In this document: piece after piece, positions 1 to 45,308 of the stretch
Layout: each line of letters starts with the position of its first letter
Numbering within the stretch: position 1 is the stretch's first letter
Origin: Haloferax larsenii JCM 13917
GTDB lineage: Archaea > Halobacteriota > Halobacteria > Halobacteriales > Haloferacaceae
Direction of reading: 5' to 3'
DNA: 45,308 nt
Assembly: GCF_000336955.1 (NCBI RefSeq)
Contig: NZ_AOLI01000019.1
Location: 115,960 to 161,267, forward strand
Translations under genes and position numbers: made by a program
Notes under the pieces: generated by a model
Told to the model about the DNA's origin: nothing
The model's input: the letters and a program-made list of their open reading frames with translations, nothing else
Database searches by the model: none

Positions 1-115
1 TGTGTTTAGCACGTCTATAGAGTCCGCTGAGACCCTAACAACCAGAACGGAGAGATTTGATTTCGAGTCATATCCTCAGCAAGAACTTTCACCCACTCAT
101 CACAATTAGGTGTTC

Positions 116-1147
116 ATGAGCACCAACGACCGGCAGGACCGGGTTCCTGGGTTCGTCTATCTGGACATGGACCGAGTAAAATCCATATCGTCCCGTATCG
201 ATGAAGGCTATATCGAAGAGAAGGTGGAGGAGGAAGAGGAAAGTAGCGAACTCGCCGCGAGTCTGACGGGCAGCATCAAAGCGTATATTTTGGGTGTCGG
301 TTCCAGTTCGGTGAGTGGGACTGTCGAAGGCCGTACCGGGTCGACTTCCAGAACAGAAGAGTCTCGAGCACTACATCACTACTACTACCCGTTACTCGAA
401 GGCTGGTTAGAGGACTTTGAGGGAGAGTGGTTCCACGACGTAGACGACATCATTGACGATATCGAGGGGGATTACACCGAGCGTGCAGCCCGAAGTTCGG
501 TAGCTTCGGAAGTCTCGGAAGGCGATATCATTCGAGTCAGTGGCAGCGTTGAATTGCTGAATTTCTCGACTAGCATGGAGTTCGTCGATGGGATGCTAAA
601 CGCAGTCAATAGGCTCGAGGAAGTGTTAGATGATTCTGAGGACACAACTATTGACGAGGCACCAGCGGCAGAATCAGACATCATGCGCGAGGGTCTTACT
701 GAGGACGAGGAATCTCCCGTTGAAAATCTCACTGCAAATGACGTAGTCGGAGTCAGTCAAGAGGACCTGAGTGCGATTGAAGTGATGTTCGAGCTATTCC
801 ACGAGGTCATCCCAAGCCAGTACGAGGAGATGCTGGCAGCACGTATTCATCCATTCGAAGACGAATCTCCGCTCTGGTTCTGGGCGTTAGTTCAAGACGA
901 CAATCTGGATACCGACCCAGTCGAATTGCTATCGAAATACGAGACAAGTGAGATACCGAACTGCACAGTGGTTGCCAGAGTAGAGACAATCACGGAGAAC
1001 CCAGACGATGAAGACGACGAAAATGAAGAGGGAGAAGGGATTCAGTTCGGGACATTCCACCATTTTGCGGATGCGATAGCCTCTGATTTTGGCTTCAAGG
1101 TGAGCTATCCCGCAATCTCAATCTCACCGATTGCTATCTATCGATAA
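116..1147 (+). CDS. DUF6414-like protein, defence-island associated
   Basis: Predicted soluble acidic protein of 343 residues; function unknown. The opening (GFVYLDMDRVKSISSRIDEG) resembles the DUF6414 family, recalled from memory and often seen near phage-defence genes. A Glu-rich stretch follows at about residues 35-45, then a mixed alpha/beta body and a short Asp/Glu run near residue 300. No catalytic motif or membrane segment was recognised. The ATG at 116 is preferred to an in-frame GTG at 110. The gene converges on the minus-strand kwaB/zinc-ribbon block. Its A/T-richer codon use matches the Kiwa genes and differs from the GC-rich genes after 4750, which suggests it arrived with the island. 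A function in defence is inferred from position only. Confidence 0.6.
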   Translation: MSTNDRQDRVPGFVYLDMDRVKSISSRIDEGYIEEKVEEEEESSELAASLTGSIKAYILGVGSSSVSGTVEGRTGSTSRTEESRALHHYYYPLLEGWLEDFEGEWFHDVDDIIDDIEGDYTERAARSSVASEVSEGDIIRVSGSVELLNFSTSMEFVDGMLNAVNRLEEVLDDSEDTTIDEAPAAESDIMREGLTEDEESPVENLTANDVVGVSQEDLSAIEVMFELFHEVIPSQYEEMLAARIHPFEDESPLWFWALVQDDNLDTDPVELLSKYETSEIPNCTVVARVETITENPDDEDDENEEGEGIQFGTFHHFADAIASDFGFKVSYPAISISPIAIYR

Positions 1148-1207
1148 GTGCCTAGACCGCCATTCATAGGAGTCACAACCAGACTTCGTGAGACTGGCAG
1201 GTGGTGA

Positions 1208-1324
1208 TTATGCACGGAAGTTCTCGCCGCAACTTCGGCATGTAGCCCATCCTCCCTGTTTCACCTTCTGCTTCTCACCGCACTCAGGGCACTCACGCCA
1301 TACCGACCGATTTCGATGCGACAT
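1208..1324 (-). CDS. 38-residue zinc-ribbon microprotein (CPxCG type)
   Basis: A short frame encoding 38 residues from ATG to TAA. It contains two Cys-x2-Cys knuckles, CPECG at residues 12-16 and CRSCG at 29-33, with 13 residues between them (after the second Cys and before the third), plus basic and Trp residues. This is the layout of the one-domain zinc-ribbon microproteins that are common in haloarchaea. It lies 46 bases downstream of kwaB on the same strand, so it may be the last gene of the Kiwa transcript. Such proteins usually bind zinc and act through protein or nucleic-acid contacts. A job as regulator or partner of Kiwa is inference. Confidence 0.72.
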   Translation of the reverse strand: MSHRNRSVWRECPECGEKQKVKQGGWATCRSCGENFRA

Positions 1325-1370
1325 AGTTCACCTACACTCTGATGACGCTAATTCTTACTCCCACTCTCGA

Positions 1371-2342
1371 TTAGAGCCGCTGTCCGCTATCAATTTCCCA
1401 TTGCTCGCCCATGATATCGTCCTCAGCATATTTCGCCGCAAGCAGCTTAATCAGCTTCCAAGTATGCTGGTATTCATCTACGCCCAACTCGATTTGACCG
1501 TTTCGACGAGCGTAGTCTAGCGAGAAGCGGGTATCCAAATTGTATTTTTGAATCATGGCCTCGATTTTGTCGGGCGTGGCTTGCTCATGAATACCGTTAT
1601 CATAGATTTCGTACATCCCTCGAAGCATATTGATATGGCTCAGCATCCATCCAGTCGTCGTCTCGCGGTCAGCAAAGGTAATCCCCGCATCTTCGAACGC
1701 CTCGATAGCTTCCTCCGCTCGCTTTCTGTACTCCTCACGCATATCGAACATGCTCTCGAACGACTTTGGGGTGATAATGAACACCCACCCATCGTAGCAG
1801 ATGGCGTTGAGGTTTGGACGGATGACCAATAGGTCCCCTTGGAAGCGCTCGTACTCCTCGTTTTGATACCAGAGTGTGAGTTCGTTTGTCGTGTCGACCA
1901 ATTTCGCGTTACTGTAGTTTTGAACCCCAATCAGAACCTTCCCGTCCGGCTCACTGATGCGGATGAGCTGAAAATTCGGCTCAGGTTCTTCGGAATACGT
2001 CGTTGTCCCATCATTGTCTCTGGAATTCAAAATCTCGAATAGCTCGGAGTCCGGTAAATTCTCTATCCTGACACACTGTATTACCGACTCCTCGCTAATC
2101 GTGTTTGCAACGTCTAGAGGCCGTGCTCGTGTTCGACCGTCACGGAGGTTGTTAATCTGTTCTGTGAGGGCGTCTGAGACGGTTTGGGCAATCTCCTGTT
2201 GGACAAGGCGTCCAAGCTGAAGCTTCCCTACGTCCGGGGATTCTCCCTGTTTTCGAACAAGCAAAAACTCGGCTTCCGTCCGTCCCACCGCAAACTCCCG
2301 GGCTTCCTTGAGTTTTTCAGCGGGGTTCAGTTTTCCAGACAT
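1371..2342 (-). CDS. kwaB: Kiwa-like anti-phage protein KwaB (DUF4868)
   Basis: Soluble 323-residue protein resembling KwaB (DUF4868), the cytoplasmic DNA-associated partner of the membrane protein KwaA in the two-gene Kiwa system. Length fits the family (about 310-330). The central part reads NAICYDGWVFIITPKSFESM at about residues 190-210, the strand-turn-helix typical of DUF4868, and is followed by a helical C-terminal half. The ATG at 2342 begins MSGKLNPAEK and lies one base after the kwaA stop, so it is preferred to an upstream start at 2381 that would run into kwaA. Tight coupling to a membrane gene supports the Kiwa reading. The assignment is by remembered resemblance, not an alignment. 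Confidence 0.72.
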   Translation of the reverse strand: MSGKLNPAEKLKEAREFAVGRTEAEFLLVRKQGESPDVGKLQLGRLVQQEIAQTVSDALTEQINNLRDGRTRARPLDVANTISEESVIQCVRIENLPDSELFEILNSRDNDGTTTYSEEPEPNFQLIRISEPDGKVLIGVQNYSNAKLVDTTNELTLWYQNEEYERFQGDLLVIRPNLNAICYDGWVFIITPKSFESMFDMREEYRKRAEEAIEAFEDAGITFADRETTTGWMLSHINMLRGMYEIYDNGIHEQATPDKIEAMIQKYNLDTRFSLDYARRNGQIELGVDEYQHTWKLIKLLAAKYAEDDIMGEQWEIDSGQRL

Positions 2343-2343
2343 A

Positions 2344-2961
2344 TTATGGTGCGAGGTATGTGGTTCGACCGAGGGAGACAACCTCGATTTTCTTTCGCGG
2401 GTTGTCAGCCTCTTTTGTCTCAGGCAGTATCATTTTTTCCTCAATTGAGGACTTACTGATTACCAATAACACCTGTTCGTCACTTGTGACCTCATATACC
2501 TGATATCCCCGAAGCCCTAACATCGGGTTGACGTGCAATATCTCCGAGTTGATTTGGAGAACTCCCAATATACCGAAGAACACTAGGAAGATACCGAGGT
2601 CGAGCAGGGTCGTGAAATCCAGACCTGCGAAAACAAAAACGTAGACCAGTAGGTACATCGAAAGCAGTTCACTCCGCTTCTGGTACTTGTCGACTGGCTC
2701 TTGAGTGGTAGCACGACCTGAATGAACTGTGACCATCCGGTACAGAAGTGCGGTGAACAATACACAAAGCACCAGAAGCCCGATGGAGAGGTACGAGATG
2801 TATAGCCGGAAATCGATGTAAGGGATGTTGATAAGAGGAATTTTGTAACCCGCAATCAGGAGTGGAGGGACCTTCCCGAATTTCAACGCCATGATGAAGA
2901 ATAGCGGGACGTATGAGCTCAGGAAGAGAATGAACTTGACCGGTGCTCTGAATTTGCGCAT
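2344..2961 (-). CDS. kwaA: Kiwa-like membrane protein KwaA
   Basis: Membrane protein of 205 residues with about four hydrophobic segments: residues 8-27 (FILFLSSYVPLFFIMA), 50-75, 100-120 (LLVYVFVFAGL) and 120-140 (IFLVFFGILGV). A soluble C-terminal tail of about 65 residues follows. Size, topology and the N-terminal SSYVPLF motif fit KwaA, which senses infection at the membrane and works with KwaB. It sits 33 bases downstream of the DUF6884-like gene and one base before kwaB, so all three probably share a transcript. The identification rests partly on the kwaB neighbour, because KwaA proteins diverge quickly. Confidence 0.7.
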   Translation of the reverse strand: MRKFRAPVKFILFLSSYVPLFFIMALKFGKVPPLLIAGYKIPLINIPYIDFRLYISYLSIGLLVLCVLFTALLYRMVTVHSGRATTQEPVDKYQKRSELLSMYLLVYVFVFAGLDFTTLLDLGIFLVFFGILGVLQINSEILHVNPMLGLRGYQVYEVTSDEQVLLVISKSSIEEKMILPETKEADNPRKKIEVVSLGRTTYLAP

Positions 2962-2994
2962 AGTCGATTCTGCTCTTTTGTAATTGTCAATTGG

Positions 2995-3738
2995 CTAGTG
3001 ACCTAATCTTGATGGTGGATTTCGTTCTTGGTCAATATTCGCAAAATCCAGGTCGCTTTCACCAGACCCCATCTGCGCCAATTCTTCGCCCGACATTCTT
3101 TCCATCATCTGGAGGAACCGCTTTCCACGTAGTTCCATCCATGTCGTTTCGAGAGTCTGCCGTTCGGTCTCAGTGGCGGGAATCCATACACAATCGCCGA
3201 TGAACTGCTTACTCCCGTTCGAGGCAAACGCGAATGCTGTCGTTTGCTCTGGTATCCCGGTGAGAGCATCCATCACCGACAGAAGATACGGTTCACTCAG
3301 GACGACGAATAGCAAGTCATAGTCTCGACCCAGTACCGTACTGAACTCCTGAGGGATACCCTTCTCACGCCCGACTGCCTGAATCGTCTCGTTGTTCGTC
3401 AGAGTATCAATATCGTATCCTGCTTGCGTGGCCCGTGTTCGAACAGAGTCTATATCGCTGAACCCACACTCATAGGAGGGGATTTCGGTCTCGTCACGTA
3501 GCAATCCAAATCCTGCGGAGATGATATACCAGTCGACGTCCGCAATCTCACGGAGGTGATTGACTGCGGTCTTGACGTGCTGGTGTTCACGACCGGTATA
3601 CATTTCTGCCGCGGTGGTAGTGTACTCTCGATGCTCCTGTACTAACTCCTCGCGGGAGTGCTCATCTACGTCCTCACAATCGAGAACGGGGTCATATCGT
3701 TTGTCTTTGGAACACGGCGAGAGTACGAGGACGTCCAT
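2995..3738 (-). CDS. DUF6884/YaaA-like protein at head of Kiwa block
   Basis: Soluble 247-residue protein that starts MDVLVLSPCSKDKRYDP. The early Cys-Ser-Lys-x-Lys motif after a beta strand, the segment AEMYTGREHQHV near residue 45 and the strand YIISAGFGLL near residue 75 resemble DUF6884/YaaA-like proteins, some of which bind nucleotides or DNA. The C-terminal half is less recognisable (LLFVVLSEPYLL). The ATG at 3738 is chosen over an upstream one at 3765 because the strand and Cys motif follow it directly. It heads the minus-strand block leading to kwaA and kwaB and diverges from the GIY-YIG-like gene across 73 bases. A part in defence is inferred from context. Confidence 0.5.
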   Translation of the reverse strand: MDVLVLSPCSKDKRYDPVLDCEDVDEHSREELVQEHREYTTTAAEMYTGREHQHVKTAVNHLREIADVDWYIISAGFGLLRDETEIPSYECGFSDIDSVRTRATQAGYDIDTLTNNETIQAVGREKGIPQEFSTVLGRDYDLLFVVLSEPYLLSVMDALTGIPEQTTAFAFASNGSKQFIGDCVWIPATETERQTLETTWMELRGKRFLQMMERMSGEELAQMGSGESDLDFANIDQERNPPSRLGH

Positions 3739-3811
3739 CCGTTGTTCTACTCGAAGTCGTCGCACCGAGTGGTGAAACTCTTTGTGCGTGAATGAGAGGA
3801 ATCCTGTAAGA

Positions 3812-4540
3812 ATGGCTCGTCAGGACGACCTCGACCGCTTCTATGGCTTACTCGACGACCTTGAGCAACGAGTCGGCGGTACACGGAAACTCAAGAACTG
3901 CACTGGGTACATGGACTGGCCCGACCGTGGCGTCTACTTCTTCCTCGAACCGGGCGAGACGCGCGCCTCGACTGACCAATTGCGTGTTACCCGTGTCGGG
4001 ACACACGCGGTATCTGCGGGGAGCAGCACGTCGCTCTGGGATAGGCTGAAACAACACTACGGAACGGGCAGCGGGAGTTCCAACCATCCTCACGGGGGCG
4101 CTCACCGCGGCTCTGTGTATCGCAAGCGAGTCGGCGAGGCCATCATCGAGAAGCACGACCTGCACGACGACTATCCCGACTGGGACAAACGCTGGTCGAG
4201 CATCGAGCGTGAGCGGTCAGAAGTCCGTGACGAGGAATACAACCTCGAACGACGGGTGAGCACGTACATCCGCGAACAGCCGTTTCTCTGGGTGAATCTC
4301 GACGACGAACCGAGTACCGACAGCGACCGAGCGTACCTCGAACAGAACGTTATCGCTCTCCTCAGCAACTTCGACAAGCAACCGATTGACCCCCGAGGCG
4401 ATGGATGGCTCGGTCGGCACAGCCAGAGTCGGGCTATACGAGAATCAGGGCTTTGGAACGTGAATCACGTAGACGAGCGGTACGATAGTCGTTTTTTAGA
4501 CCTTCTTGAGAACGCTATCGACGAAACGACTCCATCATAG
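3812..4540 (+). CDS. GIY-YIG-like nuclease family protein
   Basis: Soluble 242-residue protein. GVYFFLEPGE at about residue 41, VTRVGTHAV at about 58 and SLWDRLKQHYG at about 73 match the order of the GIY-YIG fold: strand, strand, then helix with the conserved Arg and His. A later Glu in YLEQNVIALL (about residue 180) could be the metal-binding catalytic residue. A Ser/Gly/His-rich loop follows the first helix. The ATG at 3812 gives MARQDDLDRF and is preferred to a TTG at 3782. The gene diverges from the DUF6884-like gene and is the last intact gene before the island edge. Nuclease activity is plausible but unproven. Confidence 0.55.
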   Translation: MARQDDLDRFYGLLDDLEQRVGGTRKLKNCTGYMDWPDRGVYFFLEPGETRASTDQLRVTRVGTHAVSAGSSTSLWDRLKQHYGTGSGSSNHPHGGAHRGSVYRKRVGEAIIEKHDLHDDYPDWDKRWSSIERERSEVRDEEYNLERRVSTYIREQPFLWVNLDDEPSTDSDRAYLEQNVIALLSNFDKQPIDPRGDGWLGRHSQSRAIRESGLWNVNHVDERYDSRFLDLLENAIDETTPS

Positions 4541-4752
4541 GAAGGACGTCAGCCTGAGTCCTTTAATTCAGTCGTGTACCCGGGATTCTTTTACATTCGC
4601 ACACTGCTTCCAGCAAATGTATGGATAGAAAGTCGGCCTCGGCACTCATAGGGTTCCTCATCGTCGGGTGCCGAGTCCGACTCAGAGCGGTGCCATCGTC
4701 ATCGGCCACTCACCTCTACACACGCGGGATAAAAACCGGCAGGGATTCCACC
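4541..4752. other. Gene-free island edge with promoter-like boxes and broken frames
   Basis: This 212-base gap marks the change from lower-GC to GC-rich DNA. On the plus strand a T-rich box near 4588-4595 lies about 27 bases before an ATG at 4621. That frame starts MDRKSASALIGFLIVG, like a small membrane protein, and then becomes unconvincing. On the minus strand a strong TATA-like box (TTTTTATCC, 4728-4736) lies about 27 bases before an ATG at 4702 that meets a stop after six codons. Together these look like remnants of leaderless genes cut by insertion or deletion. No tRNA fragment or clear attachment repeat was seen. Confidence 0.4.
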
Positions 4753-5853
4753 TCACGCCTTCTGGAGCGCCACCAAGTCCACCAGCGGAAGCGGACGTCC
4801 GAAGAACATCGAAGAGGAGCCAGCGACACGGCCCCACACCGTGACGCGCTCGTCGCTCAACAACCGAAAGCCGATATCGTCGTCGAAGAACTGCCCGGCC
4901 GGCCAGCGACCGACGATGTCGCCTTTGGGCAGTCCGTTTGCGCCCTCGACGGCGATGACGGCGAAGCGCTCGTCGTCGCGTTCTGTGGTCTCGTCAATCG
5001 TTCCGGAGTAGGTCACAGCCGTCCCCTCGTATCCCTCGGGGTCGTCTCGGAGGTCGTCGTACGGGACGGCCGTCGCGTTGGTGGGGGTCGTCTGTGCCGA
5101 GGCGTTCGTGTCGGGCATCGATGGGTCGTCCCGAATGGGTTGCGGCGAGGGAACCGACCACTCGACCGTCGGCAGCGACACGTCCGGGAGGAACGACCCG
5201 ACCCACGCGACGCGCTCGGCGATGGCTGCCCGGAGTTTCGGCGAGTTCTGAATCATATCGGAGATTCGCTCGACGACGAGATACGTCACGAGCCCGCCGG
5301 TGACGTACCCGCCGACTTTCTTCAGCGCTTCCCGGCGGGAAATCGCCTCGGGTTCGTCGTCATCGTCACCGTCGCCGTCGCCGTCGCCGTCGCCTTCTCT
5401 ATCTTCTTCGTCGACTCGCTCACCCAGCCAATTCGTTTTGACGTGGGTTTCGTCACTCTCCGCGAGGTCGCGGACGAACGGTTCGATATCGGCCTCTCGA
5501 ATCTCGACGGCGATACTCGACGCGTCGAGTTCGACGAGACCGGTTCGGTGCGCGTCGGGGTTCATTTTCCCACGCCCGATTGGAGCGATGTACGGTTCGA
5601 CGTCCGACCGGTCGCACTTGCGGACGAACGCGCTCGTCATGTCGGCGGTGATTGTCCTGCTCGTCGTAATCCAGATTCGAACCTCGCGGTGTGCGCCCTC
5701 GGGCGTCTCGCCCTCGGCTTCGACGTGGACGTCGGGACCGCTGAACCGGACGCGCGTCTCGTAGCCTCTGGCTTCCCAGATGCGCTCGAAGACAGCGGCG
5801 AGTTCCACGTCGGAGCGCTCGTTGACGACCGACACGAGCGACGGCTCTCTCAT
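4753..5853 (-). CDS. Nuclease-fold-like / membrane anchor / OB-like fusion protein
   Basis: Protein of 366 residues with three parts. Residues 1-125 look like a restriction-endonuclease-fold domain (LAAVFERIWEARGYETRV, then DVHVEAE and a strand with REVRIWITT). Residues 150-175 are an acidic linker made of Gly-Asp repeats. A hydrophobic stretch at about 185-205 (GGYVTGGLVTYLVVERI) may anchor it in the membrane. From about 285 onward, DLRDDPEGYEGTAVTYSGTI and later strands resemble a small OB-like barrel. The catalytic residues of a PD-(D/E)XK nuclease are not clear, so the N-terminus may only bind DNA. Function is unknown. It is the first GC-rich gene after the island and ends the strand shared with the hypusine genes. 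Confidence 0.5.
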   Translation of the reverse strand: MREPSLVSVVNERSDVELAAVFERIWEARGYETRVRFSGPDVHVEAEGETPEGAHREVRIWITTSRTITADMTSAFVRKCDRSDVEPYIAPIGRGKMNPDAHRTGLVELDASSIAVEIREADIEPFVRDLAESDETHVKTNWLGERVDEEDREGDGDGDGDGDDDDEPEAISRREALKKVGGYVTGGLVTYLVVERISDMIQNSPKLRAAIAERVAWVGSFLPDVSLPTVEWSVPSPQPIRDDPSMPDTNASAQTTPTNATAVPYDDLRDDPEGYEGTAVTYSGTIDETTERDDERFAVIAVEGANGLPKGDIVGRWPAGQFFDDDIGFRLLSDERVTVWGRVAGSSSMFFGRPLPLVDLVALQKA

Positions 5854-5985
5854 TCCGTTCGCACTGTCTCGGCGCGGCGGTTAGATGTTTGCGCCCGATT
5901 TTCGAAAACGAGAATGGATTCCCGACACCGGAAGCGACCGTATGCTGTGACCGATTCGAACGGACCGGGCTGTTCGCCGAATTGA

Positions 5986-7083
5986 TTATGCCAGTCGCTC
6001 GCGGGCCGACGCGACGAGCAGCGGGAGCATGATAGTCGCGTCGCCGAGAACCGTCGCGTTGCGGGCGTCTTTTTCGAGTTTGCCCCACGAACGCGCCTCG
6101 TCGAGCGTCGCGCCCGACAGCCCACCGGTCGCCTCGGGGTCCATCGTAATCTGGACGCCGTAGTCGTAGGCCCCCGGCGTGACGAGCATCGTCTGGAGGG
6201 TGAAATTCTTCGGCACGCCGCCGCCGACGAGCAGGCAGCCTGCCGTGTCGGCGTCGTACGCGAGGTCCGTCAGCGGCGTCATGTCCGCCAGCGCGTCCAG
6301 CGTGAACGCCGAAGTCTGGGAGTACATCCACGCCTGCAGGCCGAGCACGGAGTCCTGCACGGCGGGGCAGTAGATGGGCACGTCGGACTCGTAGGCCGCC
6401 GCAGCGACACCTGCGTCTTCCTCGACGCCCTCGCGCTCGTTGACCTCGCTGTTCGCCCGGCCGAGTTCGCGGCAGAGTCGCTCGATACTGACTGCGCCTT
6501 CTTCTTCGAGCGGTGGGAACACCTCGTCGCGGAGGTGCGACTCGAAGAGCGCGAAGTGCTCCTGCGGGAGATAGACGTTGTAGATGCGGTCGACTTCCTC
6601 GTCGCGGAGCGTCTCGTCGTGCTCGCGGGGCGTCTTCTCGCAGTGGTGCTCACTGCCGTGGTGATGCTTGCCGCCGATGGCCTCGATGGCGTCGTGGGTC
6701 AGGTTCGCCCCGGTCGTCACGAGCGCGTCCACGTGGCCGTCGCGGATGAGGTCGGAGACGATTTTCCGCATTCCGGTCGGGACCATCGCACCCGCAAGCG
6801 ACATGAAGACGGTGCAGTCCTCGTCGGCCAGCATCTCGGCGTAGATGTCCGCCGCCTCGTGAACGTCGGCCGCGCCGATACCGGCGTGGCCGTACTGCTC
6901 GACGAGTTCGCCGACGGTCATGCCCGCGCTGACCTCGGCGTGGCCGAGTGGGTTGTGTTCGAACTCCTCGCGCTCGGGCATCTCGTAGCCGCCGTCGTGG
7001 TCGTGGGCGTCAGCCTCGTGGTCGTCGTCCGCGTGGCCGCCGTCCTCGTGACCCCCGTCGTGGGCGTCGTCGTGGTCGCTCAT
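5986..7083 (-). CDS. dhs: Deoxyhypusine synthase
   Basis: Modifies the conserved lysine of eIF5A, the first step of hypusine formation. In haloarchaea the aminobutyl donor is thought to come through agmatine rather than spermidine. Family signs are FMSLAGAMVPTGMRK, a NAD-site GANLTHD, and SWGKLEKDARNATVLGDA, where Lys335 is the expected enzyme-imine lysine. Length of 365 is normal for archaeal DHS. The ATG at 7083 (MSDHDDAHDG) is preferred to a GTG nine bases earlier. The first 31 residues are rich in Asp and His (seven His), an unusual extension that may bind metal. It is the last gene of the eIF5A-agmatinase-NIF3 block, 93 bases after NIF3. Confidence 0.95.
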   Translation of the reverse strand: MSDHDDAHDGGHEDGGHADDDHEADAHDHDGGYEMPEREEFEHNPLGHAEVSAGMTVGELVEQYGHAGIGAADVHEAADIYAEMLADEDCTVFMSLAGAMVPTGMRKIVSDLIRDGHVDALVTTGANLTHDAIEAIGGKHHHGSEHHCEKTPREHDETLRDEEVDRIYNVYLPQEHFALFESHLRDEVFPPLEEEGAVSIERLCRELGRANSEVNEREGVEEDAGVAAAAYESDVPIYCPAVQDSVLGLQAWMYSQTSAFTLDALADMTPLTDLAYDADTAGCLLVGGGVPKNFTLQTMLVTPGAYDYGVQITMDPEATGGLSGATLDEARSWGKLEKDARNATVLGDATIMLPLLVASARERLA

Positions 7084-7176
7084 GGAAGCCACTGCGACGG
7101 CCGAGCGTTTGAACGCCCCGGTCCGGAGAAGCCGTGCGGGGAGTTGCCAGACGAACCGAAACCAGAACGAGCGGAA

Positions 7177-7938
7177 TTACAGCCCGGTCGGGTGGCTGAT
7201 ATACTCGGTCTCGACACCCATCTCGTCGGCCATCGCGGCGAGGTTCCGAACGCCGAACGTCTCAGTGGCGTAGTGGCCAGCGAGGAACACCGTGAGACCG
7301 GCCTCGCGCGCTTCGTGGTACACCTTCTGTTTGCCTTCACCGGTGACGAGCGCGTCGACACCGGTCTCGACTGCCTCGTCCAGCCAGTCCACTCCAGAGC
7401 CGGTGACGATGGCGACGTCCGAAATCTCGTCGGGACCGAAGTCGATGACCTGCGTCCCTGCGCTTCCGTCGAGTTCGTCGAGCGCCTCGCGGACTTCCCC
7501 GGTCGTCTTGGGCGCGTCGAACACGCCGCGCTGACCGATGTGGACCGGACCCATGGAGCCGAACGGCTCCCGAACCCGGAGGTCGAGATGGTCCGCCACC
7601 CCGGCGGCGTTACCGAGTTTCTGGTGGCCGTCGAGCGGGAGGTGCGAGACGTAGAGCGCGATATCCTCGCGAATCAACGGTTCGACGCGGTCGAAGTTGC
7701 GGCCGGTCAGGCGGTCGAAGCCACCCCAGACGAGGCCGTGGTGGGTAACGAGCAGGTCCGCGTCGGCGTTGATTGCGGCGTCGATAGTCGCCTCGGCGGC
7801 ATCGACGGCGAAGACCGCCTTCTCGACGTCCGCGTCGTTGGGGCCGACTTGGAGACCGTTCGCGCTGGCGTCCACGTCCGCGAACTCGTCCGTGGCGAGT
7901 GTCTCGTCGAAGCGGGCGACGATGTCGGAGAGGTGCAT
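7177..7938 (-). CDS. NIF3-like dinuclear metal-centre protein
   Basis: Cytoplasmic 253-residue member of the NIF3 (YbgI/DUF34) family, whose toroid-forming proteins hold two metal ions. Ligand motifs are visible: THHGLVWGG at about residue 64, SHLPLDGHQKLGNAAGVAD at about 97-115, and HYATE near residue 222. Length is normal for the short form. Biochemical role in archaea is unsettled; older labels such as GTP cyclohydrolase type 2 are not well supported. It lies between agmatinase and deoxyhypusine synthase, 93 bases from each, so it may be cotranscribed with the hypusine genes. Whether it contributes to that pathway is unknown. Confidence 0.9.
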   Translation of the reverse strand: MHLSDIVARFDETLATDEFADVDASANGLQVGPNDADVEKAVFAVDAAEATIDAAINADADLLVTHHGLVWGGFDRLTGRNFDRVEPLIREDIALYVSHLPLDGHQKLGNAAGVADHLDLRVREPFGSMGPVHIGQRGVFDAPKTTGEVREALDELDGSAGTQVIDFGPDEISDVAIVTGSGVDWLDEAVETGVDALVTGEGKQKVYHEAREAGLTVFLAGHYATETFGVRNLAAMADEMGVETEYISHPTGL

Positions 7939-7983
7939 ACTCGCCAGTCGGCGTCCGGCGACTTGTAAGCCTGTGAAAGTAGT

Positions 7984-8031
7984 TCAGGCTCGGAACGAAT
8001 CTTCAAGGTCAGGCTCGGAACGAACCTTCAA
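7984..8031. repeat. Two tandem 23-base units, period 25
   Basis: The unit tcaggctcggaacgaa plus Ycttcaa occurs twice, at 7984-8006 and 8009-8031, differing at one base. The second copy abuts the agmatinase stop codon. Read on the minus strand beyond that stop, the pair encodes 15 more codons, so it may be a decayed C-terminal extension or a slippage product. No hairpin was found that would make it a terminator. Confidence 0.7.
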
Positions 8032-8853
8032 TTAGTCCTGCGCGTCGGCGGCCGCGTGTGAGAAGACAAATTCGCGGAGCAACTTCGCCGCCAACGACGC
8101 CGCTTGCCCGTCGTCGCGGTCGTTGACTTCGACCACGTCGAAGCCGTCTGCGGCGGGTGCAACACTGCGGACCACGTCGCGCATCTCGCGCGAGGTGAGG
8201 CCAAACGGCTCTTTCGTCCCGGTTCCGGGGGCGAACGCCGGGTCTGCGGCGTCGATATCGACGCTCAGATAGACAGTGTCGTCGTCGCCGAACTCCGGTT
8301 CCCAGTCGGGAACGTCCTCGGGTTCGACGACGGTCACGTCGTCGGCCTCGGCGCGCTCCCACTCATCGGGCGACCCGGTGCGAGCGCCGAGGATGATAGC
8401 CTCGTCTACGTTGAGTTCGTCGAGGACGCGACGGGTGATGGTTGCGTGACTCCACTCGTTGCCGTCGTACTCGCGGCGGAGGTCGAGATGGGCGTCGAGA
8501 CAGACGAACACGTCGGGGTCGACGCCGCCGACGCCAGCGGCGGTGATGGTGTGTTCGCCGCCGAGGAGGAGGGGAACGGCGTCGTCCCAGACGATATCGC
8601 GGACGCTCCCGGTGAGCCACTCGACGTACTCGGGTGCGTCGTCCCACGCACGGACGTCGTCCGCGTCGTGGACGTTCAGGTCGGTGAAAAAGTGGTCGGT
8701 GCGCCGGTCGTAGTCGTCGAACGACTCGGCGAACCGACGGATTCGATTCGGTCCGAAACGGGTCCCTGGTTGGAACGAAGTGGAGATGTCGAGCGGAGCG
8801 CCGAGCACGACGTAGTCTGCGTCGTCGCGGTCGGCTATCGCCCCGGGGAACAT
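8032..8853 (-). CDS. speB: Agmatinase (ureohydrolase family)
   Basis: Hydrolyses agmatine, or an aminobutyl-agmatine adduct during hypusination, releasing urea. The two-manganese site is complete: GGEHTITAAG (His about residue 99), CLDAHLDLRREY (DAHLD motif about 118-124) and SVDIDAADPAFAPGTGTKEP (about 197-216). Length of 273 fits archaeal agmatinases. It follows eIF5A by 15 bases on the same strand, and deoxyhypusine synthase is two genes on. This supports the agmatine route to deoxyhypusine proposed for haloarchaea, in which the ureohydrolase removes the guanidino group after or before transfer. It could act on free agmatine as well. Confidence 0.93.
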   Translation of the reverse strand: MFPGAIADRDDADYVVLGAPLDISTSFQPGTRFGPNRIRRFAESFDDYDRRTDHFFTDLNVHDADDVRAWDDAPEYVEWLTGSVRDIVWDDAVPLLLGGEHTITAAGVGGVDPDVFVCLDAHLDLRREYDGNEWSHATITRRVLDELNVDEAIILGARTGSPDEWERAEADDVTVVEPEDVPDWEPEFGDDDTVYLSVDIDAADPAFAPGTGTKEPFGLTSREMRDVVRSVAPAADGFDVVEVNDRDDGQAASLAAKLLREFVFSHAAADAQD

Positions 8854-8868
8854 CTCTCTGTCCTCCGT

Positions 8869-9243
8869 TTAGACGACCTTGCGCTGGCCTTCGTATTCGA
8901 GGTACTCGATCTCGTCTTCGGGGTTGAGGTCCTCGTCTTCGGGGATGCGCATCGTGAACGTCTCGTAGGTTTCGAGGTCCATAATCTGGGCGTCCTCACC
9001 GGTGACGGAGACGACCTGACCCTGCTTTCGCTCGATGATGGGAACCCAAACCTTCGCGTCGACGGGCTGGGAGAGCGAGCGCTTCTTGTTGTCGAAGACG
9101 CCGCGGGCTTCGACGCGTGCCTTCGCGCTGCCGTGCTTCCCGGGCTTTGCGGTACTGTAGGCGTAGATTTTGCACGGCTTTTCTTCCATCATCACGTAGC
9201 TTCCTTCTTGGAGCTCGCGCACCTGCTTCTGCTCTTTCGCCAT
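8869..9243 (-). CDS. eif5A: Translation factor IF-5A (hypusine-containing)
   Basis: Ribosome-binding factor that relieves stalling and depends on hypusine. It has 124 residues with the N-terminal SH3-like barrel and C-terminal OB domain. The modification loop [12 protein letters not shown] is intact, with Lys36 (PGKHG) as the residue modified. The C-terminus is acidic, as expected in a salt-in archaeon. It heads a four-gene block with its own modifying enzymes. A TATA box (TTTATA on the minus strand, 9268-9273) is centred 27 bases before the ATG, so the transcript is probably leaderless. Confidence 0.97.
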
Positions 9244-9267
9244 GTCCTCCCGTTATCGGAAGGAGGC

Positions 9268-9273
9268 TATAAA
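9268..9273 (-). promoter_or_regulatory. TATA box of the eIF5A-agmatinase block
   Basis: The minus-strand TTTATA lies about 27 bases upstream of the eIF5A start codon. This is the standard archaeal TATA-to-start-site distance, so transcription should begin at or next to the ATG. Confidence 0.7.
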
Positions 9274-9386
9274 CGGTTTGGAACGGCGCTCCCTCGGGAA
9301 GCCTTCTCGTAGCCAGTCAGACGCGCCGACGGGTCAGATTACAGGCGGGAGCGCAGCGTGAATTGCACGCCTCGGCCGCACCGCCA

Positions 9387-9818
9387 CTACTGTGCGTCTT
9401 CGACCGCTTCGACTTCCGCCATCGCCGGGTCGAACCACGTTCCTTTCGCGTCGCGTCGGGCGAGACTCCCGAGCGACCCCGACACGACGTTCGGCATGGC
9501 GAGTGCGAGCATAATCGCGGTCGTAAGCTCACCGGGCGTCTCCAAGAACGGCATGATGTACTGGAAGGGAAAGAGAATCGGCGTCTGATTGAGGAACGTG
9601 AGGAGAATCGAGAGAGGCATGAGAATCGACCCCCAGACGACGCCCGCCATCATCCCGTGCCAGGCACCGTCTGCGGGGTCACAACCGATGAGATAGCCGG
9701 CGAGTGCACTCCCCGTGATACCGCCGACGAGCGTAAACTGCCCCGTCATCGCGTAGACGAGGGCCTCGGTACTCGCGGCGAGACAGACGCCTCCGAGTAC
9801 CGGTCGCCACTCCGTCAT
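9387..9818 (-). CDS. DUF5518-like small membrane protein
   Basis: Membrane protein of 143 residues with about four hydrophobic segments: residues 8-24, 27-45 (GGITGSALAGYLIGCDPADG), 52-72 (WHGMMAGVVWGSILMPLSIL) and 90-110. Gly-rich helices with the GxxxGYLxG pattern are typical of the haloarchaeal DUF5518 group. The short cytoplasmic tail is acidic. A TATA-like box (TAAATTTATGCG on the minus strand, around 9846) lies about 28 bases before the ATG, so it has its own promoter and is not part of the upstream ABC1 unit. Function is unknown. Confidence 0.7.
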   Translation of the reverse strand: MTEWRPVLGGVCLAASTEALVYAMTGQFTLVGGITGSALAGYLIGCDPADGAWHGMMAGVVWGSILMPLSILLTFLNQTPILFPFQYIMPFLETPGELTTAIMLALAMPNVVSGSLGSLARRDAKGTWFDPAMAEVEAVEDAQ

Positions 9819-9875
9819 GGCAGTCAGTAATTAGCTCGATGCGCATAAATTTACGCGTCTGATTCTCATCGCTGA

Positions 9876-11552
9876 TTACTCTTCGCGGCGCTCTCTGAGG
9901 TTTTGCCGAGTGAACTGTGGCTTCGCCTTGATTCCCGAACGAGTACGGAAGGACCGCCACAGGAGGATTGCAACGGCGGCTGTCGGGAGGCCAGCAGCCC
10001 CGACCGCGACGAAGTTCTGTGGTTCTAGCGTGTAGACGATAATCGTGGAAACGAAGCCGAACGACAGGAAGATGCCGTAGACGAGCCGTTTTGCGAGCTT
10101 GTCGAGGACGCCCCGACTGTCTTCGAGCCGGACGTTCACAGTCAGATTGTCGCGGTCGGCCCTGTCGAGGACGCGTTCGAGTTTCGGCGGGACGCGAATC
10201 AACGACTTGACCGTTTGCTGTCCCTGCTGGCCGGCGTTTTCGATGATTTTCTGGACGCTCTCCTCGCGGTACCCCTGTTCGGTGAGGTAGTCCGTCGCGA
10301 CCGAGATGAAGTCGAAGTTGGGGTCGAGGGTGACACAGACGCCTTCGACGACTCCGGCCACACGAAGCACGAGCGCGAGGTTTCGAGGGAGTCGAAGCGG
10401 GAACTCGTAGATGGTCGATTCGACCTGTTCGAGGATTTGGTTTACCCGGTACTGCTCGATGTCGTCGCCGCGGGCGTCGGCGATGGCCAGTTCCATCACG
10501 TCGCCCATCACCTGCCGGTCGACGTTGGGGCTGAGCGTCCCCATCTCGATGAGCGTGTCGAGGATGTCGTCGACGTCCTGGTTGGCGACGGCGATGTAGA
10601 ACTCGACGATTTTCTCCTGGATGAACGGGTCGACCTCGCCGTGCATCCCGAAGTCGTAGAAGATGATGCGACCGTCGTCCATCACCGAGAGGTTCCCCGG
10701 GTGCGGGTCGGCGTGGAAGACGCCGTCTTCGACAATCATCTGGAGGTAGGTCCGCTGGAGGTTCGTCGCCAACTCGGTTCGGTCGATACCGAGTTCGTCG
10801 AGGGCGGCGACGTCGTTTATCTTCGTTCCCGGGAGGTACTCCATCGTCAGGACGCGGTCGTCGGAGCGCTCGGGTACCGGCTCGGGGATGACGATTGCCT
10901 CGTCGCCTTCGAAGTTCTGTTGAATCTCACGGAGCGTCTGTGCCTCCTCGTCGTAGTCCATCTCTTCGCGGATGGTCTTCGCGAACTCGTCGGCGAGGTT
11001 CTCCAGCGAGAACGCGCGAGACTGCCCGATAAAGCGCATGAGCAGCGGAAGCAACCACCGAATCGCGCGGAGGTCGGCTTCGACCAACGCTTCGATACCG
11101 GGGCGGCGAATCTTCACGGCGACCTTCTCGCCGCCGTACTCGGCGACGTAGACCTGTCCGAGGCTCGCCCCGCTAATCGGGTCGGTGTCGAACGAGTCGA
11201 ACGCCTCGTCGACCGGGCCGAGTTCCTCTTCGAGGACGACCTTCGATTCGGACCACGGTGCCGGTGGGACGTCGTCTTGCAGACTCCCGAGAACGTCGAT
11301 GTACTCCGGAGGCAAGATGTCGGGGCGCGTCGACAGGAGTTGCCCGAGTTTGATGAACGTCGGCCCGAGCGTCAGCAACGACTCGAGCAGTATCTCGGCG
11401 CGTTCGCTTCGCGTCTCCGAAGAGACGCGTCTGCGACCGCCGAAGAACACGTACTTCCGCCTGTCGCGGGTGTACGCGACGATGAGGGGGAAGAACTGGT
11501 AGATGACGACGAGGAACCGCCAATAGGCGCGGAGATTGACCAGCGTGACCAC
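9876..11552 (-). CDS. ABC1/UbiB-family atypical kinase
   Basis: Membrane-anchored member of the ABC1 (AarF/UbiB) family, 558 residues. Signature motifs are present in order: KLGQLLSTRPDILP (KxGQ) at about 65, GASLGQVYVAEYGGEKVAVK (Ala-rich nucleotide loop and Lys) at about 130-150, HADPHPGNLSV at about 280 and YDFGMHGEVD (DFG) at about 297. Two hydrophobic helices close the protein (about 490-535). Bacterial and mitochondrial relatives support quinone biosynthesis or lipid handling; in archaea the role is unproven, possibly menaquinone or prenyl lipid metabolism. The GTG start at 11552 lies eight bases after the Hsp20 stop, so the two are probably cotranscribed. Confidence 0.92.
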   Translation of the reverse strand: MVTLVNLRAYWRFLVVIYQFFPLIVAYTRDRRKYVFFGGRRRVSSETRSERAEILLESLLTLGPTFIKLGQLLSTRPDILPPEYIDVLGSLQDDVPPAPWSESKVVLEEELGPVDEAFDSFDTDPISGASLGQVYVAEYGGEKVAVKIRRPGIEALVEADLRAIRWLLPLLMRFIGQSRAFSLENLADEFAKTIREEMDYDEEAQTLREIQQNFEGDEAIVIPEPVPERSDDRVLTMEYLPGTKINDVAALDELGIDRTELATNLQRTYLQMIVEDGVFHADPHPGNLSVMDDGRIIFYDFGMHGEVDPFIQEKIVEFYIAVANQDVDDILDTLIEMGTLSPNVDRQVMGDVMELAIADARGDDIEQYRVNQILEQVESTIYEFPLRLPRNLALVLRVAGVVEGVCVTLDPNFDFISVATDYLTEQGYREESVQKIIENAGQQGQQTVKSLIRVPPKLERVLDRADRDNLTVNVRLEDSRGVLDKLAKRLVYGIFLSFGFVSTIIVYTLEPQNFVAVGAAGLPTAAVAILLWRSFRTRSGIKAKPQFTRQNLRERREE

Positions 11553-11560
11553 CCGCCTCG

Positions 11561-11926
11561 TCAGGACTCGTCGCCGGCGGTAATCGGAATCGTTCGCTCG
11601 GGAGCGGCCGCCCGCTTCGGGAGGCGAACTTCGAGGACGCCGCGTTCCATCGTCGCCTCGGCGTCGTCACCGACCGCATCCGGCGGCAGCGGGAGTTCGG
11701 CGTCGAGGAACAGCGGGCGCTCCTCGCGGACGTAGTCGAACTCCGCCGGGAGATGCTTGTCGCGTCGCGCTTCGACGACCAGTCGTCCCTTCTCTACGCG
11801 GAGTTCCGCGGTCTCTGCGGTCACTCCGGGGAGGTCGAGGACCAACAGGTACGCTGTTTCGGACTCCAACAGGTCGGCGAACACCGCGTCCGGCAGTTCG
11901 GACAGCGCGTCGCGCAGTGTTGACAT
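11561..11926 (-). CDS. Hsp20/alpha-crystallin-like protein
   Basis: Small heat-shock-like protein of 121 residues that may hold unfolded protein in the cytoplasm. The alpha-crystallin beta sandwich runs from about residue 25 to 105: YLLVLDLPGVTAETAELRVE, then GRLVVEARRD, the strand RPLFLDAELPLPPDAV, and MERGVLEVRLPKRA. The C-terminal RTIPI tail is the I-x-I-like motif used for oligomer contacts. It lies directly before the ABC1 kinase gene. A T-rich box around 11951-11957 is about 28 bases before the ATG. The C-rich/G-rich inverted repeat at 11966-11987 lies in the divergent region shared with moeA1. Confidence 0.85.
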   Translation of the reverse strand: MSTLRDALSELPDAVFADLLESETAYLLVLDLPGVTAETAELRVEKGRLVVEARRDKHLPAEFDYVREERPLFLDAELPLPPDAVGDDAEATMERGVLEVRLPKRAAAPERTIPITAGDES

Positions 11927-12059
11927 GAACGGTCCTTAGGAGGGAGGGTCGAAAAACCCGACGGTCCCCCACATGCTCGCGGGGGAATGATGCGGCAAAA
12001 CCCACCGCCACTGTCCGGGCGAGGCCGGTGCTTTTTGTCTCCGGAACCGAAGGAGAGCC

Positions 12060-13373
12060 ATGGTTCACGACGACCGGCGCACGGCCGGGTTCAAGGAGCG
12101 AACGCGGCTCGCAGACGCTCGCGAGGCGCTCCTCGCGGCGGTCACGCCACACGAGCGGACAGAACGCGTCGAACTGGTCGATGCCGACGGTCGCGCACTC
12201 GCGGAACCGGCCGTCGCCCCCGCCGACGTCCCCGGATACGACCGCGCTGCCATGGACGGATACGCCGTCCGCGCCAGTGACACCTACGGAGCCAGCGGCC
12301 GCAGTCCGGAGATTCTCCACGTCGTCGAGGGGGCAGTCGACCCGGGAACAGCCGTTCGAGTCCACACCGGAAGCGACGTTCCAGACGGTGCCGACGCCGT
12401 CGTCAAGGTCGAAGACACCGAACGCGTCGGCGACGAACTGGAGGTCTTTCGGGCACTGGCTGAGGGGAAGAACGTCGGCGAGCGCGGCGAGGACGTCCGC
12501 GAAGGTGAGACGCTCTTCGACGCCGGACACGAACTGCGCCCCTCCGACCTCGGGTTGCTTCGGTCTGTCGGCGTCGAGGACGCCGCCGTCTACGAACGCC
12601 CGCGGGTCTCGGTCATCCCGACCGGTGAGGAACTCGTCGAATCCGACCCTGAGCCGGGTGAAGTCATCGAGACGAACGGGCTAACCGTCTCGCGACTGGT
12701 CGAACGCTGGGGTGGCGACGCGAGCTATCGAGATATCGTCGTCGACGACGCCGACCGCCTGCGGGAGGCCATCCAGTCGGACCTCGACCACGACGTGGTC
12801 GTCACCACCGGCGGGTCGTCGGTAGGCGAGCGCGACCTCGTCCCCGACGTCGTCGCCGAACTCGGCGAGGTACTCGTCCACGGCGTCGCCCTCAAACCCG
12901 GCCACCCCGTCGCACTCGGGGTCGTCGAGGACACGCCCGTCGTGATGCTTCCGGGCTATCCGGTCGCCTGCATCGTCAACGCCTTCCAGTTCCTTCGCCC
13001 GGTGCTGAAACACGTCGGCAGGCTCACTGACCACCCCGTGCCGACCGTCGAAGCCACGCTCACCCGGAAGATACCGAGTTCTCCCGGCACGCGGACGTTC
13101 GCACGGGTCCGACTCGACCACGCAGGCGGTGGTGGTTCTCGAAGCGGTGGCGATTCCCGAGGCGATGACGATACCCGAAGCGATGACGACACCCGAGGCG
13201 ATGACGACGCTGCGGCCGGCGACACGCCCACTGCAGAGCCGACCCGAACGAGCGGGTCGGGCATCCTCTCCAGCGTCGCGCGCTCTGATGGATGGGTCGT
13301 CGTCCCCGAGGGCTTGGAGGGATACGACGAAGGCGAAACCGTAACTGTCGAGGGATGGGAGTGGTCCGCATGA
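12060..13373 (+). CDS. moeA: Molybdopterin molybdotransferase MoeA (first copy)
   Basis: Inserts molybdate into adenylylated molybdopterin, completing molybdenum cofactor. The 437-residue protein shows VPGYDRAAMDGYAVRASDT at about 60, IPTGEELVESDPEPGE at about 188, TTGGSSVGERDLVPD at about 250 and HGVALKPGHPVALG at about 275, followed by the LPGYPVA turn. An acidic low-complexity insert (about 360-395) made by four 18-base repeats separates it from its final beta-barrel domain. It overlaps the next moeA by four bases (ATGA), so translation is coupled. A T-rich box near 12030-12037 lies about 26 bases before the ATG. Confidence 0.95.
   Translation: MVHDDRRTAGFKERTRLADAREALLAAVTPHERTERVELVDADGRALAEPAVAPADVPGYDRAAMDGYAVRASDTYGASGRSPEILHVVEGAVDPGTAVRVHTGSDVPDGADAVVKVEDTERVGDELEVFRALAEGKNVGERGEDVREGETLFDAGHELRPSDLGLLRSVGVEDAAVYERPRVSVIPTGEELVESDPEPGEVIETNGLTVSRLVERWGGDASYRDIVVDDADRLREAIQSDLDHDVVVTTGGSSVGERDLVPDVVAELGEVLVHGVALKPGHPVALGVVEDTPVVMLPGYPVACIVNAFQFLRPVLKHVGRLTDHPVPTVEATLTRKIPSSPGTRTFARVRLDHAGGGGSRSGGDSRGDDDTRSDDDTRGDDDAAAGDTPTAEPTRTSGSGILSSVARSDGWVVVPEGLEGYDEGETVTVEGWEWSA
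13141..13212 (+). repeat. Four 18-base tandem repeats inside moeA1
   Basis: Units at 13141-13158, 13159-13176, 13177-13194 and 13195-13212 follow the pattern gaRgcgatgacgaYaccc with increasing decay at the ends. Being a multiple of three, they keep the frame and encode a six-residue Arg/Ser/Gly/Asp repeat. They probably form a flexible acidic loop and could change copy number by slippage. Confidence 0.85.
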
Positions 13374-15259
13374 GAAAGCAGTTCCGCGACCTCGCCGCGC
13401 CGGAGGAAGCGCGCGAGACCATCGCGTCGCTCGAACTGACGCCCGACGCGGAGACCGTTCCACTGGCGGAGGCTCGCGGGCGCGTCCTCGCCGAGCGAAT
13501 CGACGCCGGGATGGACGTTCCCGGATTCGACCGCGCGAGCATGGACGGGTACGCCGTCCGCGCTCGCGACACCTTCGGCGCGGACGAGGCAGACCCAGTC
13601 GAACTCGAACTCACCGGGGAGGTCCACGCGGGAACCGAACCCGACGTGGAGGTCGAACCCGGGACCGCGGTCGAGATTTCGACCGGGGCGGTGATGCCCC
13701 CCGGAGCCGACGCCGTCGTCATCGTCGAGCGAACCGAGGAACGAGACGACACGCTCGTGACCTACACCGCCGTCGCGCCCGGGGATAGTGTGATGCCCGC
13801 CGGGACGGACATCGCCGCCGGTGCTCGCGCACTCGGCCCCGGGACGCGTATCACGCCCCGCGAAATCGGCCTACTTTCGGCCCTCGGACTGGACGAGATT
13901 CCGGTTCGCGGCAAACCGGTCGTCGGCATCATCTCGACCGGTGACGAACTCGTCCGCCCGGGCGACGAACTCCACTCCGAGCGCGGCGAAATCTACGACG
14001 TGAACTCCTACACTATCGCCGCGGGCGTCGAGGAAGCCGGTGGCGTCCCGAAGTTCTACCCCCACGCTGGCGACGACTACGAGGAGATGGAGCGCCTACT
14101 CCGACAGGCCGCCGAGGAGTGCGACCTCGTCCTCTCGTCGGGTTCGACCTCGGCGAGCGCCGTAGACGTTATCTACCGGGTCGTCGAGGAACGCGGCGAC
14201 TTGCTCCTCCACGGTGTCGCGGTCAAGCCCGGCAAACCAATGCTCGTCGGCACGCTCGGTGAGGGAAGCGCCTACATCGGCCTTCCGGGGTACCCCGTCT
14301 CCGCGCTCACTATCTTCCGGACGTTCGTCGCGCCCGCCATCCGCGACGCTGCCGGACTCCCGGAACCGCGGACTGCGACTATCGAGGGGTCGATGGCCGT
14401 CCGCGAGCGCTACGCCGAAGGCCGGATGCGACTCATGCCCGTCGGCCTCGTGACCGATGGCGACGGCGAGACCCTCGTCTACCCGGTGGACAAAGGCTCC
14501 GGGGCGACGACGAGCCTCGTCGAAGCCGACGGCGTCGTCGAAGTCCCACCGGATGTGGAGTACCTCGCCGCGGGCGAGTCGGTCGACGTCCAACTCTTCT
14601 CGCCGGATGTTCGCCCCCCGGAACTCCTCGGTGTCGGCGAGGACGACCCCGCGCTCTCGCGCCTCCTCGACCGGGTCCCATCGCCGCGCTATCTCGCCGT
14701 GGGGTCGCGAGAAGGCCTGCGCCGACTCCGAGACGGCGTCCCTGACGTGGCGGTCGTCGCCGGCGACACCGACCGTGAGGTCGATGCCGTCGAACTCGGG
14801 TCGTGGACGCGCGAGTGGGGCCTCGTCGTCCCTGCGGGGAACCCCGCGGACGTGTCCGGCCTCGGTGACCTCGTCGATTCGGACCTTCGGTTCGTCAACC
14901 GCGATACGAACTCCGGACTGCGCACCGCGCTGGGGAACGCCGTGGCTGACCTCGCAGACGAACGTGGTACGACCCGCCACGAACTCGTCGAGGCCATCGC
15001 GGGATTCGACCGAGCGACGAAAGCGTTCGAGAGCCCCGCTCGGGCCGTCCGGGCGGGTCGTGCGGACGTTGGTCTCGGACTCGCGGCGACCGCCGACTCG
15101 CTCGGGATGGGCTTCGTCTCGCTCGGCGTCCAACCGGTTCGCGTCCTCGCCGACAGCTCCCGTGTAAAAAAGCCGAGCGTACAACTCCTCAAACGGGCCA
15201 TTAAGAGCGGAAGCGACGTAATCGATTCGCTCGACGGATACGAGTTATCGGGTATATAA
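13370..15259 (+). CDS. moeA: MoeA fused to a periplasmic-binding-like domain
   Basis: 629-residue protein. Residues 1-405 are a full MoeA with VPGFDRASMDGYAVRARDT at about 60, ISTGDELVRPGDELHSERG at about 187, SSGSTSASAVDVIYR at about 255 and HGVAVKPGKPMLVG at about 282. Residues about 430-625 form a PBP-like domain (SPRYLAVGSREGLRRLRDG, FVNRDTNSGLRTAL, AGRADVGLGL), the type that binds small anions or molybdate/cofactor in MoeA-PBP fusions. The start is set by the ATGA overlap with the first moeA. The tandem pair may divide molybdate and tungstate insertion, as in other archaea with two MoeA proteins; that is inference. Confidence 0.93.
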   Translation: MRKQFRDLAAPEEARETIASLELTPDAETVPLAEARGRVLAERIDAGMDVPGFDRASMDGYAVRARDTFGADEADPVELELTGEVHAGTEPDVEVEPGTAVEISTGAVMPPGADAVVIVERTEERDDTLVTYTAVAPGDSVMPAGTDIAAGARALGPGTRITPREIGLLSALGLDEIPVRGKPVVGIISTGDELVRPGDELHSERGEIYDVNSYTIAAGVEEAGGVPKFYPHAGDDYEEMERLLRQAAEECDLVLSSGSTSASAVDVIYRVVEERGDLLLHGVAVKPGKPMLVGTLGEGSAYIGLPGYPVSALTIFRTFVAPAIRDAAGLPEPRTATIEGSMAVRERYAEGRMRLMPVGLVTDGDGETLVYPVDKGSGATTSLVEADGVVEVPPDVEYLAAGESVDVQLFSPDVRPPELLGVGEDDPALSRLLDRVPSPRYLAVGSREGLRRLRDGVPDVAVVAGDTDREVDAVELGSWTREWGLVVPAGNPADVSGLGDLVDSDLRFVNRDTNSGLRTALGNAVADLADERGTTRHELVEAIAGFDRATKAFESPARAVRAGRADVGLGLAATADSLGMGFVSLGVQPVRVLADSSRVKKPSVQLLKRAIKSGSDVIDSLDGYELSGI

Positions 15260-15360
15260 TTATAAGAAATAGTATAATTCTCGGCAACTGAATAATTCTA
15301 CCATCTGTGAAATATAAAAAATGTGTAACGTTTTTATCCTTCTGGATGGTATTGACTACC

Positions 15361-16113
15361 ATGCAATCTCAGTTGACGGTCCTCCACGCAGACGACGACC
15401 CGGGGATGCTCGCCCTCTCGAGGGCGGCGTTTCGGGAAGTCGAGACCGTCACCCTACTCACCGCCGAATCCGCGTCTGAGGCCATCGATATCGTCTCGTC
15501 TCCGTCGACACCGGTCGATTGCGTCGTGAGCGACTCACTCGTCTTACCGAACGGCGTCTCACTCGTCGAAGCAGTTCGCGAGGAGAACGAGGAGATGCCT
15601 ATCTTCCTGTTCACCGCGAAGGACTGGGGCGAAGTCGAACAGGTCGCGACCGCTGCGGGCGTCACAGAGTACGTTCAGAAAGCGGGACCGGGCGACCTCT
15701 CGACGGTTCTCCAGCGGGTGCGAAGTATCGTCGAAACGGACGACGAGGACGTCGATTCAGCACTCGACATGGGCTCTTCGGCCGTCGGTGCCGCCCTGAC
15801 GGAACACGAGACTGCCGCTTCGACCGCGACACTCAGCCTCGCAGAGGACTGGGAACTCATCGGGCAGTGGCTCGGAGACGAAGAACTCGGTTTGGTCATC
15901 GTCGAGGCAGTGGAGTCGTACGCCGGCCTGTCGGCTATCAAAGACCCGCTTTTCGAGTCTATCGACACCGACGCGCTCGAATCGCTGATTCGCCCGCTCG
16001 TCGAGAACACGGAGCGCCCGGGTATCGAAGTGCGCTTCCCCTACGGAGAATTTCAACTCGCAGTGACGAGTTCCGGCGACATTCTCGCACGCCCGCTCGA
16101 CGACGCGACGTGA
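15361..16113 (+). CDS. Response regulator with HalOD1 output domain
   Basis: Cytoplasmic 250-residue two-component regulator. The receiver domain (about 1-125) has the acidic pocket (LHADDDPGM), the phospho-acceptor Asp in DCVVSDSLVLPNG, a Thr in LFTAKDWG and the Lys in VQKAG. The C-terminus (about 170-248) matches the haloarchaeal HalOD1 output domain: IVEAVESYAGLSAIKDPLFE, SIDTDALESLIRPL, then VRFPYGEFQLAVTSSGDIL. The ATG at 15361 is preferred to one at 15307 because the receiver strand starts at once and a TATA-like box (GTTTTTATCC, 15329-15338) lies 27 bases before it. No partner kinase is nearby. Confidence 0.88.
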   Translation: MQSQLTVLHADDDPGMLALSRAAFREVETVTLLTAESASEAIDIVSSPSTPVDCVVSDSLVLPNGVSLVEAVREENEEMPIFLFTAKDWGEVEQVATAAGVTEYVQKAGPGDLSTVLQRVRSIVETDDEDVDSALDMGSSAVGAALTEHETAASTATLSLAEDWELIGQWLGDEELGLVIVEAVESYAGLSAIKDPLFESIDTDALESLIRPLVENTERPGIEVRFPYGEFQLAVTSSGDILARPLDDAT

Positions 16114-16157
16114 CGCCCGCACCGTCCTCCGGGGCAGGGGCAGGAAGATAGACGAAG

Positions 16158-16901
16158 GTGGAGACGGACCAACGAACAGTGACTGACGCCGACCGTGGCC
16201 GCAGGCTTTACGACTGGTGGAGTCGCCACCAGGGCGTGTTTCGATTCTTCTCTCGACTCTTTCTCCCGGGACAAACACACCTTCGTGAGCGAGCACGTGC
16301 AGCCCTCGCTCTGGACTCGGGAGACGTCGTCCTCGATGTCGGCTGTGGCCCCGGCGTCAACTTCGACGCGCTGCGTGCTGCTGTCGGGGACGAAGGGACG
16401 GTTCTCGGCCTCGATTACAGCGACGGGATGACAGTCGCCGCACGAGAGCGAATCGAGCGCGACGACTGGGCGAACGTCCACGTCGCCCGCGCTGACGCCG
16501 CTCGGCTTCCGTTGTGTACGTCGTTCGACGCCGCTTACGCAACGCTCTCGTTGAGTGCGATGGCGAATCCAAAGCAGGTTATCGACAGTGTCTACGGCGC
16601 GCTCGCTCCCGGTGGTCGGTTCGTCGTCTTCGACGCGCGTCCGTTCCCGCGATTCCCGCTTTCACTCCTCAATCCGCTTTTCAACCCGCTCTCGAAAGCG
16701 GCGACGAACTGGCATCCAGAACACGACCTCTGTTCGCTGCTCGACGCTCGGTTCGACTCGGTTCGGTTCACGGACGCGAACGCCGGGACGTTGTTCGTGG
16801 CTGTCGCGACCAAACACGACGCAGACGGCCGGTCACACCGCTCTTCGGTACCGGTTTCTCACCAGGACCGCGCGAGTTCGTCGAACGTCTCCACCCGGTA
16901 G
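16158..16901 (+). CDS. Class I SAM-dependent methyltransferase
   Basis: Cytoplasmic methyltransferase of 247 residues with a Rossmann fold. SAM-binding motif I is VVLDVGCGPGVNFDALRAA (about 57-75), motif II ends in the acidic LGLDYS (about 85), and motif IV lies around DAAYATLSLSAM. The arrangement resembles UbiE/lipid-type methyltransferases; the substrate is not evident. The start is a GTG at 16158, with another GTG at 16179 possible. The last 14 codons overlap the convergent HAD gene by 43 bases and encode a Ser/His/Arg-rich tail beyond the fold, which may be an extension created by loss of an earlier stop. Confidence 0.85.
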   Translation: METDQRTVTDADRGRRLYDWWSRHQGVFRFFSRLFLPGQTHLRERARAALALDSGDVVLDVGCGPGVNFDALRAAVGDEGTVLGLDYSDGMTVAARERIERDDWANVHVARADAARLPLCTSFDAAYATLSLSAMANPKQVIDSVYGALAPGGRFVVFDARPFPRFPLSLLNPLFNPLSKAATNWHPEHDLCSLLDARFDSVRFTDANAGTLFVAVATKHDADGRSHRSSVPVSHQDRASSSNVSTR

Positions 16902-17527
16902 TCGCCGAGTACACAGCGCCCGCGGAAGTCGGGACCGTGGCGTTCGATGTGAATCCCATCTAACGAGGCGTTCCACGCCGCGCCGATGTCGCTTTCACCG
17001 TCGCCGGCGAGGACGCCCGTAGTCCCGCCGTCGGTCCGGAGACCGTCGTCGACTCCGAGTTGCGAGACGGCCTGTTTCACCGGGGCTGCATCCGGTTTCC
17101 AGCCGGTTTCTTCGGTACAGCAAACCACCGTATCGAACCAATCGCGGATGTCGAGGTGGTCCAAGACGGGGTCGGTGAGGAACTGCTGGCAGTGTGTGAC
17201 GATTCCCACGGGACGGCCCGCGTCGTGGATGTCGTCGATGATTCGGGCGGCGTCCTCGTGGAGATACGTGGCTTCGGCCCGCTTCATCGGGTCTTCTTCG
17301 CGGTGAAACGCCGGCCAGAACTCCTTGGGGTCGATACCCCACTCGCGGAGCGTCGGGTCTCGCGCACCGCCGAGGCCGTGCCAGATAACTTCCGCTTGTC
17401 GGTCGGTGAACTCGTAGCCGAGGCGGTCGCCGACGCGGTCGAACACGTCGCGCGTGTACGCCCAGTCGGCGTCCACGAGCGTGCCGTCGAGGTCGAACAG
17501 CCAAAAGTCGTAGGTGGAGGGGCTCAT
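16859..17527 (-). CDS. HAD-family phosphatase
   Basis: 222-residue HAD hydrolase, probably acting on a small phosphorylated metabolite. Motif I is FDLDGTLVDADW (nucleophile Asp about 11), motif II VTHCQQ (about 112), motif III Lys in ETGWKPDAAP (about 146) and motif IV GDGESDIGAA (about 176). The helical cap sits between motifs I and II, as in phosphoglycolate phosphatase-like enzymes; substrate unknown. Its 3' end overlaps the convergent methyltransferase gene. A TATA-like box (TTTATTTG on the minus strand, around 17551-17558) lies about 28 bases before the ATG. Confidence 0.9.
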   Translation of the reverse strand: MSPSTYDFWLFDLDGTLVDADWAYTRDVFDRVGDRLGYEFTDRQAEVIWHGLGGARDPTLREWGIDPKEFWPAFHREEDPMKRAEATYLHEDAARIIDDIHDAGRPVGIVTHCQQFLTDPVLDHLDIRDWFDTVVCCTEETGWKPDAAPVKQAVSQLGVDDGLRTDGGTTGVLAGDGESDIGAAWNASLDGIHIERHGPDFRGRCVLGDYRVETFDELARSW

Positions 17528-17606
17528 TCGGACTACGAGTTAGGTCACGTCCAAATAAAGGTATTCCGCCGCTGAACATCACCCCAGTCTCCCTCGATTG
17601 AGTCTC

Positions 17607-17981
17607 TCAGTCGTCTGCTTCGACGTGAATCGCGCTCCCGAAGTACTTGTGCAGCGCGTCGAGCACCGAGTCGGCGTTGAACTCGTCGAGGTGCTCGCCG
17701 ACGGCAGCCCTGAGTTCGTCCAACGACGCTTCGTCGGTTCGCAACTCCGCGAAGGTACAGGACTCGGCGGGGGCGTCGACCCACGACGAGGCGAGTTTCC
17801 GGGCGTAGACGGGGTCGTTGACCTCGCCGCGCCAGAGTACGTCGCGGAACAGCATCCAGCCTTCCTCACCGGGCGGTGGCGGAGTCACACGGACTGTCGT
17901 CTCGAACGACGCCGGCTCCGTCTCGACTGTCGGCATCGTTTCGAGGCGGAACGTCACCCGAAACACGTACGTGAGTGTCAT
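17607..17981 (-). CDS. LWR-salt family protein
   Basis: Small acidic 124-residue protein. The motif FRDVLWRGEVNDPVYAR at about residues 45-60 is the hallmark for which the haloarchaeal LWR-salt family is named; the function is unknown. The rest is a strand-rich N-terminus (TLTYVFRVTFRLETMPTVE) and a helical C-terminus. The ATG at 17981 is preferred to an upstream start at 18149 that would overlap the pterin dehydratase in another frame and add a Ser/Lys-rich artefact. It lies ten bases after that gene, so the two are probably cotranscribed. Confidence 0.8.
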   Translation of the reverse strand: MTLTYVFRVTFRLETMPTVETEPASFETTVRVTPPPPGEEGWMLFRDVLWRGEVNDPVYARKLASSWVDAPAESCTFAELRTDEASLDELRAAVGEHLDEFNADSVLDALHKYFGSAIHVEADD

Positions 17982-17991
17982 CGCCCGCGTG

Positions 17992-18267
17992 TCAGAACTC
18001 GTCGTCGAACAGGTCGGCGAGTCGGAGGTCTTTCTCGGTGATACCTCCTTCTTCGTGGCTCGTGAGTCGGACTTCGACCGCTTCGTACCGAATCGTAATC
18101 TCGGGGTGGTGGAACTCTTCTTCGGCGACTTCCCCGACGCTGGCGGCAAACGCGACTCCGTCGAGGTAGTCGTCGAACTCGTAGACGCGCACGATTTCGT
18201 CGCCGTCGCGTTCCCAGTCCGCCCCGAGTTGGCGGTCGACTTCGTCTGGAGAGAGAACCTCAGCCAT
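17992..18267 (-). CDS. Pterin-4a-carbinolamine dehydratase
   Basis: 91-residue enzyme of the PCD/DCoH family, which dehydrates 4a-hydroxytetrahydropterin. The active-site signature EEFHHPEITIRYEAVEVRL (about 48-66), with paired His and a third His in SHEEGG, is present, and length is normal. Archaea rarely have phenylalanine hydroxylase, so its substrate may be another pterin, possibly one linked to molybdopterin. A TATA-like box (CCTTATCG on the minus strand, around 18290-18297) lies 27 bases before the ATG. The LWR-salt gene follows. Confidence 0.9.
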   Translation of the reverse strand: MAEVLSPDEVDRQLGADWERDGDEIVRVYEFDDYLDGVAFAASVGEVAEEEFHHPEITIRYEAVEVRLTSHEEGGITEKDLRLADLFDDEF

Positions 18268-18351
18268 AGCGGATATGTCGCGTGGCAGACCGATAAGGAT
18301 TCTGCCGACTCGGCGGACGTGGGTGTCGATTCGCTGGCGACGCCTGCGGGT

Positions 18352-18828
18352 TCACCGCTTTCGCAGGACGAATCCCGGGCCAGTCAGAGTCCACCGGCCG
18401 TCGCGACGCCGGACGACCTGTCCGGTGACAGAGAGTCGGTCGCCGCATTCGACGGTCGTCTCCGCTGACGCACCGCGTTCGCCCACGACGGCACCGGCGG
18501 GCGGGATTCGAACGTGAACCTCCCCAGTGGGGTCTTCGAGGACGAACGGACGGGTGGCTCGGCCACTGGCTACTCCGGCGGGTCCGGCGTTCGCGTCGGT
18601 CGTCCACGCTTCGAGTGCCGGGCCAACGCCCACGACCTCCGCAACTGTCCCGACGACCGTCGCTCGGGCGACGTCGTCGAGGTCGGCCACGCGTCGCCGC
18701 GGTGCCGAGGCGACGAGTCGGCGACGCCGCCACGCACGAACGCGGGCAGCGATTCTGCGGCCGAACCGGTGGCGACGAGCACTCGAAGAAGACTGGAAAG
18801 GCGACCTGTCTGTGGGCGAAACGAACAT
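18352..18828 (-). CDS. Hypothetical OB-fold-like protein with basic N-terminus
   Basis: 158-residue protein of unknown function. Residues 15-45 are very basic (RRHRFGRRIAARVRAWRRRR), unusual in an acidic proteome. The remainder is strand-rich: RATVVGTVAEVVG, RPFVLEDPTGEVHVRIPPAG and CGDRLSVTGQVVRRRDGRW, which looks like a five-strand OB barrel similar to the Ubox/E3 or NfeD-like tails found in archaeal membrane proteins. The ATG at 18828 is chosen over 18879 because a TATA-like box (CCTTTTTATCC on the minus strand, 18849-18859) lies 27 bases before it. Nucleic-acid binding is a guess. Confidence 0.6.
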   Translation of the reverse strand: MFVSPTDRSPFQSSSSARRHRFGRRIAARVRAWRRRRLVASAPRRRVADLDDVARATVVGTVAEVVGVGPALEAWTTDANAGPAGVASGRATRPFVLEDPTGEVHVRIPPAGAVVGERGASAETTVECGDRLSVTGQVVRRRDGRWTLTGPGFVLRKR

Positions 18829-18900
18829 CGAGACGGTCTGGACTCGGATTCGGATAAAAAGGTTCGCAGCCCCACCCACCGCGACTGCGGCGCTCGCGTC

Positions 18901-20298
18901 TCAGTCGTCAGAGAGCTGTTCGAGGACGCGTCGCGGCAGTTCGTCGTCCGACTCCGCCCGGTCGCTGTTCCGGTCGGGGCGCGACCCCGATGCGCCGAAC
19001 GAGGGACGCTTCGATTCAGCCTGTTCGTCGGGTCTTCGCGTCGGAATGTCGTCGAATCCGGGGTCGAACAGGCGCATCGCGGTCTGGATGGTCGTCCAGT
19101 CGTCGTCGCCCGCGGCGTCGCGGAGGCTCTTGGTCGGGGCGGCGAGAATCTGGCCGACGAGCGCGTCCGCGAGCGACTCCACGGTCTCGCGTTGCTCGTC
19201 GTTGAGGTCGCCTTGCGCTTCTAACTTCGAGAGCGCGGTCGAAACCTCGCGACGCTTGACGTACTCGGCCGCCTCGTACATCGAACTGATGGCCTCGTCG
19301 GCCCGCTTTCGCTTGTAGGCGGCCAAGAGCCGGTCGAACTCCTCGTCTATCATGACTTCGACCTGCTGTGCGGCGCGTTCGCGCTGGACCTCGGTCTGGT
19401 CGGTCACGGTTTCGAGGTCGTCGATGTCGTGGACGACTACGTCCGTGAGGTCGCCGACTGCCGGGTCGACGTCCCGCGGTTGGGCGATGTCGATGAGCAT
19501 CGTCTCGCCCGCGTCGGCGAGCGTCGCCGCCTCGACGACGTAGTCGGGGCTGCTGGTCGCGGTGATGACGAGGTCGGCCGCGGCGATAGCCGACTCGATG
19601 CTATCGAGGCCCGTCGCCTCGGTCGCCCCCGAAAGGTCTTCGACGAGACTTTCGGCGCGGGCGACCGTGCGGTTTGCGACGACCAACTCGGCCACGTCCG
19701 CGGACGAGAGAGCCTGCGCCGCGAGGGTGCCCATCTCGCCCGCCCCGACGACGAGGGTTTGGGCCGTCTCTATCGGGTCGTCGAGTTCCGAGCGTGCAAG
19801 TCGGACGGCCGCGCTGCCGAGCGAGACTGCTCCTTCGTTGATTGCCGTCTCACTGCGTGCGCGCTCGCCGACGTGGACTGCTTTCAACAGCGCGTCTTCG
19901 AGCATCGGACCGATACCGCCGACATCGCGAGACGCCTCGATGGCGGCTTTCACCTGCCCGATAATCTGGTCTTCGCCGAGGACCAGCGATTCGAGCCCCG
20001 CCGAGACGCGCATGAGGTGGCGGAGGCTCTCTTCGTGGTCCATGTGTCTGACGCCCCCATCGCGAACCTCGGGGGCGAAATCGTCCAGCGCGCGGCGGCC
20101 GTCGGCGGCGTCCTCGGTGACGACGTACGCCTCGGCGCGGTTACACGTCTGCAGCGAAAACGCCTCGGTGACGCCCTCCTGCGCGAGGAGGTAATCGACG
20201 ACGGTCTGTACGTCGTCTTCGGAAGCGCACTCTATCTCTTGGACGCTCGCCCGGTCGTGGGCGACGCTGACGCCGGAGATGACACCTGCGCTCCTCAT
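18901..20298 (-). CDS. hemA: Glutamyl-tRNA reductase
   Basis: Makes glutamate-1-semialdehyde from glutamyl-tRNA with NADPH, the first committed step of tetrapyrrole synthesis. The catalytic cysteine lies in SLQTCNRAEAYV (about 49-60). GEDQIIGQVKAA follows near 107, the NADPH loop VVGAGEMGTLAAQAL near 180 and IDIAQPRDVDP near 258. The C-terminal dimerisation helices run to about 400, then a disordered acidic/basic tail. 465 residues is long because of that tail. It overlaps the sirC stop by four bases (ATGA), so translation is coupled. Confidence 0.96.
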   Translation of the reverse strand: MRSAGVISGVSVAHDRASVQEIECASEDDVQTVVDYLLAQEGVTEAFSLQTCNRAEAYVVTEDAADGRRALDDFAPEVRDGGVRHMDHEESLRHLMRVSAGLESLVLGEDQIIGQVKAAIEASRDVGGIGPMLEDALLKAVHVGERARSETAINEGAVSLGSAAVRLARSELDDPIETAQTLVVGAGEMGTLAAQALSSADVAELVVANRTVARAESLVEDLSGATEATGLDSIESAIAAADLVITATSSPDYVVEAATLADAGETMLIDIAQPRDVDPAVGDLTDVVVHDIDDLETVTDQTEVQRERAAQQVEVMIDEEFDRLLAAYKRKRADEAISSMYEAAEYVKRREVSTALSKLEAQGDLNDEQRETVESLADALVGQILAAPTKSLRDAAGDDDWTTIQTAMRLFDPGFDDIPTRRPDEQAESKRPSFGASGSRPDRNSDRAESDDELPRRVLEQLSDD

Positions 20299-20942
20299 AA
20301 CTCACCTCGCTGTGTATCCCTAATCACGCGCGCTGCCTCTCGCCGGGGATTTGCATCCCCACTACGTAAAGCCTTCCAAACCGACGGGTCCCGAACCACG
20401 GCGCGAACCGCATCACGGCGCTCTGTCGGGGATATGTCGGACGACTTGAGGTCGGCCCGAATCTCGGCAGTCAACTCGGCCATCGCGCCTGCACCGTCGA
20501 GTTCTGCTTCGATGCGTTCCCGGAGGTGCTTCGACAACGCCGGACTCGCCCCGCCCGTCGTAATCGCCACCGACACGTCGCCGTCGTCGACTGTGGCGGG
20601 CACGACGACGCTTCCAGCATCTCGCTCGCCGCTCCGGTCGGCACGGTTGACAAGTGCTCCAGCGTCACGGGCGGCGGCGACGATAGCGTCGTTTACGTCG
20701 GTGTCGCTCGTCGCAGCGACGACCAGTGCGGGTTCGAAACGGGCGACCCACTCAGTCACGTCGTCCGGGTCTGGTGCCGCTCGGACGAGTTCTGCGTCGC
20801 CGAAGTCGCGGTCGGCGAAGTCGGGACTGACGACGACAGTTCGCGTCTCGCGGGCGAACCGGCGGGCCTTGCGGGCACCGACCGGACCGCCGCCAAACAC
20901 GAGGATGGTCTCACCGCCGAAGTCGTGCACCAGTGGAATCAT
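20295..20942 (-). CDS. sirC: Precorrin-2 dehydrogenase (SirC-like)
   Basis: NAD-dependent enzyme of the siroheme branch that oxidises precorrin-2 to sirohydrochlorin. 215 residues. The N-terminal Rossmann domain starts IPLVHDFGGETILVFGGGPV with the GGGPVGARKA loop, then ALVVAATSDTDVNDAI. The middle part (VAITTGGASPALSKHLRERI) is the Met8/CysG-type dimer domain. The ATG at 20942 lies one base after the stop of the ahb gene and is preferred to 21065, which would overlap it. With HemA and AhbAB this points to heme made from siroheme. Confidence 0.9.
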   Translation of the reverse strand: MIPLVHDFGGETILVFGGGPVGARKARRFARETRTVVVSPDFADRDFGDAELVRAAPDPDDVTEWVARFEPALVVAATSDTDVNDAIVAAARDAGALVNRADRSGERDAGSVVVPATVDDGDVSVAITTGGASPALSKHLRERIEAELDGAGAMAELTAEIRADLKSSDISPTERRDAVRAVVRDPSVWKALRSGDANPRREAARVIRDTQRGEL

Positions 20943-20943
20943 C

Positions 20944-22005
20944 TCACTCCGTGTTCGCTGCTGCTCTTTCGTCCAGTCTGATTCCGGTCTTCTTGAGGAT
21001 TCGCGTCGAAAAGAGGGTGTCCCAGTCGTCGTCGCCAACCTCCCAGTACTCCCCCATGACCTCACGAACGCGTTCGATTCGCTCTTCGCTTTCTGCTTCG
21101 GACCGGCCGTGGGTCATCGCGAAGAAGTTGTACGGCCAGACGCCCTCGTGGCGGGGGCGGCGGTAACAGTGGGTGACGAAGTCGAGCGCGGCGATTTCGG
21201 GGCCGACTTCCATCACGAGGTCGTCCGGGACGTTCCAGACGGTCATGCCGTTTTCCGAGTATCCAAGCGCGTAGTGGTTCGGGATAACGCCGACGCGGCG
21301 CACCTTCCCCTCCAGATTGAAGCGCTTGATAGTCTCGACGACCCACTCGGTGTCCTGCCCGAGCGCGTCGGCGACATCGGCGTACGGCGTCTCCGTAATC
21401 GGGAGGCCGCCTTGAATCTCTAAGACGAGGTCGCGCTCGTCGGGCGTGATGGTTCGCTCGTCGGTCGGTTCGACGTCGGGACCGAGGTGCGAGAGGTCGA
21501 GGTCGCCGTCGGAGACGGGACCGTCGAGGAGGAACTTCGCGCCGACGTGGAACTCGTGGCGCTTCGGCATGTTGTATGTCTCTTGGCCGGTCTCGTCTTC
21601 TATCTCGCCGAGCACCTCGTCGACGCGGGCTTCGTCGGCGACGGAGACGACGAACCACATGTTCAGATGTGGGTGCTCGCGCTCGTAGTTGTGTGCGACT
21701 TCGCGGTGTGCGTTTACCTGTTCGGCCACCTCGTCGAATCGCTCCGGCGGCGCGTGCATGGCGACGAGGGTCGCCGTTCCGCCGATTTCCTCGGCGTTGA
21801 CGAGTGCGCCGAACCGCGAGAGGACGCCGTCTTCGTCGAGTGTTCGAACGCGCTCACAGAGGTCCGTTGCACTCACGTCAACTCCCCACTCGCGAAGCGC
21901 TGCGGCGGCGGGTTCGAAGGGGCGTTCGACGACGGGGAAGCCACCCTGGAAGGCGTTGACGATGGCGCGGTCGAGAGGAGAAAGTTCCGCGTCCGCCTGT
22001 TTCAT
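20944..22005 (-). CDS. ahbAB: Siroheme decarboxylase, AhbA-AhbB fusion
   Basis: 353-residue protein with two Lrp/AsnC-like halves: a helix-turn-helix-like start (LSPLDRAIVNAFQGGFPVVE) at about 8-27 with a ligand domain ending near HPHLNMWFVVS (about 120), and a repeat from about 190 (ERDLVLEIQGGLPITETPY) with GVWPYNFFAMTHGRS (about 305). This is the siroheme decarboxylase pair that converts siroheme to 12,18-didecarboxysiroheme in the alternative heme pathway, here fused into one chain. It leads the sirC-hemA unit. A TATA-like box (around 22030-22037) lies about 28 bases before the ATG. An older reading as a transcription regulator is unlikely. Confidence 0.9.
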   Translation of the reverse strand: MKQADAELSPLDRAIVNAFQGGFPVVERPFEPAAAALREWGVDVSATDLCERVRTLDEDGVLSRFGALVNAEEIGGTATLVAMHAPPERFDEVAEQVNAHREVAHNYEREHPHLNMWFVVSVADEARVDEVLGEIEDETGQETYNMPKRHEFHVGAKFLLDGPVSDGDLDLSHLGPDVEPTDERTITPDERDLVLEIQGGLPITETPYADVADALGQDTEWVVETIKRFNLEGKVRRVGVIPNHYALGYSENGMTVWNVPDDLVMEVGPEIAALDFVTHCYRRPRHEGVWPYNFFAMTHGRSEAESEERIERVREVMGEYWEVGDDDWDTLFSTRILKKTGIRLDERAAANTE

Positions 22006-22098
22006 AGAGGTGTCTCGGGATGCGAGGGGAATAAACGCCTCGCTTGTTCTCAGAATGGAGAGACCGCCGCGAGAGTCGGACAGTCCCGAAAAACCGGC

Positions 22099-22497
22099 TC
22101 AGGGAACGGGTGTGACGCGGTCGACGTGGTCGAGGTCGGCGAGGTCCTCGACGATGGCGTCGTGGTCGGCAGTCGCCTCGTAGTAGAACACGAGGTCGAA
22201 AGTCCCGTTGCGGAGGAGTTGCTGGCACTCCCAGACGAACTCGTCGTCGTCGACCGAGAGGCCCTGGAACTGGTTCGACGAGAAGTCCGTGTCGTCGTTT
22301 CCGGCGTAAATCCACGCCTCGCCTTTGTCAGCGTGTCCGGAGATGACCTCGTTGATGGAGACGGTCAACTCCTGCATTTCGAGGTCCTCCTGTCCAGCGA
22401 GGTCGGTGTGGATGATAGCGCCCACAAGTTCGATGTCGCCCGGTTCGAGGAGTGCAAGCGTGCGCTTGTAGAGGTCCTCGTCGATGGTCTCACTCAT
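22099..22497 (-). CDS. DUF5778-like protein
   Basis: Small acidic 132-residue protein of the haloarchaeal DUF5778 type; function unknown. It starts with helix DEDLYKRTLALLEPGDIELVG and continues with strands (QELTVSINEVISGH, EAWIYAGNDD, FDLVFYYEATADH), giving a compact alpha/beta fold without recognised active-site residues. A TATA-like box (TTTGTACC on the minus strand, 22521-22528) is 27 bases before the ATG, so it is its own unit. Confidence 0.65.
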   Translation of the reverse strand: MSETIDEDLYKRTLALLEPGDIELVGAIIHTDLAGQEDLEMQELTVSINEVISGHADKGEAWIYAGNDDTDFSSNQFQGLSVDDDEFVWECQQLLRNGTFDLVFYYEATADHDAIVEDLADLDHVDRVTPVP

Positions 22498-22545
22498 GAT
22501 TGTCTCTTCTCGGGGAGGTACAAACGGGTGGCGATTCGCCCCGAT

Positions 22546-23484
22546 TTAGACGACTGTCTCGATTCGCCGTGCGAGGCGTGCGTAGCCTTCGTCGCCCATC
22601 GACTTGGGGACGTAATCTGTCACGCCCGCTCCGATAGCGTCGGCCGCGATGGTCTCGCTCCCACGGCCGGTGTAGAGGATAAACGGCAGGCTGGCATCGC
22701 GGTCGCGAACGCGGCGAAGCAACTCTAACCCGTTCATTTCGGGCATCGAGTAGTCGCTGACGAAGCAGTCCACGTCGTTGTGCTGGGTCGCTTCGAGCGC
22801 CTTTGTCGGGTCGTCGTACGCGACGTAGTCGTATCCGTCGGCGAGCGCCGAGAGACGATGGCAGACCAACTCCGCGAGGTTCGGTTCGTCGTCGACGACG
22901 ACGACAGTCGGTCTGTGCGTCGATTCGAGTTCCACAGACGGCGTCGTCTGCAGGTGCCTGACGAACAGATTTCGGTGTCGGGTCTGCTCGAACGCGACCG
23001 CTATCGACCCCGAGTCAGCACCGAGCACGACCGCCTGCTCGTCGCGGCTAATCCGGGTGATACTCTCGTACCGGAGGCGGACAGTCCGACCATCGCAGTC
23101 GACCGCGACCCCCTCTCGCGTAACCGCCAGCGACCCAGACTTGCAGGTCTCGCCGACCGTGACGACACAGGAGGCACCCGCGAGCAGAGCCTTCGCGAAA
23201 AGCACTCGGAACCGGTCGATAGTGTCCTCGTCACCGCCGATTGAGACGATTTTCTGCTGGTCGTCCTGGGTCGTTCCGACGACGAGTTCACGCTCCGTCT
23301 CGCCCTCGTCGGGGATGCGAACGACGAAGTCGAAGACGACCGACAGCGGAATCGACACGCTCTGCCCGTCGGGTGCCCTCACGACGAGCGCATCGGGCGT
23401 GAGCGTGACGACCGCGGATTGTGCACGCTCAAGCGATGGGCCCGCCACTGTCGCCTCGAACTGGGCGAGCGTGGAGTCCGCCAT
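22546..23484 (-). CDS. CheF-like domain fused to a response-regulator receiver
   Basis: 312-residue cytoplasmic protein. Residues 1-180 resemble archaeal CheF, the adaptor that links CheY to the archaellum motor: paired strand-rich halves with IPLSVVFDFVVRIPDEGETE and VRLRYESITRISRDEQAVVL. Residues about 190-310 are a receiver domain with VVVVDDEPNLAEL, the phospho-acceptor Asp in DCFVSDYSMPEMNGLELL, ILYTGRG and VPKSMG. Fusing adaptor and receiver is unusual and suggests a self-contained taxis or signalling output. The ATG at 23484 is preferred to 23568, whose extension lacks the acidic composition. It diverges from uppS1. Confidence 0.65.
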   Translation of the reverse strand: MADSTLAQFEATVAGPSLERAQSAVVTLTPDALVVRAPDGQSVSIPLSVVFDFVVRIPDEGETERELVVGTTQDDQQKIVSIGGDEDTIDRFRVLFAKALLAGASCVVTVGETCKSGSLAVTREGVAVDCDGRTVRLRYESITRISRDEQAVVLGADSGSIAVAFEQTRHRNLFVRHLQTTPSVELESTHRPTVVVVDDEPNLAELVCHRLSALADGYDYVAYDDPTKALEATQHNDVDCFVSDYSMPEMNGLELLRRVRDRDASLPFILYTGRGSETIAADAIGAGVTDYVPKSMGDEGYARLARRIETVV

Positions 23485-23586
23485 AACGTTTGTATATTCA
23501 CGAATTTGGACAAGAATCTGTCGGGCAGCACACTGAGTGCGTTCGAACCCACAAGAAACATACGTCACGCAGGTTACTCATCGAAT

Positions 23587-24531
23587 ATGCTCGGGTGGGT
23601 TCGACGTGGTTTTCAGCGCGCGTACGAGCGCGTTCTCCGGCGTGAAATCGGAGACGGACCGACCCACGTCGCGATAATTCAGGACGGCAATCGTCGCTAC
23701 GCCAGAAAGCACGGCGACGACGCTTCAGATGGCCATCGGGCGGGTGCCGAGACGACAGAGCAGGTGCTCGAATGGTGTGAAGAACTCGGTATCGAAGAAC
23801 TCACGCTCTACACGTTTTCGACCGAGAACTTCGACCGCCCGCCCGAACAACAGGAAGCGCTCTTCGACCTCATCGAACAGAAGTTGTACGACTTCGCCGA
23901 CGCAGACCGCGTTCACGAGCGGGAAGTCTCGGTCCGCGCGATTGGCGAGGTTCACATGCTCCCCGACCGCGTCCGCGAGGCCGTCGAGTACGCCGAGTCG
24001 CGAACTGCCGCCTACGACGGCTTCACGCTCAACATCGCGCTCGCCTACGGCGGCCGGGCCGAACTCCTCAGCGCGGCGCGAGACGTGTGTCGCGCAGTCG
24101 AATCCGGCACCATCGACCCGGCGGACGTCGACGTGGAGGCAGTCGACGAGCGCCTCTCTCGCAAACCCGTCCGCGACGTGGACCTCATCATCCGCACCGG
24201 CGGCGACGAACGAACTTCGAACTTCCTGCCGTGGCACGCCAACGGGAACGAAGCGGCCGTCTACTTCTGTGCGCCCTTCTGGCCGGAGTTCTCGAAAATC
24301 GACTTCCTCCGCGGGATTCGAACCTACGAGTCGCGGGAGAAGTCGTGGCAGCGAACCCGGACCGAACGCGCCGTGGCGCTGGTCCGCGCCGTCGCCGAAG
24401 TGGAGTTAGCAGACGCGCGTGCCGTCTCCGGGCGACTGCGCGGGCAACTCCCTTCCTCGGGGGCAGACGAGGTCTCCGCCGAGTTGGAACGGCGGACACA
24501 AGAATCTCGAACCGAGCAGTCTGCTGACTGA
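23587..24531 (+). CDS. uppS: Cis-prenyltransferase, catalytic type
   Basis: Membrane-associated enzyme of 314 residues that extends geranylgeranyl or farnesyl diphosphate with cis-isoprene units to make the lipid carrier for glycosylation. All catalytic motifs are present: VAIIQDGNRRYARKHGDD with the key Asp (about 35), GHRAGAET (about 51), LTLYTFSTENFDRP (about 75), LNIALAYGGRAEL and LIIRTGGDERTSNFLPW (about 200). After that Trp the sequence leaves the consensus (HANGNEAAVYF in place of the usual Tyr-Ala-Glu run). The ATG at 23587 follows an A-rich TATA-like box near 23557-23563. A second, degenerate homologue lies 6 kb away. Confidence 0.92.
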   Translation: MLGWVRRGFQRAYERVLRREIGDGPTHVAIIQDGNRRYARKHGDDASDGHRAGAETTEQVLEWCEELGIEELTLYTFSTENFDRPPEQQEALFDLIEQKLYDFADADRVHEREVSVRAIGEVHMLPDRVREAVEYAESRTAAYDGFTLNIALAYGGRAELLSAARDVCRAVESGTIDPADVDVEAVDERLSRKPVRDVDLIIRTGGDERTSNFLPWHANGNEAAVYFCAPFWPEFSKIDFLRGIRTYESREKSWQRTRTERAVALVRAVAEVELADARAVSGRLRGQLPSSGADEVSAELERRTQESRTEQSAD

Positions 24532-24535
24532 CAGC

Positions 24536-25894
24536 TTACTCGCTTCCCTGCGCCGCCCCAGCGTCGACGACTCGACCGAGAAAGAGCACCGCGTCTGTCG
24601 GTCGGTCGCGAATCGCGAAGAGGAACGGACGGTCGAATCGGAGTTCGCCCCACGACGGCGGCAGCGAATCCTCGACGAGCACGCCAGTCGCGGCGGCGGC
24701 CTCGGTCCCTTCTTCGTCCACCGACACGAACGACTTGTGGAACACCTCGTCGATGTGGAGTCCGCCGTCGCCTCCCGCGACCATACCGCTGAAGTCCGCG
24801 CCTGCGCCGAACGGAGCGGGCATCCCGAGGTCCGAAAGCGCCTTCGAGAGTTGCACCTCGGTCTCGAACTCGAATTTGGGGAAGACGAGGTCTCCGATGC
24901 TGGTGCGTAGTTCCTCGAAGACGCCGAACAGCCGACTCGCGTCGAGGTTCTGCTCGTACTCCTCGAAGGTTCCTTCGTCGGGGAGGATGAGAACCATCGA
25001 CACCTCCTCGCCGACGTAGGGCAACTCGACGGCCTGCGCACCGGGGAGGTCCGCGTACTGGGTCTTCAACTCCTGTCGCATCAGCGGCACGGTCGATTCG
25101 GAGCCATCCAGCGCGGTGAACGTCCCATCGGCGGTCTTCTCGGGGTCGAACTCGTGCAACCACCCCGCCATGAAGTAGATAGCGTTGGTCAACACGAGCA
25201 CCGTCTGCGGCGAGATGGAATTCGGCGGCAGAAGGTCCTGAATCCGGTCTTCAGTCTGGTCGGCGACCCAATCGTTGATGCGCGTTCGTTCACCTTCTGG
25301 GTCGCCGGTGAAGTCTGCCCGGCGGAGTCCTGCACCGTAGTGCTCCTCCAGTCGGGCGAGATACTCCTCGGAGAATGGATAGCCCTCTCGACCCCACAGT
25401 GTGTTCGCCACGGCCAGTTGGAAGGCGTCCACTTCGGACCCATCGACGGGGTCAGTGGCCGTCTCTCGTTTTCCGAGGGAACGCTGGAGGTCGGAGAAGG
25501 CGGGGTGGATGTCTTCTCCCAGCGTGTAGTGGAGCACGTCTTCCATCTGCTCGCGCGTGTTCCCCCGAGCGCCAGCGTAGGTCATCGCCAACGCGACGGA
25601 GATGCTGTAGGGTGACAGGAACTGGTTCCCACCCTGCTCGCTGGCGAGGTGTGAGTGCAAGTCCAGTGCGAATTCGGCGTTCCCGGACGCGAGCGCGGCC
25701 AATCGCTCGTCGTCTACACTCGGCTCGCCATTTGGTGGTTCTTCGGTCGGTTCTTTGGTCGTCTGTGTCGGCGGCGCTGCCGTGGTCTCCGTGGTGGATT
25801 GGGTTGCTGGACTTCCCTGTCCGTCACCTGTACACCCCGCTATCGTCGCGGCGGCGAGGGCACCCGACAGCGCAAGTAGTTCGCGCCGGTTCAT
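24536..25894 (-). CDS. Lipoprotein serpin 1
   Basis: Secreted serine-protease inhibitor of the serpin family, 452 residues. The N-terminus (MNRRELLALSG, lipobox TIAGC, Cys21) is a Tat-type lipoprotein signal, so it is probably anchored outside the cell membrane, followed by a Thr/Pro linker. The serpin core has FLSPYSISVALAMTYAGARG, TNAIYFMAGW and the closing FDRPFLFAIRDRPTD. The hinge is EEGTEAAAATGV, which favours inhibitory loop insertion, and the loop runs on through LVEDS before LPPSW. The ATG at 25894 rather than 25912 is set by a conserved promoter box. It converges with uppS1 only four bases apart. Confidence 0.92.
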   Translation of the reverse strand: MNRRELLALSGALAAATIAGCTGDGQGSPATQSTTETTAAPPTQTTKEPTEEPPNGEPSVDDERLAALASGNAEFALDLHSHLASEQGGNQFLSPYSISVALAMTYAGARGNTREQMEDVLHYTLGEDIHPAFSDLQRSLGKRETATDPVDGSEVDAFQLAVANTLWGREGYPFSEEYLARLEEHYGAGLRRADFTGDPEGERTRINDWVADQTEDRIQDLLPPNSISPQTVLVLTNAIYFMAGWLHEFDPEKTADGTFTALDGSESTVPLMRQELKTQYADLPGAQAVELPYVGEEVSMVLILPDEGTFEEYEQNLDASRLFGVFEELRTSIGDLVFPKFEFETEVQLSKALSDLGMPAPFGAGADFSGMVAGGDGGLHIDEVFHKSFVSVDEEGTEAAAATGVLVEDSLPPSWGELRFDRPFLFAIRDRPTDAVLFLGRVVDAGAAQGSE

Positions 25895-25936
25895 ACCGGA
25901 GATTTCACTCATCTAACAATGTGTTTTCTGTAAAGT

Positions 25937-25952
25937 CAGATGGGCGTTTGTG
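25937..25952 (-). promoter_or_regulatory. Conserved serpin promoter box 1
   Basis: The 16-base minus-strand sequence CACAAACGCCCATCTG is identical upstream of all three serpins, with the downstream edge exactly 43 bases from each ATG. A TATA-like CTTTACAG follows at once (25929-25936), placing the transcript start about 11 bases before the ATG. It may be a BRE-flanking activator or repressor site. Confidence 0.7.
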
Positions 25953-26006
25953 TTATCCGACGGCAGAGTCTAGACACGTCGCCCAAATTCGGGCGAGTGG
26001 ACTCTA

Positions 26007-26026
26007 TTGAACCCCTCAGTCACTGA
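26007..26026 (+). repeat. Left copy of an inverted short repeat around the NUDIX segment
   Basis: TTGAACCCCTCA followed by gtcactg is mirrored by an inverted copy at 27458-27478, cagtccttgaggggttcaa. The two enclose the NUDIX gene, both small membrane genes and the direct repeats. They could be ends of a mobile or cassette-like unit, but no transposase is present. A CGCCC-aaattc-GGGCG hairpin lies just outside (25980-25995). Confidence 0.4.
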
Positions 26027-26040
26027 TAGTTTGTTGAGGC

Positions 26041-26072
26041 CGTGCTGAATAGAGGGCGCGAGTCGGTCAGTG
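26041..26072 (+). repeat. Direct repeat copy A
   Basis: Core cgtgctgaatagag followed by ggcgcgagtcggtcagtg. Nearly identical copies lie at 26707-26738 and 27113-27142 in the same orientation. The stop codon of the minus-strand NUDIX gene (26067-26069) lies within this copy. Confidence 0.75.
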
Positions 26073-26606
26073 ACTGTCCCACGTTGAGACGTGTTCCTCC
26101 ACGAGGTCAAGAACGTTTTCTGGAGGTTCTGAGAACCATTTCGCCTCCAACACTTCCTCGTCACTGATCGAGATGGAACCACCGTCGTACTCTGCATTGA
26201 AAATGACCGTCAGCATATAGTACCGTTCATCGGGATTGGGTTCCAGCACGATGGTCTTCCGACGGGCATAGTTTACACCCGTAATCGTGCATTCGACTCC
26301 AGTCTCTTCGCGTACTTCCCGACGTGCGGTTTCTTCCATTGTTTCCCCTGGTTTGTGTCCGCCACCCGGAATCCCCCACTCGTTCGGTGAACCTTCGTGT
26401 CGAATCAATATCACCCGATCCGCATCATCAGTTATCCACGCACCAGCGTCGCCAATCCATCCCTCCTCTGCCATCTCCTCCCCTTGTTTGAAGTAATCCG
26501 GGTTATTCCCGACAGTCTCTTGATGAACAGGGAACGGGCCGTACCTTTCCTGTAACCGGTCAATCCGTCGGGAGACCTCTTCCCGAGTTTCCTTCTCTAC
26601 ATTCAT
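26067..26606 (-). CDS. NUDIX hydrolase
   Basis: 179-residue hydrolase of nucleoside-diphosphate-linked compounds. The Nudix box GGHKPGETMEETARREVREE continues TG at about residues 82-104 and keeps all metal-binding Glu. Around it are AWITDDADRVILIRHEGSPN and a mixed alpha/beta fold. The first 55 residues form an N-terminal extension (charged helix VSRRIDRLQERYG). Substrate unknown; house-cleaning or RNA-related roles are possible. Base composition is lower in GC than the flanking serpins, and direct repeats sit at both ends, so it may be a mobile cassette. Its stop lies in repeat copy A. Confidence 0.9.
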   Translation of the reverse strand: MNVEKETREEVSRRIDRLQERYGPFPVHQETVGNNPDYFKQGEEMAEEGWIGDAGAWITDDADRVILIRHEGSPNEWGIPGGGHKPGETMEETARREVREETGVECTITGVNYARRKTIVLEPNPDERYYMLTVIFNAEYDGGSISISDEEVLEAKWFSEPPENVLDLVEEHVSTWDSH

Positions 26607-26706
26607 GCTTCTGGATACACATTCGACATGGAAGATAGTCTTTGATGACTACAGCCTCTGAGTGTTGCACGCCACTACTGGCAGCGTCCGGGACGGTTTC
26701 TGAAGT

Positions 26707-26738
26707 CGTGCTGAATACAGCGCGCAAGTCGGTCAGTG
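26707..26738 (+). repeat. Direct repeat copy B
   Basis: Core cgtgctgaatacagcgcgca then agtcggtcagtg. About 50 bases of weaker similarity with copy C extend upstream (from about 26655), giving a unit of about 85 bases. It lies directly before the small membrane gene at 26788. Confidence 0.7.
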
Positions 26739-26787
26739 AATCTTGGCAATCGTGAAGATTAAACGAAACGAAGATTACTCTCATTTA

Positions 26788-27018
26788 ATGCACTCAGATG
26801 CGACACTGGAATCAATTAGACGTTGGCTTATGTTCGTCTCTCTTCTTCTTGTTGCTCATCTCTATCTTTATTCGGGAACCACCTTGGGCATCTATCTGGA
26901 CAATGTAATTCACCTGCTCGCCGGGTTGAGTACACTGTTGGTTCTCGCCATTTTGAGCGCATCCATCGTGAGAAAATACACTGGGCAAACAGCATCTCAA
27001 AGTGATTCGAGTGCCTAA
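26788..27018 (+). CDS. Small two-helix membrane protein
   Basis: 76-residue protein with two hydrophobic helices: about residues 14-31 (LMFVSLLLVAHLYLYSG) and 39-58 (VIHLLAGLSTLLVLAILSAS). A short charged start (MHSDATLESIRRW) and a polar Gln/Ser tail flank them. The ATG at 26788 is preferred to a TTG at 26743, which lies inside the repeat edge. No family was recognised. It is AT-richer than core genes and sits between repeat copies B and C. It could be a small toxin-like or stress membrane protein, but nothing in the sequence proves this. Confidence 0.5.
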   Translation: MHSDATLESIRRWLMFVSLLLVAHLYLYSGTTLGIYLDNVIHLLAGLSTLLVLAILSASIVRKYTGQTASQSDSSA

Positions 27019-27112
27019 CTGAGAAGTCTCTGTATTGGTTACTCTGACTGCTGAACTCACCCTCTGTCTGTGTCACGCCGCTCCTGACAGCGATTGGTGA
27101 TGTTCCTGTGGC

Positions 27113-27142
27113 CGTGCTGAATAGAGAGCGCAAGTCGGTCAG
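27113..27142 (+). repeat. Direct repeat copy C
   Basis: Core cgtgctgaatagagagcgca then agtcggtcag. Its upstream flank (ctcaccctctgtctgtgtca, 27056-27075) is partly repeated again at about 27425-27443, suggesting a truncated fourth copy before serpin 2. It lies 36 bases before the small gene at 27179. Confidence 0.7.
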
Positions 27143-27178
27143 AGTGAGATTTATTTCAACCACGCTTCAATTGAGACT

Positions 27179-27382
27179 GTGGCGAGTATATTACAACGGT
27201 ACCACAAGCTGGAAGTGTGGGTTCAAAACCTGCCTCGGCTAGAATATGCCGTTGTTGTAGGCCTCGCATCTTGTCTCGGAATGCTTGTAATCAGTCTCTT
27301 TCTGAGGGAGATTACGATTATCAACGCAGGTGCGATGGGTATCATATCGACGCTTGTCTACTATGCGTTTGACCCTCGATAG
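27179..27382 (+). CDS. Small membrane protein
   Basis: 67-residue protein starting with GTG. A polar start (ASILQRYHKLEVWVQNLPRL) is followed by a helix at about 23-42 (YAVVVGLASCLGMLVISLFL) and a second at about 46-62 (ITIINAGAMGIISTLVYYA). No family was recognised. It follows repeat copy C, as the other small membrane gene follows copy B, and the same-strand order suggests gene cassettes. No clear ribosome site was seen; start codon choice is uncertain. Confidence 0.5.
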   Translation: MASILQRYHKLEVWVQNLPRLEYAVVVGLASCLGMLVISLFLREITIINAGAMGIISTLVYYAFDPR

Positions 27383-27457
27383 AAGAGCAAGAAATGCAAC
27401 TCGGCTCCCGAGTAGCATGATAGATTCACCCTCTGTATCTCGCACGGCAAATATCTC

Positions 27458-27478
27458 AGTCCTTGAGGGGTTCAACAG
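27458..27478 (-). repeat. Right copy of the inverted short repeat
   Basis: Reads cagtccttgaggggttcaa on the plus strand, the inverse of the 26007-26026 element with 12 identical bases in a row (TTGAACCCCTCA). It ends 13 bases before the serpin 2 stop, which marks the edge of the inserted segment. Confidence 0.4.
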
Positions 27479-27490
27479 AACTGGCGAGTG

Positions 27491-28852
27491 TTACTCGTTC
27501 CCCTGCGCTGACCCGGCATCGACGACTCGACCAAGGAAGAGCACCGCGTCGGTCGGCCTGTCACGAATCGCAAAGAGGAACGGGCGGTCGAATCGGAGTT
27601 CGCCCCACGATGGCGGGAGCGAGGTGAACTCGGCGACCGCTGCTGTTGCGCCCGTCGCTTCCGTTCCCTCTTCGTCCACCGAGACGAACGCCTCGTGGTG
27701 TACATCGTCGATTTTGAGGTTTTGCTGGCCGTCCGCGGACATCCCGCTGAAGTTGGCAGTCTTCTGGAATGCGACGGGCATTCCGAGGTCCGAAAGCGCC
27801 GTTTTCAGTTTGGCCTTCGTCTTGAACTCGAATCGAGGGACGGCGAGCGTCCCCTCCGCGTCGCTCAGTTCGTCGAAGATGCCGAATAGTTGGCTCGCGT
27901 CGAGGTTCTGCTCGAACTCCTCGAAGGTACCCTCGTCGGGGAGGATGAGAACCATCGACACCTCCCGGCCGACGTAGGGCAATTCGACGGCCTGCGCACC
28001 GGGGAGGTCCGCGTAGTTCGTCCTGAGGTCCTGTTTCATCATCGGAACTGTCGATTCAGACCCGTCCAACGCGGTAAACGTCCCGTCGTCGGTCTTTTCG
28101 GGGTCGAACTTGTGCTGCCAGTTGGCCATGAAGTAGATGGCGTTGGTGAGCACGAGAGTCGTCTCCTGCTTGATAGACCCGTCTGGCAGCAGGTTCTCGA
28201 TGCGGCCTTCGGTCTGGTCGGCAACCCAGTCGTTGATGCGTTTTCGCTCGCCGTCGGGGTTGTTTGCGAAGTCCGCTCGCTGCAACCCCGCGCCGTAGTG
28301 CTCTTCCAGCGACCCGAGGAACTCCTCGGAGAAGGCGTACGATTCTCGCCCCCAGAGTGCGTTCGCCACGGCCAGTTGGAAGGCATCCAACTCCTCTTCG
28401 CTCCCGGGGCCGGTGGCAGTCTCGCGCTCTTCCAGCGCGGCTTGGAGGTTGGAGAAGGCCGGATGAATATCCTCACCCAGCGTGTAGTGGAGCGTTTCTT
28501 CCATCTGCTTGCGCGTGTCTCCCCGAGCACCTGCGTAGGTCATCGCCAGTGCAACTGAGATGCTGTACGGCGACAGGAACTGGTTTCCACCGTCTTGGCT
28601 GGCGAGGTGCGCATGTAAATCGAGGGCGAACTCGGCGTTCCCGGACGCGAGCGAGGCCAATCGCTCGTCGTCTACGTTTGGCTCGCCGTTTGGTGGTTCT
28701 TCGGTCGGTGTTTCGGTCATCTCTGTCGGAGATGCTGCCGTGGTCTCCGCGTCGGTCTGCGTCGTCGAGTCCGCCTGCCCACTGCCGGTACATCCCGACA
28801 GGGTCGCGGCGGCGAGGGCTCCCGAGAGTGCGAGGAGTTTGCGCCGATTCAT
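27491..28852 (-). CDS. Lipoprotein serpin 2
   Basis: Second serpin of the array, 453 residues, very close to serpin 1. The Tat-lipoprotein signal is MNRRKLLALSG with lipobox TLSGC. Core motifs are FLSPYSISVALAMTYAGARG and TNAIYFMANW. The hinge EEGTEATGATAA keeps small residues, and the reactive loop AVAEFTS before LPPSW is one residue longer than in the other two, so the target protease probably differs (Phe-Thr-Ser near the scissile bond). Serpin 3 ends 75 bases upstream. Serpins 2 and 3 are adjacent, while serpin 1 is split off by the NUDIX segment. Confidence 0.92.
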   Translation of the reverse strand: MNRRKLLALSGALAAATLSGCTGSGQADSTTQTDAETTAASPTEMTETPTEEPPNGEPNVDDERLASLASGNAEFALDLHAHLASQDGGNQFLSPYSISVALAMTYAGARGDTRKQMEETLHYTLGEDIHPAFSNLQAALEERETATGPGSEEELDAFQLAVANALWGRESYAFSEEFLGSLEEHYGAGLQRADFANNPDGERKRINDWVADQTEGRIENLLPDGSIKQETTLVLTNAIYFMANWQHKFDPEKTDDGTFTALDGSESTVPMMKQDLRTNYADLPGAQAVELPYVGREVSMVLILPDEGTFEEFEQNLDASQLFGIFDELSDAEGTLAVPRFEFKTKAKLKTALSDLGMPVAFQKTANFSGMSADGQQNLKIDDVHHEAFVSVDEEGTEATGATAAVAEFTSLPPSWGELRFDRPFLFAIRDRPTDAVLFLGRVVDAGSAQGNE

Positions 28853-28894
28853 ACTAGAAATATCATTCTACCAACTAAGTGTCTTCTGTAGACT

Positions 28895-28910
28895 CAGATG
28901 GGCGTTTGTG
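28895..28910 (-). promoter_or_regulatory. Conserved serpin promoter box 2
   Basis: Identical CACAAACGCCCATCTG on the minus strand, 43 bases before the serpin 2 ATG, followed by TCTACAG as TATA-like box. The only spacer between serpins 2 and 3 is this promoter, which shows that each gene carries its own. Confidence 0.7.
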
Positions 28911-28927
28911 TTATCGCTTCGCTGGCA

Positions 28928-30274
28928 TTACTCGCTTCCCTGCGCCGCCCCGGCATCGACAACCCGGCCAAGAAAGAGCACCGCGTCGGTCGGCCGGTCA
29001 CGAATCGCAAAGAGGAACGGACGGTCGAATTGGAGTTCACCCCACGACGGCGGGAGCGATACTTGCGCAACGACGGCTGTCGCGGCGGTGGCCTCGGTCC
29101 CTTCTTCGTCCACCGAGACGAACGACTTGTGGTACACTTCGTCAATCGAAGGGCCGCCCTGGTCGCCGTCGACCATCCCGCTGAAGTTCGCACGCTGCTC
29201 GAAAGCAGCGGGCATCCCAAGTGCCGAGAGCGCGTCCGATAGCTGGACTTCGGTCTCGAACTCGAAACGGGGGAGTGCGAGTGTTCCCGTCCCACTGCCT
29301 AACTCTTGGAAGATGCCGAATAGTTGGCTCGCGTCGAGATTCTGCTCGAATTCCTCGAAGGTTCCTTCGTCGGGGAGGATGAGAACCATCGACACCTCCT
29401 CGCCGACGTAGGGTAACTCGACTGCCTCTGCGCGCTGGAGGTTCGCATAGTTCGCATCCACGTCCTGCTGCATGAATGGAACTGGCGACTCAGCCCCATC
29501 CAGCGCAGTGAACGTCCCAAGTGTGGTCTCTTTAGGGTCGAACTTTCGCAACCAGCCCGCCATGAAGTAGATGGCGTTAGTGAGCACGAACGCCGTCTGC
29601 GACGAGATGGAATTCGGTGGCAGGAGGTCCTGAATTCGGTCTTCAGTCTCGTTGGCGACCCAGTCGTTGATGCGCGTTCGTTCGCCATCTGGGTTGCCTG
29701 CGAAGTCTGCCCGACGGACCCCTGCGCCGTAATGCTCCTCCAGCAATGCGAGGTAGTCGTCCGAGAAAGGATACCCTTCTCGTCCCCACAGGGAATTCGA
29801 TACAGACAGTTGGAATGGGTCACCTTCGGACTCCTCGCCGGGAGCTTGGGCTGTCGTCCGCTTCTCTAACGCGGCCTGAAGGTCAGAAAAGGCCGGGTGG
29901 ACATCTTCTCCCAACGCGTAGTGGAGCGTTTCTTCCATCTGCTCGCGCGTCTCGCCGCGGGCACCGGCGTAGGTCATCGCGAGCGCGACAGAGATGCTGT
30001 AGGGTGAGAAAAACTGATTCCCGCCCTGTTCGCTGGCGAGATGCGTGTGCAGGTCGAGGGCGAATTCGGCGTTCCCGGACGCAAGAGTAGCTAACTGTTC
30101 GTCGTCTACACTCGGCTCGCCGGCTGCTGGTTCTTCGGCTGGCGCTACCGTTTGTCTTAGACTCGCAGCCGTCTTTGTCCGGTTCGTTGGAGGCAACTGT
30201 CCACTGCCAGTGCATCCCGCCAACGCCGAGGCGGTCAACGCACCAGAGAGCGCGAGTAGTTTGCGCCGATTCAT
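28928..30274 (-). CDS. Lipoprotein serpin 3
   Basis: Third serpin, 448 residues, with signal MNRRKLLALSG and lipobox ALAGC. Core motifs FFSPYSISVALAMTYAGARG and TNAIYFMAGW are conserved. The hinge is EEGTEATAATAV and the loop VAQVS before LPPSW, again different from its sisters just where specificity is set. The ATG at 30274 is preferred to 30502, because the upstream extension overlaps uppS2 in another frame and lacks a signal. It is more diverged in the middle (WLRKFDPKETTLG) than serpins 1 and 2 are from each other, so it may be the older copy. Confidence 0.92.
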   Translation of the reverse strand: MNRRKLLALSGALTASALAGCTGSGQLPPTNRTKTAASLRQTVAPAEEPAAGEPSVDDEQLATLASGNAEFALDLHTHLASEQGGNQFFSPYSISVALAMTYAGARGETREQMEETLHYALGEDVHPAFSDLQAALEKRTTAQAPGEESEGDPFQLSVSNSLWGREGYPFSDDYLALLEEHYGAGVRRADFAGNPDGERTRINDWVANETEDRIQDLLPPNSISSQTAFVLTNAIYFMAGWLRKFDPKETTLGTFTALDGAESPVPFMQQDVDANYANLQRAEAVELPYVGEEVSMVLILPDEGTFEEFEQNLDASQLFGIFQELGSGTGTLALPRFEFETEVQLSDALSALGMPAAFEQRANFSGMVDGDQGGPSIDEVYHKSFVSVDEEGTEATAATAVVAQVSLPPSWGELQFDRPFLFAIRDRPTDAVLFLGRVVDAGAAQGSE

Positions 30275-30316
30275 AGCACAAATGTCATTCTGGCAACTAA
30301 ATGTCTTCTGTAAACA

Positions 30317-30332
30317 CAGATGGGCGTTTGTG
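30317..30332 (-). promoter_or_regulatory. Conserved serpin promoter box 3
   Basis: Identical CACAAACGCCCATCTG on the minus strand, 43 bases before the serpin 3 ATG, followed by GTTTACAG as the TATA-like box. The identity of box and spacing contrasts with the less conserved bases around it. Confidence 0.7.
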
Positions 30333-30381
30333 ATACTCCGTCGCAAACTACCGCCAAACAACTGTTGCAACGATATTTGGG

Positions 30382-30990
30382 CTACCGCCCGAATCTCCGC
30401 TGTCTGTCCTGATAATCCCGCAACGCCCGCAGGTAGTCTCGCTTTCGGAAGTCCCGCCAGTTCACGTCGGTGAAGTACAGTTCCGCGTACACGGACTGCC
30501 AAATCATGAAATCCGAGAGACGCTCTGCGCCGGTCTTGACGACCAAATCGGGTTCGTCGGGGAACACCAGACGCTCTTCGACCTCTTCGGCGTCGATGTC
30601 GTCGGGGTCCAACTCGCCGGAATCGACTTCCTCGGCCAACGACCGAACGACGTTTGCGAACTCGCGTTTGCCGCCGAGACCGATGTTCACCTGTACGGGT
30701 TCGTCGACGGGTTCGGTGTCGCCGGGTTCGCGGACGGCGATGGGGTAGGGACTCTCGATGTCGCGGAGTTCGCGCGAGAGGGTCGGAATCACCGCTTCGT
30801 CGAGGACGCTCACGGAGACGGTGACGCGCTCGGTGCCGTGCTCGAACGCCCAGTCGAGGAAGTTGGCGAGCGTGTCGTAGGCACCCTGTTCTAACAGGTC
30901 GCGTTCGGTGATGACGACCGCGACGTGGTCCGGGGTGTCGGCACTGTCGAATCGAAACCGGAGGGCGAGGTAGTAGTCGTACAGTCCCAC
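30382..30990 (-). CDS. Degenerate cis-prenyltransferase, possible NgBR-like subunit
   Basis: 202-residue member of the cis-prenyltransferase family that lacks the catalytic Asp-Gly-Asn-Arg-Arg motif: where uppS1 has VAIIQDGNRR, this protein has VAVVITERDL. The usual Phe-Ser-Thr-Glu-Asn motif is also lost (VSVSVLDEAV). Yet it keeps a near-perfect substrate motif V: KTGAERLSDFMIWQSVYAEL, then YFTDVNWRDF, just where uppS1 diverges. It ends QRRFGR, resembling the C-terminal R-x-G of eukaryotic NgBR/Nus1. This suggests a regulatory or active-site-completing subunit for uppS1. It diverges from the DUF92 gene. It is normally labelled undecaprenyl diphosphate synthase. Confidence 0.8.
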   Translation of the reverse strand: MGLYDYYLALRFRFDSADTPDHVAVVITERDLLEQGAYDTLANFLDWAFEHGTERVTVSVSVLDEAVIPTLSRELRDIESPYPIAVREPGDTEPVDEPVQVNIGLGGKREFANVVRSLAEEVDSGELDPDDIDAEEVEERLVFPDEPDLVVKTGAERLSDFMIWQSVYAELYFTDVNWRDFRKRDYLRALRDYQDRQRRFGR

Positions 30991-31101
30991 ACGATGTCGT
31001 CGCGCCGCGGACGCCCCTAACGCTTCGGGTTCGCCGTGGGTGCCGTCCCCGAAGTCACCGATGTCGGGAGGGTTAAGTGCGCGTCGGGGAAACCGAACGA
31101 T

Positions 31102-32415
31102 GTGACTTCCACACTACGGCGAGCGGGTGGATTCGCGGTTGTCGGGACGTTGGCCCTCGCGGCCCCCAGTCTCGGCTCGGCCGCGTTTGCACCGTTCGCC
31201 GCAGTCGCGCTCTTGGCGGCTTTCGTCATCGACGACGGGCCGCTGTTCGAGCTGTTCGCGCGACCGGGAGACCGCGAGGACGGCCGTCTCAACGGACTGG
31301 CTGGCTTCGCACTCGCCGCGACCGGGCTGGCACTTCTCGCGACGGTCCCCCGGGTCAAGATGCCACTCACGGCGTTCGTCGCTGCCGTGTTGGTACTCGC
31401 CTACGGGAACCTCGGAGGGCGACTGGCCGACGCCCGCCTCGACGACGAGTTCTTGCAGACCGCCGGATTCGTCGGTACGGGACTCGCGGCCGCGACTGTC
31501 GGCCAAGTGGCCGTCGCCAACGTGACGGGAGCACCAGCGCCGCTCGCTCGGTTTACGTTCGTCGCAGCACTGGGCGCGCTCGTCGCCGCACTCCTCCGGA
31601 CGGCCTTCTACGAGCGCGACGACCCCCTTGTCATGATTACCGTCGGGTTCGTCCTGTGGGGAGTCGAAGTCCTTGCAGGCCCCGTCTCACCCACCCAGAC
31701 TGGTATCTCCATCGCGCTGACGGTCGCACTCGGCTACGCCGCCTACGCGCTCGGAACCGCGTCGCTCGCCGGGATGCTCACGGGCGTTCTCCTTCTCTTG
31801 GTCGCCATCGGCCTCGGCGGGTTCGGCTGGGCTATCGTCCTCGTCTCGTTCTTCTCTATCGGCGGCCTCGCCACCAAGTTCCGCTACGACCACAAGGCGG
31901 AACGCGGCGTCGCAGAGAAAAACGAGGGTGCTCGCGGGACGGGCAACGTCCTCGGCAACTCCGCGGTGTCGCTCGTCGCGGTCGTCGGCTACGCCGCCAC
32001 ACAGACCATCGGCCACAGTCTCGGGAGCGACCTCTTCATCCTCGCGTTCGGCGGCTCCGTCGCCGCCGCGATGAGTGACACGCTCTCCAGCGAAATCGGC
32101 GGCCTGTTCGACAACCCGCGGCTCATCACGACGTTCAAGCCTGTGCCACCGGGAACCGACGGCGGCGTCACGTGGCAGGGCGAAGTCGCCGGTATCGTCG
32201 GCTCTGCGCTCGTCGCCGCGCTCGCGTACGTCCTGCTGCCGCTTTCGACCGAGGCTGCTGCGCTCGCGGTGCTCGTCGGCGGCGTTGCGGGAATGACAGT
32301 CGACAGTCTCCTCGGCGCAACCGTCGAAGGCTCCGGTCTCGGCAATCAGGCGGTCAACTTCCTCGCGACGCTCGCCGGCGCGCTGGCAGCTGTCATTGCG
32401 TGGATACCGCTGTAA
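31102..32415 (+). CDS. DUF92 membrane protein, possible prenyl-phosphate kinase
   Basis: 437-residue membrane protein with about ten to twelve helices. The DUF92 core is in the second half: YDHKAERGVAEKNEGARGTG (about 275-295), VLGNSAVSL, AAAMSDTLSSEIGGL and TTFKPVPPGTDGGVTWQG (about 355-372), then SLLGATVEG. Plant VTE6, a DUF92 relative, phosphorylates phytyl phosphate. Next to cis-prenyltransferase genes, an isoprenoid-phosphate substrate is likely here. The GTG at 31102 (VTSTLRRAGG) is supported by a TATA-like box (GGGTTAAGTG, about 31070-31079) some 26 bases upstream. An ATG-like start at 31036 would add a polar, non-membrane extension. Confidence 0.85.
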   Translation: MTSTLRRAGGFAVVGTLALAAPSLGSAAFAPFAAVALLAAFVIDDGPLFELFARPGDREDGRLNGLAGFALAATGLALLATVPRVKMPLTAFVAAVLVLAYGNLGGRLADARLDDEFLQTAGFVGTGLAAATVGQVAVANVTGAPAPLARFTFVAALGALVAALLRTAFYERDDPLVMITVGFVLWGVEVLAGPVSPTQTGISIALTVALGYAAYALGTASLAGMLTGVLLLLVAIGLGGFGWAIVLVSFFSIGGLATKFRYDHKAERGVAEKNEGARGTGNVLGNSAVSLVAVVGYAATQTIGHSLGSDLFILAFGGSVAAAMSDTLSSEIGGLFDNPRLITTFKPVPPGTDGGVTWQGEVAGIVGSALVAALAYVLLPLSTEAAALAVLVGGVAGMTVDSLLGATVEGSGLGNQAVNFLATLAGALAAVIAWIPL

Positions 32416-32417
32416 CT

Positions 32418-32822
32418 GTGTCTGTGAGACCTGCTCGTCCGGGCGACCGCGCGGCTGTCTCGTCGCTCCAGCAACTCATCTCAGAGCCGTCGCCCGAACT
32501 TCTCGACGCGTGGCCAGCGGTCGGGACGCTTCTCGTCTCCGTCGATACTGCTGACCGTCCGGTCGGGTATCTTCTCGCCACCGGCGACCACGTTGCCGAA
32601 CTCGCAGTCTCGCCCGAGGCACGGCGCGAGGGACGTGCCACCGCACTGGTCGATGCACTTCGAGCCCGACGAGGAGACGCGTCGCTCACCGTGTTGGTGC
32701 ATCCCGACAACGAGGCTGCCCGAGCGTGTTACGAGGCTCTCGGATTCCGCCGCGATGGACGCGTCGCCGACGCGTTCGAGGACGCCGACGCGATTCGGCT
32801 CGTGTCCGACTCGCCCGACTAA
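32418..32822 (+). CDS. GNAT acetyltransferase
   Basis: 134-residue acetyl-CoA-dependent transferase. It begins VSVRPARPGDRAAVSSLQQL, the usual GNAT first strand and helix. The acetyl-CoA loop is ELAVSPEARREGRATALVDA (about 66-85), and HPDNEAARACYEALGF (about 100-115) closes the fold. The substrate is not evident. The GTG at 32418 follows the DUF92 stop by two bases, so the two are translated from one message. It ends eight bases before the convergent dnaG stop. Confidence 0.85.
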   Translation: MSVRPARPGDRAAVSSLQQLISEPSPELLDAWPAVGTLLVSVDTADRPVGYLLATGDHVAELAVSPEARREGRATALVDALRARRGDASLTVLVHPDNEAARACYEALGFRRDGRVADAFEDADAIRLVSDSPD

Positions 32823-32829
32823 CGTCGCC

Positions 32830-34239
32830 TCAGGCGAGCAGCTGGTCAGCCGTTCTGACGCGGACGCTAACGGGCTTTTTGACGAACTCTCCGATAGAGC
32901 GCCCGACGACGTGTTCGACGCCGCGCTGGGCCGCGATATCGACGAGCTTCTGACTCGTTTCGCCGTCGACCACGACGAGCAACGGCACCGACTCGGTGTC
33001 TTCGAGTGCGTCGTACACCGTTTCGACCGCGACTTCTTCGAGGAGGTCGAGTTCGTCGTCGAGGAAACGAGCGCGGCCACTCTCTTCGGTGACGACTTCG
33101 CGCACGTGGTCGGCGAGCGACTTCGATTCCGGCGCTTGCTCGTCGGCGACGGAGTCGGCTGTATCGGCCGGTTCCGGCGGTGCGCCGGCGAGGACTTCTG
33201 GTTCCGGAATCGGTTCGTCCGCTGTAGCGTTCGGCGGCTCGCTCGTCGTTTCGACGGTTATCGTTCCGCTGTTGTCCGACTCCGTCTCGGAAGACGCGTC
33301 GGCGGTTGGGGTGGCGGATGCGTCGGCAGTCGAGGCGGCCGACGTGTCGTCAGGTGCCGGTGCCTCCGGGCGGGAGTCCGAATGCACTCCCGAAGTGTCG
33401 CCAGCGGCGGCGACAGCCGCCCGCAAGTCGCCGTCGTCCGGCAGCGCCGAGAAGGCAATCTTGTTCCGGAGGGACCGGAGTACGTCGCTCCGGTCGAGGT
33501 CTTCGACCGACTGCCCGTCTGGCGCGAACGCGACGTAGTCCACGTCACCGACTTGAGCGAGTTCCCGAAGGATGAGTTCGCCGCCGCGGTCGCCATCGAG
33601 GAACGCGGTGACTGTCCGGTCTTGGGTGAGCGACGCGACCGCGTCGGGGACGTTCGTCCCCTCGACTGCAACGGCGTTCTTGATGCCGAAGCGGAGGAGC
33701 GTCAGCACGTCGGCACGGCCTTCGACCACGATGATGGCGTCGGAGTCGGTGACTCGTGGTCCGGCCGGAAGCCCGTGGTACTCGGAGATGTCTTCGACGC
33801 GGACGCTCTCTTTGACCTCTTCGAGAATCTCGGTCGACGACATGACGGTGTCGTCGAACGATTCGGTGAGGAGTTCCTTCGCCCGCTCGACGACCTTGCG
33901 GCGTTTCGCCTCGCGAACGTCTTCGATACTCGTGACCTCGATGGCCGCCTGACAGGGGCCGACGCGGGTGAGCGTCTCCAGCGAGGCTGCGAGGATGGCC
34001 GTCTCGACCTTGTCGAGACTGCTCGCGATGGTCATCTGGCCGAACGAGTGGCCGTTTTCGGAGTCTATCTGTACGTCTATACGTCCGACTTTGGAGGACT
34101 GCTGGAGGTCGCGGAGGTCGAGTTCGTCGCCGAGCAACCCTTCGGTCTGCCCGAAGACGGCGCCGACCACGTCGCTCCGTTCGACAACTCCATCGGCGGA
34201 GATTGAAGCGTGAATGAGGTATTTTGCGGTGTCGTCCAT
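32830..34239 (-). CDS. dnaG: DnaG-type primase, archaeal
   Basis: Archaeal DnaG, 469 residues. In archaea this Toprim protein is associated with the exosome and may also act in priming. The N-terminal DnaG domain starts [20 protein letters not shown]. The Toprim catalytic residues lie in [17 protein letters not shown] (about 168-184) and [18 protein letters not shown] (about 208-225). A long Ala/Thr/Ser/Glu linker (about 285-380) separates it from a C-terminal alpha/beta domain. The ATG at 34239 is preceded by a leader of about 54 bases that is unusual for this genome. Confidence 0.95.
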
Positions 34240-34391
34240 TGGTGAAACACCCCTGCAGGGGGTGGTGTGATGATGATGGTGATGATGCTGTTGCAGGTCG
34301 CTCCTGCGAACGTCGTTATATAAATCGTGCTGCAGGGAAATATCTATCGCGGCCGATGTGTCGGCTCGGCAATTGCCTTCGTGACAGCGCG
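34240..34391 (-). promoter_or_regulatory. dnaG promoter and structured leader
   Basis: A strong TATA box (TTTATATAA on the minus strand, 34316-34324) would start transcription near 34293-34297, giving a leader of about 54 bases. Near that start is an inverted repeat, GCAGG-5-CCTGC (34293-34307). Next is a CAT-rich trinucleotide run (34266-34289), then a perfect 12-base palindrome CCCCTGCAGGGG (34250-34261) ten bases before the ATG. Most genes in the window look leaderless, so this leader may carry translational or protein-binding control. No gene is visible in the rest of the gap. Confidence 0.6.
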
Positions 34392-35129
34392 CTATCGGGA
34401 GGTAGCGAGCGTCTCACCGGCGTCCCGACAGAACGCTGCTGGGTCGTCCGGGTCGTCGTGTTCCGCGATAACCCACTCGACGAACTCGGCGTCGGCTGCG
34501 GCGGCCAGACAGTTGTCGATGTCCAGGTCTCCCGCGCCGAGTGAGACGGGGCGGCCCCCGCGTTCGGCCGCGGAATCGACGACCACGTCTTTGAGGTGGA
34601 CAATCGGTGTTCGGTCGGCGTACGTCGTCAGATAGCTGACTGGGTCGTAGCCCGCGGCCAGAATCCACGCGAGGTCGAGTTCGAAGCCGACACCCGAGTT
34701 GTCGGCCAGTCTGTCCAAGGCGGGTTCGCCGTCGACCGACCGAAGTTCGTGCTCGTGGTTGTGATAGAGGAGTCTGATTCCCCGGTCGTCACACCGTGCA
34801 GTCAGGTCGTCGAGGCGACGCGCCGTCTCGTCTACCGAGTCGGCGTCGGCGAAGTCTTCCGGGGGAAGATACGGGACGACGAGCGTCTCGACTCCGAGCG
34901 CCCCGTACTGTTCGCACACCGCGTCGAGGTCGGACTCCAACTCCTCGATTGGGACGTGGGCGGCGGGCGCGTCGAGCCCCGTCTCAGAAAGACGCTCTCG
35001 AATCGCGCCGGTGTCGTCGAGTCCCGCGAACTCGACCCCGTCGAACCCGGCGTCGGCAGCGCGCTCGACCAGTTCGGCCGTCGATTCCCCGAGATTCCGG
35101 AGCGAGTAGAGTTGAATCCCGAATTCCAT
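34392..35129 (-). CDS. Sugar phosphate isomerase/epimerase-like TIM barrel
   Basis: 245-residue protein of the xylose-isomerase-like TIM barrel superfamily. It starts with [20 protein letters not shown] (strand 1 and helix), then [34 protein letters not shown] (metal-binding His/Glu, about 120-135), [14 protein letters not shown] (Glu/Asp ligands) and [11 protein letters not shown] (His, about 180). Substrate is unknown; sugars, inositols or hydroxypyruvate are possible. It diverges from the DUF3311-symporter pair. The ATG at 35129 starts directly with the first strand. Confidence 0.88.
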
Positions 35130-35286
35130 ACGGGTTCCTCGACGCGCACCGAGGAAATTGTTTCCACCACACTGAGCGAGCAGGGAAATTCGACGCAGAC
35201 TATTGAAGAAAATTCTTCTTCAGAGTCTCTCGACGTAGGAGAATAGAGTAACATTTACGTCCGGTTATCAACTATCGTTTCCAGTA
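35130..35286. promoter_or_regulatory. Divergent promoter region with GAAGAA inverted repeat
   Basis: The 157-base gap between the isomerase-like gene and the transporter pair is AT-richer than its neighbours. It holds the inverted repeat GAAGAA-aa-TTCTTC at 35205-35218, near the middle, and A/T-rich stretches toward both genes. A dimeric regulator could control both directions from this site. Confidence 0.45.
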
Positions 35287-35502
35287 ATGACGAGAACGCG
35301 CACCGATTACCTCTGGGTTGCGACCTTCGCGGTCCTCGTGGCGCTCGCCGTCCCGTGGTTTCTGTGGGGCGACAGCCGCGTGTTCGCCGGCCTCCCGCTG
35401 TGGCTCTGGTGGCACATCGGCTGGATGGTACTGACTGCTGCGGTCTTCCACCTGTTCACGCGCCGGGCGTGGGACCGCGGGATGGGCGAGGTGACCAACT
35501 GA
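35287..35502 (+). CDS. DUF3311 small membrane subunit
   Basis: 71-residue membrane protein with two helices (about 9-27 WVATFAVLVALAVPWFLWG, and 38-56 LWWHIGWMVLTAAVFHLF). Trp-rich helices and a C-terminal Arg-Arg-Ala-Trp-Asp match the DUF3311 family, which regularly precedes sodium/solute symporter genes and is thought to be a small partner, much as YhdT precedes PanF. Its stop overlaps the symporter ATG by one base (TGATG), so translation is coupled. Confidence 0.88.
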   Translation: MTRTRTDYLWVATFAVLVALAVPWFLWGDSRVFAGLPLWLWWHIGWMVLTAAVFHLFTRRAWDRGMGEVTN

Positions 35503-37001
35503 TGGTGTCCGCGCTCGGCATCCAACTCGGCGTCGTCGGCGTGTACCTAGTGGTCGCACTCGCCATCGGACTGCTCGCCTACCGACTGACCAGCAGCGAC
35601 GCCGAGGATTACTACCTCGCAGGCCGCTCTATCGGGACTGTCGTCCTGCTGTTTACGACGTTTGCGACGCTCCTGTCGGCCTTCACGTTCTTCGGCGGGC
35701 CGGACCTCGCGTTCCGCGCCGGACCGGAGTGGATTCTGGTTATGGGCGTCATGGACGGCGTGCTCTTCGCCATCCTCTGGTACATCGTCGGCTACAAGCA
35801 GTGGCTCGTCGGCAAGGCCCACGGGTACGTCACGCTCGGCGAGATGCTCGGCGACCGCTTCGGGTCCAAGCGCCTCCGCGCGCTCGTCGCCGGAATCAGT
35901 CTCTTTTGGCTCTTCCCGTACGTGATGCTCCAGCAGATGGGTGCCGGTGAGGCTATCGTCGGCCTCACGAACGGTGCTATCCCCTACTGGGCGGGTGCCG
36001 CCGGAATTACGGTGTTCATGATTGCCTACGTCGTCATCGCGGGACTCCGCGGCGTCGCGTGGACCGACACGCTCCAAGGGCTGTTCATGCTCGGCGTCGT
36101 CTGGCTCGCTGTCGGGTGGGTCGCAACCGCGGCGGGCGGGCCAACCGCGCTCTCGAACGCGCTCGCGACCAACAAACCCGAGTTCCTCGCACTCGGCGGC
36201 GGTCTGTACTCGCCGCAGTTCATCATCTCCACCGCCGTCACTATCGCCTTCGGCGTGGCGATGTTCCCGCAGATAAACCAGCGCTTCTTCGTCGCCAAGT
36301 CCGGCAAAGTTCTCAAGCGCTCGTTCGCACTCTGGCCCGTGCTCGTCGTCTTGCTGTTCGTGCCGGCGTTCCTCCTCGGGACGTGGGCCGCCGGACTCGG
36401 TATCTCGGTCCCCGAAGGCGCGAACGTCTTGCCGGTCCTGCTCAACGAGTACACGCCGGTCTGGTTCGCGGCGCTCGTCGTCGCCGGCGCGATGGCCGCC
36501 ATGATGTCCTCGTCGGATTCGATGCTCCTCTCGGGGTCGTCGTACTTCACCCGCGACCTCTACCGGCCGTTCGTGAATCCGAGTGCGAGCGACGCCCGCG
36601 AAGCGTGGCTCGCCCGTATCGGCGTCGCCGTGTTCGCGACGCTGACCTTCGTCGCCAGTCTGTTCCGCCCCGGAACGCTCGTCGAAGTCGGCGACACCGC
36701 ATTCGGCGGGTTCGCACAGATGGCGCTTCCCGTCATCGTCGCGCTCTACTGGCCGAAGACGACGCGCTCGGGGATGTTCGCCGGTATCGTCGGGAGTCAG
36801 GCGTTCTACCTCGCGCACGTGTTCGTCCCGCCTGTGGACCTTGCCGGTGCGACACTCTTCGGCGCGACGTACCTCACGTGGGACTTCGCCCTCTGGGGCA
36901 TGCTCCTCTCGGCGCTCTTGACCGTCGGCGTCTCCGCGCTCACCGTCGCTGCCCCCGAAGAGAACCAACAGCGGTTCTCCGAGGGGCTTCGCGCCGACTG
37001 A
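35502..37001 (+). CDS. Sodium:solute symporter family transporter
   Basis: 499-residue membrane transporter of the SSS (SLC5) family with about thirteen helices. YLVVALAIGLLAYRLTSSDA and EDYYLAGRSIGTVVLLFT (the family start motif) open the protein. GFLAYVVIAGLRGV-type helix motifs follow (here AYVVIAGLRGVAWTDTLQGL), and then AMAAMMSSSDSMLLSGSSYF (about 335-354), which carries the conserved Ser run that forms part of the sodium site. Paired with DUF3311, it most resembles pantothenate/organic-anion carriers. The substrate could also be a sugar or a product of the divergent isomerase-like gene. The ATG at 35502 is set by the one-base overlap. Confidence 0.9.
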   Translation: MVSALGIQLGVVGVYLVVALAIGLLAYRLTSSDAEDYYLAGRSIGTVVLLFTTFATLLSAFTFFGGPDLAFRAGPEWILVMGVMDGVLFAILWYIVGYKQWLVGKAHGYVTLGEMLGDRFGSKRLRALVAGISLFWLFPYVMLQQMGAGEAIVGLTNGAIPYWAGAAGITVFMIAYVVIAGLRGVAWTDTLQGLFMLGVVWLAVGWVATAAGGPTALSNALATNKPEFLALGGGLYSPQFIISTAVTIAFGVAMFPQINQRFFVAKSGKVLKRSFALWPVLVVLLFVPAFLLGTWAAGLGISVPEGANVLPVLLNEYTPVWFAALVVAGAMAAMMSSSDSMLLSGSSYFTRDLYRPFVNPSASDAREAWLARIGVAVFATLTFVASLFRPGTLVEVGDTAFGGFAQMALPVIVALYWPKTTRSGMFAGIVGSQAFYLAHVFVPPVDLAGATLFGATYLTWDFALWGMLLSALLTVGVSALTVAAPEENQQRFSEGLRAD

Positions 37002-37087
37002 GGTCGGCGACCCCAAACCCCCCCTCGCGTTCCTCCGAATTGAGAGCGGGGCGAGGATTAATCTCCTCGGACGCCGTTTGTCGTTCT

Positions 37088-37372
37088 ATGCCTGAAGAAG
37101 TCCTCTTCGAATCCGAGAGCAAGCAGTCGCGCGCGGACATCGCATCGTACCTCCGAACCGTCGCCGACAAACTCGACGCTGGCGAGTCGATTACGCTGAC
37201 CGCCGGCGACCAGTCCGTGACGCTCGACCCGCCCACCTCGCCGACCTTCGAGGTGAAAGCAGAACGCGAAGGCCCTGTTGGAAGCCCCGGCGAACTGAGC
37301 ATCGAGTTCGAACTTGAGTGGGACGAAGACGGCGGCGACGGCGGCGAGTCCGGCGGTCTCGAAATCGAATAA
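37088..37372 (+). CDS. amphi-Trp domain protein
   Basis: 94-residue acidic protein of the small amphi-Trp family, common in haloarchaea. MPEEVLFESESKQSRADIAS leads into a helix (YLRTVADKLDAGESITLTAG), then beta hairpins ending SIEFELEWDEDGGDGG. No catalytic residues are known, and the role is unclear. A TATA-like ATTAATC lies at about 37054-37060, 27 or so bases before the ATG. It appears to be a single-gene unit. Confidence 0.85.
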   Translation: MPEEVLFESESKQSRADIASYLRTVADKLDAGESITLTAGDQSVTLDPPTSPTFEVKAEREGPVGSPGELSIEFELEWDEDGGDGGESGGLEIE

Positions 37373-37439
37373 GCGGACCGTCACCGGTTATCGGAAGAAA
37401 CAATAGATTTTTGACACGCAACTGAGTGGTCGAAGACCA

Positions 37440-37913
37440 ATGGACGTCCGGCCCCTTCAACCCGACGAGGTCCCCACGTTCGTCGACGACCTCTGGCTTC
37501 CGTTCGCCACCGAGATGGGCAACCTCGACGAACACGACGCCCTCGCCGGTGACGAGTACGTCCGAGTTAATGCCCTCGCGTACCGGCAGGCGCAGCTTGC
37601 GGACGAGGACGTACAGACGTTCGTTGCCGAAGCCGACGGGTCGCAGACGGGGTACACGACTGTCTCGTACTCGGAGTCGCCGCCAGTGTTCGCCCGCGGA
37701 GCGACGGCGAAGGTGACAGAGTTGTACGTCGAACCGGACGCTCGCGGCAGTGGGCTGGGGACGGCACTTCTCGAACGGGCACACGAGTGGGGCGAGAGAC
37801 GTGGCTGCGAACACGCGGCGCTGTCTGTCCACGCCCGCAACGAGACGGCACAGGCGTGTTACGAAGCAGCGGGCTACGAGACGCGCTACCTGAAAATGGA
37901 CCGACAGCTCTGA
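37440..37913 (+). CDS. GNAT acetyltransferase
   Basis: 157-residue acetyltransferase with a complete GNAT fold. MDVRPLQPDEVPTFVDDLWL starts the fold, and the acetyl-CoA loop is LYVEPDARGSGLGTALLERA (about 95-114). SVHARNETAQACYEAAGYET (about 130-149) holds the C-terminal strand and Tyr. The N-terminal insert (EHDALAGDEYVRVNALAYRQ) resembles small-molecule or amino-group acetyltransferases. A T-rich box at about 37404-37413 precedes the ATG by 27 bases. Unrelated to the GNAT at 32418 beyond the shared fold. Confidence 0.88.
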   Translation: MDVRPLQPDEVPTFVDDLWLPFATEMGNLDEHDALAGDEYVRVNALAYRQAQLADEDVQTFVAEADGSQTGYTTVSYSESPPVFARGATAKVTELYVEPDARGSGLGTALLERAHEWGERRGCEHAALSVHARNETAQACYEAAGYETRYLKMDRQL

Positions 37914-37951
37914 GTCGGCGTCGACAAACACCCGTCGTTTCGAGGGGGTGA

Positions 37952-37970
37952 TTCGGGTAGTAAACCCGAA
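37952..37970. promoter_or_regulatory. Inverted repeat before YqcI/YcgG gene
   Basis: TTCGGGT-agtaa-ACCCGAA is a perfect seven-base inverted repeat with a five-base loop, 32 bases before the ATG at 38002. Its position across the expected TATA region fits a repressor operator, or a hairpin in the terminator of the GNAT gene ending at 37913. Confidence 0.5.
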
Positions 37971-38001
37971 CCCTCAAATCGTCACACGCCAACTCCCGCG
38001 C

Positions 38002-38799
38002 ATGAACGAGTCGGGACTGCAAGTGCTCATGGAACAGGACGTGCTTCGCCGCCGCATCGACGATGGCGACCTCCCCGAGTGGGCGGTGAAGCACTACGAG
38101 ACGTTCCGCGAGACGATGCTCGGCGAGCGCGACGGTGCACCATTCCCGTGTTACTTCGGCGTCGAATCCGAGCGCAATGGCGACGCGCTCTACACGTTCG
38201 TCGAGTCCTCGACGGACAAAGACGCCCTGCTGGCGCTTCGCGACAACCTGCTCGAATATCTCGACGTGTATCGAGACTACTCGGAAGCGTGCTCGCTCGT
38301 CACGTTCTTCAAGCCGCCCGAGGAGGACCTGACGGAGGCCGACTATCACGAGCGTCTGTGGCACATCCTGCAGTTCCTCCACGTCAACGACCCCGAACCG
38401 TGGCCCGAAGACATTCCCACCGACCCCGACACCCCGACGTGGGAGTTCTGCTTCGGCGGCGAGCCTATCTTCCCGACGACGCGAGCGCCCTTCTACGACG
38501 AGCGACTGAGTCGCTACTGTCCGTGGGGCCTCGAAATCACGTTCCAGCCCCGACCGCTCTTCGATGGCATCACCGCCGACACCGAGGCCGGACAGAAGGC
38601 TCGTGACGTCATCCAGAACCGCATCGAGGACTACGACGGCGTCTGTCCGCACGCCGACCTCGGCGACTGGGGTGTCGACGGCGACCGCGAGTGGCCGCAG
38701 TACATGTTCTCCTCGGACGAGTCGCAGGCCCCCGACGAGTGTCCGATTCGCATCACCCGCGAGCACCCGAAGGTGCCGATGGCACCGGCGGACGACTGA
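38002..38799 (+). CDS. YqcI/YcgG family protein
   Basis: 265-residue soluble protein of the YqcI/YcgG family. Family signs are [20 protein letters not shown] (about 51-70), [20 protein letters not shown] (about 131-150), then [35 protein letters not shown] and the acidic C-terminal part. Function in the family is unsettled; Cys residues near the middle may matter, and some members sit by heme or redox genes. The ATG at 38002 is preferred to 37948. Its stop overlaps the next ATG by one base, so the cysteine hydrolase is its partner. Confidence 0.8.
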
Positions 38800-39389
38800 T
38801 GACTGACGACGACACGACACCGACACCGAGGCTCGAACTCCCTACCGACGCCGTACTCGTCTGCATCGACATGCAGGTCGGCTTCGACGCGGCGCGCTGG
38901 GGCGACAGAAACAATCCCGAGATGGAAGCCCGCGTCGCCGACCTGCTGGCGGCATGGCGCGACGTGGACGCACCCGTGGTGCACGTCCGCCACGACTCCA
39001 CAGAACCGGACTCGCCACTCCGAAGCGACGGCGAAGGATTCGACTGGAAGCCCGAAGCCGAACCCGTCGAGGACGAACCCGTGTTCACGAAACACGTCAA
39101 CAGCGGCTTTATCGGCACCGACCTCAAGGGATGGCTTCGCGACCGCGACTACGACACGCTCGTCCTCTGCGGCCTGACGACCGACCACTGCGTCTCGACG
39201 ACGACTCGGATGGCCGAGAATCTCGGGTTCGAGGTGTATCTCCCGGCCGACGCGACCGCGACGTTCGACCGTGAGGGCCCGGACGGCGAATCCTACTCGG
39301 CCGACGAGATGCACCGAACCGCGTTAGCGCATTTGAACGGCGAGTTCGCGGCAGTGGTACCGACGGAAGCACTGTTGCAGGCGCGGTAG
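38799..39389 (+). CDS. Isochorismatase-family cysteine hydrolase
   Basis: 196-residue amidohydrolase-like protein of the isochorismatase superfamily. The triad is visible: Asp in [12 protein letters not shown] (about 22), Lys in [10 protein letters not shown] (about 92), and the nucleophile Cys in [20 protein letters not shown] (about 128). A cis-peptide-like Gly-Leu-Thr precedes the Cys. Candidates are nicotinamide, ureidoacrylate or N-carbamoyl compounds; the substrate is not decided. It is translationally coupled to the YqcI/YcgG gene (TGATG). Confidence 0.92.
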
Positions 39390-39434
39390 GTCAAAATCAC
39401 ACGTCACGCTACTGTCGGTGGATTTACACCGTCC

Positions 39435-39839
39435 TTGGACGAGGTCTCTCGTGTGAAACGACGATTTCTCTTCGGACTCGGCGTGTTCGACATGGTCGTT
39501 CTCGCGTTCCCGATAGCACTCTTTGGACGACCTGAACACCTCCACCAATGGGTCTGGGTGGGCGGGTTCGCCATGGCCGGACTGCTCTTGATTGCCGCCG
39601 GGCTACGCGACTCGGTCGGCGTCGGAGCAGTATCGCTCGACTGGCACGTCGCCGCGGGTCTCGGATACCTCTGTTTCGGTATCGGGATGGTCGCAAACAC
39701 TGCGCCGACGCTCGGCGGAACGCGCGAGGACGTCTTCTTCGGCGCGCTGACCATCGTCACAATCGTCCCTCTGATGGTCTTCATGGGAATCGACTTCATC
39801 CGAGGCGGCGTCCACCTCGACATCTCGAAGTGGGAGTAA
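39435..39839 (+). CDS. Four-helix membrane protein, unknown
   Basis: About 134 residues with four hydrophobic helices: 13-30 (GLGVFDMVVLAFPIALF), 38-58 (WVWVGGFAMAGLLLIAAGL), 70-90 (HVAAGLGYLCFGIGMVA) and 100-118 (ALTIVTIVPLMVFMGIDF). It has no recognised motif. The start may be the TTG at 39435 or the GTG at 39453, which gives VKRRFLFGLG, a more usual positive-inside N-terminus. It lies 45 bases after the cysteine hydrolase and may be cotranscribed. Confidence 0.6.
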   Translation: MDEVSRVKRRFLFGLGVFDMVVLAFPIALFGRPEHLHQWVWVGGFAMAGLLLIAAGLRDSVGVGAVSLDWHVAAGLGYLCFGIGMVANTAPTLGGTREDVFFGALTIVTIVPLMVFMGIDFIRGGVHLDISKWE

Positions 39840-39923
39840 CCGGATTCAGTTTCGATTCACTCCGTCTGCGAACACCTATCGTTACGCAAACATATTTAGT
39901 GGAATCGACGGTACTGTGCCTGG

Positions 39924-41042
39924 ATGGCCGTCTCGCTGCCGTACCGTGACGAACTCGCCGTCGATTTCGCGTGGAACGAGTTCACCGGTGCGGTCGGTGA
40001 TTCGGTTACGGTCCTCCCCATCGTGGTCGCCGTCGCACGGCTGACCGATCTCTCGCTGACGCTCGTCCTCATCTGGTTCGGCGTCTTTCAAATCGTCTGG
40101 GGGCTGTACTACGCGGCCCCGCTTTCGGTCGAACCGATGAAGGCGCTCGCGGCCCTCCTCCTCGCCGAGACAGTCACCACTGGCGAGGCACTCGTCGCTG
40201 GTGTGCTCCTCGGCGTCGTCCTCCTCGCTATCGGTCGGACGCACTCACTCGGCCGACTGAGCCAATACATCGGCGCGCCCGTCGTTCGCGGCGTCCAGTT
40301 CGGCGTCGCGCTCGTCCTCCTCTCAACCGGCGTCGAACTGGGTGTCGGCGACCCGCTTTTGGCCGGTGTTGCAGTCGGTGTCGCGGCTCTCGCGGCCCTC
40401 GCCCGGCGCTGGAATCTAAGCGCCCTCGCCGTCCTGGCGGTCGGTGCCGCAATCGCCGCGTCCGACGTGGGACTGCTCGGACTCACGATCCCGTCGCTCG
40501 GCGACACCGCGCTGTTCGCGCCTGCAACGTTCACCCCCGCGACTGTCACCCTCCCGGCGTTCGAAGCGGCGGCCGCCCAGTTGGCGATGACCGTCGGCAA
40601 CGCCGCCCTCGCAACGTCGGTCCTCCTCTCGGATTACTTCGGCCGCGACGTGTCGGCCGACGAACTCGCCTCCAGCATGGGCGTGATGAACCTCGTTTCC
40701 GTCCCCTTTGGCGGCCTCCCGATGTGCCACGGCAGCGGCGGAGTTGCCGGAAAATACGCCTTCGGTGCCCGGACTGCGGGCGCGAACGTGGTGCTGGGGA
40801 TTGGATACGTGCTCGTCGCCCTGTTCGCCGTGGACGTTGCGGCCGCGTATCCCGTTTCGATGCTCGGCGTCGTACTGGCGATTATCGGCGTGCAGTTAGG
40901 TCGGACGAGTCTTCGGGAGGTTGGGGGCGGGGCGTACCCGTTTGTGGTCGCTGTTGGGGTCGTTGGCGTGGTAGCAAATCTGGGGGTGGCGTTCGTGGGC
41001 GGGATTGCGCTTTGGTTGGTGTGGAAGCGGGTCGGTCGGTAG
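39924..41042 (+). CDS. MOT1-like molybdate/sulfate transporter
   Basis: 372-residue transporter with about ten helices, resembling the MOT1 branch of the SulP family, which takes up molybdate. Hallmarks are EFTGAVGDSVTVLPIVVAVA (about 19-38) and the second motif GGLPMCHGSGGVAGKYAFGA (about 268-287), then RTAGANVVLG. Lacks a STAS domain, as MOT1 does. The substrate is inferred, but the two moeA genes elsewhere in the window show that the organism uses molybdenum cofactor. A TATA-like box (catattta, about 39889-39897) lies some 27-30 bases before the ATG. Confidence 0.85.
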   Translation: MAVSLPYRDELAVDFAWNEFTGAVGDSVTVLPIVVAVARLTDLSLTLVLIWFGVFQIVWGLYYAAPLSVEPMKALAALLLAETVTTGEALVAGVLLGVVLLAIGRTHSLGRLSQYIGAPVVRGVQFGVALVLLSTGVELGVGDPLLAGVAVGVAALAALARRWNLSALAVLAVGAAIAASDVGLLGLTIPSLGDTALFAPATFTPATVTLPAFEAAAAQLAMTVGNAALATSVLLSDYFGRDVSADELASSMGVMNLVSVPFGGLPMCHGSGGVAGKYAFGARTAGANVVLGIGYVLVALFAVDVAAAYPVSMLGVVLAIIGVQLGRTSLREVGGGAYPFVVAVGVVGVVANLGVAFVGGIALWLVWKRVGR

Positions 41043-41071
41043 TTGGAATATTCACGCTGTGGAATAGACGC

Positions 41072-41263
41072 CTACTGCTTCGCCAATTCGTCTTTCTTCG
41101 TGTGGACGATGAGTGTCATGACCACCCCGAATGCGGTCGTCAACAGGCGGAGTTGATTGAGACTGACGCTGGTAGAGAGCTTCGTGAGTGCGGCGACGAA
41201 GACAGCGCCGAACAGGAGACACGGGAGGATGATGTACACCGTGAGCGCCTTGGTTCGTTCCAT
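41072..41263 (-). CDS. Small two-helix membrane protein
   Basis: 63-residue protein with helix 1 at about 6-26 (ALTVYIILPCLLFGAVFVAA) and helix 2 at about 38-55 (LRLLTTAFGVVMTLIVHT), ending in a lysine-rich tail. No family recognised. A clear TATA-like GTTTTATT on the minus strand (41287-41294) lies 27 bases before the ATG, which argues that it is a real leaderless gene rather than a chance frame. Confidence 0.6.
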   Translation of the reverse strand: MERTKALTVYIILPCLLFGAVFVAALTKLSTSVSLNQLRLLTTAFGVVMTLIVHTKKDELAKQ

Positions 41264-41377
41264 GGGCGACCAGAAGTAGTGTCAACAATAAAACTACTCC
41301 CTCACGCCTCTCTGTGAATTCGTTCTACCACCCGACAGTCTGGCCATTTTTATAACTCCCACGCCGACGTACCACGT

Positions 41378-42304
41378 ATGCAGACGCACATCGTTCCCGT
41401 CGGGTTCGACTACGACCGACTCATCGCGCCGCTCATTCGCGACCAGTTGGACGTCGACCGGGTCATCCTCTTGGAGGGGGCCGTCGGGAGCGAGGCGAAC
41501 GTCGAGTACTCGAAGGACCTCTCTGGAAAGCTCGAAAAGGACTTCCAGAACCTCCTCGGTGCGGAGACCCACCGGGTCGTCGTCGACGACGTGTACGACT
41601 ACGACGCGGCCTTCGAGCAGGCGTACGACCTCATCAACGCGGAACTCGACGCCGACGACGAACTCCGGGGCGACGACGACGAACCGGGCGAAGTCTGGGT
41701 CAACGTGAGCGCCATGCCGCGGCCGGTCTCGTTTGCGTTTGCGACTGCCGCACACTCGATTATGGTCGAACGGCAGGCCGACCGCGAGCGCATCCACACC
41801 TACTACACGGCCCCGGAGAAGTATCTCGAAAGCGAACTCGCCGAGGAGTTGCGCACGGGCCGTGACCTCCTCGAAGACATCCTCGAATCCGGCGAGATAG
41901 ACGACGAGCGACTCCGCGAGCGAATCGAGAGTTCGTCGGACCTCTTGGCGGAGTTCGACGAGCGCGGAACCACGATTGGCGCGAAGCAAATCGACGACCG
42001 GCACATCGTCGAACTCCCGGTCGCGTCCTTCTCGAACGTCAAGCCCTTCGAGGAAGTCATCCTGTTCAAACTCGGCGAACACGGTGAGTTCGGGTCCGTC
42101 TCCGAACTCGCGGAGGCGCTCGCCCGCGAGATGAACGAGGAGTACACCGACTCCTTCCGGTCGAAGGTCATCTACAACGTCGACCGCCTCGGTCCCGGTG
42201 GCAAGGGCTACATCGAACAGCAAGAACGCGGGAAATCCTACCGGACGCGACTCTCCCGCATCGGCGAGTTGTGGGTGCGCGCCCACGCCGACAGCGACGA
42301 GTAA
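41378..42304 (+). CDS. HFX_2341-type regulator (CARF-like sensor with wHTH)
   Basis: 308-residue protein of the HFX_2341 (DUF6293) regulator family. The N-terminus (MQTHIVPVGFDYDRLIAPLI, then RVILLEG and VWVNVSAMPRPVSFAF at about 107-122) is a Rossmann-like, CARF-related domain that could bind a small or cyclic nucleotide. The C-terminal 100 residues form a winged helix: GEFGSVSELAEALAREMNEE (recognition region about 240-259), then RTRLSRIGELWVRA. Such proteins may couple a nucleotide signal to transcription. A TATA-like box (TTTTTATA, about 41348-41355) precedes the ATG by 27 bases. No CRISPR genes are in view. Confidence 0.85.
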   Translation: MQTHIVPVGFDYDRLIAPLIRDQLDVDRVILLEGAVGSEANVEYSKDLSGKLEKDFQNLLGAETHRVVVDDVYDYDAAFEQAYDLINAELDADDELRGDDDEPGEVWVNVSAMPRPVSFAFATAAHSIMVERQADRERIHTYYTAPEKYLESELAEELRTGRDLLEDILESGEIDDERLRERIESSSDLLAEFDERGTTIGAKQIDDRHIVELPVASFSNVKPFEEVILFKLGEHGEFGSVSELAEALAREMNEEYTDSFRSKVIYNVDRLGPGGKGYIEQQERGKSYRTRLSRIGELWVRAHADSDE

Positions 42305-42469
42305 GCCGCGTGAACCAACCCATGGGCGGACCGATGTGCAAGACGGGACGGGGCTGTGCGTTCTGGTCACTATCGAGTATATGAATCTAGGGCCGCGGTG
42401 CATCCGGCAAACCGTGCCGCATCGTGCTTAATCGGCCGCCTCCCCCACTTTTAGTCGGGTGAACAACAC
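42305..42469. other. Gene-free stretch with no clear content
   Basis: A 165-base gap between the HFX_2341-type regulator and the four-helix membrane gene. It has GC-rich segments, no convincing reading frame and no recognised RNA. The T-rich stretch at about 42446-42453 may be part of the promoter for the next gene. Confidence 0.4.
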
Positions 42470-42892
42470 GTGGCGTCGATACTCGCAGGCCTCGTCGGTG
42501 GGCTGCTCGCGACCGTAGTCATGACCGCCTTGATGATGACGATAGGAGACGATTCTCCGCCGCCGACTGCGGCCTTCTGGTCGAAGTACGTCGGCGACGA
42601 CCCCCCGGCGGAGTACATGATGCAGGGCATGGTCCTGCACTTCCTGTACGGTACCGTCGCGGGCATCGTCTTCGTGCTGGTCGTCCCACTGGTACTGAGC
42701 GTCTCGACGCTCACTGCGGGCATCATCGCTGGCCTTGCCTACGCAATCGTCCTGTTCGTCGTCGCCGCCGTGTTCTGGATGCGACTCGTGCTCGGCATGG
42801 AGCCGGAGCTGCAACAGGTAGTCGGCTTCCTCGCGTTCCACCTCGCGTACGGGCTGGTACTCGGGGGCGTCGTCGGCCTCAACGTCCTCTAA
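42470..42892 (+). CDS. Four-helix membrane protein (DUF6789-like)
   Basis: 140-residue protein starting with GTG. Four helices: 3-24 (SILAGLVGGLLATVVMTALM), 52-73 (GMVLHFLYGTVAGIVFVLVV), 75-100 (STLTAGIIAGLAYAIVLFVV) and 118-138 (GFLAFHLAYGLVLGGVVGL). The opening GLVGGxxATxVMT motif is shared with a group of haloarchaeal histidine-rich membrane proteins labelled DUF6789. Possible ligand His residues are in LHFLYG and AFHLAYG. Function unknown. Confidence 0.6.
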   Translation: MASILAGLVGGLLATVVMTALMMTIGDDSPPPTAAFWSKYVGDDPPAEYMMQGMVLHFLYGTVAGIVFVLVVPLVLSVSTLTAGIIAGLAYAIVLFVVAAVFWMRLVLGMEPELQQVVGFLAFHLAYGLVLGGVVGLNVL

Positions 42893-42957
42893 GTCGGCAC
42901 CGACGCACGTCGTTCACCCGTCCTGTACACCTTCCCCCATCGCCTCATTTTTTGTCC

Positions 42958-44013
42958 TCAGAAGTCGAGCCCCGCTGGACCCTTACTCGGCGAGAGCGGA
43001 CTCTGTGGCAACCCTTCCGGTGGCTCCGGGAGATTGAACTCTCGGGGTGCAACGTCGTTCGGCCCGTCGGGATAGAACACCGACGCGAGCAACTGGATGT
43101 GGTCCCGGCCGACATCGAGTTCGAACTGACCGCCGCCGTAGAGTGACATCCCTCGCTTTTCGGCGTACTCGATGGTTTCGAGGAGCGATTCGACCGTCCC
43201 GAACCGCGAGGGCTTGATGTTCAACCACGAAGGCTCGAACGGGAGTGCTTCGACCGATTCGACGCCCGTAATCGGTGCGTCCCACGAGACACGGTCTTCG
43301 TCGTCGTCGAACAGCGGACGCGTCTCGTCGGTAAAGGCCGGGTCTTCGAGAACGGCCTCGGGGAACCCGGTGACGACTCGCTCGTACAGTTCCGGGTCGG
43401 GTTCTTGGTCGACGTCCGTGCCTTCGTACTGGCCTTTCAGGTCGAGGATACGGACGCACTCCTTCCCCGAGAGCGACTCCACGAGGTCGGCGTCCCAGTC
43501 GCTCGTCGGGTCGAGTTTGAACTCGCACTCGGGGTCGCGTTCGAGGAGCATCTCGACGCGGTCTGCAGAGGGAGGGTCGCCGAGGCGCGTGCTCACGACG
43601 AACCGGACCGGGTCGCGCTCGCGGCCGAGCGCGCTCGCGAGGTCTGTGTCGTTCTGCCGGAGTGCGAGGTCGAGCCCGGCCGATTCGAGCGCCCACCGCC
43701 GGTAGTGGAGCGACGGTTCGCGCTCGGGGACTTTCGTGGGAAAGAGGTCGGTCCCGTCGAGTGCGGCCGAGAAATTGACGAACGAGTCGTACGACCCGAC
43801 GATGTCGAACACGTTCCCGGGTGTCTTGGCCAGCGCGTCGTGGTCCTCCACGTCGTAGGTCACGTCTTCGCCTCGCCCGGTCTCGCCCTCACCGGAGAGC
43901 TCGAAGACGGTCGTCTTGCGGTGAAAGCCACTCGACGTGTCGCTCTCGAATTGCTCGCGCGAGACGGACTCGATGGTGAGTGGTAGGTCGGCCACTCGGT
44001 CGAAGAGAGTCAT
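42958..44013 (-). CDS. Enolase-superfamily-like protein
   Basis: 351-residue acidic protein resembling the enolase/mandelate racemase superfamily. The C-terminal barrel shows KLDPTSDWDADL (Lys about 170), CVRILDLKGQYEG (Asp about 190), VLEDPAF (Glu), and SWLNIKPSRFGTVE (Lys about 275). These line up with the acid/base and metal-binding positions of the barrel. The N-terminal domain has a long Gly/Glu-rich loop. The reaction is unknown; a sugar acid or cycloisomerase function is possible. A T-rich box (GCCTTTTGC, around 44038-44046) lies 27 bases before the ATG. Confidence 0.75.
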   Translation of the reverse strand: MTLFDRVADLPLTIESVSREQFESDTSSGFHRKTTVFELSGEGETGRGEDVTYDVEDHDALAKTPGNVFDIVGSYDSFVNFSAALDGTDLFPTKVPEREPSLHYRRWALESAGLDLALRQNDTDLASALGRERDPVRFVVSTRLGDPPSADRVEMLLERDPECEFKLDPTSDWDADLVESLSGKECVRILDLKGQYEGTDVDQEPDPELYERVVTGFPEAVLEDPAFTDETRPLFDDDEDRVSWDAPITGVESVEALPFEPSWLNIKPSRFGTVESLLETIEYAEKRGMSLYGGGQFELDVGRDHIQLLASVFYPDGPNDVAPREFNLPEPPEGLPQSPLSPSKGPAGLDF

Positions 44014-44077
44014 CGCGCGGCGGTTCGCACGCGACGAGCAAAAGGCTAGTCCGGGGTCGTATCGAATCCCAAATGAA

Positions 44078-44842
44078 TTAGGCGAGACCGCCGAGTTCGA
44101 GCTTTTTCACGCGCGTTGCGAGCGCGAGGAACGTCGCAAAGAGCGTCAGGAACACTGCGCCGGCGGCCGCGACCTGAAGCACCGTCGTCCCGTAGGCGGC
44201 CGCGGAATCGGCGACCGGGAGCGCCGTGTGGTGCGGGTCGCCGACGAGTGGGACGAAGTAATCGACGAGGTCGTTGAAGCCGTACCACGCGACGGCGACG
44301 GCGACGGCGCGAATCGGGAACGCCGAGTAGCGCTGGATGAGGAAGGCCTGGACCACCATGGCGAGGTGGCTGAAGAACAAAAACAGGTACATCGGAAACC
44401 ACGTGACCGCGAGGAACGAGTCGGCGAAGGCCGCGAGGACGAACGGCGTCCACAGGCCGAGCTTCCAGCAACCGAAGAACGCGAGCGCGTTGACGTACTC
44501 GTTGGACCGTCCGAGCTTCCAGAGCGCGAGCGAGAGGGCGATAAAGAGCGTCGCCACCGGGCTGTCGGGGACGAACGGCCACATCACGAGAGGTTCGGTG
44601 GCGAACTGGAGTTGGACGACAGGGTCAGAAAACGGGTGGATGCCGTAGTACCAAAAGCCGAACGCGGTGCCGACGAGGTTGATGGCGACGACCAGCCACG
44701 CGACGTTGAGGCCGAAGTTCTCAAGCCACTTCGGAAGCGGCGCGAGCCACCACGGCAAGTTCGTGTTCGGCGGGAGGTCGTCGTCGCCGAAGAGGCGTCT
44801 CGGGTCGTCGAGTATGCGGCGCAGTCGCGTCGCCTCGTCCAT
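44078..44842 (-). CDS. DUF1405 membrane protein
   Basis: 254-residue membrane protein with about six helices. The segment [20 protein letters not shown] (about 30-50), [30 protein letters not shown] (about 85-105) and [20 protein letters not shown] (about 190-210) are typical of the DUF1405 family. Its role is unknown. The ATG at 44842 is preferred to 45214, because the longer frame runs across pdxS and lacks a membrane start. A T-rich box at about 44864-44872 precedes it by 27 bases. Divergent from pdxS. Confidence 0.88.
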
Positions 44843-44963
44843 AACCGGCCGAAAGCGTGGCCGAGTAAAAGCGGTGCCGGTCTTCCCCATGCGGCCGCCG
44901 CCCGTGGGAGTGACTGACGACCGGAAGCGACTCCTTAAGTGTACCCAGTCGCAAGCCAGAAAC

Positions 44964-45308
44964 ATGGCAGAGGAGACCGACCTGGAGGAACTCCGGCGCG
45001 GGACGGAACTCGTCAAGCGCGGGTTCGCCCAGATGCAGAAGGGCGGCGTCATCATGGACGTCGTCGACGCTGAACAGGCGAAGATTGCCGAGGAAGCTGG
45101 CGCGGTTGCCGTCATGGCCCTCGAAGCCGTTCCGGCCGACATCCGCAAACGCGGCGGCGTCTCTCGCATGGCCGACCCAGAGAAGGTCAAAGAAATCATC
45201 GACGCCGTCTCCATCCCGGTGATGGGGAAGGCCCGAATTGGCCACTACACCGAAGCGCAGATTCTCGAATCCATCGGCGTGGACATGGTCGACGAGAGCG
45301 AAGTTCTC
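44964..45308 (+). CDS. pdxS: Pyridoxal 5'-phosphate synthase subunit PdxS (partial)
   Basis: First 115 codons of PdxS (Pdx1/SNZ), the subunit that builds pyridoxal phosphate from ribose 5-phosphate, glyceraldehyde 3-phosphate and ammonia from Pdx[21 protein letters not shown] (about 20-39) holds the catalytic Asp, and the ribose-linked Lys89 is in VMGKARIGH (about 87-95). The gene runs off the window end; full length would be about 295-302 residues. A TATA-like CCTTAAGT (about 44931-44938) lies 27 bases before the ATG. Confidence 0.96.

Follow-up and report, generated by a model that had tools for sequence, protein, structure and literature searches.

The Haloferax larsenii JCM 13917 genome encodes a true Kiwa system, a kwaA-kwaB pair that belongs to a distinct lineage in haloarchaea and is new as a described member and not as a kind. 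We put at roughly 0.8 the probability that, in this haloarchaeal Kiwa, KwaA functions as a membrane sensor and KwaB as a DNA-binding block, and that the pair is carried as cargo of a laterally acquired cassette at the small-RNA gene sR-tMet. In this analysis, Kiwa is identified by the homology and predicted fold of the proteins, by the order and co-inheritance of the genes, and by selection and the neighbouring defence genes. Its assembly, its sensing and DNA binding, and the protection it provides would follow by analogy with E. coli Kiwa, and an antiviral function of the haloarchaeal pair is suggested by homology. A Kiwa-type pair in a haloarchaeon had been proposed in a first-pass annotation of the window (the whole 45,308-nucleotide stretch of DNA analysed here), and profile matches, fold, gene order, and defence-gene context support this proposal.

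The open reading frames (ORFs) were confirmed in the order kwaA then kwaB on the same strand, with only the base at position 2343 separating the kwaA stop codon from the kwaB ATG (Table 1). The four hydrophobic segments and the profile matches likewise agree with the earlier description of a four-helix membrane gene and a DUF4868/KwaB-like gene one base apart. The span first assigned to the pair, 1208-2961, covers both genes, although its left edge is the stop of a 38-residue zinc-ribbon ORF outside kwaB. This ORF is kept in Halorientalis persicus with one residue changed and is absent from other Kiwa loci, and a conserved third Kiwa gene was rejected because of this restriction to two genomes. 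The GC content is 0.494 for kwaAB and 0.515 for positions 1-4634 compared to 0.624 for the whole window, which bears out the observation that the pair lies in DNA of lower GC content.

Table 1. Features of the Kiwa cassette and its integration target (window coordinates).
Feature	Position	Strand	Description
kwaA	2344..2961	(-)	205-aa membrane protein with four predicted TM helices and predicted cytoplasmic beta segments; putative membrane sensor
kwaB	1371..2342	(-)	323-aa DUF4868/KwaB-domain protein, pI 4.6; putative DNA-binding effector
Zinc-ribbon ORF	1208..1324	(-)	38 aa, CPEC...CRSC; directly 3' of kwaB
PDC-M57A / DpdC-like DUF6884 gene	2995..3765	(-)	33 bp upstream of kwaA; profile matches
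PDC-M57B gene	3782..4540	(+)	Convergent with sR-tMet; PADLOC PDC-M57B 3.2e-70
DUF6414 gene	110..1147	(+)	Pfam PF19952 4.1e-24; in cassette between left repeat and kwaB
sR-tMet box C/D sRNA gene	4635..4707	(-)	Rfam RF02163, 65.7 bits, 1.7e-11; integration target
16-bp direct repeat, right copy	4633..4648	no strand	TCGGCCTCGGCACTCA; left copy 135 bases before window start, G000:C19:115825

Both proteins match the profiles of their families. The PADLOC KwaA profile matches KwaA of the window at 6.2e-23, and KwaB is matched by Pfam PF16162 (4.1e-19; 69.7 bits, exceeding the cut-off of 26.3) and by the PADLOC KwaB profile (1.5e-10). NCBIfam models NF041622 and NF041623 gave 56.7 bits (2.6e-15) for KwaA and 22.9 bits for KwaB and did not reach their equivalog cut-offs of 100 and 200, which are curation thresholds for naming and represent no biological feature; NF041623 is matched by 26/26 haloarchaeal KwaB proteins (best 2.2e-20). 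Searches of the PDB with single sequences gave a KwaA hit at no better than E 0.03 and no hit to a KwaB structure. Profiles built from 24 KwaA and 26 KwaB homologues match E. coli KwaA (9o0i/9mrg, 5e-14) and E. coli KwaB (6e-8), respectively.

The predicted structures lead to the same families. AF2 models were based on alignments including the H. persicus copy and viral-contig relatives, and have moderate confidence (pLDDT 71.9 for KwaA and 69.2 for KwaB). In Foldseek searches against the PDB, the KwaA model has only KwaA entries below E 0.001 (7 chains; TM 0.46-0.65, E 2e-8 to 1e-4, with 9mrx, 9mrg, and 9mrr first), and the KwaB model has only KwaB entries (6 chains; TM 0.55-0.56, E 2e-10). 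The first-pass annotation depended on a DUF4868 match for the 323-residue protein and on a membrane partner with the KwaA fold, and both were found.

Hydrophobic segments of KwaA at residues 8-26, 55-73, 99-117, and 119-137 correspond in the model to four hydrophobic helical regions (6-28, 51-81, 97-112, and 119-139), with beta segments following regions two and four. These beta parts would lie in the cytoplasm, and the loop at residues 29-50 would therefore be the main outward-facing part. This loop has high entropy and ranges from 4 to 33 residues among homologues. By contrast, Y103, Y107, N145-P146, and the LFLSSYxPL motif hardly vary, also outside haloarchaea. The pair had also been described as acidic and salt-adapted, which holds for KwaB (pI 4.6 in the window, with a haloarchaeal mean of 4.50 versus a bacterial mean of 7.11) and not for KwaA, which has a pI of 9.2 in the window and a smaller and less uniform shift between haloarchaeal (6.9) and bacterial (8.8) proteins.

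Kiwa has until now been studied in bacteria. In E. coli, it is a membrane complex of KwaA tetramers and KwaB dimers in which KwaA senses infection and KwaB binds injected DNA, blocking replication and late transcription without cutting the DNA (PMC12904381, PMC12593503). By analogy, haloarchaeal KwaA in the cell membrane would detect a disturbance where the virus enters and would keep KwaB at the inner face of the membrane, where KwaB may bind the incoming viral DNA and block viral replication and late transcription, leaving the DNA uncut. As in E. coli Kiwa (9mrx, 9mrg, 9mrr, 9mtn, 9nyu, and 9o0i), kwaA is upstream of kwaB in a two-gene system of a four-helix membrane KwaA and a DUF4868 KwaB, and the predicted folds match nearly full length. 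However, identity in structure alignments is only 11-17%, both proteins are below the NCBIfam cut-offs, and the haloarchaeal proteins form their own clade, in a host in which RecC was not found. These differences (the clade aside) were counted against the mechanism, as were the moderate AF2 confidence (pLDDT 69-72, TM 0.46-0.65) and the strongly acidic, halophilic KwaB, which bears on DNA binding in high salt. The search of the H. larsenii JCM 13917 genome for a RecC homologue found none, and the joint action with RecBCD that has been reported in E. coli therefore cannot be carried over unchanged. NurA is present in the same genome, and any DNA-degradation partner must accordingly differ from E. 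coli RecBCD.

Kiwa is not a rarity in haloarchaea. KwaB is present in 26/391 genomes of the class (~7%). In the phylum sample, six genomes from outside the class's order also have KwaB, some of which are methanogens, and KwaB was found in 0/14 control genomes. A scan of viral contigs with the KwaB alignment and a search of phage records provided no lead. The gene kwaA is directly upstream of kwaB in 23 of the 26 haloarchaeal KwaB genomes, and likewise in H. persicus and on a Halobacterium plasmid; the exceptions, one locus each, lack kwaA, have a truncated kwaA, or have a truncated kwaB. In both trees, the haloarchaeal rows form one side of a supported branch (support of 100 for KwaB and 97 for KwaA), the main subclades match, and the sampled methanogen and bacterial copies fall outside the haloarchaeal clade. 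Five non-haloarchaeal loci of the same phylum, including methanogens (L093 and L095-L098), also have KwaB with an adjacent KwaA, although their KwaB is near-neutral (mean pI 7.0) and they lie outside the haloarchaeal clade in both trees. Rows of different families are intermixed in the trees, and thus lateral transfer among haloarchaea is likely. With few bacterial copies sampled, a bacterial origin of haloarchaeal Kiwa is likely; recent acquisition from bacteria was rejected because all haloarchaeal copies are in one clade.

Artefactual or chance ORFs were ruled out by the profile, fold, and selection tests and by the recurrence of the pair in many genomes. Bacterial contamination was also ruled out since the 740-kb contig is colinear with the relative G210 to the left and right of the island, and its acidic KwaB clusters with those of other haloarchaea.

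The regions around Kiwa loci are rich in defence genes. At E<=1e-15, PADLOC families number 231 among 132 genes flanking Kiwa loci versus one among 93 control genes, which were taken from the window region and its close relative. The flanks are rich in PglX, BrxB, BrxC, DrmD, HmaA, and restriction genes, whereas control regions are nearly empty, and one kwaA-kwaB pair is located within a BREX-5 locus. The PADLOC candidate PDC-M39A/B is probably a Kiwa-related variant: its models match 14/24 haloarchaeal KwaA proteins and, weakly, KwaB of the window (0.0047), although these matches are much weaker than those of the KwaA and KwaB models. The strong divergence from E. coli Kiwa and the truncation of kwaA in one relative and of kwaB in another could point to a relic derived from Kiwa, or to recruitment of the pair to another role (membrane stress or plasmid exclusion), with virus defence lost. 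This is unlikely considering that kwaA and kwaB are under strong purifying selection (dN/dS against H. persicus of 0.06 and 0.02, respectively) with intact frames, that the pairing recurs, and that many known defence systems are found in the flanks.

A laterally acquired 4.8-kb cassette, inserted at the exact 3' end of sR-tMet and with a 16-bp direct repeat, carries the pair as cargo. Colinearity with G210 ends at C19:114016 and resumes at C19:120594, with 6.6 kb between the colinear parts here versus 1.1 kb in G210 (an ABC ATPase gene and a permease start). The right break in synteny, at window position 4634/4635, is the exact 3' end of sR-tMet (RF02163). The repeat contains the last 14 bases of sR-tMet, and its second copy is 4.77 kb away at C19:115825. 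Between the two repeats are M57B, M57A, kwaA, kwaB, the zinc-ribbon ORF, and the DUF6414 gene, and no integrase was found there. The assembly has single-N joints at G000:C19:115727 and 115959 (L002:17728 and 17960), the window starting right after the second, and an identical 93-bp sequence (a duplicated overlap) is found on both sides of each joint. The left repeat lies between these joints, and its linkage consequently rests on the assembler. Just left of the cassette, L002:16262-17120 holds two overlapping ORFs in different frames with no Pfam match, which look like one frameshifted precursor of a secreted cysteine-rich protein, halocin-like by eye.

The gene M57A, which shares the strand of kwaA and lies 33 bp upstream of it, matches Pfam DUF6884 (3.3e-7) and the PADLOC models DpdC (9.8e-14) and PDC-M57A (2.7e-5). 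A single 3.27-kb block (window 1209-4477) with 86% DNA identity is found in H. persicus in different surroundings, where the 17 kb examined contain no sR-tMet tail. This shared block with differing flanks, together with the position of M57A, would fit a composite defence system of four or five genes comprising kwaA, kwaB, M57A, and M57B with the zinc-ribbon ORF. Such a composite is improbable, however, and M57A and M57B were rejected as fixed Kiwa partners because tblastn found neither in 25 Kiwa regions of other haloarchaeal genomes. Homologues of M57B occur in 48/194 genomes, most of which lack Kiwa, and only some of the 48 also have M57A. The two-gene Kiwa system is the preferred reading, and M57A is an accessory gene, probably a separate candidate system.

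The association of M57B with sR-tMet recurs in other genomes. M57B and a mapped sR-tMet are within 25 kb of each other in 18/45 genomes, with M57B downstream in 17/18 and convergent in 17/17 of those (binomial P for the proximity about 1e-21, which assumes random placement and ignores relatedness). In two genomes, a second copy of the sR-tMet tail is <~100 bp from M57B, with another insert before the tail copy. M57B was rejected as always abutting an attachment repeat, as a repeat is within about 100 bp at only four loci. A search with 17 homologues found no Pfam or PDB relative of M57B at the thresholds used, and its sequence pattern looks GIY-YIG-like by eye. M57B may be part of mobility machinery, or else frequent cargo. 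A more specific and rather doubtful suggestion is that M57B is the targeting or mobility enzyme, and not a defence gene, of small cassettes that insert at the 3' end of the conserved sR-tMet gene and carry defence cargo, in this case Kiwa, from one haloarchaeon to another. At locus L185, M57B (7675-8403) lies 142 bp from the 3' end of tRNA-His (7460-7533) in convergent orientation, which suggests a second target site.

In related genomes, integration occurs repeatedly at the 3' end of sR-tMet, which makes this gene a hot spot: the sequence 3' of sR-tMet differs in each genome examined, while the gene on the other side is conserved (L132-L145, L190-L205). Four genomes have tail repeats of 12-16 bp located 2.5-9.1 kb away, and some of the inserts contain tyrosine integrases. 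In G188, a tail repeat of 15 bp and a tyrosine integrase occur within 9.1 kb, and in G017 two sR-tMet copies have integrases between them. G017, G100, G123, and G713 each have a second, partly diverged sR-tMet copy on the strand of the first and 1.7-18.7 kb from it, as expected from duplicated attachment sites. Kiwa was rejected as a regular passenger of sR-tMet since the two lie apart in other Kiwa genomes with a listed sR-tMet. A literature search on sRNA integration sites gave no lead.

In RefSeq-derived annotation, haloarchaeal KwaB is already labelled "Kiwa anti-phage protein KwaB-like domain-containing protein", and the label of kwaA is "hypothetical". The main text of a survey from 2026 that covers 7747 archaeal genomes makes no mention of Kiwa (PMC12988326). 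Our literature search, in scope mostly limited to papers outside subscription, found no experimental paper on archaeal Kiwa. The most original features are the surroundings of the pair, namely the sR-tMet integration site and the association with M57B.

Kiwa presumably detects the entry of a virus at the inner membrane. In haloarchaea, the only membrane is composed of ether lipids, and the cell interior is near salt saturation. With these traits, and with no RecC found in the H. larsenii JCM 13917 genome, the haloarchaeal clade allows the universal parts of sensing and DNA capture to be tested, and strains with or without Kiwa, in genera having cultured relatives, offer a direct test system. 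A box C/D sRNA gene as an integration site, together with a recurring neighbour of fixed orientation, is a lead on how defence cargo moves in archaea. If M57B does act in mobility, a small-RNA gene would be a hot spot for defence genes, as tRNA genes are.
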